Assembly: GCF_032854445.1 (NCBI RefSeq) | Contig: NC_088300.1 | Coordinates: 59,122,984-59,186,983, forward strand | Length of the DNA: 64,000 nt | Direction of reading: 5' to 3' | Origin: Liolophura sinensis | Lineage: Eukaryota > Mollusca > Polyplacophora > Chitonida > Chitonidae | In this document: positions 1 to 64,000 of the stretch, one piece after another | Layout: every line of letters starts with the position of its first letter | How positions within the stretch are numbered: position 1 is the first letter of the stretch | Notes under the pieces: generated by a model | Databases searched by the model: none | Told to the model about the DNA's origin: nothing | The model's input: only the letters and a program-made list of their open reading frames with translations | Made by a program: the position numbers and the translations under genes

Positions 1-3000
1 CTAAAACATAACAAAAATGTGTCTATCTATCTTTCAAAATACGGTACTGTGAATCTCCAGGAAGTCAATGATATGCCTTTAGGATACAATCCTGTTTTCT
101 CATTGTGTGTGATCTCCAATCGTTTTTGACCAAAAAGTGACAAATTATCAGTGATACCGCATTTTTTCCTGATCGATATTTTCTTCAGTTCCCGACGTAA
201 AAGACTTTTTCACGGTGTACATTTGAATTCATGCACCTAAATACGAGATTGAACATACCAGTTCCATCACATTAAAGACCTGCAATGTATGACTCTGTTT
301 CAAGATGGAAAAATTGAGAGCAGTAGCTTAATAGGGCATTTTCAAGATGTTTAATAAAACTATCGCTTTTAAACTTATATGTCCCCCATCCCCCAGAGTG
401 TAATGACCTTTGACCCAGCCTTAAGTGACCTTTCCACCATATACGCTGGTCTTAAGGTGATAATTCTTGGTGAAGAAACGTAACTCTACATATTCCACCA
501 TTTCTGTCCGTTGTATGTCAATTGAAGCAGAATCAAAAGGCATTTGGTGAAAATTGACTGTGACTTTTCCAAAGCTGGCCTTTTTGACCACATAAGCTGA
601 TCTTGTGCACCACATAAGTTAAGGTCTTTGTCATTCGGTGCGCGCTGACCTTCGGCCTTGTCTTATTTGACCTTTCCACCACATAATTTTATCTGAAGTA
701 GGTGATTCTTGCTATTTAGACCAGGCTCATCATTTTATATCTTGTTTTAATGTTGCCTTTGTCTTAAGTGGGCTTTCACTACAAAATTTTGTCTTTAGTT
801 GCAGATTCATCATTAGCAGGACTTTCCTTAAAATAAATTGTCCAGGTGAAATAAATCTGAATTTGGTGGTAACTAGAAAGAGGCCTACTGCCCAAACCGC
901 CGACTGGATTCACTTATAAAACAAGGGTTTCTGTAACCAAGTATGATACCTCAACTACACCAAACTGTCACAGCTTTTATAGCTTTCATATCGATTAAAT
1001 TTCAGCTAGCTCTTGGACTATCTGGTTCTCACGACTGGTCTGGACCGGACATAAATGCATGTAGCATTAGCTTTAATTCCGTTGTCATGTATGTACTGTG
1101 TGTGGCTACTGGTGTTTCCATATCGAAGAATAAGCCACTAGTCACACTTCTGAATAAATCAATCGTTATTATGATTTGGCCATATCAATAGCTGAGTGAT
1201 GGAATTTCACGGAATCACTTCCAGTCCAGGAAGGCTATTTAGGAACGTTATTTACGTCATGTTAAACAAATCTGTGTCATGATACAGACAGTTGTAATCA
1301 ATGTGCATTTGAGATACATAATTTGATTAACGACAATTTAATATACTGCCTTCGTTTACGATTTGGATTCTGATTAAACCTGCAGCTCTATGTGGAACAT
1401 TCCTGACGTCTTTCCGGCATCACTGAAAACTGTTGGCTGCTTCCCTGTACATGACTTCTATGCTTTCTTAGTTCTTTTGGTGGTTTAGCCTTGCGTTTAC
1501 TGAAGTGGAACGTGAGTTATAGATTTACTTTTCAATGAGATTCAAGGGCGTATTTCCTTCGGTCGAATTGGCAGGTGATTTCTGAAGTGGATTGTTCGGG
1601 CAGTCAAGGCATGCACAAGGACAATGTACATGTACATACCATGGCATTGTCAAGATGCATGATGCATGTATGCTCGTCTCGTAGCAATCCATGCACGTCC
1701 ACAGTTCCGCATTTTAACGCCAGGCCAGGCTGTGGGAACTGCCCAGATGAATAACATTCTTAACCATATAATGTCTTAAGTACCCAAGCACTACTAACGG
1801 CTTTGAAATTAGAACCCCGCACACCAGGGCTACTGTTGCTATACCGCTGTCAACATGATCAGTCCAAACTTTGCGGTCGTGAGCGTGTTGAGGCAAATCT
1901 TATTTGTTTATTTTTTCTCTAACTGTCTCTTTCAACATTACTTATATGTAATGTCACCACGGTGTCTCTTTATAGCATGGTTTCTAGTTCCATGCCCGCA
2001 TGTTCATACCGTGCTGTTTCACCGGAACGCAATGCCAAAGACACCGGTCATGACACCCGTTCACAAAGTCACACTGCATGAGTTTACTGACACCCGGTGG
2101 ATCAGTACTTGGCAAAAGGGCAGATTCCACAAAGCCATTTCTGATTTAAGTCAAAATTTGAACCACCATTTTATCACTTATCGTTGGGTCCTTGAAATAA
2201 AAGTTTTGACCCACTTCATAAATTTAAATCTTAATCTTAAAACAAATGTGTTTAAAGTTTAACTGTCAGAATCAAAAATGCATGCAATGTGATAAGGTTT
2301 ATAGTTGTAAACTTAAGTCATACGTGGCATTGCGTAAAAAAAATATCTGTGAATAAAACAGAAGATAGTGAGATATGGTTATGATTTTTCGAGATATGAT
2401 CTTTACGATAGCCAGCCAACATTCAAGGGAGGAAGTCAGATGTACATATTGATGTAAATATATCCATGGTGTCGATGCATGTATATTGTCTTTTTATCTC
2501 CTGTCGATGTCTTTGAGGAAGTGAGACAAGTATAGGTACAGGTATTGATTAATTAATCTGTTTATTTGCTGAAGAATGTTCGATTGTTTAGCAACTTAAG
2601 CTCTTGTTTCAGTACCGTTCCAGGAAAGAAAGTTTTCACGAATATCCCATTTTCATTAGTTCCTCGGCATTGATGGCAATAAGCAGCTGTGTTGTCGTCT
2701 TGCATAAAGTTCCCTGGGGGACCATGCAGTCACCTTCCAAGATATGACGTAACACCAGAGGAAGTTAGCCAATTACTTGTCCGTAGTTAATTCCCCCGCC
2801 AATAAAACTAGCCCCCCATCGAATCAGCTAGTAGACACTTCAAGAGCTGAAACCGTTTTCACAGCCAGACTTACAGATTTCCATGCTCCTACAAAGCGAC
2901 AATACTCTGTATTTCTGCATGCCAAAGTGAAGAAATTCTTTAAAATATCCTGAGCCTTGATTCACCTTGATACGCATCAAAATTTAATGTATTGGCTCAA

Positions 3001-3299
3001 AACTAAAGAGGGTAAAATACTTCATCGAAATCCGTGTAAAAGGTCATATGTAACGGTACTGACAGACAAACAGATCGAATACAGGCAGATAAACAGACAG
3101 ACAGATGGTATACAGGCAGACCGACACAAATAGATGCAGGCAAGAGCATTACCTCTTTGGCGGAGGTAAAAATCACAATCTCTTCTTGGCGGTGGTAATA
3201 AATACGTGCATATATGAGGGCAGTCAGGTTTATAGGTGATTGAAACCTGACAAAGTGCCTGTAGAAACGGCCGCATGACGACAGGTACTTGACTCATCT
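1..3299. other. intergenic, no gene seen
   Basis: No reading frame here has convincing protein-like composition or splice context. The 135-codon open frame at 1855-2262 overlaps a repeat-like segment that begins near 2113 with the motif ttccacaaagccatttctga, the same end motif as the fold-back elements at 57.8 and 59.6 kb. A tetranucleotide-rich stretch of cagacaga type lies at about 3058-3130. Confidence 0.5.
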
Positions 3300-3440
3300 C
3301 CTGACGCACATGCTGACGTAAGGCCGTGGTCGTTGGAAATTGGATTCGAACTCGTGACTTCATTGGCGAGCGACTGCAGTGGTTTGGGCTAGTGTAAATC
3401 GCTCTTTCATGCCTTCTAGCGCACGGAAGGAAATGGCGAT
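3300..3440 (-). repeat. possible tRNA-derived SINE head (minus strand)
   Basis: Read on the minus strand, the segment contains gagttcgaatcc, a good RNA polymerase III B-box, preceded about 50 bases upstream by an A-box-like stretch. No cloverleaf can be drawn with confidence, so a real tRNA gene is unlikely. It is more likely a degraded SINE head. Confidence 0.35.
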
Positions 3441-3904
3441 TTGAACCCCGGCAGTGCATTTCACCATTTTGCTCTCTAGGGTCGAGAATGTTGAATGATT
3501 GCTACAAATATGCGGCAATAGCTGCAGCAAAGAAAATTCATACTAGAATTCGTTAGCTGTATAAATTTGTTTTTCATTGTTTGATTCTCCGTCTAATAAA
3601 ACATAGCGTAAGAATTTTGACTAGCATATTCCAGTCAAAAAACAAGGGTAGAACAGTTTTCTATGAAGTTCCATATCTTGATTAAAAGCATTATTTGGTG
3701 TTAACATAAGCTTCGTCTGAGCCTCCAAGGTGAAATTACTCAGATGGTGTGAAACCTATTCCCTTTCCATTTCTACTTCTTCTTTTCTCTTTAGCGAGTC
3801 AGTGGGTTTATCCTACTCCATTTTCCTTTACCTCTTTCCACTTATCTAGCCTAGCTATATGTGGTAAGATAATTTAGTTTAGATTTTTTTACTTAATCAC
3901 TGCA

Positions 3905-4230
3905 GGTACTATAAAGACGGCTTTTGTTAAATTTTGATATCATTATGAGTCCTTGGTTGTTCTCCGTTTCTTTCTTTAAATTTCTTTTCTTTCTTTAAAG
4001 AAGTCTTTTGCTAAATTTTGATATCCTTGTATGTCTTTGGGTGTTGTCCGTTTCGGACATTTACGTCACTACATGTAGTATAACCACGGCTTTCATTAAA
4101 TTTTGATATCCTTGTGAGTCTTTGGGTGTTGTCCGTTTCTGACATTTTCGTCACTACATGTAGTATAAACACGGCTTTTGTTAAGTTTTGATATTCTTGT
4201 GTGTCCTTGGTTGTTCTCCATTTCTTTGAT
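3905..4230. repeat. 85-bp tandem repeat, about 4 copies
   Basis: The core ttttgatatccttg recurs near 3932, 4016, 4101 and 4186, giving a period of 84-85 bases. Each unit also carries acggcttttgttaaa and, in the inner copies, tcactacatgtagtataa. The outer copies are the most diverged. The open frame on the minus strand at 4011-4247 is a by-product of the array; its translated peptide repeats with it. Confidence 0.85.
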
Positions 4231-7200
4231 TTGTTTTTTGCTTTCACTTCATTTTTATTTGAATTTTTGAAAAAGTAAATGGGAATTTATTTATTTTGAT
4301 ATGCAATTGTTTTTTAATTTTTTTAGAAACTTTTGTTTAAAATCATAATTAGCAACAATGGCACGCCAAACCCATCAGCTGGAAAGGTCACAGTGACCTT
4401 CGTATAGCCTGGATTAGACTAGCCCGTCTTTAGATATCTTAGATACTATCCAAACGTGAGCCAGGTTCCACCAGGATAGCAGAGATTGGAAGTCAGTGTA
4501 ATGAACTTTTAACATGCCCTTGGACGGGAAAGTGACAATACAATGTAAACTCTTGGCACCCAAAGAGGTTAGGGGGTTCACGCACCATGACCAACGTCAG
4601 TGTAGCGTGGAAGGTCACAGATTCTTTAACTCCATATGCACTATCTATCAGGCAGGAGCCAAAGCTAGGTCATGGCCTAGTTCTTCCCTTAAACCTCTGA
4701 GATTTAGCCTCATAAACACCACACAATGGAGACATATCTCCCAAGCTGCTGCGTGAAGGATTGAAATTTGAGAAGTTACGGTTTGTGAGTTTATTTTAAT
4801 AAAAATAAATAAGTACGGTGGGTCATGTTAAGGGCTCTATACTCATACCCTGGATAGGCGCCGGTATTTATTCTTTTCAACGCCCACTCATGTAAGCAAA
4901 ATTTCAGCGACACCCACTTCATTATTATTCTTTTCAGCGCCCACTTCATTCCTATTGCCGATCTGAGCTGCGTTTTCACCGTTCTCACCAGGTTAACATT
5001 CTGGATCCAGTAATGGATGCAAATGCATCTTATACCGGTTATTAAATGGGTGGGGCGGATATAATGCTATTTATATCTGATCTAATGGTGGGCTGATGGT
5101 GGGCAGCAAACTCAAATCTCCACCCGGCATCTGGTGCAGAATTTTGGCAGCTATACATCTGCATCTGGTCATTAATAGTCATTTAAACTGCTCTGCTTGA
5201 ACAGATCATTAAAATTAACAGACCAAATATAAGTTGTCGGAGGAAAATGTTTTAAAATTAGTAAAGTGCAAATATCCTCTCAATAATGTCCTGAATACAT
5301 ATACAGATTTACACTTGCTGCATGCAAGGTACAAATAATGTACCACGCGCTGCCTGTGTTAACTTACCAATATAGACGTGGGGAACATTTGACAGATCTC
5401 GCAGTTGTGACTATATACATAAAAATTGAATACGGGTACATTTTACGGCCACGCATGTGCTTTATTAACTTAAAAATTATATTTGTTCATGTATAGTTCA
5501 GGTTGCATGTTGTTAGGCCTTCTGTCTTCGGACTGTGTCGATGTTGAGACTTTGGCCAACTATTCCTTACATCTGCCCAGTACATCCTAAAGCTATTTTT
5601 CACAAGTCAGTTCAAAGGCAAACTTTTCAACTGGGCCACGAAAGTGCTGTAAAGAATAGCTGAGACTTTTAGCACCTCATACTTTTGTGTTCGAAACCAT
5701 GTCACTGAGAACACGCGGTGAACCGTTAAGGGGCTAAAACTGGGTGCTATACTCTCTGAAACAGGTTACACTGTCTGGTTTGCTCTAGTATGAACATAAG
5801 TATCCTGAAAGGAATTCACATGGAATGATTTGTACTGCATGTCTGCGAGAGACATTATTATTATTATTATTGGCTCCATGTAAATGGAATACTTTTTATT
5901 CCATTTATTTATTATTGGAATACTTGTCTGCGAGAGACCTTATTATTCACTTAATTCAAACACTGCAATCCTTCCATACATTGAGTTAAAATTGGTTAAA
6001 CTTTTGATTAAGATTTGCAAAGTATGCCTAACTATTTACCATAGTGACACAAACAAGTGACTGGGAAAAACACTCTGAATATTTGCAAGTGTTCTTATCT
6101 TTTGTAGTGCAAACTGTTTCGGTAAGAACAATGCATGCTATTCATTGTATTAATGCCATAGGTTTTATTCTGATCTGTTCGTTAAAAGTTGGCAAACGCT
6201 TTAAAGTAACTCCCTATTTTGCCACACGTACCCGGCGTTCTAGCGTCCATACGTGGGAAAAGTCGACCCAACCCTCAACATGACTGAACTTATTCGTGTA
6301 GGTAGTATTCAGTATAGTTCCAGTACATACGCCAGTGCTACCTATCCTTCACTCTCCCATAATGTATCGATGAATACCAGGGCTTTGTCCAATGTACCAG
6401 TTATTCCAGTTTATCCACACCTTAACATATGAAAAGCATACGAGTGCAACAAGTTTTCGCTTTGAATTGAATAGCGCCAAATTTGGAAATGAAAGAGCCA
6501 CAGTCGTGACCGTCGTTCTTTATTCCTTTAATAAATTCATATCTTTTACAAAAGAGGCACAATGATTGGAGAAGCTTTGAAGGAAAAGGTAGAGAAGAAT
6601 AACAACAAAGGTATCATTGAGAAGCTTAACATTGGTAAAACGGGCGTTGTAGTGTTATTTTTATAAATGCTCTTCATTCAGAAGTGCGTAGTAAACGACC
6701 CCCCAGAGATCTAGCTCTTGTCGATAGTTGTGGTCTGGAATTGACGTATATACTGTGTGAAGTTTGGAATTCCGGTAACAATTTAAACTAGAAAACTAAA
6801 TGGCCCACAGTATATTTTTTTATTCCTTATCGCACCTATTTTTACATATTGACGAAGAGATATCCTCTTTATATCAGGGCAAAACTCTACGCTATGCCCC
6901 GAAAGCTTGATCATAGTTCAACAAATCAACAGATTTTGCACTTCTCCAAACGAAAAACCGTCATTCTTCACTGTGCTACTCACGACTGTGTCTTTCAACT
7001 TGAATCCATTGAAGAGGGAAGGCATCTATTGTGTCAGATCAGCATGACCGGAGTCCAAAGGACGCCCCTCTTTTTCAGGACCTGTGTGAGCCACTGTTCT
7101 GTGGTGGCCTTCATGCAAGGTTTAGGTCAGTCTGAAATCTTCCCCTCTCTCCCACCACGCATGACTTACAGACCGTCATTTGGAACACCATAAAATGGGT

Positions 7201-10070
7201 TTTATAAGTCTTTTTCAAAGCCTAGTGAGCATATATGACCTGAAAGAATCTGTTGTAAGTCACACATAATGATAGAACCAGCTAGTTCTTTCAGATTTCA
7301 CGGACAGGTTCTGAATTTCATGAATAGACGTGTGGCTAGGTCAACTAGCAGCATGTTTGGTCGCCTGATCTTGTCACCCGAGCCACAAGAAAAAATACAT
7401 TCACATATCACCTTTGTTCTGTCTGCATTTTCATAAACTAGTACCATTATTTGCATGCGAGCCAAAAATTTTAAAAATATAGAACAGTTATGATTATGTA
7501 ATAAGCGATTATGGTATGCATGGGAACTCTGGAGAACACTTAATGACAGAGGCGCATGGTTTGCAAATATGAGCAGACAAGATTTAATCCACAGTTATGA
7601 GTGACAGAAGTGACATTAGGCCTCTTACTGATATACGTGAAAGGAGAGCGCTTAATGTTCAAACAGCCGATATGTGTCAGATATCTATGGGTAAAGTGCT
7701 CCTAAAAATGGATAATTCCTATATGACACGCGTCCAAGAGACTTTATTAGGCATAAACATCTTTTTTTTTTAAACAATATTATATTCAAACAAATGGATT
7801 GGATTGATAAACAGGCAGATCTACATAACAGTCTCTCCACACAGGATAATAAATTACTGACCACAAAAGTAATACAGCAACGGTGAAAGCTATGTTCCTG
7901 GCATTTGCAAGGCAATGAAGGAGGCTACGCTACAATAAGAAGTACTTGTTAATTAAATCTTTTCGATCCAAAAATTGCAAGGTTTTCATATGCTGATAAT
8001 GATTAGCATGAAACAATTTTACATATTATCACAATATATGTATGTCAGTAGTAAAAAGAGGCAGAATGTATAAGCTTGAGTAAAGTACAGCCGTTTAACA
8101 GCCGTCTTTCATTCTTCGAAACCCCAAACAGCGGAGGGTAGTCTTGTCACATGTAACGGAAATAGGCAGATCCACCCAACATTGTCTGGTAGAAGGGCCA
8201 AACATGACTCATGCATTAGCTTCATAATGATCATTCACATACTTTTAAAAATGACACGAATTTGTTTGCTGAGAAGTATTTTTGCCATGGGTGTGTATGC
8301 ATCGATGCTGCATTATCACTTTTCTTTCGTACTTAAACAGCCATTCTGTCTACCCACATAAATTTACACTAGTTGTTATTAATGAGAGCTGCTATCAATA
8401 GACTTTATACCGTGCTTGTTTATCACCTCCCACCAAGTGCAGACCTATCCACAAATATGAGTGCAATGTAATTTTTTGTTGCCTTTTATTCCGACATACT
8501 CCTCCAAACACTGCTCTTATAGGTATGTATCTGTATGTAAACACGAATTTCACATTTCTATTGTCGACAGTTACAGATGATGCAAAGCTATGGCGACCAC
8601 TGTGGCTTTCTGAAGAATGATCTGGAAGTGGACGCCTGTCATGCAGGCCTTGGTCTTGCGATGCGTTGGACATCTATTCTGCTAGACCCAATCCTTCTCA
8701 TGATTCTCACCCACTCATAAAGATCATAAGAACACTACGTAAAACAGTGAATGACTTCACCATTGGTGAAAGCCTGTATGCGTGGAGTGGGGTGTGGGTC
8801 GTTGCTTTATGACTAGCAGTCCGAAAATAAGTTTGTTGGAAAGCTAATGCGGGTCATAGTAAATCAAGGTTGGTGTTGCAAATCTTTGATTTACTTAACC
8901 AGCAACCAGGTCATTCACTTTTGTACATAACTAAACGTTTAGTGGAGAAAGATTTTTTTATAGCGAGTATATGGTGGAATTTGTTTTCTTATGCAAATTT
9001 AGCGTGCAGAAGAGATAAACAGACAGGTCTAATCGCATGATACTGAAGCTACTCCTGACATTATGACCAGAAGAGCAAAGAGTCATGCAGAACTAAATTT
9101 TTGGAGGACAAAGGCTTTTTTACATAGCAAATTTATGGTGCATTCACTTAGTGCCGCTGTTCTGCTGTATAGATGTATATGGTGTATCAAACAACACCCG
9201 TCGTTTAGGCCTACATATTTTGCTGGTACACTACACTGTGTATCGAAAAAGCCATGAAAAGATTTCAAACTTGTCTGTCTGGTTTTTCCGCATTGGGCTG
9301 GGCCTCAAAGGGCGCGCTACATAGTTTGAAAAAAAAATTGCCAAAACACTGAATGATCATACTAGCTATTTTTTAGTCAGCACAAGACAATTTTGGGATG
9401 ATTTTAAATCATAATTTTTGCTTGTAATCTGGTTAAACGCGAATTTGTGAGAAAAAACATACATTGTTTGCACATAGTTAGAAGGATTCCTCGAATACAT
9501 TCGTGACAAGTGCATGTCAAGCTATCAGATTTATACATTGGTAGTTCTCCAGCCATGCCGTGGTGAGTATATATTACAAAGAAGTTATGTGCAATGTCTA
9601 CCTAATGTTGAGCAGGGACGATCCATCACACAGCAACTTTAGCATTTAGGCAAAATGAGGACATATCCCTCAATATGTGAGATGGCAGTTGTCAAGACGA
9701 GAGTTGTGTTACAATCGACTTGTGGAAAGGGAACCATGCATTTGGCATTTAGTTTAAAAGCTCATTAAGAGTAAGGAAATTTTGTCTTTACGAGTTACCG
9801 TCGAAAACGCAACAAATAATGAATAACAAAACTGACAAATGCAAAGGAAAGTTTCGTGAAATATGACGTGGAAGTCTAGTGAAAATAACTGTATTGATTT
9901 ACATTACATTCAGGGCCTTGGGGAGAGAAGTTGTAAATTCCCCCGCTGGTATTAATCGGGGGGTCTGGGTGACAGACTTTATGTTTCACTTTAAACACAC
10001 TACACTGCAGTAAATGAAGTTTGCTTTGCCATTCACCATTCTTATGATCTTGTCCCACATTTAGGTGCTT
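4231..10070. other. intergenic, no gene seen
   Basis: Mostly unremarkable AT-rich sequence. Small local duplications are visible: cccacttcatt-type repeats at 4880-4960, and tgtctgcgagagac copied at about 5841 and 5929 around an ATT microsatellite. Open frames of 60-114 codons at 6849-7193 and 8395-8673 lack supporting splice partners or recognisable domains, so they were not called. Confidence 0.5.
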
Positions 10071-10345
10071 GAGCCTACCTCCTGTTGGATAGACTGTATC
10101 ATGCCACACATCTGAGTTCACGAATCAACCTCCTGTTGGATCGACTGTCATTTTTGCCACACATCTGAGTGCATGAATCAACCTCCTGTTGGAGCGACTG
10201 TATCATGCCACACATCTGAGTGCTTGAATCAACCTCCCTTTGGATCAATTGTCACTTGGACACACATTTCAGAGCACGAATCGACCTTTTGTTGAATCGA
10301 CTGTCAGTTGTGCCACACATTTGAGTGCACGAATCCACCTCTGAC
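10071..10345. repeat. 52-bp tandem repeat, about 5 copies
   Basis: The motifs caacctcctgttgga and gccacacatctgagtg recur at a spacing of about 51-53 bases from 10071 to 10345. Copies become more diverged towards the right. A minus-strand open frame overlaps the left edge but carries no recognisable domain. Confidence 0.8.
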
Positions 10346-10778
10346 TTCCACTAGAAGTCAGAAGGTTCGTCAGTTTCTTTGTGAATGACCATGGTTTCCG
10401 GAGCCTATGAGCCTCACCGCTGCATAAGTATTCTCAAGTACGACCTTGAACTCTGCTCTGTTGTGTGAGCTCCATATGAAAAAAAAAATGAATCTGAGTA
10501 TATTCCAAATTCTAAACATCGAATCACGTATAGCCCCATAACACCATGAATAATATATTACATTTGCCTCTCCAGTTGCCATTCATATAACGGCTTGGTT
10601 CACATCACAGACATAGCATTCTACCTTTGTGTATTTGGTTACACAGGTACTAGATGTCAAACTGATTCGCATAATATTTACCCTATAAGTCAGTTTTTGA
10701 TTTGAGTTAAAATTTGATATTTCATATTTTTGAATCCTTGCTTTCTGGAATTAAATTGAGGGTAAGCAGCATTTGATT

Positions 10779-11215
10779 ACAGGGGACTGAGTGTGGAACT
10801 GACTCACACATAGGTATTAGGCTCCTACGTTTCAGAATATTTTTTTAACAGACTACGTGTCTGACTGATTCACATTACGTATCAGAGTATTTGGTTATAG
10901 AGGAACTGGTTGTGTAACTGACTCCCATATAGACATCACACATCAGAGTATTGGTTACAGATGAACTGAGTGTGTAACTGACTCCTATATAAACGTCACA
11001 CATCAGAGTATTGGTTACAAAGGAACTGAGTGTGTAACTGACTCACATATAGACATCACACATCAGAGTATTGGTTACAGAGGAACTGAGTGTGTAACTG
11101 ACTCCCTTATAGACATCACACATCAGAGTATTGGTTAACAGAGGAACTGAGTGTGTAACTGGCTCAGATATAACTATTACTATAGGAGTATTTGGTTACA
11201 GAGACTGAGTGTCTC
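10779..11215. repeat. 60-bp tandem repeat, about 7 copies
   Basis: Units of almost exactly 60 bases contain gaggaactgagtgtgtaac, tgactcacatatagacat and cacacatcagagtattgg. The central copies between 10920 and 11160 are nearly identical and the flanking ones diverge, including one copy with a single-base insertion. Stops in the frames examined argue against coding. It lies 430 bases downstream of the 52-bp array, and the two units are different. Confidence 0.88.
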
Positions 11216-12100
11216 TGGCATAGGACATATTAGATAGCCCCAGTTTACAAAGAAAGCATACAAAAATGTGAAAAGCGAATATCAGATTTTGACTTAAATT
11301 ATAAATTGACTTAAAAGGCAAATATTTCTGTTTTGAACGTATTGTTTCATTGAGTATGATTGTTTAAAAAATGTATTATCCCAAACCGCAAAATCTCTTT
11401 GCATATTTAGACAAGGTTATAGTTTAGAATGCCATTCATTGCATCGAATAATTCCAAGATAGGTATATAACATTGTGTAAGCATACGCGTGTCACTGGCA
11501 ATGTACATGACCAGAGCTTAAGCGATTTAAGTATGCCAATGTCAAACAATGCAAGGAATGGCAAAGTATTTCTATGTGATTTAGCAAACCCATTGATGGG
11601 CAATGTTATGTCTCATTACATGCGTTTGTTATGTCTGTTAATAAAGTTATGTATATATCAAGTTGTGGATTTTTTGTTTCTTACTAAATAAAAGGTGATT
11701 TGCACCATATCAAGCCTCTAAATCGTGAATCACGTTGAACTACAATTTTTGGGCATTTGAAGGGTGCGCTCTTTATTATCATGAATTATCTGTATATACT
11801 GATGGGCACCAAGCACCAAGATATATGATCCATTATGTATCTATTGACTGCTTCCTTCAAAATAGATCCCTCAGTGACCGGACGCGTTCAGGATCACTAG
11901 CCATAGACCACGGGGGTCGTGCATGTGCTAGAAACCCTCTACTATTGAATGGGGTGTGTCAGGTCATCAGGAAATTTGGTGACCAGTTACCTGCCAAGGT
12001 CGTGTGGTTTAAGTTCCCTAACTTTTTTTTTCTGTGCAAAAATCTCATGAAAAGCCATGTATTGTAATATATAGGACCTAAACAATACTTTATGGACCAT

Positions 12101-12235
12101 GGGGCCAATTCTACAAAGTCGGCCAGGTTTGATTGAAGTCAAAATATTCTCAAAATGAGATCTCCTTGGACAAATAAACTACGTAATGTAACGAGGCTTC
12201 AATCTTTGACTTAAAACTGGCTATGTTAAATCAGC
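12101..12235. repeat. fold-back (MITE-like) element
   Basis: The left end ggggccaattctacaaagtc followed by ggccaggtttgattgaagtc pairs imperfectly with the inverted right end, which reads tttgacttaaaactggctat. The ttctacaaag end motif is shared with elements at 27739 and 57811. No coding content is present. Confidence 0.5.
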
Positions 12236-12756
12236 CAGCGTATGTATATACCTGCACGTCGATGAGGTCACAAAACCTTTTTGTTAGAACTATTCAGACT
12301 GTAAATGAATAGCATAGGGCAAATCATAATATTATCGATATGGTTCATATTTTTTCTGTTCAAGTCATTTGCAATAAAACGTCCAGGTGTTTTACATACA
12401 GCCTCCACTTTTGACGATGAAGTACTGTTCCATTTCTTTTTTTTTAAATTGATACCTTTTCATGCGATTGTGGTAATAAGATTTTGACCTGTTGTTTTAC
12501 ATGCAAACGTCAGATTGTATGATGTATACATAACCGACGCTGTCCACACTCTATCAGATCTACACTGCATGCCCTAAAGAGTCATCAAAACAGCTGTAAA
12601 TGTCAGTTTTAACTTTAACTCTTGCAAGGTATTAAAAACTGTTCATGTTATAAACGTATTGACGCTGAATAATTCATTCAATTCAAGTAAAAGAAAAAAA
12701 AAATATCCTAACTTAGGGCCAATGCTAACAATTTTCGTGTTCGTTTGTTATCCGTC

Positions 12757-13085
12757 CGCTTCGGGACCGCTAGATCCAGGATCAATCCTTGATCGAGTCA
12801 CACCTAAGACTTTAAAAGAGGAAGTTGTAACTTCCTCGCGTGGCGTTCAGCATGAAGGGGATAGTGCAACGACTGGTTGACCCCTATCAGTATAATGGCT
12901 CGGGCGGGGCGGCTTACTTGCCTTCGGTAAGTCGTCTCAGTGAAGCAGCACTAAATAAAAGAGCGGTGGAAATCCGTCCTGCAACAAGGAGGCACATTAC
13001 ACGTACATGCACCCTAATGATTCCTTCGTCGTCATATGACTGAAAAATTGTTGAGTACGACGTTAAACCCCAAGCACTCACTCAC
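12757..13085 (+). repeat. SINE family B, near full length
   Basis: The head carries a B-box-like gatccaggatcaatccttg. The body (tatcagtataatggctcgg, cagcactaaataaa) and the end gacgttaaaccccaagcac followed by cactcactc match the copy at 47848-48178 along its length. The layout resembles V-domain SINEs described from bivalves, a family identification made from memory. Confidence 0.75.
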
Positions 13086-13394
13086 TCGTTTGTTATCTAC
13101 GTACGGTTCTGAATCTTTAGCAAAAGCCGTCAAAAGTTGTTCAAGGTTCAATATGTGTATTAGCATTCAATTCCACACGGAACTATAACCTGGATTAAAC
13201 GAGTTTTTAAGTTTAGAATTCGGAATTTTACTCTAATCTTGTTTATCAAATGTGTTTTGACATAAACCTGGACGGCCTTATGAAAACTGCTAGCAGAGTA
13301 TTCCAGGGCTTAATAAATTATCATGTGCCGCACATGTTGGCCTGATGTCAATGAAGGCATATCTCTATAGGGTGTTCGGCCTGGTGTTCAAAGC

Positions 13395-14070
13395 CACAAG
13401 GAGCTCTCAGATATATGATACTCTAAGCAGCAATATCCTCTCATGGTGCTCTAAGTTGCACGATGCTCTCATCGACATGGTGCCTAAGCTGCACAACCCT
13501 AGCAGCTACATGTTGCTCTAAGTTACACTACTCTCAACTACATCCTCCTCCAAGCTGCACGGTCCCCTCAACTACATGCTGCTCCAAGCTGCACGGTCTC
13601 CTCAACTACAGGATGCTCCAAGCTGCTCGGTCTCCTCAGGTACAGGATGCTCTAAGCTACACCATCCTCTCAACTACAAGATGCTCTAAGCTGCACCATC
13701 CTCTCAACTACATGCTGCTCCAAGCTGCACGGTCCCCTCAACTACATGGTGCTCTAAGCTACACCATCCTCTCAACTACACGATGCTCCAAACTATACCA
13801 TCCTCTCAGCTACATGATGCTCTAAGCTACACGATGCTCTCAACCACATGATGCTCTGAGCTACACGATACCCTTAACTACACGATGCTCTAAGCTACAC
13901 CAATCCCTAGCCTACACGATGCTCAAATCTACACCATCCTCTCAACTACACTATGCTCCAAGCTATACCATCCTCTCAACGACACGATGCTCTAAGCTAC
14001 ACCACCCTCTCAACTACACGATACTCTCAACTACACGATGCTCTATAAAAGCTGAATGACGTTCACAAAG
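13395..14070. repeat. 17/34-bp minisatellite
   Basis: Alternating 17-base half-units of the types gctctaagctacaccat and ctctcaactacacgatg form 34-base units repeated about 20 times over roughly 680 bases, with degenerate copies continuing to about 14200. The 120-codon open frame at 13463-13825 is a translation of the repeat and not a gene. Confidence 0.88.
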
Positions 14071-14476
14071 CCGAACGATGTTTTCAGTAGCATGATGCAT
14101 GGTCTAAGCTGCTTGGTGTTTTAACCGCACGATGTTCTCAACTTCAAAGTGTTCTCAATACGTTGCATGCTGTTTATCTGCGCGATGCTCTAAGCTTTAG
14201 GGTGTTCTTTTATGTAGCGGGTATAAACTTCACATTTAACTAGCTACCTTATGTGACAACATTCGAATTAGAGGTAGCATGTGGATGCCACTCACACAAA
14301 ATCAATCAGCTGTGAAAAGTAATTTGTTGATGTTGTTTTCAGTGGCAAAAATGGTCCTTGGCAACATAAAAGTAAGCTTTGTTTCACTTTATTCGCATTT
14401 GTACATTAAGGTACATTTGTACATTTTGGACACCTAAGCTCTACGTACATAAAGGGAAATACATGACAGTATAGGG

Positions 14477-14600
14477 CCCGTTTCACAAAGCCCACGTATA
14501 CGTACGCGTATCTTCCATTGTAACAACGTCGTAGGTATTACGTCGCCCTTGTTGCTTGAAATGTAACAGGAAATTATATAGGTCTCTTTGTGTCAAGATC
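14477..14600. repeat. probable fold-back element
   Basis: The left end gggcccgtttcacaaagccc has the same cacaaag core as other fold-back elements in the window. The right end, inverted, reads cttgacacaaagagacct. The inverted match is short and imperfect, so the call is tentative. Confidence 0.35.
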
Positions 14601-16271
14601 ATCTGTAGATGGCCACTTACAAGTCATTGGAATACGGTATATGCTCAAAAGTTCTTTCACTTGCTTACTTGTCCTCATTATGGGCTTTAAGCGACATTAC
14701 ATGTGTGCTGTGGTAAATTTGAATAATTTCACTCCCGTTACCTCTATCGATAAACTTGACCGCCGTCAAATAAGTTAAAAACTGCTGGGAATGGCGTTTA
14801 GCATCTATCAGATAAATAAATTCAAAACTAACTTCTTGCAAAATGGATGAAAAACCAATCGTATTGTTTTTGATTTACACACTAATCAAGGGTGCTGATT
14901 TGTTGAAATCAGAGTTTCTAATCACAATATTTTGTTAATCGTGTAACAGTTGCTTTGTTCCACCGCGGTACATGTTTTATGACCTCTGTTATGTATGCCT
15001 TAAGCAGTGTATTTTGTGCGAAGTGAGTGTATGTTTATATGGAAGGTTTCAGGCAAAATATGTTATTACGTACTGACCTGTTTGTGCTACTCTCAGAAAA
15101 TACCAGTAAAGGCAGTATGACGATAGCTATGGCTTTTCAGTATTTCTACATTTTGTGATTACAGAAAAACGACGACATGTATTACTATGTGTTTCAAATG
15201 CTTGAAAATATCCAGAACTATAGGTTCACTATCTTGTCCCCATTATAAAAAAAGGCTACTTTCCAGCTGTGCAAGATCTCAGAATATAAAATCCAAGTAT
15301 GCATAATATATTACTCAGCTAGAGTCCTTTCCATGAGTATAAATTAAACGTTGTGTCGACTATAGTTTCTCGTCGTGGGCCTGTACAGAAACAACTTGAG
15401 ACTTAAGTCATAAATTGCATGTGCTTAAAAAGCCAAACTCATAGCAGGAGAACCTCGGATTGTAATCGGTACATTGTTCTGCAGGTAAAGAATCCTAAAT
15501 TTTAAACTTCCTTTTAATTGTAGCTTTGTCTGAAACTTTAACAAAAGTTTTAAGATGTTTGATAAGTAATCAGTCAGGAGCTAAGAGCAAGGGCTGGACC
15601 AGAAGTAAGCCTTAATCATAGAGGCTTTGCAGACTTTGGCGAAATTATGTGAAATTTTATAGCTGTATAATATCGATTAGTCAATGTGGCATAAAGACGC
15701 ATAGGTTTAACACCTTTACGTACTCAGCCACTTATGGTGTTTCACGTCTTCATAGTTATTGCATTTCCAAGAATCTGTTCACAGTGAGACGGACAGACCT
15801 GAGCAAAACCCACACGATCAGAAAAGAGTTCACAGATTTGACAGATGTTTTCTAAATTTCTTTACCTATCTTTTAAGAAGACTGTCAGCTCGGTGGAATG
15901 TGGAAAATTTCATGGATCACATCTTAATGTAGTCTTAGTGAACTTATGATGCTTATAACCGAGACCATCCAAAAAACCAATAACCGTAAAGGGAAACGGA
16001 GTACAATTGTGCAAAGACATATAGTCGCTATCACATAAGTGCTAGAGTTAGTCAGGCGATATTTTTAGGGTTAAATATAAAGTAAACGGCAGTCTCTATT
16101 TACAACTATAGGCGTATCTTTTCTTTGTGTAACCCTGGGCTTTGACTGGCCAGTGACCCAGGTATACAAAAGAACTATAGATAGAAAATGCATTGAAACT
16201 GTGAACAGATTTATGAATACAAGTCCCCAGTCATTGGTTTAAGCCCCGGACACTCCCACGACGTTCAATGG

Positions 16272-16279
16272 TATATAAA
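16272..16279 (+). promoter_or_regulatory. TATA box of the secreted-protein gene
   Basis: The sequence tatataaa lies about 30 bases before a presumed start site near 16303 and 310 bases before the first ATG. The leader from there to 16381 ends in ccag followed by gtaggt, a good splice donor. The matching acceptor tttcag ends at 16581, so the first exon is non-coding. Confidence 0.65.
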
Positions 16280-16582
16280 GGTGTTCAGTCCCAGGAGAGC
16301 GAGCGTTCAACGCCAGCCATCGGGGAATAACTTTGTTATACGGAGAAACAACTTTCTCATACTGGAAAAAAATATCTCCAGGTAGGTAATCTTCAGACAT
16401 ATTTTACTGTAATGGAAGACCGTATATTTAAGCCATATATTTGTGCAGGCCTACCAAGTAAAGTTAAACGCCTTGTCCAGTGTTACACGACAGCGTTGTG
16501 AGATATATAAAAGATGTAGATACAAAGTACAAATCTAATGAACCCTTCTCTGCAATAATTTCTGATACATTATAATTTCAGG

Positions 16583-19500
16583 ATGATGTACCTAGGATTT
16601 TTCCTCTGTTTGATAGCAGGAGCTTACGCTCAAAGATATGTTTTACCTGCGGCCGGAATCGCCAAAATTGACGCATGCCGAGGTGAGAATAGCATTCCCC
16701 CTTCTTTTCTTTCTTCAGATTACCACGAACATAGACAAAAGTCTGTAGCCGTGACAGAAGCGTAATTTTCTTAAGTCATATAGGTTACGCCAACCTAGTA
16801 AAGCCTGACTGCACACAAGTCAGAGTGTTAATCGCAGCGCTCATTTTCGCAAATCGGTGAGATAGTATCAACCAACTTGTAAAAGTAGTTTCGGAAGAGC
16901 ATATCTATATACATTTATCTAGCCGTTCAATGTTGTACTTACAAGAACAAGGTGTTTAATATTTATTTGATATACAAGACACTGAAACGGTCAAGAAGGT
17001 CAATAATACAACCATTTATCGCGTAAGGCAGTTTGATGGAGATACGTGTCATTCTTTGCATCTATATGTGTGATATACCGCGCTCTCATTATGCGTTAAC
17101 GTTTGCATTAAAACAAGAACTAATTTTACCTTTTCTCCTTTATAGGTTATGACTTTGTTACAAACGCTGCTTTACCAAATGGAACAACATTTATCGACCG
17201 TGCCTTCTATATCTGGGGCGGGAGAAGAATGCCATGTGCCCCAGGAACGTTGTTTTCCTTGAAGCGTACCTCTTGTGTCTGTGACGAACGTGACGGATCT
17301 GCAGTTATAAGTATAAACTATGTTTAACATATATGTCTATGTGCAATTAAGAAATAAAGATTTTTTTATCAAGCATTTGTTCTTCATTTTAGTACAGTGA
17401 ATTTGGATACCTGTGGAGCTTCGTTCTAAAATTTCACACTTTCCACATGTACTGTACTGATATGATGAACAAAGACTAGACAACGAATTTTTTTTTCTAT
17501 TCTCTTCAACTTTTACATATTTATTAGCCACAAAATAGCAGTAACTAGACATTAAAAAGGCATGATATAAGGTGCGATAAACTGTCGACGCCAACATGTG
17601 TTTTACTCTTGAGTGTGTACTTTAACACGGCTTTACTCTCCGATGTGTCCCCTCTAGTGACATCCATAATGTCTGCTTCTAGAAATGGTTTCGTTCTTCT
17701 TCTAAGTCATTAATAAACGAGCGAATACTCATTCGCCTGTCTTTAACCCACAGCGATCGCCGACAGATGTATTACAGTGACAGGCAATCTGCAGACAGAT
17801 CAACAGTTTTCGGTTAATCAGCGAAATGCACTATCTACTTACAATGCATGGGTCAACGGATACAATAACCCTGTGCCCACTGAGAACAGCTGCTTTGCCT
17901 CCAACCTTGATGCGTTCAGGTGTCTGCCCTTGATGCAAGGCTCAAGTCTCGGAAGATCACAACTGAGGCTGATCGTTGGTTTTAATATGCCAGCTGTGCA
18001 AGTCGGACGTCAGTACACTATTGTTAATAATGGCGGTTGCCTCAGTGGTGCCGGAGCTACAATTACACCAAGTTTTATAGTCAACTATGTTACTGGTAAT
18101 CCCGGGCAGCCTGGCGGTGTTCCCCACCAGATGGATGTTACCGTTCGGTTCTCACCCGCGAACATCGTCGGAGCTGCCGAATCCGTAGGTACCTACACCT
18201 GCCAAATTCCGGCTTCCATTACGTCGACCAATGGCCAGAATTTCGTTTGGGTAAGTCAGTCTTGTTTGATATATCCTGTCAAAACATTATATATTTTACC
18301 AGCTGTTGATTCTCCAAGTCCAGAAATTATGAGTGGGCCATATTCCATTAACAACAGACTTATACTGTCCTCGAAACTATGTAACGGTTTGGTTAATGAG
18401 TGACATTAAATACGTACAAGCGACACGATATATAAAATACTGAGCTATATGAAGTTTACTGTTTGGTTTTAATTCAAACAGGCTCTTGCAATTAATTGTA
18501 TTTAAAATGTATTGTCAGCAACCCGCGGATGGTCGTGGGTATGAACTGCCGAAGTGAACATTGAAAATGGACATCTTAGTGGGATATTTTATAAAGTCCA
18601 TTCCTTTGGACTTTGAGAACAAATGCTTTGAAACATGAGGAAAAGGTCGCATCGGTAAAATCTCGGCAGTTTGCATGCAGTTCTAAACAATTCACATAAT
18701 GAATGTCATATTGAAACTTGCGTGGTTTCTTTCCTCTGTTGCGCTCTTTTCGGCTTGCTGGGTCATTGTGATGGTGTAAAGGTTGAAAAGATCTTTAGCT
18801 TACTGTAATGGCCAGTAAAAGTTTGATACGTTGTGACATGAATGTACAGACCGTTTCCACTGACCCGTGACTGCGAGTGGAACGTCCTCTTAGATTAACG
18901 TAGTCACTGGTATGATCCGCGTCCTCTACATTGACGTAGTCATTGGTAGGATTCGTCATGAATAAATAATGAATCCTGAATCCAATCACATTACTTGCCA
19001 TCCAACGGGTGACCAGGAGACGGTCGCGGCTCAGCGAGCAAGAAGCCGCGAACCCAGCATGCACCAGACGGAGCTTCGCACTCCTGATTCTTGTAGACAT
19101 AAGGCCTGGTTGTAATATAACTCCTGCAGACAGGTTCTTGACTGTCTAAGGCCTATAGCTCTGACAGACAAGGCATGTACTGGACGGACGTTGGGCACGT
19201 GCATTGGCATAGAAAAGAACAGAATACTACCGACAGCTCTCCTCTCGATCTATGTTTAATCACGTTGTTGAACTGTAATCACTATGACAACAAATGTTAC
19301 AGACATATGTTGACACTTAAGTTACAATCACGACCAATTAACCATGTTGGATTTCTCGTCTGGTTAAGGAACTGTAGGTCATTGTGAATAAGGTATGGTT
19401 GAGGATCACTTAGCAACTGAATTACTTCTATTTTAAATTGATCCTTCTAAATATTAAAACATGTGAATGTTGAAGATAACATAAAAAGTTACACAAAACT

Positions 19501-20216
19501 ACGACATATGAGAGAACAAAGAAGTATGAAACTGATATCTGTATAAAATTAAAAAGAACACATTTCATACATACATCGTGATCAACAATCCAGATACAAT
19601 TTTCTTTAACAGAGCTGAAGAACATGACAACCTTTTTAGGAATAGTTTCTCCTTTAACGAGAAGTATACAATGGTTTTTTATAATAGAAAAGGGGCAATT
19701 TTATAGTACTTGCAGTTTTTGTGAAATATTTTGTTATGTTTTTACAGGATAGCAACGACAGCACGAACCAGTTCACTCTTACAGTGGACTTGACAGGAGG
19801 CGCCGCGTTTACCTTCAGTGTGAGCAACGGTGCCACTAGAGCATCAACAGGCATACCACTTGGAGGATTCTGTGGCAATGGGGTGTCTAATTTCCCCCAA
19901 GGCGTCGGAAGTAAGATACCTTCACGGTTTTTAAATGAGTTAAGCTTTTAGAAAGGCATTTTACTTTAAAATCTTTGGGAATACTAATGTCTAATTTATG
20001 CAGTTTTTTTTTTTTATTATTTTATACAGACACCATGCCACATATATCGTGTTACACAGTTTGATGCATGTAACGCCAAAGAATGCTCTGACACACCATT
20101 GGATAGCAAGTAACACCATCAGATACTGTGCCACACTATTAGATAGCATATGGCACCATTGAATGTGAATACAAAGGTAACATTGCAAAAGTACATGTAG
20201 ACATAAGGTACCACCG

Positions 20217-20293
<77 letters not shown>

Positions 20294-21699
20294 TGTCACA
20301 CTATTAATCCCGCCTCATCCTTATTCATTTACTGCAGCACAAGCACAGCTCATGCCATTAGACAACCTATACGAGCATACACTCTGACATAAGTGACTCT
20401 CAACTCATCCCATTTGACACAATGCTCTAATTTCCCTAATTATTAGGAAGGAACGGCACTGTCTATATTCAAAAGCAAAGAGATGGTAATGAAACTTAAG
20501 ATCAGTATTACGACTTTTCTGTTGACCAGACCAGCACAATTACATCTAGTTGTGATGTCAAAACAACATCTTTTACAAGGTAATGTGAGCAGTGTAGTCT
20601 CGGCACGTGAATAATTTAGACGCGAAACCTCAATCATTCATTCACAAATACTTTACTCTACGCTAAATTTCCGCCATTTGCCATTCTTAATTGTCTCTAT
20701 AATTCGCATAAAATGAGCACGGCCATGGGAATCTACACTCTAGCCCAAGTTTTATCTATTCAATGAGTAGCTCTACGGTGTCTTACACCGCTGTGAATTC
20801 TTGTGTCAGCAACAATCATGCAATCCGTCTTTTCTTGACCTTGTGGTATATCTGTGGCACTGTGGTCTCTTCAGTATCATTGTTATCGTAACAGGCTCTC
20901 ATTGGTTATCTCATTGGAGGGCGGTACACTTTTTTCTAGGAATCTCAATCCATGATCCACAAAAATAAAATGAAAAGAGTGGATGCATTCAGCTCCCCCT
21001 TAAAGCTGGGGATTAACTGAATTTTAGACTCTTCACATTTTTTAATTATTGCTTGTACAAATAATCACAAAACTAGCCGATTACAAAAAGGTTTAACGGA
21101 AATTTGTATATGCTTATTCAATGATGTTTTTGCAGGACGTGGGTTCGTTATTGCTTCCCGCGACTGCCCTCTCTGTTTCGGACAAGCCCCTGTGAATTCT
21201 TTCATGTGTATGAACGCTGTAAGTATTAGTAACCTGATTGTTTTAATTTTTGAGACATCTGTCTAACAAGAATACACAGTTTCTCTTTTCTTACAGTGTT
21301 AGTCCATATAATAAATAAAACATCAACAAAGAAAAATAAATCAGAAGATAAAGAGAGAAGTGTGATTTTGAGCTTTCAGCACCTGTCCTAAAACAAAAAA
21401 GATTTAAAGTATACCTTTCTTGGCTTTGTTTCCTAACAATATTTATTTTGTTCAATCTTCTCCATTTCGGTATTATTGATCGACCTATTGGTAAAAGTTA
21501 TTGCTGGAGGAAACAGGACAGGGCATGTGAAACCACTGTCATGCGCTGTGTTTATCTGATCAGCTTCCGGTCTTATTGCATGTCGTTACAAAACAATAGC
21601 CAGAGCTATACTCGTTCACATGATTTTGATTAAGAAGTGAAAGTTCTAAAGTTTATTTCTCTTTTGTTACAGGTTAACATAGTAAGAGACTGCACATAA
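16583..21699 (+). CDS. secreted cysteine-containing protein, possible shell-matrix type
   Basis: Spliced model of six coding exons: 16583-16682, 17146-17310, 17754-18250, 19748-19910, 21136-21218 and 21673-21699, giving 344 aa. Every junction is GT-AG and the phases (1,1,0,1,0) keep one open frame. A non-coding exon ends at 16381. Residues 1-16 (MMYLGFFLCLIAGAYA) form a signal peptide. Residues 57-80 carry a cysteine motif, PCAPGTLFSLKRTSCVCD, that resembles the cysteine region next to chitin-binding parts of Pif-like shell proteins. The rest (90-336) is rich in Thr, Val, Gly and Asn with scattered cysteines, suggesting a disulfide-bonded beta fold. No transmembrane segment follows the signal. 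The function is unknown; extracellular matrix or shell matrix is an inference from the signal and the cysteine motif. The donor after residue 89 (gtataa) is the weakest junction. Confidence 0.8.
18795..19100 (-). pseudogene. possible exon remnant with YVNV/YVNL motifs
   Basis: A 101-codon frame antisense to intron 3 of the secreted-protein gene includes NDYVNVEDADHTSDYVNL, two copies of a Tyr-Val-Asn motif of the kind bound by Grb2-type SH2 domains. The frame ends next to a donor-like gtaagc. The motifs come from a 42-base DNA duplication at about 18890-18955. No partner exons were found, so it may be a gene fragment or chance. Confidence 0.2.
20218..20290. repeat. (TA)n microsatellite, about 36 units
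   Basis: Uninterrupted alternating TA of roughly 72 bases in intron 4 of the secreted-protein gene. Such a tract is likely polymorphic in length and can be mis-assembled. Confidence 0.95.
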
Positions 21700-21943
21700 A
21701 ATAAATTCTGTCACGTCGGAGGATCGGTAGCTTGGACTTAGGAAAGGGATGGTTTCTACAGAGGCGGTAACATGGCTGCATCTACTCATTGTCCCATGTG
21801 GAGCAAACGCTCCAATTTGTTTCTTGCATGCAAAGTCCACTTATGCACTTCAACTTAATATATACTATAGCATGATATGACCTGGAGGAGATCATGCCAG
21901 TTGTACGTCTGTAATTCACTGTTTCTTCCTATATAAAGAAATC

Positions 21944-21949
21944 AATAAA
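21944..21949 (+). terminator. polyadenylation signal, secreted-protein gene
   Basis: AATAAA lies 245 bases after the stop codon, followed by further AT-rich sequence and a (GT)n tract at 21961-21980 that could act as the GU-rich downstream element. Another AATAAA overlaps 21700-21705, right after the stop, and seems too close to be the main signal. Confidence 0.45.
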
Positions 21950-21999
21950 ATAAATATAAATATGTGTGTGTGTGTGTGTACGTATACATTCACGCTGGC

Positions 22000-22917
22000 G
22001 TAAACGCATGATATGAATGTTCGTAATGCTTTACAAATATACAAATATACAAATCTCAGGAGGTGAATTTCGGCGTTAGTAAAGCTGTACAAAGTCAATG
22101 TTATTAATTCATCTATAATAGTACTGGAATGATTACCCATAATATGGTTGTAACTCCGGCTCAGGAGACTACAATGCAGCTAGATTTCCCAGAACCATTT
22201 TATATATGTACTCCGTTCTTCAACATTGTGTCCCCAGTATAATAAATCTCAAGATATCCAACCTAATTTGCTTTGCATCTCATTTTTTTTTTCACATTTC
22301 ATTTTTGGTGTATTCCATGTTTTCTCAACATTTTGGTCCTCTGCTCTGGCATTCGATGTTGCACTCAACAGCCCTCGCTATGTATAAGAAAGATCACAAC
22401 AGCGAGAGTAACACCAAAGTGGCAAATGATCACGCGTACAACCAGTAATATCCAGCCTCGTGTCAGTTTACCTCCATTAAGGTTTCAGGCTGATTCGTCG
22501 TGTAAATGATTAGATAATGGCAACGTACACACCCCCAAGCAGCATGACTTAAGCAGAATTAGATAAAAAATGCAGTGATGTTACTTAGAACTCATTAGGA
22601 GTTACTGGTTTAGAATTACTCTGCTTTGTACAACATTGTCAATTTCCGATGATGGTAGGTTAACATTTCTAGGGAGTTTGAAATTTTAAACTTTCACACT
22701 ACAAAATCCTTCGAAAATGTCGTAATCTAACACCATCTTATCTCAATTTACACTTTTAGGTGCTGTGTTCCGTACTATAAAGATGAAAAGTCTTGTAATC
22801 TAAATATGTGTTACAACAATGTTTACATGGCCTGACATTTTAAAATGTTGGTGCAACCTTAAATCTGTTGTATTTATTTTATTACATAAATATTTGATGG
22901 GCACAATAACTCGGGGT
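22000..22917. other. intergenic, no gene seen
   Basis: Downstream flank of the secreted-protein gene. Overlapping open frames at 22206-22509 have no recognisable motif. Nothing else was supported. Confidence 0.5.
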
Positions 22918-23104
22918 TCGTCTCAACAACTCATGCTGGCTGCCTCTCCGGCTGCATGTGCTTGGGAAGTTCTATCAACAACCTGCGGATGGTCGTGGTT
23001 TTCCGCCGGACCCTGTCCGGTTTCCTCCCACCATGATGCAGTCCGCCTTCGTATAAGTGAAATACTCTTGAGTACGGCGCAAAATACCAATCAAGTAAAT
23101 AAAT
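22918..23104 (+). repeat. SINE family A, 5'-truncated
   Basis: It begins inside the element at caactcatgctggctgcc and runs through ctgcggatggtcgtgg, gtataagtgaaatactcttg and the tail ccaatcaagtaaataaat. It matches the full-length copy 140 bases downstream and lacks the tRNA-like head. Confidence 0.85.
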
Positions 23105-23245
23105 TACATTATGGGTGTACTCAAGAATACTTCACCACTACTATGACCACACACAGGATAAATATGTTGTTCCATTTTAACGCTAAGAAAATGCTGACAG
23201 TTTAACATCTGCGCTTTAATTATCCTAATACCCTAATTTCCTCTA

Positions 23246-23513
23246 GGGGCCTCCGTGGCTCAGTTGGTTAGCGCGCTAGCGCAGCGTAATGACCCAGGAG
23301 TCTCTCACCAATGTGGTCGCGGTGACTTTCAAGTCCAGCTCATGCTGTCTTCCTCTCCGGTCGTAAGTGGGAAGGTCTTGCAGCAACCTGCGGATGGTCG
23401 TGTGTTTCCCCCGGGCTCTGCCCGGTTTCCACCCACCATAATGCTGACCGCCGTCGTATAAGTGAAATATTCTTGAGTACGGCGTAAAACACCAATCAAA
23501 TAAAGAAATAAAT
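23246..23513 (+). repeat. SINE family A, full length with target-site duplication
   Basis: The tRNA-like head has an A-box in tggctcagttggttagcgc and a B-box region in gtgactttcaagtccagc. The body includes ctgcggatggtcgtgtg and gtataagtgaaatattcttg, and the tail is ccaatcaaataaagaaataa. A direct repeat aatttcctc flanks it at 23235-23243 and 23514-23522, marking the insertion. This is the best reference copy of family A in the window. Confidence 0.93.
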
Positions 23514-23529
23514 AATTTCCTCCAGACAG

Positions 23530-26500
23530 ACATATACTGGTATAAAGCATAATTTTTATTTGAAATAAAGGGGAATGATTAAATCCAACGCATGTTGTAT
23601 AGTCGAACGTTGAAAAAAAACACCCACATTTTCACTTTCAATGACAATAATTGTAGACTTGAACTCACTTTCACAAAGCCTTTCATAATTTTCCTCATAT
23701 ATGAAGCCGTCTTATGGCGATATTATAGCCTGCAAACAAGAAAAAATACGAGAAATCTGATTTAGGAATTCTGTGAAAGTGGTTCTTGTATAATGCACAA
23801 ATGCTTACATGCGGTCAAGATAAGTAAAAAAAAAAAAAAAAAAAGTCAACTGCGCGTAGCAAAGTTTAACACTTATGAATGTAAGCTGTACGACAAAAAT
23901 GCACGTTAAAAGAGCAGCGGTCGATGTTACACGTGCGACAGCAGGAAGAAGAACGAGTGCCATTGATGTTGGTTTAGTCCATTTATTACCGTGACAGTCT
24001 ATGGTACAGATTAACACCTTGGCAATGGAAAGCACACAAATGGAGGGCACACAAAAGTATATTAGCCATTATTATTCCATATTGTAAGATTATACAGTGA
24101 ATGGGTATGCGAGTTATCTCCCTTTCCATGAACATCTATTACGGTAGGTCGCACAGTACAGCTATTATATAGCGAGGACCAACATATTTCGTTATATGCA
24201 TGAATGAACAGTTAACAGGAATGAAATCAAATAAAATGTATATATTGTGTTACGGTATTGAAAACAGCAACAGAAAACAGACTCAGTGACTCAATATTAC
24301 AATGTAAACAATGCTTTATATATATATATATAAAATGAGACGTACAGTTTTACAGACAGTTCAACAACAACAACAACATACACATCAGTATTACCGGTCT
24401 TTAAAAGTTTCCAGTTCACCTTTGCATCCCAAGGAATGTATTCCAGGAGATCCAACGTAAAGACCATGGGATAAACACACAATTCACAAATTGTCCTAGA
24501 CAGGTACTTCGCCAGGTTAGCGAACACGAACACAGTACACAGGTTACACAGAACTGGAACAGTCAAGCCTTTGAATGACGTCACACCCGCAGAGCACAAC
24601 ACAGGGTAAATACAGGCATGGAGGTATAATCCACTTTAGAACAGTCACCGCTCCCGCAGAAACTCACAAACGAGCCGTTCAGAGACGTAGAGTAATGTCA
24701 CCTTGTGGCAGAACGAACGTCCTTTGCAAAACTGAAAACTTCAGTTTAGAGTCCTTGACGACCTTGACGGTCAGGTGAGGTCAGTGTGTTAAACAAATTA
24801 CACAGTCAACACTGTATAATCATAATAAAGATCCGAACACCAATAAACGTGACTTCCGCAGAAATTCACATAAACCAGACATCAGTACTACTGTGGTACA
24901 CAAACGGTGCCGGCATAAAAAACTGTCCTCCCAAATGAAACTGGCATCACCAGCTCATATAAATATAATGGACTCGATACGAGAGCGTCGCACACTCTCC
25001 TGGCTCCCAGTGGATGCAGCAAAAATACCTCCACTCTGCACAGAAAACACGGCTTATATACGGGTCCAGGTGGATTCAACTATTCTTAGACACAGAATTA
25101 ACAGCCAATGAACATCCAGTTAAATAAACAGAGCATTGAACAAGGTGCTTTCGGCCAGGTCCGCGCTGTACATATATAACAGGGGCCTGTTATGCTTTCA
25201 CAAAGGTCCGCAGACTAACAGTACATGAAGAGGTTAAATAGTCATACATAACAATTGTATTAACTCTGATTTAAATACAAAAGGTATTGTGTTACATACG
25301 TATTATACTTATTGGCGAGCATGGCATACATACATGTCCAACAAAGAAATGAATATTGAAAAATGAACAAATAATCCAGAATGAATGTAAGCTATACATG
25401 TCATGGTCTATACATCTGGACAACTAACTCACCCTTAACGGTGTCATGTGCAGTGTATAGATCAGCTCACATATACACAACTGCTCTGTCGATGATAACG
25501 CCTCTCACTGCTAATGATCAAACAAAACAACTTTATGTGGATTTCACATACCATTTAGAAAATTAAATCCACGATTAATACAACACTATATCAATTATGA
25601 CAATTACAGGGGTAACAGCAACACAAGTGATGTTACGCCAAAACTGAAACAGCACATTACGTATGCTTATAATTACAAGAATACAGTAAATCTTCGTCGG
25701 CAGTAAGATGCTTGTATTCGCTTTAAAGGAGAATAAAACTTTGAAACATGACACTATAGGCTGAAAAGAGCACATTTTTTCTGGTGGTGCCTGCTGCATG
25801 ATTTTGCGATTTTTCCTCGCCATACACATAAAGCCTGAAAACGGCAAAGCTGGCATAAATCGCTGAGTCCATCGCGTCCTCCATCTGTAACAGTCTGTAA
25901 TTTATGCTGGGGATGTGTTGCCTCTCAGCCATTGAGAGTCGTTAAAACTGCCGGCTTGTTCGTGTAAATTCGGAACCTACATCCAACATTCCAGTTTCCC
26001 GATCGTCAAGCGGAAAACGAACTGTACTGTTCATTACTTTCTGTGAAGAAGAGTTCTACCGGAAATGTACGAACTGCACTTCGGTGGTTTCCGAAGGCAA
26101 TTCTCCTCCTAACACAGAAGACTTCAGGACTAGTTCTTGGGCAAAATGGAGAGCCCACAGCGGATTTTGGCGCTGACTTTATTTATAATTAATCAACTTG
26201 AGGTACATAGTAGAATTTTTTTTATAGAATGCACACTCTTTTCAATGATGTTTGTTTGATATTTACATTTTTTTATCCTTTCAGTACATAACTGATCGTT
26301 ACAAGTCAAACAACAGTACTCTCCCTTGTACTTGATAAACTACGGACACACAGCAGTGAACCATTTATCATGAAATTTACCGATATGTGTTAGAACTATT
26401 ATGAATATTCACCGTCGTTTAAGAAAGTAACAAAGTAATGGCTTATGAGTATTACTCAAACATTCTATTCGTTAATGAACAGACTCCATGCTGTCTTCAC

Positions 26501-27730
26501 GTGTATACTAGAAAAGGGAAATAACTCATGATTTACCGAGTACCAGGGTGTACCACAGAAGTGGCTCTGCACTCCGCACGAGTGGGTCAGGGCGAACACT
26601 TGATGAGCAATGTACAAATGAAATTCATGTACAAAGCGACGACAGTGTGATAATTGGCAAATGGTCACACATAACCGGTGACATATGGCAACTTTGTCAC
26701 CAAAATGGCAGTTTGCCCCAGTTAAGGTTTTATTCTAACTGTTCATGTAAAAGCTAGAATAGTAGCAAACTACACGCCTCTACTACAAAGCAGAATTTTT
26801 TAGGTAAAAAAAACAAAACAAAAAAAAACAATAATTTGAATTGCACTTTTTATTGAACGTCACTTGTCTAAAGTTTTTCAAAATGCTGTGTTGTCATCGC
26901 ATTTAACATACAAGAACATTAAAATAATGCGAAGGCGCCAGGCCTCGGGGACGCTTAGCCCACAAGCATAGCACTTGCCAAAGGCATATGTTGCCATGGC
27001 ATCTGCATTCAGCTTAGCCTACGAGTGCTTTGTTGAACTGATATCCGTTCAGGAAGACTGCTAACAAACCAAAGAAATCATTAAGGTACCTACCTGGGAA
27101 AGGTGCTTTGTTTGCGTTCAGGGCGCACAAATAGGCAGTCAACTGTTAACAAGAGGTGGTATCAGTCATGTCACTTTAGACTATAGCCAAAAGTGTACTG
27201 CTGGAAAAACGGTCTTGGTCAAGCCAGCTGAGGCGAGTCGGCAGAAAGGTAGGCCGGTAGGCCTTAATATTTGTCTACAGGTAGGTCTAAACTGGTTCAT
27301 AATAGAAACAAATCACAAGCTGGACCTGACATAGGTCAAACAAATATCCCAAAACCTGTGTACATGAACGAAAAGAGGCTATATCCGAGAATTTCAGCAA
27401 AGAAATCCCATATTCGCTAATTTTCTGTATTTACGAAGAATAACTCAAATGATCACCTTTCAGTAAATACCAGACTTGTACTTTATGATTCTAAACTTTG
27501 GAGAAAAAACGGTAACGCGTGCATGATATTTTGTGATAGGTAATTATCTCCGATATTATAAAATAATACCCAAAATTCGAGTGATTTTGTGCTGATATTT
27601 TTTTTTCTTGTGCCAAAACTCGGTGGTATATCCTCTTTAGGTCTGGAGGTTTGTCAGTTCAAAACCATGCACAGCCGTGTGTCTGTACAAAGGATGTTGG
27701 AAAAATGTCTCGACAGAAAAACGAGTTGAC
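23530..27730. other. intergenic, no gene supported
   Basis: AT-rich sequence with an A-tract at 23826-23844, a short TA tract at 24317-24333 and a CAA microsatellite near 24364. Minus-strand open frames at 24297-24602 (101 codons) and 25575-25932 (two overlapping frames) were examined and not called, because they have no domain and no consistent splice partners. Confidence 0.45.
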
Positions 27731-27738
27731 GTTCTAAT

Positions 27739-27849
27739 GGGGCTGGTTCTACAAAGCGAGCAGAGATTTGCCATAATTTATCACTCAGTGCGTGTTACCA
27801 TAGTAGTTGCGCTGGCAAAAATTTGCACACGCTTTGAAGAACGGGCCCC
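27739..27849. repeat. 111-bp fold-back (MITE-like) element
   Basis: Terminal inverted repeats of about 20 bases: ggggctggttctacaaagcg on the left, and on the right a sequence whose reverse complement is ggggcccgttcttcaaagcg. The interior is non-coding. It is the cleanest example of the ttctacaaag fold-back family seen repeatedly here. Confidence 0.75.
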
Positions 27850-27876
27850 TGTTCTAGTATTCTCAGACAAAGAATG

Positions 27877-27942
27877 AATGATTATGGCGTAACGCCACAT
27901 CGGCAATATTTCAGCCATATCATCAGGCAAAGATATGTCTTT
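27877..27942 (+). repeat. short SINE-like fragment
   Basis: The motif ggcgtaacgccacatcggca followed by atatttcagccatatcatca looks like a piece of a repeat I have seen in gastropod DNA. The identification is from memory and the fragment is short. Confidence 0.35.
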
Positions 27943-28029
27943 TTATGCCTCGGGTAGCAAAATTATACTTATATATTAATATTGCAATATTATACCTATA
28001 TGATGTAGTGTAATAATTATTACATTTCG

Positions 28030-28750
28030 GGATTTTCTCACACTAGGAGTGTCTACAGCGATCCAACAAACTTTTGATTTGGATTATTTAAGTTTAACTC
28101 AATCCAAGGGAGATAACCCATGTGTGTTTGGACTAAATCACCTGTTTCCCATTGTAATTTTTTTTCTCCAAATTCAAATTCAGTTCATTTTCTAAATAGA
28201 TAGGTAATGCTTGTAATTTTCATCGATTTATGGTATGCTGCGTCTAGAATTATTTTTGGGTGCTTCTACCATTTATTCCTATTTCCTCCAATGTTCAAAC
28301 TTTCTTTCTTGTCATTTATATATAGTCGTTTATGTATACACTCAAACAAAAAAAATGCATACGCTTTCATTTTAAGTCATGATGCCATACACATTTCATT
28401 TCTATAGATTTATGTCATTTTACTAATAAATCGTCACAAAAAGTCAGTCCAATACATTATCTAATATGGTAAACCTGGTCACATGTGGTAAAATGTCCAC
28501 AAAACAAAAATGTATTAACAAAATGATCTTGAAAAAAGTGATAAACTTAACACACTTAATAACCTTATATAAGAAGCATCAAAAGCCAGAAGATAAAAAA
28601 AATTCTAAAAAAGTAGGTCCTATATAAGTAATTTAAATGGAGCTAAAAAGCAGGCAGCCGTTTTCAATGATATCGGGACATTCAGTGCGTAGTCCACAGC
28701 ACTTCATCTTAAAACGTTGATAGGGTCCAGGGGCATGGGGGGGTGGGGTA
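28030..28750. other. intergenic, no gene seen
   Basis: AT-rich sequence with no supported coding frame, lying between a repeat fragment and a SINE. Confidence 0.5.
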
Positions 28751-29011
28751 GGGCTCCGTTGCCAAAGTGGTTAGCGTTCCAGCGTGGCGCAATCACCGCA
28801 ATCACCGTTGTGGTCGCCGTGAGTTCATCTCATGTTGGACGTACCGTACGTGGAAATGTCTACCAGCAACCTGCAGATGGTCGTGGGTTTCCTCCAGGTT
28901 CTTCCCGGTTTCCTCCCACCATAATGCTGGCTGCCGTCGTATAAGTGAAATATTCTTGAGTACCGTAATTCGTAATACACCAATCACATAAATGAATAAA
29001 TAAATAAATAA
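28751..29011 (+). repeat. SINE family A, near full length
   Basis: The head gggctccgttgccaaagtgg has an internal duplication of caatcaccg. The body carries ctgcagatggtcgtgggttt and gtataagtgaaatattcttg, and the tail is caatcacataaatgaataaa. A poly-G-like stretch precedes it. Confidence 0.9.
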
Positions 29012-29689
29012 GGCCTGTATTTGTATTACACACTTTTGTACTATATATCCAATTCTATTTCTTGCTCTAAAACAAGAAAAAGTATAAAAGCATCTCGATT
29101 AGCTTTTATCGCAAATTTTCAAATAAACACAGTGGTGATATTACAACTGCGCCATAAACTTTGGATTTCTCGGACATGCCAGTTATTTTGGGTAATATGA
29201 CGTAAAAGGCCAGGATTGCCATTCCAGTGACGCTAGTACCGGATACGATTCCATGTCCCACGTTAGGGTGGGATAGAGGAATCTGAACGTGGCGATTATG
29301 CGTGAGTGGAAGGGAATGATTCATATTCTACTCAGGCATAGTTATTACCCCTTACCCCATTCATAATCCCACAAGGGATATCAGACACCTATTACACCAT
29401 TTCAGGAGCCCGTCATCCTGCTCAACTCACTATCAACAAAATAAATCAGGAAATACATCGCACTGAGATGACAATTTTTTTGTTTTGTTTTTGGCTTTAT
29501 AGGTGGAAACATCATAAAAAAACGTTCATTCTGGATTTGACCGAAAAATCATGACCTGTGGAAATCATCATGCAGAGCCGTGGACAATTCCTTACGTTTG
29601 TCCCAAAAACTTTTCCCGACTTCCGTACTGTATTTCTCAGCCATCACTCTGTAGTCCAAATCAATATTCAAAATTGGAACCAGGGCTTA

Positions 29690-29888
29690 TCAAACGTCTT
29701 AAAACTTAAGTCAACAATTGAGACACAGCAATGAATAAAACGATTTGCTCGGTGAAGCTCAAAGTTTGTGCACTGATTCCTTTACTGTGAAACCAACTAC
29801 AATTTGAGTTAATTTCTGTTGAGAGTTTGGGTTTTAGGCACTTACAATTTATTACTCAAGTCTTAAGTTGCTGGATAAATGCGAGCCC
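29690..29888. repeat. possible fold-back element
   Basis: The left side gggcttatcaaacgtcttaa followed by aacttaagtc partly matches the reverse complement of the right side (cttaagttgctggataaatg then cgagccc). The pairing is interrupted, so this may be a decayed member of the fold-back group. Confidence 0.3.
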
Positions 29889-30553
29889 AGACAAACATAT
29901 TTGTCACGCTGCTGAATTGGTATCCTAAAAGAGTATAGAATATACGGCTAATGTTTTGTAATCAATGAGACGATATATACTGTGAGCACGAAAAAAACCC
30001 GAAACACCTTATTAAGGCAGCTGCTTGAAGTAAGACATAGCACAGACTTCAGACAGAAGATCCTCATTAAAAGCTGAACCATCTACTCCACAATGTCGGA
30101 CTGAGTCACTATAGACCTAAACTATACATGGCATGCTGAAAAGCTTCTGCTGGCTTTAAACAATAAACACATTACACCTCGAAGTACGGTGGCCAGGCCT
30201 GAATAGCTTGTGCGAAAATTTGTTTGCGCCTATCGCGATTGCCTTGATTCTGTGTATGTGTATGATGGTTGTGTACATATTATAGGCTGTAAAAAAGAGA
30301 GAAGTATTTGGTTTTATCTTTAAATATAAAGTCATATCTGCTTGCAATTAAAGACAATAGTACACAAGACATCCAGGGCACACCACAAACCGAGACGTTT
30401 GTCTTCAGTAATCGGTATTTGTACATGAATTCTGGTGTGCGCGATACTATTTTTTATGTCATGTAAGCTTAAGAAAAATGTAAGTGTATGTTTTTTTTGT
30501 TCATTGTTTTTTTTTAAACAGTCATGTATGTATATGTGCGTGTTAATGCTCGG

Positions 30554-30566
30554 TTCTCGAAGGTTT
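30554..30566 (+). promoter_or_regulatory. heat-shock-element-like site
   Basis: ttctcgaaggttt contains two perfect and one near-perfect alternating TTC/GAA modules with 2-base spacing. It lies about 330-340 bases before the inferred start site of the small heat-shock protein gene. A second, two-module site (ttccagaa) is at 30617-30624. Confidence 0.45.
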
Positions 30567-30751
30567 TGTGAATCTATCCACGTTATTCGCGTGTTACTTC
30601 TGTTTGCACTAGTGCTTTCCAGAAGAACAAAATAGTTAATTTGCTGGTTGCGGTGATGTCAACCTTCAGTGCTTTCGTTTTGCAAACAAAACCATCCCGG
30701 AAACAAGATTTTCCTTCCACACATTCGTAGAATCGAGAAACCCCTTTCTCC

Positions 30752-30759
30752 TGACGTCA
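30752..30759 (+). promoter_or_regulatory. CRE palindrome tgacgtca
   Basis: A perfect 8-base cAMP/ATF response element about 115 bases upstream of the TATA box of the heat-shock gene. Next to it, agaaacccctttct at 30737-30750 is a short palindrome. Confidence 0.5.
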
Positions 30760-30867
30760 GATGATCGGCAGCTAGCTGGGATTTACCTTTGCGATGAGTT
30801 TGACTAAACGACCAGCTATCCCGGATGGAGCGTAGCGTTCAAAGGCTGGCTATAGCCCAGCTGATTC

Positions 30868-30875
30868 TTATAAAT
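30868..30875 (+). promoter_or_regulatory. TATA box of the small heat-shock protein gene
   Basis: tataaata would place the transcription start near 30898. That is downstream of the in-frame ATG at 30825, so that upstream ATG is probably not in the mRNA and translation should begin at 31005. Confidence 0.65.
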
Positions 30876-31004
30876 ACAGACAGCGAATCGAGAGAGCGAT
30901 CAAATACCACAGAAGTCAGTCGTGCCCGGACCGAGCCGTATATACTGCCTTCTACTCCTCGCCACCGATTCACGTTGTTGCAGAACCACAAGAAACCTAT
31001 CAGA

Positions 31005-31637
31005 ATGTCTCGAGAAATTATGGTACCAGTGAAGAAGTCTGACTGGAGTTTCTTTGATCGTCAGAGAACGGTTTTTAAATCACGCTACACGAAAACCACT
31101 ACGACTGTGAAAACATCCTCAACGTCAACGACATCCAAGTCTTCAAACACTGGTAACTCTAAAGCGCTGGACAAGGCGGCTTCTCAAGCTCTCGATGTCT
31201 TCAACGAGCCCATGGACAAAACGTTTGAAGCTGAAATGAAGGCGTTTGAAGAAGAGCTTAACAGTTTGAAAAGTAGCATGTTCAAACTGACAGGGGACTC
31301 TTCCATGCTGAAAGTGGACAAGCCTATCGTGGAGGATCTGGAAGGAAGGAAGAAACTTGCTCTCCGTTTTGATGTTAGTGAATTTAAACCGGAGGAAATC
31401 ACAGTGAAAGCGGTGGACAACAGGTTGATGGTTGAAGCTAAGCACTCTGAGGTGACCCCTACCAAGAAAGTGTACCGCGAGTACACCAAGCAGTACATCC
31501 TGCCCCAGAAGATCGACCCCGAGAAGTTATCCTCAATCCTCTCTACGGATGGGGTCCTGGACATCGAAGCCCCGGCACCAGACTCCCTGGAGGCCTACAA
31601 AGAGAGGATCTTACCCATGCTCAGCTTGGACTTTTAA
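31005..31637 (+). CDS. small heat-shock protein (alpha-crystallin family)
   Basis: Single-exon gene of 210 aa. An alpha-crystallin domain spans about residues 113-193, with KLALRFDVSEFKPEEITVKA at its start, then RLMVEAKH and the closing DGVLDIEAP typical of metazoan HSP20 proteins. The N-terminal region starts MSREIMVPVKKSDWSFFDRQ and is followed by a Thr/Ser-rich linker. These proteins act as ATP-independent holdase chaperones in the cytosol and assemble into oligomers. The C-terminal tail is short and shows no clear I-x-I/V anchoring motif. The frame is open back to an ATG at 30825, which would give 270 aa. I chose 31005 because a TATA box lies between the two and because the later ATG has A at -3 and begins a family-like N-terminus. 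A polyadenylation-like attaaa is at 31732. The intronless structure is common for stress genes. Confidence 0.93.
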   Translation: MSREIMVPVKKSDWSFFDRQRTVFKSRYTKTTTTVKTSSTSTTSKSSNTGNSKALDKAASQALDVFNEPMDKTFEAEMKAFEEELNSLKSSMFKLTGDSSMLKVDKPIVEDLEGRKKLALRFDVSEFKPEEITVKAVDNRLMVEAKHSEVTPTKKVYREYTKQYILPQKIDPEKLSSILSTDGVLDIEAPAPDSLEAYKERILPMLSLDF

Positions 31638-31731
31638 TATATGCTAATTTATTACCGAATTATTCATTGTTTCATTATTGTATTACCACAGTGTTTAAAC
31701 CAATGATCGCGTGACACTCGCAACACTGGGT

Positions 31732-31737
31732 ATTAAA
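31732..31737 (+). terminator. candidate polyadenylation signal, small heat-shock gene
   Basis: The variant signal attaaa lies 95 bases after the stop codon. No nearer canonical signal was seen. Confidence 0.35.
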
Positions 31738-31799
31738 GATCTCTTCGAAAGGAAGTTTATGGAACATCTTTGTAACTGTTCGTTGCCAGGCATTCTGAA

Positions 31800-32828
31800 G
31801 GACATTGCCTAGGACATAGACCAAGAAGAATTTGAACCTGTATCTTCACGTGTAATTTACAACTTATTGTGTTAAAATGTTTAAATTGGCTCATCCAACC
31901 CGTATTTATCGCAAATGTGAGGAGCAACTCCTGTGAGATGATAGCTCCAATCTGTGGCGGAGGCTCGTACCCAGGAGAGTGACATTTTCACCGGGCCTAA
32001 TTGGCTCAAGGACAGAAAGTAAAGGTAAAATCCACACGTGAAATGTCAAGTTTGTTACCTTTGACTTCTACAGGTCAGATTCGTGAGTGAGGCGTCTGTA
32101 TCGTGTATAGAAACAGACGAAATCTTATTTTTGTACACTTTACACTATCTCAAAGTAAGACGGAATATGTTAGCATTAAATTGTGCCAATGTTCGCTATC
32201 TGACGTCGTTCTGTTTATTCGTGTAGATGTTGTAGTTGCCAGTTTTTCAACAATGTGTGAAATGTGGGTATGTTTCCGGGTACACTATCTCCTTAGCTTA
32301 TAAGGCTGCTCACCTCCTAATACATGATGCTGTGCACAGCTGTATTGATAGTGACAAGGCTATGTATCCGAGCCTTTCGCAAACACATACCACAGCGATG
32401 TGGCTTTGTTGATAGAGAGTTCCATTTATAGCCTGCAACTACTCTGGGCAGTACTCCAGTGTCGATAGGGATGGGATTCATCAGTCGTCTGCATAAACTT
32501 GTTGGGTTACTTGTAGACCTAAGTACATACAGTCTGTTTAGCTGATACAGGACAGTTTACAAGAAGCCTTGCCAGTCATTTGTGTATATATATCCGTGGC
32601 CATTCGCCACGAATTGTTTTGTAGGTATGGCATAGCTAATTTATTGTGCCCGCTGGTATCGACACATGTTCTGGCTGAAGCTCTCAAGGCGTCTTATTTA
32701 ACACGGCTGTAAAGTATCACCTGGCCTTCGTTATACGTCTATCAGCTATTTTCGCGAATCGTGCGTAACCCATAACAATGAGTTTATCAGTATATAAATA
32801 TTACGTACGGGATCTTTTACATCGTTCT
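31800..32828. other. intergenic, no gene seen
   Basis: Downstream flank of the heat-shock gene with no supported coding frame. Confidence 0.5.
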
Positions 32829-33062
32829 TTAACGCCCTACTCCAGAATTTTTCACTTATACGATGGCGGTCAGTTTTATAAGTGGAAGAAATTAAGATAA
32901 ATTAGTCACCTACCCATGACAAGCTGCAGGCGAACTTAACAAGGGGGACCACAAGTTACTCAGTGGTAAGGTGCACGACTCCTTACCGCCAGGAACACGA
33001 GGCTAGGGCTCAATTCGAACCTTAGACAGCGAATATCTAGAATTCCCGACACTGTTTCATTG
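32829..33062. repeat. composite SINE fragments
   Basis: The left part (taacgccctactccagaatt, cacttatacgatggcggtca) is a SINE 3' end in minus orientation. The right part has a tRNA-like head in plus orientation, with ggtaaggtgcacgac and a B-box gctcaattcgaacc. Both are degraded. Confidence 0.5.
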
Positions 33063-33957
33063 CTCTTAAGGCCATATACGGTGACAATGAACAGTCGTTG
33101 GTGCTCGTGTCCAGTATGACAGTCTGGTGTTCGTTAAGAGGACGATATTTCACAAATATGGCATGCAAGACACATGTAATGGGAATGAGTTTCCGTCAGT
33201 AAATAAACTCACCAAATGGAAAATTTTTGAGAATTTTATTAGACAACAATCAAATAAGTATATTTTAAGCTCTGGTGAGTTAATATCTGCATGTAGATGA
33301 GCGTGCATAATAAGATTCTCTGGAAACATAAGGGTCTTTGTATCACCAAGACAGTTAAGATTGAAATCCCAAACTAGGCGCAAATCAGTTCTAATTCAAT
33401 ATACTTAAAATAAGTAGAGTAGATAAGTATACAATTCGTCAATTGGAAGGGAAAAACGGCCGATTTATATAAACATTATGATTAACATAATTCTTGACTC
33501 CGTTTACCAGATGTCATTATATGCAGAAGCTTATGAAATTAATCAATGTCAAAATTCGCTGGCTTTAATAAAACGTATGTAATAATTAAACTTTTATCTT
33601 GTCCAACATTTCCATTAAGCTGAGGCAGCCAAGGTGCGTATAAAAGAGGCCAACATGCTCTGGATTTCCAAGACTTACATACAAATTCCCTACAACACTT
33701 GACCGACAGGACAGTCTTATGTTGGTTTTGTGAATATAGCGGAATTTGTTTTTGTTATATTAACAAATGAGGTGAAGTATATGTCGACGATGCCCGAGGT
33801 CCAATCTGGATTCTTTAACTTTCCAAATAATAACGTGCAATAAAGGAAATAAGTGATCAACGAATGTGCATATTAGAGGACATTTGAGATCCAAGTTTCG
33901 GTATTGTTTTCTAGGTGTCTGTTTTGCTCGTGTGTATGTAATTTATATATTTATTTG

Positions 33958-34110
33958 ATTGTTGTTAAACGCCATGCTCAAAAAGTTTTCACTTAATACG
34001 ATGGTGGTCAGCTTTACAGATGGAGCAGACCCGGAATAAAGCACCAAAGCTTTAGTAAGTTACGAACTTTTCCATACATGATGTTTAGATACGCCCATCA
34101 TCCACATTAG
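33958..34110 (-). repeat. SINE 3' fragment, minus strand
   Basis: gttgttaaacgccatgctca followed by cacttaatacgatggtggtc and a degraded body corresponds to the inverted end of the SINE type seen at 39690 and 43690. Confidence 0.5.
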
Positions 34111-34695
34111 TCCAAGACAAGTGGTCTTCAACGATCGTTAATGGCGTAAACGGCCATGTCAGCGGTCGACCATTTATATATTGTCACCATGGCCCCATGC
34201 ACGAACATTGAGAGCGGGGAATCCATGAATTCCCTTCCCAAGCGATACACTGTACCTTAATACTGAGTCCAGGCCGCCAAAATGCTGCCGCTACTGAAGT
34301 ATCGTACCGAAGACAACATACATTACACTCTACCCCCGGTCACATTATACCCAATCCCGCCCTACCAGCCCTCGTGGACATTAATGTATAAAGGAATAAA
34401 AGAAATAAATAAAACATTTCAAAAACGGATTCCATCATTCTGTCTGATGATGATTACCAATGTTTACTTCCCGGACGTAACTACATATGTTATACGTACA
34501 TATCAGGTGAACAGATACTTCACAAGCCTCGTGACATTCAAACCAGCCAGAACGACTTCTTTGGTCAAATCTTGTCCAAAACAACATGAACATGAGGAAG
34601 AAGCCTTTCAGAACCAATTGCATGAAGTGACGTACGGCAAATTCTGGAGCGAGCGAGATTCTGTGCTATTTTCAGACATGGAAATTTATTTATTT

Positions 34696-34978
34696 ACTTA
34701 TTTATATCCATGTGCTTGAAGTTTTACGCTGTACTCAATGATATTTTACTTATACCACAGCGGACACCCGGGAATATCCACGACGAACCGCCATTGGCAG
34801 CATTAACCGAATTAACTTGAACTCAAAGCGATGGCACTAGTGTAGAGCTCCTTTGTAATCGTCGTTAACCACTATAGGGCAGGGAACTTGTTTTTTTACC
34901 AATTGCTGGCCGCCATCATCTAAGAGAACAATTCTTGGATAAAGCCGTTAAATATACAATCAAACAAACAAGGAAAAA
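34696..34978. repeat. two SINE fragments in opposite orientation
   Basis: At 34720-34800, tttacgctgtactcaatgat and cttataccacagcggac are an inverted SINE end. At 34896-34978, gctggccgccatcatctaag and caatcaaacaaacaagg are a plus-strand SINE end. A 145-codon open frame at 34282-34719 overlaps the left fragment and was not called. Confidence 0.5.
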
Positions 34979-34979
34979 C

Positions 34980-37345
34980 AAAAGCCACAGGGGAGGTCTA
35001 CATTTACATGTACTTTCTCTATGCAGTATAAAGTAAGCATTCATACATCTCCCTGACTATTCAACCAAACACCGCGAAGCCAAACTGAACAATCAAAAGC
35101 ACGTCTACATGTGTACAACAATTACCGGGTTTACATGTGTAAAGAATTAGGGTGCGTACGGTATGATCCACACAACAACCAGCTTGTGGTTAAGTCAGTG
35201 GGCTACCTCAGCGGGAATATCACTTGAAATACACTGCTGACATCTACCAACTGCGCATTCGTATCAAAGCGCACAGGCAGGCCTTGGGAACGTAAGGCAC
35301 AATGCGTACATCACCAAATCCACTTCTTTGAAGAAGAATTTTGTATCTTAGGGAAGAATGCTCTAATCAAATCAAATATTCTGTATTTGCCAGTAAATAT
35401 CAGACTCGTACCTGTGCTATTCATATTCTTAAAATTGATTCTTTAGTCATAATGGTAATTATTTGCACTACTCTAAAATACATGTAGCAAAAGTTCGACT
35501 GAATTCTCTCCATGGACGAGTCTTTTAAAAGTTAAAACTGGATACCCGTCTTACACGAATTCTAACTGAAATTATCTTACAACTTTTTGTAGAGAATGGA
35601 TGATAAAAAATCTATTACACTTATACATCATGCATGTGCGTAGTTAGTACTATTGAAGCGCTGCCAATAGTTACAAATTATGGAAAACATAATATAATTT
35701 CAAATATACGGTGCATTTAATATTTTTTTGACAGTGTCTTAAAGCTATATCCAAAAAGTAGCCCGTCACAATTAATGCAAACTTCCACAAAGAGTATCCC
35801 AACAGAAGATTACCATAATGTTATTTAGATGTACGATATGTACTAATGGGAGAAGAAACGCATCACTGTAGTCAACTGACTTCCAGCATATCGTGTCATA
35901 CACCCATGCATGGGCAAGAACATGTAATGCAACTCAGAATCAGTGCCGTGTAGGCCCTGTACCTTAGCAGAGATGGGACGGCATCTGACTCAATCAGCTA
36001 TTAACATTTCCAGAGGGCTGTATAAGAAAATAAACAACTTGCATTACTGACCTCTTAGGCAGTTGTTGGCAGCGACTGTACGGCGTACAGTGTGATCATA
36101 AAATGTGTTGCTGGAGAATGAGTGGCTCTTGAAAGCTTGTGGGTGCGTCACTGCTTAGGGTTTTCAAGAGTTACAGAACCTACTTGGGACCTGGCCATCT
36201 ACGCTGTCGCTAGTCATAGAACAAGCAATGTATTCAATCTATATATAGCGCAATTTTTGTACATACCAATAATTTGTGAATAAATTAAGTGGATGGATGA
36301 TGTATTACCGTACATATGTACGAAAAATATAATGAATTAACCTAATCAATTAATCAATCGATTCGGTCAAACGGAACCAATATGAACAAAATCACTGACG
36401 AAAGGATTAATCCGGTAGAATGTGAGGAAACAATCAATATGGAATAACAATCGACGGCACATTATGAATTAGTGAGCAGAATTGGTATGTGCACAGTTTC
36501 AAATCACTCAATCCATAAGGATGTAGTTAATCGAGGAGTGATAAGTGATGATTGGTGTATGAAGCATGTTATCGAAAGTTAACCAATGTCAGCTGAGGGC
36601 TCCACATTGAGTCTGACTGACGGACAGATAGACGCACAATTTAATGAGATACTGCATGTATAAGCTGAGAGTTTCACATTGAGACCGACAGACATACAGA
36701 CAGACGTACAGACAGACAGGCGCACATACACAGCAGGCTGTAACAGAGCACGCTTGCCGACCGGGGCAGCGAGAGGGCAAGGGTGTGAAGGTAGTTTTTG
36801 GTCTTAAATAACAAACTGAAGCAGCACGACTGACGCCTAGCTGACAGAATGTTATCATTGTAAACTGGGCTGCAGAGAACAAGATCGACTTACAGGGATC
36901 GGGAATGATATCATTGCTGGCTCACAGAGCTAAAAGATGAGCAGGCACCTCTTTAGAGGCGACAAAAACAAATGCCTTGGAGGGTATTTGCACACACTGT
37001 TTGGAATGCATCTACCATGGCGATAGACGGCCATATGTTCTATGCCGAAGGTCATACAGCTGATTGAGCGTCTATATTTCAAACATACCGAGACGTCTAT
37101 TATAAATGTGTTGTGAGAAAGCCTGTGGCTGGTTACTAGTATGCCACCAAATGATGGATCGTACAAGTAAATGTTTCTCCGACGTTAAGCCTAACTAACC
37201 TCTGTTATTCGCCTTGAGAACACGCTGCCATAATTGCCCGTGCCACATGCACATGCATCTGTGGCTCTCAGACAAATACAAGCATATCGTTTAACCGCCC
37301 CCTACCTAGCTACTTTTACGGATACAAGTTTTACGATTAGGGAAA
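34980..37345. other. intergenic, no gene seen
   Basis: No supported gene. A cagacaga-rich microsatellite lies at 36680-36725, next to a short local duplication (gctgagggctccacattgag, with gctgagagtttcacattgag about 70 bases later). Confidence 0.5.
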
Positions 37346-37860
37346 ATATTTTGATATTATCGTATTCAAGAATATCAATTTTATACTCACCTCATAGACT
37401 CTCTAAACATGACTGTGTGCGAGTGGTACACATTATTGTAACAAAAATGGATATCCACATCATAATTCTGTGTACCAGCAGTACACATATTACACAATTT
37501 GTGTACCAAAAGTGTATTAAAAATCTTGAAAGGAACGGTTCTATGGTTAAATTTATTTATTTATCTATTTGATAGGTATTTTACGCGGTATTCAAGATTA
37601 TTTCACAACGAGTATAATATTTTGATATTATACTCGTATCCAAGAATATCAATTTTATACTTACCTCATAGACTCTCTAAACATGACTGTGTACGAGTGG
37701 TACACAATATTGTAATAAAAATGGATATCCACATCATAATTCTGTGTACCAGCAGTGCACAAATAACACAATTTGTGTACCAAAAGTGTATTTAAAATCT
37801 TGAAAGGAACGGTTCTATGGCTAAATTTTTTTATTTATCTAGTTGATAGGTATTTAGATT
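37346..37860. repeat. 271-bp tandem duplication
   Basis: Two direct copies start at 37346 and 37617. They share atattttgatattat, agaatatcaattttatac, tagactctctaaacatgact, ggatatccacatcataattc and tcttgaaaggaacggttcta. Divergence is low, a few substitutions per line, so the duplication is fairly recent. The boundary of each copy falls in sequence like a SINE tail (gataggtattttacgcggta, then ttcaagattatttcac). Confidence 0.88.
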
Positions 37861-38166
37861 ATTTCACTTATACGATGGTGGTCAGCATCATGGTGGGAGG
37901 AAATCGGGTCAAGTATGGGTGAACCCGCAGCCATCCACAGGTTGCTGCCAGACCTTCCAACGTACAACACGCATGCACGTAAGCCAGCCTGAGCTCCACT
38001 TTTGTTCCTTGGTCTTTGCATCGCATTGGCACGCTAACTACTTTGGCCACGGACGTACGGCCGGAGAGGAAGCCAGCGTGAGCTCGACTTGAACTCACAG
38101 AGGCCTCATTGGTGAGAGGCTTCTGGGGCATTTTTCTGCGATAGCTTGTTAACCACCTCGCCACAT
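37855..38166 (-). repeat. SINE family A, composite, minus strand
   Basis: The inverted end (tcacttatacgatggtggtc) and body (cacaggttgctgccagacct) run into one tRNA-like head near 38035-38065. A second head-bearing fragment (cggccggagaggaagccagc to aaccacctcgcca) follows directly. This suggests two copies joined or one inserted into another. Confidence 0.8.
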
Positions 38167-38169
38167 ATA

Positions 38170-39689
38170 TCTGTATCTAAATATTCATCTTTAACTTTGG
38201 CCGTATTAGGCTGCTGAGAGGCAGACGGACAGGCAGACAGACATATAGACATATAAGTAAACCCCGGCCAAAATATAATTTGGCACAGGTTCTTGTAACC
38301 AAAGGATGCGACCGAATCCCCAGCGGCAACGTGTCATAAGATTAATTGCTCCAACTGGATTAAATGACGAGAAGAATGATAACAAACTTTAAAGATCGTT
38401 ACCTCCGGAAATGGGAGTTAAGTTTTTGCCATACAGCTTACAGCACATGCCACCAGTAGCAAATTTTGTACAGAAATCTTGAACAACGCCTAGGTCACTG
38501 GGGTCACGGTGATAAGGCAGGGAGGGATATAAGAAAACGCAAACAAACCTTATCAACCTTTGTCTCTGATAATACTTTATACACATGCGTCCGTCTATCT
38601 TAATCTCTTAACAACATAACCTCTTTAATTTGGAAGAGGTAAATAAACTGACTTACATAAATGCCACTAAGGCGGCACTTCTGTCAGTTAAACATTTTTA
38701 TCGAAATTAATCCTCAAGGACGTTACTCGCGTTAGTGACCAATTTAATGAGATACTGCGTGTATATAGGCCTTCATTATGTGCAACAAAATATTAAAATC
38801 ATGGGGCCTGGGCGTTCGAAGAATCGTGGAAATGGAGTTGGAATATTGGATATTGACACAAAAATACAGGCGACAAACCCAACACTTTTCATAGAAGGTT
38901 GCAACTGAAGCAGATTTTGCATGAGAAATGTTATATTTTGTGTCATTTCTTACAACTGTCTATCAAATAGTATAGCCACAAAGTTTTGGCATAATTGATA
39001 AACCCAGTTCAAATTTTATCCTTAAGAAAAATATTTCCGCACAGATAAGCTGACCAAATTGTATTCGAGATGAAAAATGAAAAGCTGAAACATCTCTTCA
39101 CATGTACTGTGAAATCTCAACAATAACTTGAAAAGATTTCGCTGAAGATTGACATCAGAAGTGGGCACGTGGTTGAGCGATTGTCATATATGTATACTTA
39201 AGCACAGCAAGGTAATACATTAGACTAACACTACATCTACACATTAATCATAATAGTTGCAATCAGTCAAGCGTAAATTTTAGATGACTTTTACATATTT
39301 AGGTTTATTATTTATTAAAGCTGTGTACAATATGCATGTAAATCAAAATGTTTTTAAACAATATAAAATTTATGTGCTGATAAGAAGAAGAAAAAAACTT
39401 GTGATCTTCTGAAATGGATATGGCAATAATTGTTGGTCAGGTATATTGGGGATATACATGTACCTTGGTAAAACATTCTTTAACTAAAATATTTAAAAGG
39501 AAATAAATAATAAGCTACCGAGTACACATGTAAAGCAGTTGTGTCCCGTTTCACTGTTGTATCTTGTTTTGGTTGATCGCAAATGCTGTAACTTCTCAGC
39601 TGGCTAAAATACAAGCTGTTTCCGGACAATAAATGAAAACAGAAACATTTACATATTTATTTCATTAGCGTATGACGCCATATGTACGT
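38170..39689. other. intergenic, no gene seen
   Basis: AT-rich sequence upstream of GATD1 with no supported coding frame; a cagacagaca-type microsatellite lies at 38220-38250. Confidence 0.5.
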
Positions 39690-39905
39690 TACTAGAATTC
39701 TTTTATGATAGCGGTCAGCTAGCTAGCTTTATGGGTGGAGGAAACCGGAGTGTCCAGAATAAACCAGCGATCTTGGTCAGGTAACTGACAAAACTCTTGA
39801 TTTAAATCCGTAGATGAAGAGATCTGGCTTCGAACACGCGTAGCTGTTAAGTGCTTATCATTTAGACGGATGCTTGCAAAATGCCTGTTAGAGTTATCCC
39901 CCATT
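39690..39905 (-). repeat. SINE family C, minus strand
   Basis: The plus strand reads ttatgatagcggtcagctag, then gtggaggaaaccggagtgtc and ggtcaggtaactgacaaaac, the inverse of the copy type at 43690-44062. It ends 25 bases before the GATD1 start codon, so it probably overlaps the GATD1 promoter or 5' leader. Confidence 0.6.
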
Positions 39906-39930
39906 AAAAGGAGGCGTTACCATTTCCAAC

Positions 39931-42900
39931 ATGTCAGCGCCCAGGGCAAGCTGTCTGATCGTTTTGAGTTCAGCAGTTGAAGGTAGTTTGAGGCCGATGC
40001 ATGCCATTCTCAGCGGATTTGTGTTAATATGTGTTGGCAAACCGTTCAATTCGTGACAGAGTTTGCCTTTGAATATTTATTGTGCGCTTAGTTCAATTTT
40101 ATGGAGACCAGAACTAATGACAGTCGAAAGTCTAGTTGTACATTGTATTAGGGCATTTACCGCTAAGAGAAATCCCACCGAAGAGCTCGCATTTTTGCGT
40201 TATTTTCTTTTTCTTAAATTGTCAGTGCTCTTCTGCACAGCTACCGCAAAAGAGTTTTTTGGGACAAAGTGCCAGATAGTCTAAGACTGCTCTGAAATTA
40301 TGTACGACCATGGATGGCCCCAAACCAACGTCTGAGCGCGCTCCATTTGAAACCCTGATGTAGTTGTCGTTGCAGTGTGTCAAGGCATTTGAAACAAAAA
40401 TTCTTTATCAAACAGCTTTCAAATACATGTCCACGGCCTTAAGTTTGCACTCCATTGTGTCCCTAATCTTATCGTAAGCATAGCACCAATCTGTTATTTC
40501 CTATTCTGCATGGGCCCAAGATTCCTTTGTGATGCTCAGAGCAAACGGCTGTACTGACAGCCTCAACTTGTTTGACACCGACAAGTAACTGTTTCAGGTT
40601 TTTAAAAGGAGCGCGCTCTAACATTGATTTAGGGCCTTCCTTGGCCGAACAAGGTTTTGCCAAACCTATCGTCAGAGCAGACTAAAATACAACTCTTCTG
40701 TGCACAGATACAGATATCCAGCGATACATTTTGACCTTCTTTTGCATTGTAACTAATGTGGCAGTGCCACTTGAATCAGAATTACATCTTTGCAACTAAC
40801 TGAATGTCAGGCCCTTACTTTCTTTCTCTAATGTGTACCCAAAGATACATGCCTAAATAGCTAAGTTATGCGTACAGTTTCGTTAGCTTTCACTTGATAG
40901 CTCTCTTTCCATTAGCATGTAAAAAGGAGATCTGCAGTACGGTGGCTAAATGTCATGATTAATGTACACTGTTGGCCTTTGTGGCTAATGAATAGCACTG
41001 GAAAGTTTGATATGGTGAACTTGTCTTTAAATATTCAGAATTTCAAAATTGCGCTGTAAGCCTGGACTTCACTATGGTATCTGATCAAAGAACATGTACC
41101 AGCAAAACGCCTGCTCCTTTGCAATGGCGACACCATAAGTTTTAAGTAAAACGGCTGTGAACCCAAAAGCCTGTATACATGCACACCTTGGGACAGCACA
41201 GCATCAGTTTCAAAGTGCTTGCTACTCTATTACAAGTGGCATGTGTAGAAGTAGAAAATAAATTTGTATCACAGTTATTAATGCAAATAAAGTGTCAAAC
41301 TTACATTTGCAATAAATGCTGCTGGTATTATTTGTATGTGTATGTTTATTTTATTCAGGTGTTTCCGCACAGTCATTTGTCCAGGCGTTTAAGCTTACAC
41401 ATACAAACTTCTCAATACAGCTGGCTTCTCCAGGGGTAAGGGACCACCAGTATTTTACACCTGGGCCCACTTTCACAAAACTTTGTAAATCAATTTTTCA
41501 AAACTTGCCTTATGTCACACTGTCTTTTAGAAATATTACGTATGAAGTTTTATGAAAGTGAACCGTTTTGTGTGTACAAATAGAATGCACAGTTTAGTGG
41601 TGTCCTGGATAGGTGAATACTGATTTCATTAAAACATCTGCAATCAGTTGAAAATATTACTAGTGGATTCAAGTAATATTTCACGGGTTAAGATTCCAAA
41701 AAAGCAATTTAATGTCACTTGAGAGAACAAAGCTTTTATCCTTTACAGGCCATGGGTACGTTTTCTGACCTGCACCGTGCACGTTTCCATCATTTTCTTT
41801 TCTTGTCATTCACCGTGAAAAGAGCAGTGGAAAAGATCACGTTGCAGGTTGTAGCATGTAACTTTCACCGTGTTATGAAGTCCTAAAAGCTTTGTTATCT
41901 CACACCTTTGTGGACTGTTCATGTGGCTTATGTTTGACATAACCTTACATATTGTAGTCAAACAGGGAGAATTTAATTTTATTAGAACATAAAATATTCA
42001 AATCATATTTAGATCGTAAGTTCTTAAATGCAGCCATTCCAATAGTTAAAGTTGCATCTGTGTTTGAAGTGTTTTAACTGCTTGTATCTACAGTATTTCT
42101 GTGATTCAATTTTCAGGGAAAGGTGACAGAATTTGTTCAACAAGATGAGAATAACAGACGTTGGCTGAATGATTTCCGGACCAAGTCCTACTCCATGCCT
42201 ATCAGCTTAGAATCTATTGACGGTATACTCTAGTTGTTATTGTTTGTTATTAAATAATTTTGAAAGTTTCCAGGACCAGATATTTATTTGTATTGACTTG
42301 TTGTCTCCAAGTTTATTTTAAAATATTTGTCTTTCATTCTCTTATCTCTGTATAAGTCACGCTGTCGGTTGGTGAGTCCAGTTTTTCGGCATCTTATCTT
42401 TTAACATTGGACTTTCACTTGAACTGGGTTCCAAGTGCAAGAAGACATCTACTTTTAGCAAGTTGTCTCAGGTGTTGTGAATTTGCATTTGTTTCATCTA
42501 AAATAAACTAAGATGGTTTCAAAATCCAAATCTTTTCACTGATCTTTTTTTAACCTTAAATGCAGAAATTCCATAAAATATTAATTTTACCAGAGAACTG
42601 CTGACTGAATATGCAGGCCATTATTTCTTTTTGTATAAATGATGATTTGGTGATAAACTAAACACAGGCTGATGTATAACTGTTATACTTTATTTCAGCG
42701 GCTCGCTACTCTGCCCTGTTGATACCTGCAGCTCCAGGAGCCATCCATGACCTTGCCACTAACCAGCATCTTGCCCAGATTGTCCAGCATTTTGCCAAAG
42801 AAAACAGTAAGGACTGTAAAGATAGCCTGCCAGAGATTAAAACTTTTATCAGTCACTGTAAACCCAGTGGCAATGTCTTTAATGTCTGTATTTAGGAAGA

Positions 42901-45900
42901 GTGGTTAGAGCAAGTAAACAGGACTGATTGGCCAGGAGTCAGTATAATGTGACTGGGGGGTGTCATGCCTGGTATCTTCGGCATGATATGTCATTGGTGG
43001 CAGCACTTTGGCGGCATGGACTCGTCCTGCCACAAGAAGACACTTTATATGGACACACAGCTAATAACTCCTCTTCGTACAATTTTTTAAGTACAACATG
43101 CAAACATTCGTTCAAGCGTCCTGTTTAGGAAGTGTGTGTGTGCAAGGATCTGCCAGAAACCTGCGCATGGTCACAGGTTTACCCCTGGTCCTGCCCAGTT
43201 TCGTCCTAGCATAATGCTAGTGGCCATCGAATAAGTGAAATATTCTTGAGGACACTTAATACACCTATTAGATAGTTCCAGTCCAACTCATGCTGGCTTC
43301 CTCTCCGGCGTACGTGGGAAGGTCTGCCAGTAACTTGCAGATGGCTGTGGGTTTCCCACAGGCTCTGCCCTGTTTCCTCCCACCATAATTGTATAAGTGA
43401 AATATTCTTGAGTACTGCATAATACACCCATCAAATACTAAATGAAATACACCTATCAAATAAATCTATTTAGGAAGTTATTATGACATGGTTGTAATAT
43501 TGTTGATGCGTGGTAAAGCTGTAATCATTCAGTGAATGGAGAAAGTAGTAGTTATCTCCACCCTGTTGAGTAAGACTGGGATAATTGTGGGATGGATGGA
43601 CCTTGAGTTGATACTAGGCTTAGCATCATGTCACAAGCAACCAGTCAAAAATGCTACGATGGTAACATCATGTAGATGTTATTAAATACAACTGTACCAT
43701 TTTGGGAGTGGGCCATGGTTAAGTAAAGGTGCTTACCTTTGAATGGCTAGGACACACAAGGTGTAGGTTCAAACCCAGCCTTGGTCAGGGAATTTGTAGC
43801 ATCTCCCGCTCTCATTGTTTCTAGGGCCTTGTTGACAGGAATTGGTAGACGATGTTCACGTGCCTGTTCAGGAAAGACCACCTGCGCTTTGCCAATATGG
43901 CTTGCATATTTGTATGTCACACATGGGGAAAGCAATTAGGCACATGCCAACGGTCAGAGGTTTACACAGGTGCTTCAGTTTCCGTTTTGCCATCATATAC
44001 TATAATACACTGTAAGACAAAAATTATTGAGTGTGAAGTTAAACAACAGTCAATCAAATGAAGTCAATAAAATTTTATTTTGTACTATATTATTTGTACT
44101 TGGTCATATGTGGGAAGGTCTTCCAGCAACCTGCCGATGGTTGTGGGTTTTCCCGAGCCTGGTTTCTTCTCACCATAATGCTCACCGCTGTCATATAAGT
44201 GAAATATTCTTGAGTAAAACGCCAATCAAATAAATAAATAAATAAATCATTTGTACTGTGGTTGACCATGTTTAGTTATTTACTACAAAAAGTGTACTTA
44301 TGTTTCAGAGCCACTTTGTGCAATAGGCCCTGGTGTAGCTGGGTTGTGTGGTGCCAGACAGGAAGATAAGAAGTCCTGGAGCTTTGCAGATTACAGTATG
44401 ACAGCTGTGAGTCTACAAGCACCAGTTATCCTCTCAGCTAAAGTTGATAATGCGATTGTTGAAATACCTACTTTTTGTGTGTTAAACGACAAATTGAAAT
44501 GCAGTTTATTCAACTTTTATCTTTTGATTGTGGCTAAAAATTATCTTTGGTGGCTCAGTGAATTTTTTATCAGTCTGTGTAGAAAAATACCCTCAGAATG
44601 CACTTAAAACAGTGTCAGGTGAACATGTGAAAAGGTTGGAAGAAACAGGGTATAGTCTAAGAGAATCTGAATGCTGCCTGTATGGCATAGTTGTGATGTT
44701 ACACGCAATAACTCCTGGAAGAAAGTAAAATGTAGGTTGAATGACACTCTCACACCTACCGCCAACCCACCCACAAAAACTAGCCTCATTCTTCCAATGG
44801 GGCCTCCGTTACCAAGTGGTTAACCTGCTAGTGCGGTATAGGGACTCAAGAGCCTCTCACCAATATGGTTGTTCAAGCTCTCTCTCACTTCCTCTCCTGT
44901 CGTACATGGAAACATATGAAGATTTCCCCCAGGCACTGCTTGATTTCTTCCCATCATAATACTGGTCGCTGTTATAAATTTATTTATTTGATTGGTGTTT
45001 TACGCCGTACTCAAGAATATTTCACTTATACAGCAGCGGCCAGCATTATGGTGGGAAGAAACTGGGCAGAGCCCGGGGGAAACCCACGACCATCCGCAGG
45101 TTGCTGGCAAACCTTCCCACTTACGGCCGGAGAGGAAGCCAACATGAGCTGGACTTGAACTCACAGCGATCGCATTGGTGAGAGACGTCTGAGTCATTAT
45201 GCTGCGTTAGCACCCTAACCAACTAAGCCACGGATTTCAGTTATAAAAGTGAAATATTCATGAGTATGGCATAAAACACCAATCAAATAAATAAATAAAT
45301 CATTCTTCCACTGTTACTGGTGACCACCTTTCTAAAGACAGGCTTTGCCTTGTTATTTCTTTCGAGTCCTGAGAATTCTTTTTTTCTCTTTATTTTATGT
45401 CATGGGTGTAGAATATTTTGCTTAAAGGATGGCATTTAGTTTATGGGTGAAAAAGATAAGGTAGAAGAAAGCACCTCGGGTATTAGCAGGTACTTGCAAA
45501 ACTTTTCTGTGTCAAGTCACATCCTATTTAGCAAGAAATGAATCATTTTGTCAACCTGACAAATATTACGTAAGGGAAATCGTTAAGCACATCATTAAAC
45601 ACCAAGTGAAAAAATAAATTTAAATGATTCTCTCTCAGTATTTGTATTCTTTTTTTTTTTTTGCAGCCCTCAATATTTGAAATCGCACGTACACCAGAAT
45701 TTGCTATTCTACCCATTTTATTGGAAGATTTCATCAAAGACAGTGGTGGCAAATATTCCAGTAGGTGTTTATTTCTGAGAGATAAAATATCAGAAATCCC
45801 AATTCATGCAAACTGGTAGAAAAAGTCAAAATAGTTTAATCCTGTACAGTTCTCTGATCTCTAAAGCAAAGAAAACACTAACATGAAATGTCGGATAAAA

Positions 45901-46144
45901 GACTATTAAACACTGTCCATAGAAATGGCTATATACTTTTTCTAGAATTTTTTCAAACAACTATCAAAAACTTCGGATTCTACAATGGCCTTTTCTACAT
46001 GTACTTAATATATATTTGTTATTTGCAGGCAGTGAATGTGATGCTGTACACATCGTGGTGGATCGACATCTGGTGACAGGACAGAACACACAGTCCACTC
46101 TGATAGCTGTTCAAAATCTGATCTTACTCTGTACTCACAAGTAG
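39931..46144 (+). CDS. GATD1: GATD1-like protein (DJ-1/PfpI-like, glutamine amidotransferase-like class 1)
   Basis: Complete seven-exon model: 39931-39982, 41359-41435, 42117-42222, 42699-42806, 44309-44406, 45667-45760 and 46029-46144, giving 216 aa, close to the vertebrate length. All introns are GT-AG and phases 1,0,1,1,0,1 join without a break. The N-terminus [18 protein letters not shown] runs into [12 protein letters not shown]; then [55 protein letters not shown] around Cys118, and the C-terminus [20 protein letters not shown], all strongly GATD1-like. The family (also called PDDC1) has the DJ-1/PfpI fold; its biochemical role is not well defined. Cys118 sits at the nucleophile-elbow position. 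Introns 4 and 5 hold several SINEs. The start is set by a short exon whose split glycine codon matches the exon 2 acceptor. Confidence 0.93.
41461..41565. repeat. 105-bp fold-back element in GATD1 intron 2
   Basis: The left end gggcccactttcacaaaact and the reverse complement of the right end, cggttcactttcataaaact, match over about 16 of 20 bases. It lies 26 bases after the exon 2 donor. Confidence 0.65.
42912..43115 (+). repeat. SINE family B-like, 5'-truncated, in GATD1 intron 4
   Basis: It contains gtcagtataatgtgactggg, ggtgtcatgcctggtatctt and cggcatgatatgtcattggt followed by gcagcacttt, the central part of the bivalve-type V-SINE as I recall it. It shares the cagtataatg and gcagcact motifs with the copies at 12757 and 47848. 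Confidence 0.6.
43135..43468 (+). repeat. SINE family A, two copies in tandem, GATD1 intron 4
   Basis: The first body ends near 43274 after gtgaaatattcttgagg. A second body begins at once with ttccagtccaactcatgctg and ends near 43443. A third partial tail (acacctatcaaataaat) follows. Neither body has a complete tRNA head. Confidence 0.85.
43690..44062 (+). repeat. SINE family C, near full length, GATD1 intron 4
   Basis: The head carries a B-box-like aggttcaaacccagcct. The body has tgccaacggtcagaggttta and caggtgcttcagtttccg. The end is attgagtgtgaagttaaaca followed by acagtcaatcaaat. It differs from family A in the body but has a similar tail. Confidence 0.65.
44104..44248 (+). repeat. SINE family A, 5'-truncated, GATD1 intron 4
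   Basis: It starts at atatgtgggaaggtcttcca and ends in aatcaaataaataaataaat. It lies only 60 bases before the exon 5 acceptor of GATD1. Confidence 0.88.
44799..45303. repeat. nested SINEs: minus copy inserted into plus copy, GATD1 intron 5
   Basis: The outer plus-strand family A element (44799-44978, resuming 45240-45303) is split by a full-length minus-strand copy at about 44979-45239. The duplicated insertion target gttataaa is at 44971-44978 and 45240-45247. The inner copy is much less diverged than the outer, in line with a younger insertion. Confidence 0.88.
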
Positions 46145-46420
46145 GTTTTCTCATTTCTCAGGAAATCTCATGCTTTCAATATGTACTGTTATTGCCCATG
46201 TTATGTAATACCTTAAATATAGGTTCTCTTATTGCATATGTAATCAGATGCCAGGCATAAGCAGGTTCTCTTATTTCTGAAGACATCTAACGATATAAAA
46301 ATGTACTCTTATTGCCCATGTTGTGTAATGCCATAAGTATAGGTACTTTTATTACCAGTAACCTGATGCCATGCATAAGTAGATTCACTTTTTTCTCAGG
46401 AAATGTAATGCTACAAATAT
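46139..46420. repeat. ~119-bp tandem repeat starting at the GATD1 stop codon
   Basis: Three copies begin aagtaggttttctc (46139), aagcaggttctctt (46259) and aagtagattcactt (46377), each followed by cagg/gaag, then tatgtactcttattgccc and gatgccaggcataa-type sequence. The first copy begins in the last sense codon and stop codon of GATD1 (AAG TAG), so the array forms its 3' untranslated region or flank. Confidence 0.8.
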
Positions 46421-46599
46421 GTACTCCTATTGGCTGTTTAGTCAGATACCAGGCATTTGTCAGGAAAGCTGATGCACATACTCTTATGGCCCATTATATC
46501 TTATGTGATAAACAGGTAGGCTTGGTGTTAATGCCCGTGAAAATAAGTACGTACTATGGGATGTAATGAGTTGGTGCAATGTACTCTTGTTGCCTTGGT

Positions 46600-46839
46600 A
46601 GGGCTTCTGTGTCCTAAGGATAGCATACTAACACAGTACTATACCTCAGAAACCTCTCACCAATCCAACTGCTGTGAGTTCAACTCCAGCTTATGCTGGC
46701 CTCCTCTCCGGCTTTACGTGGGAAGGTTTGCCAGCAACCTGTTTCCCTTGGTTTTGCCCAATTTCATCCCACTGTAATGCCGGCGACTGTCATATAAGAG
46801 AAATATTGTTCAGTATGGCGTATAACACATTAAATAAAA
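46600..46839 (+). repeat. SINE family A, diverged full length
   Basis: The head gggcttctgtgtcctaagga is followed by ctctcaccaatccaactgct and the B-box region gtgagttcaactccagc. The body includes acgtgggaaggtttgccagc. The tail is short (cacattaaataaaac). Confidence 0.8.
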
Positions 46840-47847
46840 CAGTTAGTATTGTAGCTCAATTAATCTGATGCCAGACAGACAAGTTTCTGGACATTTTTTT
46901 GAAATTTCTCATTGCTTCAAGTTATGTTTTCATACTTTTAACTACCCGAACTTTTCTTAAAAATCATAGCTCTCAGTTGATAGCTGCACATGTATTTGAT
47001 ACTCTCAGCTGAATGTAAAAGCTGACATTGATATTGCAGACCAGATGATTTGTTTTTCACACCTGTGCACAAAATTAGATATTTGCTACCTATGCAAGAT
47101 TAATTATGCGAAATGCACGCCATGTCATAGTATCTTGGCCTTCTTTGACATTACTGACTGTGAAGACAGGTTACAACTTCTATGGTTGTCGGACATTTGA
47201 TACTGTTCTGTCTTCCACACATTTTTGTACTAGTTTAGGGAATGAGTGATTCATTTTATGTGGTGTAAATTGATATAGTGACTCAATTGTTGCTCATTAG
47301 GTGATCTTACTAGCAGAACTATACACAATTATATCTTCCCTCTTATACTCATAACTGTGGGGGGGGTGTAATCTATTATCCTTCCTGCACTTAGGCTTTT
47401 GAGGAGAAGTAGTTAAAGTAGGATACACCATGATACATTTAGATCTTAACGACACAAGTTCCTGAATTTTTTTGTGCTGGGTTTTGTGTTAGGTTAAGTG
47501 CAATTTCAAGGAATATGTGATTATATGAAGTATCGTAACTGTATTTGTCTTATAAGCTAGTATAGGCCATAGAATGAGGCTTTTTATATGTCAAGTAAAA
47601 TGTCATTCCACCCTCCAAACAAACCTCAAAATTCTTTTTTAAGGCATTTCTCAGAATCAGGAAGAATGTTCAGTGAGTAACTTATACAAACTGGACGAAA
47701 TTTTAGATCATGTACTTGAAAATCAATGTCTTGTCTCATTTACTTTTAATTTTATTTACAACATTCATACTCACAAGGATGTTAATTTATCACCTGTTTA
47801 GATAACAATAAACTCCGTAAACTTGGGTCTTCCACGGCCTAATGATC
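46840..47847. other. intergenic, no gene seen
   Basis: AT-rich sequence between two SINEs with no supported coding frame. A G-tract is at 47359-47366. Confidence 0.5.
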
Positions 47848-48178
47848 AGCCCCGATAGGACAGTTGATAGAGTGTTCACTTCGGGAGCGGTAGATCCAGG
47901 GTCAATCCTAGATCGAGTCACACCTAAGTCCTTAAAAGAGGAAGTTCAGCATGGTTGACCTGTATCAGTATAATGGCTCGGATGGGTCAGCTTACTTGCC
48001 TTTGGTAAGCGTCGTAGTGAAGCAGCACTAAATAAAATAGCGCTGTGGAAATCCATCTTGCAACAAGGAGGCACATTGAAGTATGTTTGCTCACTCTAAG
48101 GTTTCCTTTGTCCTCATGTGACTGAAAAATTGTTAAGTACGACGTTAAACCCCAAGCACGCACTCACTCACTCAATCA
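47848..48178 (+). repeat. SINE family B, full length
   Basis: The tRNA-like head begins agccccgataggacagttga and continues to a B-box-like gatccagggtcaatccta. The body and end match the copy at 12757, ending gacgttaaaccccaagcacg followed by cactcactc. This copy shows the complete head that the other has partly lost. Confidence 0.78.
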
Positions 48179-48179
48179 C

Positions 48180-50380
48180 TCCATGGCCTTATGCTGATTT
48201 GAGTCACCCTTGTATATTTGTTTAATAATATCACCTATGTCGCATTATAGAACGATCGAACATCACCTCTATTTTTTACCTTGTTTTTTACCTTATTTTT
48301 CTATCATTGTTTATAACTCCTCTTTGATAGACATTCCAGTGTCATTCTTAAACACAATCGGTACTGATTTCAATATTTCTTGAAAGTTACTCTTCTATTT
48401 TCTGTTGGTTCCATTTCAGACAAACTAAACATGGTGGAGGGAGATAACAGCATGTCTATAGGTCTTCTTCCCAGGAAATTAGGCGTCTCAACTTTGACGT
48501 GACTAACATGAGGGTATCCATTCTGGGAACGAATTGATTGAGAAACTTTGATCTTCAAAGATTCTAATGTTGATTGAAAGAAAATATAACACCAGTCACT
48601 GTTGTGATTTTGTTCAAAACCAGATAACACTTTTTGGGTGTTTTTTTCCCCAAATATTCAAGATACTCTGATTTAAAAGAATTGTTCCTAAAATTCTCTC
48701 AGAGTTTGTGATAAAGATTTACTGACATCCAAATTAATCAGCAATTCCTATTTTCTTTGCCTTGAAGATCGTTGCTTTTACGTGACGAGTTAGCAAATAT
48801 GTCTCAATGTTCCCAACTGCCCTTTCCTTGAGAATTTCCTTGTCTATCGTGCTGAAGTGTCGTTAAGCCGTATAATCCTTCATTCACGTTGTTTTGTTTT
48901 ATTGGAGAACGTCATTAGTGACTTTTTAGGCAGATTTGTAAAGAACCTGGAAAGTTTAGTAGTTTTTTACTTGGCTTCAGATCTGCGAGGTTTTGTCGAC
49001 AGGTAAATCAGACTGCTGTCAGATACATAAGTGACACATTCTTGTGGACATACATTTCTGTATTTGAAATGAAGAACAGAGTAGACAATATTTTTGCAAT
49101 TGGAGAGCAAACCTCCTTCAGTACTCTGGCTCTGTTCTGAGTTATAAAGATTGAAGTCTGTTTGTTAAGTTTGTTAAAACATTCAAATACGATAACGAAA
49201 TTGGTTTGGTTTCCTCCCACCATAATGCTGGCTGCCCTCGTATGAATGAAATACTCTGGAACATGGCGTAAAACACCAAACAAATAAATAAATCAAATAA
49301 GTGAAATATCATTGGGAACAGCATAGAACAACAATCATACAAGTCAAATTCTGAGAAAGTAGCAATTTTGTACATGATCTGTCATTCGCCATTTTGTTTC
49401 TACATTTATTGTGGATAAACCATAAGTGTTGCACGGCTCCCCATGGTTTGCGGTAGGTTGAGAAACCTTCCACATGAGTATTCTTTCCATTCTTAAGGGA
49501 CCAGTTTGAAATGATTTAATGCAGTGAATGCAGCATTTCCAGGCATTGGCTGGAAAATTTGCATTAATTGGTACAGGGCTTTGGATTTGTGAAGTTAACG
49601 TTAGGGAATTAGCAAGGTTGTTTGTGACACACGCGAAGACTGGAAGTGCTTAAACGTGAATAACTCGATCTGAGTTTCGACTGTGGCAACATTTATTGCT
49701 GTCGTTCTTGTGTGGACGGTGTAGGGCAGACATCATGGATGTCGAAGTATGTTTGCTCAGTTAGTGTGGAAAACAGAAATATGACGCCATGGCTAATTAC
49801 GAACAGTGACAAGAGCTACTTATTTAAACATAAACAAGTTCACTACTTACAGTGTTTGTCAAGGAACGTTAAATGGGTTATAATTTTCTGAGCAGTGAAC
49901 GATGCTGGCTGTTCCTGGAGAGTTCTGATGTTAATATAATGAAAGTTAGTGCATTGATGTGTTCAAGAAAAGACTCTACCCGACCTAAAGTAATTAAAAT
50001 GGATACATATTTGTTTATGATTTCCTGTTGTTATGATTGTGAAGGTATAAATGTATTTGTACTTCCGTGGTGTGCTCCAGTAAGCTGTATAAGTGATTTT
50101 GTTGACGAAGTTGCAGACTCACACCTGTAAATTGTACACAGATAGTTAACATTTTAATCTACGCATACCTATAGTCATCAATCTTCGTTCTTGGTTTTTC
50201 GTTTTTAATCTGCTTTAATCGTATGTGTTACAAATAAATGAAATATATGTACGTGTAACCCTTATGGATGTCTGTTGTATTTCTCATTTATATCTAAGGT
50301 TCTGTGTTTGATTAGGCATATTCTGTGTATGCTATGAAGTTTCATTGTAATGGTTTAGCACACTTGAATTTTCGTTTATG
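48180..50380. other. intergenic, SINE remnant only
   Basis: A plus-strand family A end at 49201-49345 (tttcctcccaccataatgct, gcgtaaaacaccaaacaaat, with a second degraded tail). The minus-strand frame at 48370-48630 (86 codons) has gene-like composition but no domain or splice partner. The frame at 49873-50130 is also unsupported. Confidence 0.5.
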
Positions 50381-50897
50381 TTTTTTGATTGGTGTTTTAC
50401 AGCGTACCGAAGAATATTTCACTTTTATAACTACGGCCAGCATTATGGTGGGAGGAAACGGGTTGAGCCCGGACGAAACCAAGGACCATTCGCAGGTAGG
50501 AAGCCAGCTTGAGCTGGACTTGGGGGGCCTCCGTGGCTCTGTTGGTTTGCGCGCCAGCGCAGCGTAACGACCCAGGAGTATCTCACGAATGCGGTCGCTG
50601 TGAGTTCAAGTCCAACTCAGGCTGGCTTCCTGTCTGGCCGTAAGTGGGAAGTCTGTCGGCAACCAGCGGATGGTCGTGGGTTTTCCCCGGGCTCTGCCCT
50701 GTTCCCACCCACCATAATGCTGGTCGCCGTCGTATAAGCGAAATATTCTTGAGTACGGCGTAAAACACCAATCAAATAAATAAATAAATAAACGAATGAA
50801 TTGAGCTGGACTTAAACTCACCGCGACTGCATTGGTGAGTTGCTTCTGGGTCATTGCGCCGCGCAGGCGTGCTACCCCCTTCGGCCACGGAGGTCCC
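50381..50897. repeat. nested SINEs: plus copy inserted into minus copy, with 13-bp target duplication
   Basis: The outer minus-strand family A copy spans 50381-50521 and 50801-50897. The inner plus-strand full-length copy spans 50522-50800, with head ggggggcctccgtggctctg and tail aataaataaataaacgaatg. The exact direct repeat ttgagctggactt at 50509-50521 and 50801-50813 is the duplicated insertion target inside the outer SINE. Confidence 0.93.
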
Positions 50898-51504
50898 CGC
50901 GTGCATGAGACACATGCACATTATGTCTCTAAAACAAGAAGAAAAATTTAAGCCGAAATAATTATAATTTTCTGACTTAGCACCGTGCTGAAGCATAGAT
51001 ACTTCTCAGTTTTTTGGAGGGTCTATGCTTTTGCGCTATACGTGCATATGCTATGCTAAATAGCTTGATCAACAAGTATTCTCTAACCCGTTGCGTTACC
51101 TGTTCTGTTTAGTCTTTTAAGGAGAAGGTGTGAATTCACGCATCTGAATTCACACGGCTCTTTTGTTACTTCGCCAGCTCTGTTCTTGAGAGAAAGGTGA
51201 GTTACGATTAACTCCAACACAAAGCACGAGAAGAATGTGACAAGAAAAAAAATACAGAGAAAATAGACACACTAAACAAAAAAATGAGAAATTAAAGAGC
51301 TGTACTCACATTAAAGTCACGAGACTTTGGCTTGGGGATTTGTTGGAGCCATATACGTGGTTTGTGGAGTGACTTGTGCCTCAGCAGAGTGGACCCAGTC
51401 GTTTCTTTTGAGCTAAGGTTAACGTCCCAGTCTAGAGCCAGTGACCAGAAGCTACTGGAATATACAAGCTGAAGAAGTGAATGCGATTATAGTTGTGTAC
51501 CAAC

Positions 51505-54500
51505 ATGGCCGATCCGCTTTTTCTCAGACTCTTTGACAATTCCATGGAAATCGCCTCTCCTGCTGATTCTAAATATATGAGAGACGATTCTTTATGCGAG
51601 TCTCCCACCGTAAAATCACTCAAGACAAATCCATTCCTTGGCAAACACAGGTAACTATTTATTTTATTGTCCATCATGTCTGTAGTCATGGCAAATTAAT
51701 ATTTTTGTGTGAATGTCTAGATTAGATTGTCAATATTTTGAAATAAGAACGCAAATGCCATATCTTCATGGTCATAGATTTGTTTTACACCAGCGTCAAA
51801 TGTCAGTGCATATGTTGCTCCTAGAATTATGATTGGATCCAAAAGCTGTTAAGTTTTATACCTTCATCATAGATCACTGTTTATTCTTCCAAAGTATGGA
51901 AATCTGTTTTGAGTGGGTTCCAGGTCATTCTAGTATTGCAGGTAATGACAGGCGGACAAGCTAGCGAAACAAGCGCTATCTCATTTACATATTGCTCAAC
52001 ATGTCTCTGTGTCTGTTTCAGAAGAAGTATATATTTAAGCGGAATTTTATTTCAATTTGGCAAGAAGAACTGGAAACCTTCACTAAAGGGAGATATTTTT
52101 ATAATTTTAATAACACTGTTTCTAATTCTCACCTTCTTACTCTTTCTTCCACGCGAGTAGAAATCATATGCAACAGACTGATTACCGGGCTCATTCAAAC
52201 GAAATCTTATTTAAACAGATTTTATTTACATGATACGGGTGTTTGTGATCATTGACAGGTTGAGGAAACAACTGAGCATATGTTGTTCCGATGCCCACAA
52301 TATACTTTCCAGAGACATCGCTATTATGCGGAACTACTCTGTGCAGGCATTACAGACCCTCGCCCAGACAATGTTTTAAAGCCTTGCAAAAAGTCTCGTA
52401 GAGTTTTGGAAGCTACAGTAAGCTTCTTGCTTCCAGGTGCTAGGAGGAAATTTAGAGTACAGTTCATTCTCAGCTCTATGTTATAATGCATTAATGTGAG
52501 CACTACTTGGTTCCAGCACTGATCATGGCGTGCATCATTCATTAGAATGGAAACGCCATTAAACAAACTACCACCACCACCACCATAGATCACGTGAACA
52601 TATTATTTGGCTTTATACACAGTGTGTATAAATATAACGTATACTTTGATTACTGTAATACACATAATACTGATCACTTCATTGTATTATAAGAGGTCAT
52701 TGCCATGTCTATCCCACGCAAGCTATTGTAGGCTAAGTTGATCGTAACTACCACGGTATACATAACTACCAACGTATATGAAAGTACCAGGGTATACGTA
52801 TTTCTCAAATATGTTTCCCAGATAGTTACAATCAAGTAAACCGTTGACAGCTTTATTGAGTAGGCCCCCAAAACGCTTAAACATGTATGGATATGTTCTC
52901 TGTGAATATAGTGGGACGTTCTTGATTTCCTTTATACAGAGATTTGGCTTGTAGTTTGAATCTCCATGGAAACACTGAGCCATGTTCCCCCGAAAGTGTA
53001 AGTATATACTAAATCGGTAAGTTCCGTTCACGTCATGCGATGTGTCATACCATCTTGTAGCACACAACACAATAAGGCTGTGTACTTTCACATTTATTTA
53101 TATTTTATTTATTTGATTGGTGTTTTACGCCGTACTCAAGAATATTTCACTTATACAACGGTGGCCAGCATTATGGTGGGTGGAAACCGGGCATAGCTCG
53201 GGGGGAAACCCACGACCATCCGCAGGTTGCTGTCATACCTTCCCACGTACGGCCGGAGAGGAAGCCAGCATGAGCTGGACTTGAACTCACAGCGACTGCA
53301 TTGGTGAGAGACTCCTGGGTCATTACGCTGCGCTAGCGCGCTAACCAACTGAGCCACGGAGGCACCACTTTCACATTGCTATTCATCCCAATCAGTATAG
53401 TAATGCCTATATTTATTTGATCAGAGTTTTACGCCGTGCTCAAGAATATCTCACTTATACGAGGAAACCATTGTAGGAGGACACAGGGCATAGCCCGGGG
53501 GAAACCCATGACCATCCGCAAGTTGTTGGCAGACATTCCCATGTACAACCGGAGAGGAAGCCAGCACGAGCTGGACTCACAGCGAGTAGCGCGTACAGAA
53601 GAGGGAATGGAGTATTTATCTTACGTTTACTGCCTAGTTGTTTGGAGAGTCATTCTTTGAGAGACATTCAAGGGAAGTTCAGAAAAGAGTTCTATTTTAT
53701 ATTATTTGCACGTCCACTATTTTACTGTTGTGAGATCGGTTTTGTTCATTCAGAAACTTAGGTACTTTTTCATGAACTCCTGTTACAATCTTTGTGTTCC
53801 CACTTGTCCGCACTGGTTTATCATATTTCACCCCAGGCTTTACAAAGCAGGAGAGGGTACTGTATGCCCAGTATGTTTACATCTAAGCTTAAGAAGAAAA
53901 AACTCTTCCAAAGCTACATATACATATGGTACAGATACAACAACTTACATGTGCTGCATCTACGAACTATTATATGTTTCGATAGAAATAGATAATAAAG
54001 GATCAAAGTACAAGTAAATACATCCATTCGTAATATTTTGCTTGGACATCGATCTGTAGCTTTAGTAAAGATCTGCTTACTCAGGAAGCAGCAGGTACTT
54101 GAGTGTTAAATTAATTTCTTCTTCTAAGTTGGCTAGAGGCTTTTTCTGGTTGTACTGTGACCCTCTCTTACACAGAAATATACTTACTGTTGTAGACGAA
54201 GCTGACGTCAGAGCAGTTTCCCAGACGAGTTGCTGTTCCCGGCTATTTGACCGCTTCGCCCAGCCTTATAAAGCCTGCTAGAATGCTTCTCACGTCAACG
54301 CCCGTAAAACGGCCGAAGATGAAACTTTCATTTCCTCTGTCTCCGTTTGTGGTAAGAACTCTTATCGGTTGTGGCCTTTCATCTTGTAATTTTGTCTGCA
54401 AATACCACATTTCGTAATTTAACAATGTATGCAAATTTTTAATTAGTGCCTGCGGTAAGTAAATGTAAATACACGTAATATTTTGGATTTTTTTATCCAT

Positions 54501-57500
54501 GTTTGACGCCGTAGTAATATTGAACTTATACGACCCAGTCATTGTGGAAATCGTATATACTGCATGTATGTTTTTTGTATATGATTGTCTAATATATTAA
54601 GAAGGGCCACTTGTTTGCCACTAGCTTTTATAACTTATGATTGAAGTCTGATACGTTTGGCTTTGTTTTGCAGACTAAAGATACAACATCCAACGACGGA
54701 GATGGGTCGTTCTATAACACAGAGAAACCCTATTGGGTGGGTGTTTTCTAATGCATACTGTGCGTTTATGTGGTATGCACAAAGAAAGTTGTAATTTAAT
54801 GTGTCTTTCTAACACATCCGTATACCGTAACACACTACAAGCCACAACACTTAGTGGTGGACAACAGTCCAAACCTACATGTATGTAAAATCTGCATTAT
54901 TGGTCACCTTGCCAAGCGCCACACGTTGATTTTTGATTAACTTGCCCGAGTACTGCAATGTTCTATTCTGAACATCTTCAGGGTGGACGATGTCTTTGAA
55001 GCCTTTAAACAAAATAATTAAATACTCAACTAATAACCAGCTCGTTAGAATAGAAGCGAATGTTTGATTTTTTGCACTCCGTTTTAGTGGCATATATTAC
55101 CTTTATTATTAATAAAAAGTACTGTTACATTGCAAGTATTCCTTCTGTAGATCGTTGGCCCGGTGGTGTCTATGGTGCAGTACCCACGCCTGGAAGTAGA
55201 CTCTCCTGTGGCTGGACCGGTCCATGACCAAGCCGCATCCAATGTTACGCCAAAAGAATCCAATAGCCAATGGAAATCTTCTCCCCACTTCGGTGGACCA
55301 TTCAGCCTGGGGTCATCACCAATGAAGACACATATCGACGCTGCTGTGGCACGAGGTGAGTTTTGTTCAAAACTGTACTAAGGTTTCACAATAATGTTTG
55401 TTTTATTACAAACGTCACAATTTACTCCTCTGTCAGCAAAGTTCGTTTCTTCTCTTGTTTGAGGGAGTGTATGTTATACATTTAGAACAGTCAGTACACA
55501 GATTGAGAATTGGTAGGGAACTTTACTTGAGTTAACGTTAAAGTAGTTTTTATCGACATGAGTGTTTCTTCCATTAACAGCTTTCACTCTTTGTGCTTAT
55601 TTAGTTGGCTGTCGTTTTAATTAAACGGTATGCTGACGACGTTTTACTTATACAACGGAGATCAGTTCATGAATGGAAGACACTGTAGTGCTCTGGGTAA
55701 ACCATCCGCATTTGTTAGTGACGAACTTTCTCCACGTATACAGACCAACATGTGGAAAACCTTCAAAGAACTTTACCCTGAATGAAAGAATGCCTGGGTT
55801 TAACGTCGTATTTAACCATTTTTCAGTCATGTACCGGACCAACCAGCTCTGTTTCCTAGCTCTAACCTGCTGAGAACCAAGCGAGGCAGTAACAAATACC
55901 AGTTTTGGTATGTCTCGAGCAGGATTTGATCCCGGGTCTGCGGACGTCGACGCACACGCTCTGACCATTATAGTCACAGAAGCGGTCACCTTTACACTGT
56001 GCAAACAGTTCGATAACCGCCATTAACTGCGTACTGTCACCACCAGTAATGGGAGCGGGGAGGAACAAACATATTCGAATCGGTATTGAGTTCACACTTC
56101 GTGCACCTTGTGCTTACAGGAGTTGCAAGCCTAACCCACTGTACCATGTATATATGTATTACTTACATGCATGTAAAGCATGTTAAATTGCATATACGTT
56201 CGATTTAAACTTTATCGATTTTCCATGTTTCTCCAATACTGATTTTAGCGGACAGTAACCCGGATCTGATCGGAGACGGCACATTCACGTTCTGCTTGCC
56301 GACGGTACCGGGAAAGCACCAGGATCTCAAATCGATCACATCGGAAACCCTGACCAAGGTGATCAACCACGAGTATGATCACATCCTAGAGAAGTACGTG
56401 ATCATCGACTGCCGTTACCCGTACGAGTATGATGGCGGCCATATCCAGGTAAGTACATATTTCCCGCCTGAATATACAGATGCGTGAACTAAAAGTTTTG
56501 ACAACACAGTGAATTATTCTTTTGTGGTGGCAGGTCCGGATCCGGTCTTTCAAAAATGCATTAAGAGTTTAAAAGTCAATACTGGGCTAGTACACAGAGA
56601 TAAAATTCAACCCAAGCCTACGTTGGAATCAGTATGAGTTTTGACAACACAGTGACATATTCTGTTGTGGTGGTAGGTCCGGGCCGGGTTTCTCAAAAAT
56701 GCTTTAAAAATACTGAGATGAAATTTGCAACAAGCCGTCGTTAGAATCAATATGAGTTTTGACAAGACATATTGTGTTGTGGTGCAGGGTACGTCATGCA
56801 GGGGACATACCTTTAGGCGGAGCGTATTATGTTATAGCGATTTTGTCCGTCTGTCAATCTGTCCGTCCGTCCATATTTGTTTCCAGGCTGTAACTATATA
56901 GACTTTTAATTTTTGGTGGATACATACATACACAGATGACAATGTATCGCGACTCACATTTGTCTATTTCTGCGGTTCTCATAGTAACCAGATCGCCATT
57001 TTCTTTATGTATACCACATAAATAGATATGATTTCATTATGCATGAATTTCCTTAGTGTAATTGAATGATATAAAGTGAAAAGTAACGAAATTAATAAGC
57101 ATTAAACATAAACAAGAACAGACCATGGATATTAATGATGCCATGCGGTCCAGCGATGCCATCACTTTAATGAGTTGTTGTTATGCCCGCAGGGCTCTGA
57201 GAACGTGTACACCAGAGACGCCCTGATTGAAAGATTTATTAAAGGCGCTGCTCTATCCAAAACTGAAGGACGACGAAAAGTTCTGATTTTCCATTGTGAA
57301 TTCTCCACAGAACGAGCACCAAAGCTGTAAGTATGAGGACCAGTTCTGTTCTTTTTAAAGCGTATATGCTTTGTTTAGTTATTTGAAAGGCGTTTCACAC
57401 TGCACACAATAAATTATTTCATTTATAGGCGCGGTAGGGCGTATGTGGCGTAGTGGTTATCGTGCTAGTGCGGCACAAACATCGATGAGCTTCTCACCAA

Positions 57501-58715
57501 TGCAGCCGCTGTGAATTCAAGTCCAACCCATGCTTTCTCCATCGTGGTTCGTGGGAAGGCTTATCAACAACCTGCAGATGGTTGTGGGCTTTCCCCTGGC
57601 TCTGACCCGTTTTCGCCCCCGTTTCCTCCCACCATAATGCTGGCCGCCGCCGGTCAAGTGAAATATTCTTGAGTACGGCGTAAAACACCAATCAAAAAAA
57701 AAACTGATAAACTGTCCGACGTAAAGGTTTGCGGAAGAAACGGTATATAAAGCCGCGGGCAACCCTAGTAAAAATACATGCGATGTATAGATTCGATATA
57801 ATGTTAAGCGATTCGACAAAGCCATGTCTGACTTACGTCAAAATTTAAAACCTCGACCGAAACTTAGGTTTTGATGCTATACATTGAAATTTTGACGCAA
57901 TTATCGTAAGATAACATTTACGAGGCGGTCAAAATATTAATTTCTAACGCTCAGTTAAAAAAAATCAAACTAAGTTTCAACTAGAGTCAGAAATGGCTTC
58001 GTAGAATGGGTTCTAGGAGTGTGTCATGCTTATATAGGTCTACATGTCGAAGTTTGATGCACTCTGATTTTCTCCACTCCAAAGTTTGACCGTCGTTATA
58101 TGAACGGAAAATTCTGTAGCGCGATATTGAGCACCAGTTAAGTGGATCTACCGTAGTAGAAGGACACAGTGTATATGGATTTCATTTCAGGTTGAGATAT
58201 TTGAGAAACCAGGATCGAGAACATAACGTGACCAGGTATCCATCCTTGTACTACCCGGAAGTGTATGTTTTACTCGACGGCTACAAGGCATTCTTCTATT
58301 CTCACAAGGTACCTCTTAGACAACATGGCCAAAATGGCTGGCATTGGGGTGACTGAAATATACATGTAATCTGCTAACAAAGAACATATGTTTTGTCTGA
58401 TGTTGTCTTTGCTTTTAACAAAATATATATTTGAGCAGTTCCATATATCTTGACTTCTCAGAATTGTTATATTTTAAAACATTTTGCACATCTGGCCTCC
58501 CCCGTAATACAGCTCACTGAACACACTGGAACACTTTTTTTTCTGTTTTACAGGAGCTCTGCACACCCCAGTCATACCAACCAATGAATGACGAGCTTTT
58601 CGAGGAAGAACTGTGGAAATTCCGGAACGAGGCCAAACACTGGTCTGGGGATAAAAATAAACGAGGGCTGATAAAAACCCGTCTGTCAGCACTGAAGGCT
58701 GTTTACACCTGTTGA
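51505..58715 (+). CDS. cdc25: CDC25-type dual-specificity phosphatase (M-phase inducer phosphatase)
   Basis: Eight-exon model: 51505-51650, 54225-54351, 54674-54736, 55151-55355, 56249-56448, 57193-57326, 58191-58308 and 58554-58715, giving 384 aa. All introns are GT-AG and phases 2,0,0,1,0,2,0 close exactly. CDC25 removes inhibitory phosphates from CDK1/CDK2 and drives cell-cycle entry. The catalytic rhodanese-like domain covers about residues 185-375: [30 protein letters not shown] (DCRYPYE at 234-240), and the C-x5-R loop [11 protein letters not shown] with Cys282 and Arg288; then [17 protein letters not shown] and the C-terminal [12 protein letters not shown] region. The loop reads ERAPK where most family members have ERGPR, and DGYK stands for GGYK. 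The N-terminal region has proline-directed sites such as TSTPVKRPK and LSPF, expected for CDK feedback. Exons 1-2 are less certain than 4-8. Shorter than vertebrate CDC25s. Confidence 0.9.
51840..52590 (+). pseudogene. decayed non-LTR retrotransposon 3' end (RNase H and zinc-knuckle region)
   Basis: In CDC25 intron 1. A frame from about 51896 reads [18 protein letters not shown], an RNase H C-terminal motif. After a one-base shift near 51952 it continues ADKLAKQAL, then shifts again near 52035 into [19 protein letters not shown]. An in-frame TGA at 52253-52255 falls where a cysteine of the Cys-x2-Cys...His...Cys motif ([15 protein letters not shown]) is expected. The frame ends at 52486. About 80 bases later an (ACC)n tract at 52568-52585 forms the 3' tail. 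An RNase H-bearing ORF2 suggests an I-like group element. It is 5'-truncated and dead. Confidence 0.8.
52600..53083. other. CDC25 intron 1, unexplained antisense frame
   Basis: A 122-codon minus-strand frame at 52723-53091 has protein-like composition ([31 protein letters not shown]) but no domain I recognise. Part of it lies over a local repeat of ccaacgtatatgaaagtacc type. It could be a fragment of another mobile element. Confidence 0.25.
53095..53366 (-). repeat. SINE family A, full length with target-site duplication, CDC25 intron 1
   Basis: The inverted tail tttatatttta and tttatttgattggtg, body, and tRNA head (aaccaactgagccacggagg) are complete and little diverged. The direct repeat actttcacatt at 53084-53094 and 53367-53377 flanks it. 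Confidence 0.93.
53411..53587 (-). repeat. SINE family A, head-truncated, CDC25 intron 1
   Basis: It runs from atttgatcagagttttacgc through ccgcaagttgttggcagaca to agctggactcacagcgag, then stops before the A-box end of the head. It lies 45 bases after a full-length copy in the same orientation. Confidence 0.85.
55617..56060 (-). repeat. SINE-derived fragments in CDC25 intron 4
   Basis: An inverted SINE end (gacgttttacttatacaacg, gatcagttcatgaatgg) is followed at 55840-56000 by an inverted family B head: on the minus strand, gatcaaatcctgctcgagac and tgcctcgcttggttctcagc match the start of the 12757 copy. Confidence 0.5.
56495..56790. repeat. ~135-bp tandem duplication in CDC25 intron 5
   Basis: gttttgacaacacagtga recurs at about 56495 and 56637, with a third, partial start (gttttgacaagacatattgt) at 56756. 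tgttgtggtggtaggtccgg and tttctcaaaaatgctttaaa follow in each copy. About two full copies plus a partial third. Confidence 0.75.
57437..57703 (+). repeat. SINE family A, full length, CDC25 intron 6
   Basis: The head gggcgtatgtggcgtagtgg is followed by B-box region gtgaattcaagtccaaccca, then body with gaaatattcttgagtacggc and tail caatcaaaaaaaaaac. A partly duplicated gacccgttttcgccc sits inside the body. Confidence 0.9.
57801..58162 (+). repeat. ~355-bp repeat copy 1 with fold-back core, CDC25 intron 6
   Basis: The core has inverted ends: attcgacaaagccatgtctgac at 57811-57832 pairs with 57986-58007, whose reverse complement is attctacgaagccatttctg plus ac. A further 150 bases beyond the right end are also shared with the copy at 59641. 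The copy ends 28 bases before exon 7. Confidence 0.8.
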
Positions 58716-58772
58716 TGACGTCACTTGGAATTGAGTGATGTCACGCTTTAATGTTGACCTTCTTTTCAGTTA

Positions 58773-58778
58773 TTAAAG
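58773..58778 (+). terminator. candidate polyadenylation signal, CDC25 gene
   Basis: The variant attaaa about 60 bases after the stop codon. A canonical aataaa follows at 59401, and the transcript may use either. Confidence 0.35.
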
Positions 58779-58779
58779 A

Positions 58780-59640
58780 TGTTGGTCAACGACATGTGGA
58801 GAATTAACTGTAAATTTTAAATTGTCAAGGCGTTGACGTGCTTTGTGTTCTTTCCACACTTTAAATGAAAATGTTGTGAGTATCACTTTATTTTTAAATG
58901 TTAAAATGCTTAATTTTGTATTTTAGGAGTTAAATGTTTATCTATAAATATATGTATAAAATGATATTGTAACTGCTCACAAATATAACCATGGACTGAT
59001 GACTTCACCGGCTTCTGAATAACGTCACGCTTTGATGCTGATTTTCATTTTAGTAATTAGAAATGTTGGTCAACGACACGTAAAAAAAACATAACTTTTA
59101 AGTTGTACAACATGGATAAGAAGTGTTCAGGTATTGACGTGCTGCATGTTTATGCCACTCCTTACAATTGCTCGTGAAAGTGGTATATGCATGCTTTCTT
59201 TTAAATGTGTTGTTGATATCACCTTATTTTTAAATGTTCAAATGCTTAGTTGTAAGATTTAATTTGCATCCGTCAACCTATTTTATTCAACGCTATTTTA
59301 ATTTAATTCAAAAGCCAAATGAGAAAAGGCTTGATTCATGTATTCGTTCTCGTAGAATCCACAATGAGTAACGTTATCATTAACTGATTTTTTTTATTCA
59401 AATAAATGATGCATTTTGTACTGTGACCTTAAATGTGGTTTGTTTTAACGTATTAAAGTCGCGGTGAATGGGAGATTAAACTCGAGACGGACGGCAATGG
59501 CACTATACACGTACTTTCGTGCAAAATTAGAGCATCTCTATCCGTGTCTGTATCTGCAGAGATTTCTAAAGTGGCATGTCGGGGAACTCACGTTTGACTT
59601 GCGTGTCAAGCATTGCTCTGGTAACAATTAAGCTGTTAAT
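58780..59640. other. downstream flank of CDC25, no gene
   Basis: Two loosely similar segments (tttttaaatgttaaaatgct near 58890 and tttttaaatgttcaaatgct near 59228, plus ttaatgttgacc and ttgatgctgatt) suggest an old duplication of about 300-340 bases in the 3' flank. No coding frame. Confidence 0.45.
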
Positions 59641-60003
59641 GTGGACCGATTCAAGGTGGCCATGCCTAACTTACGTCAAACTTTAAAAACCTCGTCCGAA
59701 AGCTTAGGTTTTGATATTATATGTTGAAATTTTGACGCAAATGTCTTAAGATAACATTTACGAGGCGGTCAAAATATTAATTTCTAACGCTCAGTTAAAG
59801 AAAAATCAAACTAAGTTTCAACTAGAGTCAGAAATGGCTTCTTAGAAGGGGTTCTAGGAGTGTGTCATGCTTATATAGACCTACATGGGGAAGTTCGATG
59901 CACTCTGATTTTCTCCACTCCAAAGTTTGACCGTCGTTGTATGAATGGAAAATTGTGTGGCACAATATTGAGCTCCAATCAAATGGGTCTAGCATGGTAG
60001 AAG
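59641..60003 (+). repeat. ~355-bp repeat copy 2 downstream of CDC25
   Basis: Direct-orientation copy of 57801-58162. Long near-identical blocks such as ataacatttacgaggcggtc, aaaatattaatttctaacgc and tctgattttctccactccaa are shared. The left inverted end is more diverged than in copy 1. Confidence 0.82.
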
Positions 60004-60009
60004 AAACTC

Positions 60010-63000
60010 TGAAAGCGCAAACCTCCAATACAGTTAAATGCATGCACAAATATTCCACTACAGATCAAGTCGCATCTTGTCATCGTGAATCGTTTGGAAA
60101 TTAATGCAACTTTATCCAGAACTGTGCGTTGTTAAAAATGTTTTAAAAATGTTGGTTTTCCTATCTTAAAATGTACTACCGGTAATGAGATCAGGGTTTG
60201 CACACATGTAGAGCACAATGACACAAGGGGAATATTCCATAGTTAATTGGATGGTGTGCATATTAAATACTGTAAATTACTGAATTCCTTGGTGTGTTGT
60301 GTATTAGAATGAAAGTTAAACAAAATGCTAGGAGTGGTACCCAAAAAAGTACAACATGTATTGGCCTGAAGTTTTACATGCATATAAAGCACAATGACAC
60401 GAGGGGGACGATAGACGATGCTATCTCTGCATATTAATATCGTAAATTGCCAAATTCACAATTTCAGTACTTTATGCGTTTTGAGCTGAAGTTTTGCATT
60501 CATGTGTCTCCTACAGACGAGCTCTTTGGTAGACCTGCCACCAATCTAAGTTCATTGTATATAATGTTTTTGGCTATACATATACTGGTTGCCTCGTCTG
60601 TTGCCCCACTTCAGCTTTTCCCCAAAGCAGTCATAATCTGTAGCAAACTTGCCTTCTCCCATTGCCAAGTACTGCAACAAGATCTATACATCGAAAAATT
60701 GGGTATACGCAGTATGCTATATAATAAAGAAAATGAAATTAATATTCATGCACATTCCCTTATTTATAATGTGAAAGTTCCTGTACCTGTTTTCGATGCC
60801 AAGAATTCATTGTCGTGTGACGTCATCGTTATTACAAAAAAAGGACTTTTTTGGAGAATGGGCGGTGTCATCTGAAAAATAATACCGAATCACGATGTTG
60901 AAAATAAGATTTAATTGCATGTTTATACCGATCTTAGACTATCAGCCTTTTCTCCTGATATTCTCGATGCAACCTTATAAAAATGCGAGACCCCTGTGAT
61001 AAAAAATAAATGACATCCCAGCCATGCAGTGTCTTGATACTGACGGTACTTGATCTGTTCCCCGATGATGAGCTCAAGACAGGAAATGCCTACTGGTTGT
61101 CACCTAGAGGATAAATCCCTTCCTCATAGAGTAGTAGAGATGTACGTGTATAATTAGATGAAACTAAATATTAATGCTTGTCCAGATGTAAAGTAACCTT
61201 GAGAACATTAGACGTATATCTACATGTTCGCACTGATGGACTAGCTCTGCCACAAGAAGTCACAAAACATGTACACTCACCTATGATTCCTCCTCGCCAT
61301 ATGACTCAAAAAAGTACGACGAAAAGCCTTATGCATATATACATGATTCTGGTCCAAGCTGTGTGGTCCCATGTTCTTTCCTGCCTTTGCCATTGTTCTG
61401 TAGACAAACTGGTACGTATTATTCCTACAGAACTAGTCAATCCGGCCTATAGCCAGAGTCGCCATTGCGCGGGAGAAAGTACCCCCACCTCGAGTAAACT
61501 ACTGACGTATTACTCAAGTATTGCAAGAAAACAATAGCCAGTCCAGGTTAAACCCAGAGTCCACAATTTTCTGGAAATAGTACCCGGCTGTTAACCCACG
61601 TGATTCGGATAACAGGCCTCGGACCCCCATTAATTTTCCATAAGCGACAATGTTAACGTCTAGCGCTGTAGCTCAGTCCCAAACATTCCGTGGCCATTAA
61701 GCTTTGGTGCATACCTGGCCCAGCCTGTGAGAAAGAAGCCATAAAAATCTTGACATAGGTTGACCGTCAAAATCTGGACCTTTCCATGCCGGCAGCTGGG
61801 AGGCGTGCCTAGCAACGCCAAGGGGACGTCACTCGCAGCCTCATCACTACCTCACACCTTGTGTCCTCTCGCCCAGAATTTCAAACTTTCATCAATAAAG
61901 CTCATACCTCCTCAAAGTTTAGACAGTTTCCAGCATTTTAATACCAAGCATGCACCTGTGCACCAAAAATGGACGCCTGGGAGCAAAAAAAGACTTTTTA
62001 CCTTAAAATTCACAGAACTACAATCGTCCCTACCGAAAAACGGAAGTTGTAATGGGGGTCTGTGTCCAACAGCAGTCAGCTATGATTTCATATAATGTGG
62101 CCATAGTCGTATACCAGAGAAAGAAGTACCCCATACGAGCAATGAAACCAACTGTCGTTGGCGTTGTAGGTTGCAGATTATTTAGCGTTTCAGTCAAATG
62201 ACGACTGTCTCCTTGTAGCAGGGTCGACCACAATCCACAGTGGTGCATCGAATGTGCTTGGTACCCAGGCAAAGCCTGACCAACACAAGTCAAGCAGACA
62301 GTGTAAAGAACGGCGGTTATGAAGTCTTATGTATGGCCAGACGAGGGATTGAACCTCTGAATCGCAGAGCATTGGTTGTCATACATACGTACATACTAAA
62401 ACAGAGCAACAAAGTCGCAAATGTGAATTATTTTGTTGTTTATTATAGTTTCATGGTTACTGGATTTGTATATACAGTGTGTTCAATTAATAACAATCTG
62501 CCTATATATACAGTTGTAAGAAAATAGTAAAGAAAACGTAGAGTTGTATCGTACCGTTTTTTCAATAAAAAGTCATGCACCCATTAATGCGTGTTGCCCT
62601 TAAAATTCAGTTACCAAATAAAAAGTTCACATAACCTCTAAACAATAAACAAAAGGATCAGCACAAATAAATTTATACTTAAATATTTCAATAAATAATG
62701 CTCAAATACAATTCTGAGGGTAAAAGGTAAATTTGCGTCCATTGAATATAAATAAGCTAAGCGCATGTATTATGGGAAAACAAGTTAATTGAGATAAAAA
62801 GCAGATCATTAAATAGTTGAACATATACATATTTACAGTTGCTAACATTTGGAAGGTCGATCGTATATACAGCGTAAATTTATTTACACGAAATTGAGAA
62901 AACAAATAAATAAATAAACATAACTATATATTTGCCATAACATGACATAAAACATTCTAAAGCACTTCATAAGATTTTCGCTCAATACGCTCAAACTTAC

Positions 63001-63117
63001 CCCCAGTCAATACTTCCATTTAAATTAAAAGGTTAACGATTTCTTTAATGTTATAATATACCGGGGAACATTTTGCACACTCCAATACCAACAGTTTTAA
63101 CCATGTCTTAAAATCTT
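60010..63117. other. intergenic between the convergent CDC25 genes, no gene supported
   Basis: A 142-codon frame at 60447-60875 and a 111-codon frame at 61760-62095 have no recognisable domain or splice support. A degraded SINE family B-like segment at about 61185-61330 carries gatggactagctctgccaca. A tRNA-like B-box in minus orientation (gaggttcaatccctcg when inverted) is near 62341-62356, probably another SINE head. Confidence 0.45.
62878..62883 (-). terminator. candidate polyadenylation signal, second CDC25 gene
   Basis: On the minus strand this reads AATAAA, 235 bases after the stop codon of the minus-strand CDC25 gene. Other AATAAA-like sites occur in this AT-rich flank, so the choice is uncertain. 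Confidence 0.3.
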
Positions 63118-63931
63118 TCAGAAACCAAGTCTTCCTCGTGCCGACCGAGATTTCTTGTCACCAGCCCAGGACTTTGATTTTATCCGAAATGTCCTCAAAT
63201 CTTCTTTGTAGTCCTCGTGAAGCATGGGTAAGTAGGTCTGAGGTTCACATAATTCCTGCAATAACAAATAACAGTCATTGAAACCCGAGTTTGTTGGCTG
63301 CCCTTGCCTTATCAATAGTGTGATTCAATGATATTATACAGGGTGCCCCAGAAGTCGTGCTCCATCTTAATTTTCATATCTTTTCTGTGTTTCAGATTTA
63401 ATACTGATTTTAAATTTGTTTCTTACTCTTTCAGACTTAATTATGGCTAATAAACTAACAGTACAAGAAAGAGTTGAATTGGTTTTTATGTTTGGAAGAG
63501 ATGGGGCAACACACCGCTCTGTAGCTCAAGCATTCAACCTCAACCTGGATGGTGTGCGACTTCTGGGACACCATGTATATGTGAGAGTAATGTAATGGTG
63601 CTGCGATTGTCCGACAGGTCAATATTTCTCAGCACACACGCATGCCAACAGCTGTATTCTCATGTGCTATGTTAGCATGCAATAAATAAGCAGATTCAGT
63701 ACTTTGAGAGGATGGAATAAATGAACAAGCATCCAAACCAATTTATAGCAGCTTGACGAAACGAATTATTGGGTACTAGTGTACTATTATTATCCATGGT
63801 TATCGATATTTACCTTCTGTGTTTCAAAGAAATTCTTGTAGCCCCCGTGAAGAATGTAGATTTCTGGGTAGTGGAGATGGGGGTAGTACTGTTTGTTCTC
63901 TTCACGATCCATGTTACGAAGAAATCGTGAC
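63118..63931 (-). CDS. cdc25: second CDC25-type phosphatase, C-terminal two exons (continues past this interval)
   Basis: Minus-strand exons 63931-63814 (118 nt) and 63255-63118 (138 nt) joined by a GT-AG intron. The first reads [20 protein letters not shown] then [15 protein letters not shown], the region just after the catalytic loop. The second reads [20 protein letters not shown] then [15 protein letters not shown] and ends at a stop. The 118-nt exon has the same length and phases as exon 7 of the plus-strand gene, and the GGYK and SWAG motifs are closer to the usual family than in that gene. The catalytic loop and N-terminus lie beyond the right edge, so completeness cannot be judged. 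The two genes are convergent, 4.4 kb apart between stop codons. Confidence 0.9.
63338..63574 (+). mobile_element. internally deleted DDE (mariner/IS630-like) transposon
   Basis: Terminal inverted repeats: ggtgccccagaagtcgtgc at 63342-63360, and at 63554-63572 a sequence whose reverse complement is ggtgtcccagaagtcgcac. Between them a frame begins at 63443 with [20 protein letters not shown] and [11 protein letters not shown], a helix-turn-helix start like that of mariner-related transposases. The catalytic part is deleted and the frame runs through the right end to a stop at 63595. It lies inside the last intron of the second CDC25 gene. Confidence 0.78.
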
Positions 63932-64000
63932 CTGAAATCGGAATTGATAAGGATATTAGGAATTTAAAAAACAAATGATTTGAGGACAAATACAAAAACT

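Follow-up and report, generated by a model that had tools for sequence, protein, structure and literature searches.

CDC25 triggers cell division in a dose-sensitive manner, and the animals studied have few copies of it. Three CDC25 genes are present in human and two in the fly. The enzyme strips from CDK1 the phosphates added by Wee1 and Myt1, and in C. elegans four genes encode it (PMC1482691). These have differing roles, including roles in the germline, to judge from titles cited in a further study (PMC13398180). The copies of the chiton Liolophura sinensis described here resemble this family (human CDC25A, CDC25B and CDC25C, fly string and twine, C. elegans cdc-25.1 to cdc-25.4) in a catalytic domain that can be aligned with human CDC25A and CDC25B, in the HC-X5-R loop and in the RYPYEYxGGHI motif.

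The window, a stretch of 64,000 nucleotides (C6:59122984-59186983), belongs to an assembly of 609.46 Mb in 632 contigs, which was first published as Liolophura japonica (PMC11068029) and whose species was corrected to L. sinensis (PMC12441733). It holds a convergent pair of CDC25 genes, A on the plus strand and B on the minus strand. As the first-pass annotation had described, the genes are arranged tail to tail with some 4.4 kb between their stop codons. Both are intact, and the exact distance is 4,402 bp. The labels A to G for the dispersed genes and Q and R for the arrays are our own naming, and the gene models were computed with a simple custom spliced aligner. The parts of the two genes are as follows.

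51505-58715, plus strand: gene A, from the ATG at 51505 to the stop codon at 58713-58715; seven predicted exons, product of 350 residues
51505..51650, plus strand: gene A exon 1, predicted; open from the ATG, ending ...GKH, canonical donor gtaact
54264..54351, plus strand: gene A exon 2, predicted; AG/GT sites frame-compatible, an alternative acceptor start at 54282 also in frame
55151..55355, plus strand: gene A exon 3, in frame; ends ...HIDAAVAR, donor gtgagt at 55356
56249..56448, plus strand: gene A exon 4, 200 nt; lies in the presumed conversion tract, about 56244-56454
57193..57326, plus strand: gene A exon 5, 134 nt; catalytic loop HCEFSTER (C-X5-R)
58191..58308, plus strand: gene A exon 6, 118 nt; canonical GT/AG sites
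58554..58715, plus strand: gene A last exon, 162 nt including the stop
63118..63255, minus strand: gene B last exon; stop at 63118-63120, ends LGF
63814..63931, minus strand: gene B exon 6, 118 nt; canonical GT/AG sites
C6:59187214-59187347 (window equivalent 64231-64364), minus strand: gene B exon 5, past the window edge
C6:59187548-59187747 (window equivalent 64565-64764), minus strand: gene B exon 4, past the window edge
about C6:59188243-59188489, minus strand: gene B exon 3, past the window edge
about C6:59189.38-59189.67 kb, minus strand: gene B exon with the DSG motif, past the window edge

The rest of gene B lies to the right of the window and was modelled there (exons 5, 4 and 3 and the DSG-motif exon). 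In gene A the last four exons (200, 134, 118 and 162 nt) are secure, and exons 1-3 are frame-consistent predictions, exon 2 being less certain than the catalytic exons. Human CDC25B matches the last 92 residues of gene A alone with E=1.7e-30. The end of exon 3, ...HIDAAVAR, is the counterpart of ...IKTALDR in the paralogues. A genome search with the N-terminal 147 residues of gene A found nothing related at any other locus. The residue differences that had been pointed out between the two proteins are seen in the alignment, with LLDGYK and KHWSGDK in A against LHGGYK and SWAGDK in B. The possibility that A and B are haplotypes of one locus was ruled out by their amino-acid identity of about 62%.

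Several other features were observed in the window. The segments 57799-58162 and 59637-60003 form a direct repeat pair, 88% identical over 367 bp, which is probably a mobile element; the first copy is located in an intron of gene A, immediately before the 118-nt exon; the second is downstream of the gene. A short plus-strand open reading frame at 63441-63590, within the last intron of gene B, presumably resembles the N-terminus of a transposase-like protein. The plus-strand reading frame at 30804-31637 carries an Hsp20/alpha-crystallin domain (PF00011, E=2.5e-16) and represents a small heat-shock protein gene, and that at 17747-18403, also on the plus strand, encodes 218 residues with no Pfam match. 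The Rfam search of the window gave no match.

The catalytic domain of all CDC25 copies aligns end to end with those of human CDC25A and CDC25B. The rhodanese-type domain model PF00581 scores above its curated cut-off in A, B, one array unit and F. The N-terminal model PF06617 gave no match in these proteins. In a search of the genome it also had no match, but neither had it any in the control genomes, so the genome search is uninformative. The HC-X5-R loop is intact in A (HCEFSTER), in B (HCEFSSER) and in most units; it is lost in Q07 and Q08 (Cys to Ser), and its His is altered in R21. The DSG element in the N-terminal half of CDC25 M-phase inducer phosphatases occurs in the dispersed genes B to G as well as in the arrays Q and R and is absent from A only; membership of the family does not strictly depend on it. 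The motif resembles, we assume, the beta-TrCP phosphodegron of CDC25A. To judge from its sequence, gene A, which has no such degron-like motif, is perhaps under a different turnover control.

The first-pass annotation had assumed that many invertebrates have few CDC25 genes. This is wrong for the present genome, in which two whole-genome protein searches, with only the best candidates scored, found a total of about 41 catalytic units of CDC25. Seven of them are dispersed genes, and 34 belong to two tandem arrays. Besides A and B, the following loci were located by their exon matches.

C6:59.2013-59.205 Mb, minus strand: gene C, about 15 kb to the right of B
C6:58.282 Mb, minus strand: gene D
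C6:50.090 Mb, minus strand: gene E
C9:11.011 Mb, minus strand: gene F
C9:11.064 Mb, plus strand: gene G
C6:40.493-40.534 Mb, minus strand: array Q, 12 units of about 3.63 kb
C6:69.788-69.861 Mb, plus strand: array R, 22 units, mostly of 3,354 bp and about 99.7% identical

The catalytic exons are open in all seven dispersed genes, and about 30 of the 41 or so copies have both an intact frame and the catalytic motif. TAG triplets inside the last-exon matches were judged not to be real stops, since they arise where the AG of the acceptor site is read through. Genome searches found WEE1 at one locus on C1, and CDK1 at one best locus on C1 together with a second locus that is CDK2-like, a label taken from its identity. 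Genes F and G form a second linked CDC25 pair on C9, in head-to-head arrangement with about 53 kb between them. Literature searches for CDC25 arrays, CDC25 expansions and chiton CDC25 found no published account. A partial genome duplication has been published for L. sinensis (PMC12005716); the part of that paper available to us gives no chromosome numbers by which a link with CDC25 could be tested.

We propose, with a probability of roughly 0.7, that A and B are members of an amplified CDC25 family which has grown by duplication and in which catalytic exons are exchanged by ectopic conversion. The number of copies would have increased through duplication and unequal crossing-over. The catalytic exons, where they are the sole similar stretches left, would be swapped between copies by ectopic gene conversion, and the N-terminal regulatory halves, introns and flanks would diverge meanwhile.

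The 118-nt exon following the catalytic loop was correctly identified in both A (58191-58308) and B (63814-63931), with matching phases. It had been taken as a sign that the two genes arose from one gene by inverted local duplication, and this conclusion is not supported. The plan of 200, 134 and 118 nt is common to all seven dispersed genes, on two chromosomes and in the same phases, with 137 replacing 134 nt in D. The exon cannot join A and B because it is a feature of the whole family, including F and G on C9. Its nucleotide identity to A is 0.585 in B, 0.585 in C, 0.585 in F and 0.593 in G; outside exon 4, A is as distant from B as from the other copies. In both arrays a single fused exon of 455 nt (200+137+118) is found, and the introns that elsewhere separate exons 4, 5 and 6 are missing. 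Presumably the ancestor of the arrays had already lost these two introns.

Exon 4, with a nucleotide identity of 0.910, is the one part in which A and B are close; the corresponding values are 0.522 for exon 5 and 0.585 for exon 6. A blastn alignment of A 56244-56454 with B gives 91.0% over 211 bp, the neighbouring introns being unalignable. Counted over codons with a conserved amino acid, the synonymous differences are 7/59 in exon 4, and they reach 34/58 over exons 5-7 (p=9.1e-8 by Fisher's test). The pairs A-C, B-C, A-F, B-E and B-F lack such a synonymous contrast in exon 4. For F and G there is a weaker excess of identity in exon 4, with 19/62 against 39/79 synonymous differences (p=0.027).

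It could still be argued that one local inverted duplication produced A and B, that a division of labour followed, such as one between germline and soma, and that exon 4 is merely the part that was conserved. The two genes are adjacent and convergent and have matching exon plans, and the exon 4 DNA tree contains a clade of A and B with support 90/93. In exons 5-7 this clade is not recovered; its p-AU of 0.071 is near rejection but non-significant. However, every dispersed gene has this exon plan, a clade of A, B and C is rejected in exons 5-7 (p-AU 0.027), and the synonymous counts given above differ too strongly between the exons. The NG86 dS of the pair, 0.25 in exon 4, has reached saturation in exons 5 and 6, and a single duplication date is excluded because one age cannot yield both values within one gene pair. 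We therefore consider this origin of the pair unlikely. Constraint acting directly on exon 4 might also account for a high identity there, yet the synonymous sites of A-C, A-F and B-E show no such excess.

Gene conversion between two old copies is the simplest reading of exon 4, as judged from the sequences, and the exchange at this exon may have been cDNA-mediated. A local duplication of A and B that was then followed by conversion is possible. The true position of A in the tree is unsure owing to long-branch effects. In exons 5-7 the end branch of A is 1.61, compared with 0.10-0.26 in the other dispersed genes. This part of gene A has thus evolved several times faster than the other copies, with the frame, splice sites and C-X5-R motif intact. 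An exon-sized gene conversion can mimic a recent duplication, and caution is needed when tandem pairs are dated from one exon.

A similar patch of identity is found between the two arrays, which are located 29 Mb apart in opposite orientation. R and Q share 96-98% identity over the fused catalytic exon; the values for intron 3 and the last exon are 88% and 90%. Elsewhere the identity is 53% in intron 2, 74-80% in exons 1-2 with intron 1 (80% in exon 1), and 61-70% in the flanks. It climbs abruptly where the catalytic exon begins and drops at the stop codon. In the catalytic part, 8 of 173 conserved codons differ synonymously. These features make exchange between the arrays likely. Such an exchange would have taken place at the DNA level because the tract includes intron 3, and a cDNA-mediated route was ruled out here on the same ground.

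Compared with a reference unit along their length, with introns and spacers counted in, the R units are 98.8-99.8% identical. Within the array the mean dS is 0.009 and the mean dN 0.002. A full R unit encodes a protein of 342 residues (MASLLAKKLFDDDSF...) with an RDSGIG motif. Complete frames are found in 17 of the 22 R units, and the HC-X5-R motif is unchanged in 16 of these, R21 having YC in place of HC. The damaged units are R01, without exon 1; R06, with a frameshift; R13 and R14, with a common insertion; and R16, with a stop. Array Q is more diverse (dS 0.06, dN 0.02), and seven of its 12 units are complete with the catalytic Cys. Unit Q04 has a premature stop, Q12 is broken and has a premature stop, and Q01, the first unit, meets a 200-N scaffold gap. 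In Q07 and Q08 (C6:40511325-40511765 and 40507719-40508163) the catalytic Cys is replaced by Ser, giving HSEFSSQR. This is the classic substrate-trapping change, and the two units could interfere with other copies if expressed. In most Q units (C6:40.4955-40.5320 Mb) the last CDC25 exon is present twice, the additional copy being located about 1 kb further downstream, for example at 40495518-40495628; this is perhaps an alternative or relict 3' exon.

The unit counts have to be read together with the quality of the assembly. The published chiton assembly was made from 14x HiFi reads with a mean of 8.3 kb, which is less than three R units in length, so that the copy numbers of the arrays are uncertain. 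With units of 3.35 kb, and with a scaffold gap inside array Q, these numbers might be assembly artefacts altogether. However, array R is gap-free with zero N, its units bear distinct mutations and have variant lengths, and the Q units are several percent apart. An artefact of this kind seems very improbable.

The arrays could act through gene dosage, be selfish, or consist in part of decaying DNA. If they were largely non-functional, macrosatellite-like tandem DNA that carries a recently duplicated CDC25 gene, the very high identity of the units would be expected, as would the lesion common to the neighbours R13 and R14, the premature stops of R16, Q04 and Q12 and the frameshift of R06. Against this, the dN of 0.034 between R and Q is below the dS of 0.076, and about 24 units have full frames over four exons with predicted splice sites, which makes such a description quite doubtful. 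The ten or so array units that are damaged or catalytically altered are as compatible with a relaxation of selection as with selection for dosage.

A selfish or sexually antagonistic origin, in which an amplified CDC25 would be favoured by transmission bias, as for Stellate or other ampliconic germline genes, and not by a benefit to the animal, has some attraction. A cell-cycle regulator has been amplified in near-identical tandem units, nearly all of them on one chromosome; the Cys-to-Ser copies Q07 and Q08 could bind without catalysis; and there is a partial fit to the profile of a suspected driver (PMC12941216). Most units nevertheless keep an intact active site, and their dN is below dS, which would hold for useful genes too. 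This origin is improbable in our opinion, though deserving of consideration.

In the amplified family that we favour, most copies are predicted from their catalytic motifs to be active dual-specificity phosphatases that would remove the inhibitory phosphate from CDK1/CDK2. The likeliest role of the amplification would be to supply a particular cell type with more, or with specialised, CDC25 activity; the germline or the early embryo is the most plausible guess. The division of roles in C. elegans makes, by analogy, a division of the dispersed chiton copies among tissues plausible. We suggest tentatively, at somewhat less than even odds, that CDC25 is here a high-copy tandem gene, with dozens of copies active opposite a single WEE1, that serves as a dosage device of the germline or of cleavage or has been amplified selfishly, and that conversion keeps the catalytic exons uniform as the regulatory halves diversify. 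With some 30 copies apparently intact, this genome is a natural experiment in how the control of CDK1 copes with or exploits an amplified CDC25.

The comparison with known systems can be made at three levels. The human, fly and C. elegans families differ from that of the chiton, in which 34 of about 41 units are in tandem arrays with fused exons. The Stellate/Su(Ste), TSPY and Slxl1/Sly systems resemble the chiton arrays in having many near-identical copies of a cell-cycle or germline gene, some of them damaged; the chiton arrays, however, encode a phosphatase whose predicted direct target is CDK1. The patches of identity between inverted genes, and between arrays on the same chromosome, are like the concerted evolution of multigene families by ectopic gene conversion, but in the chiton the patches cover the catalytic exons and the N-terminal half is left to diverge.
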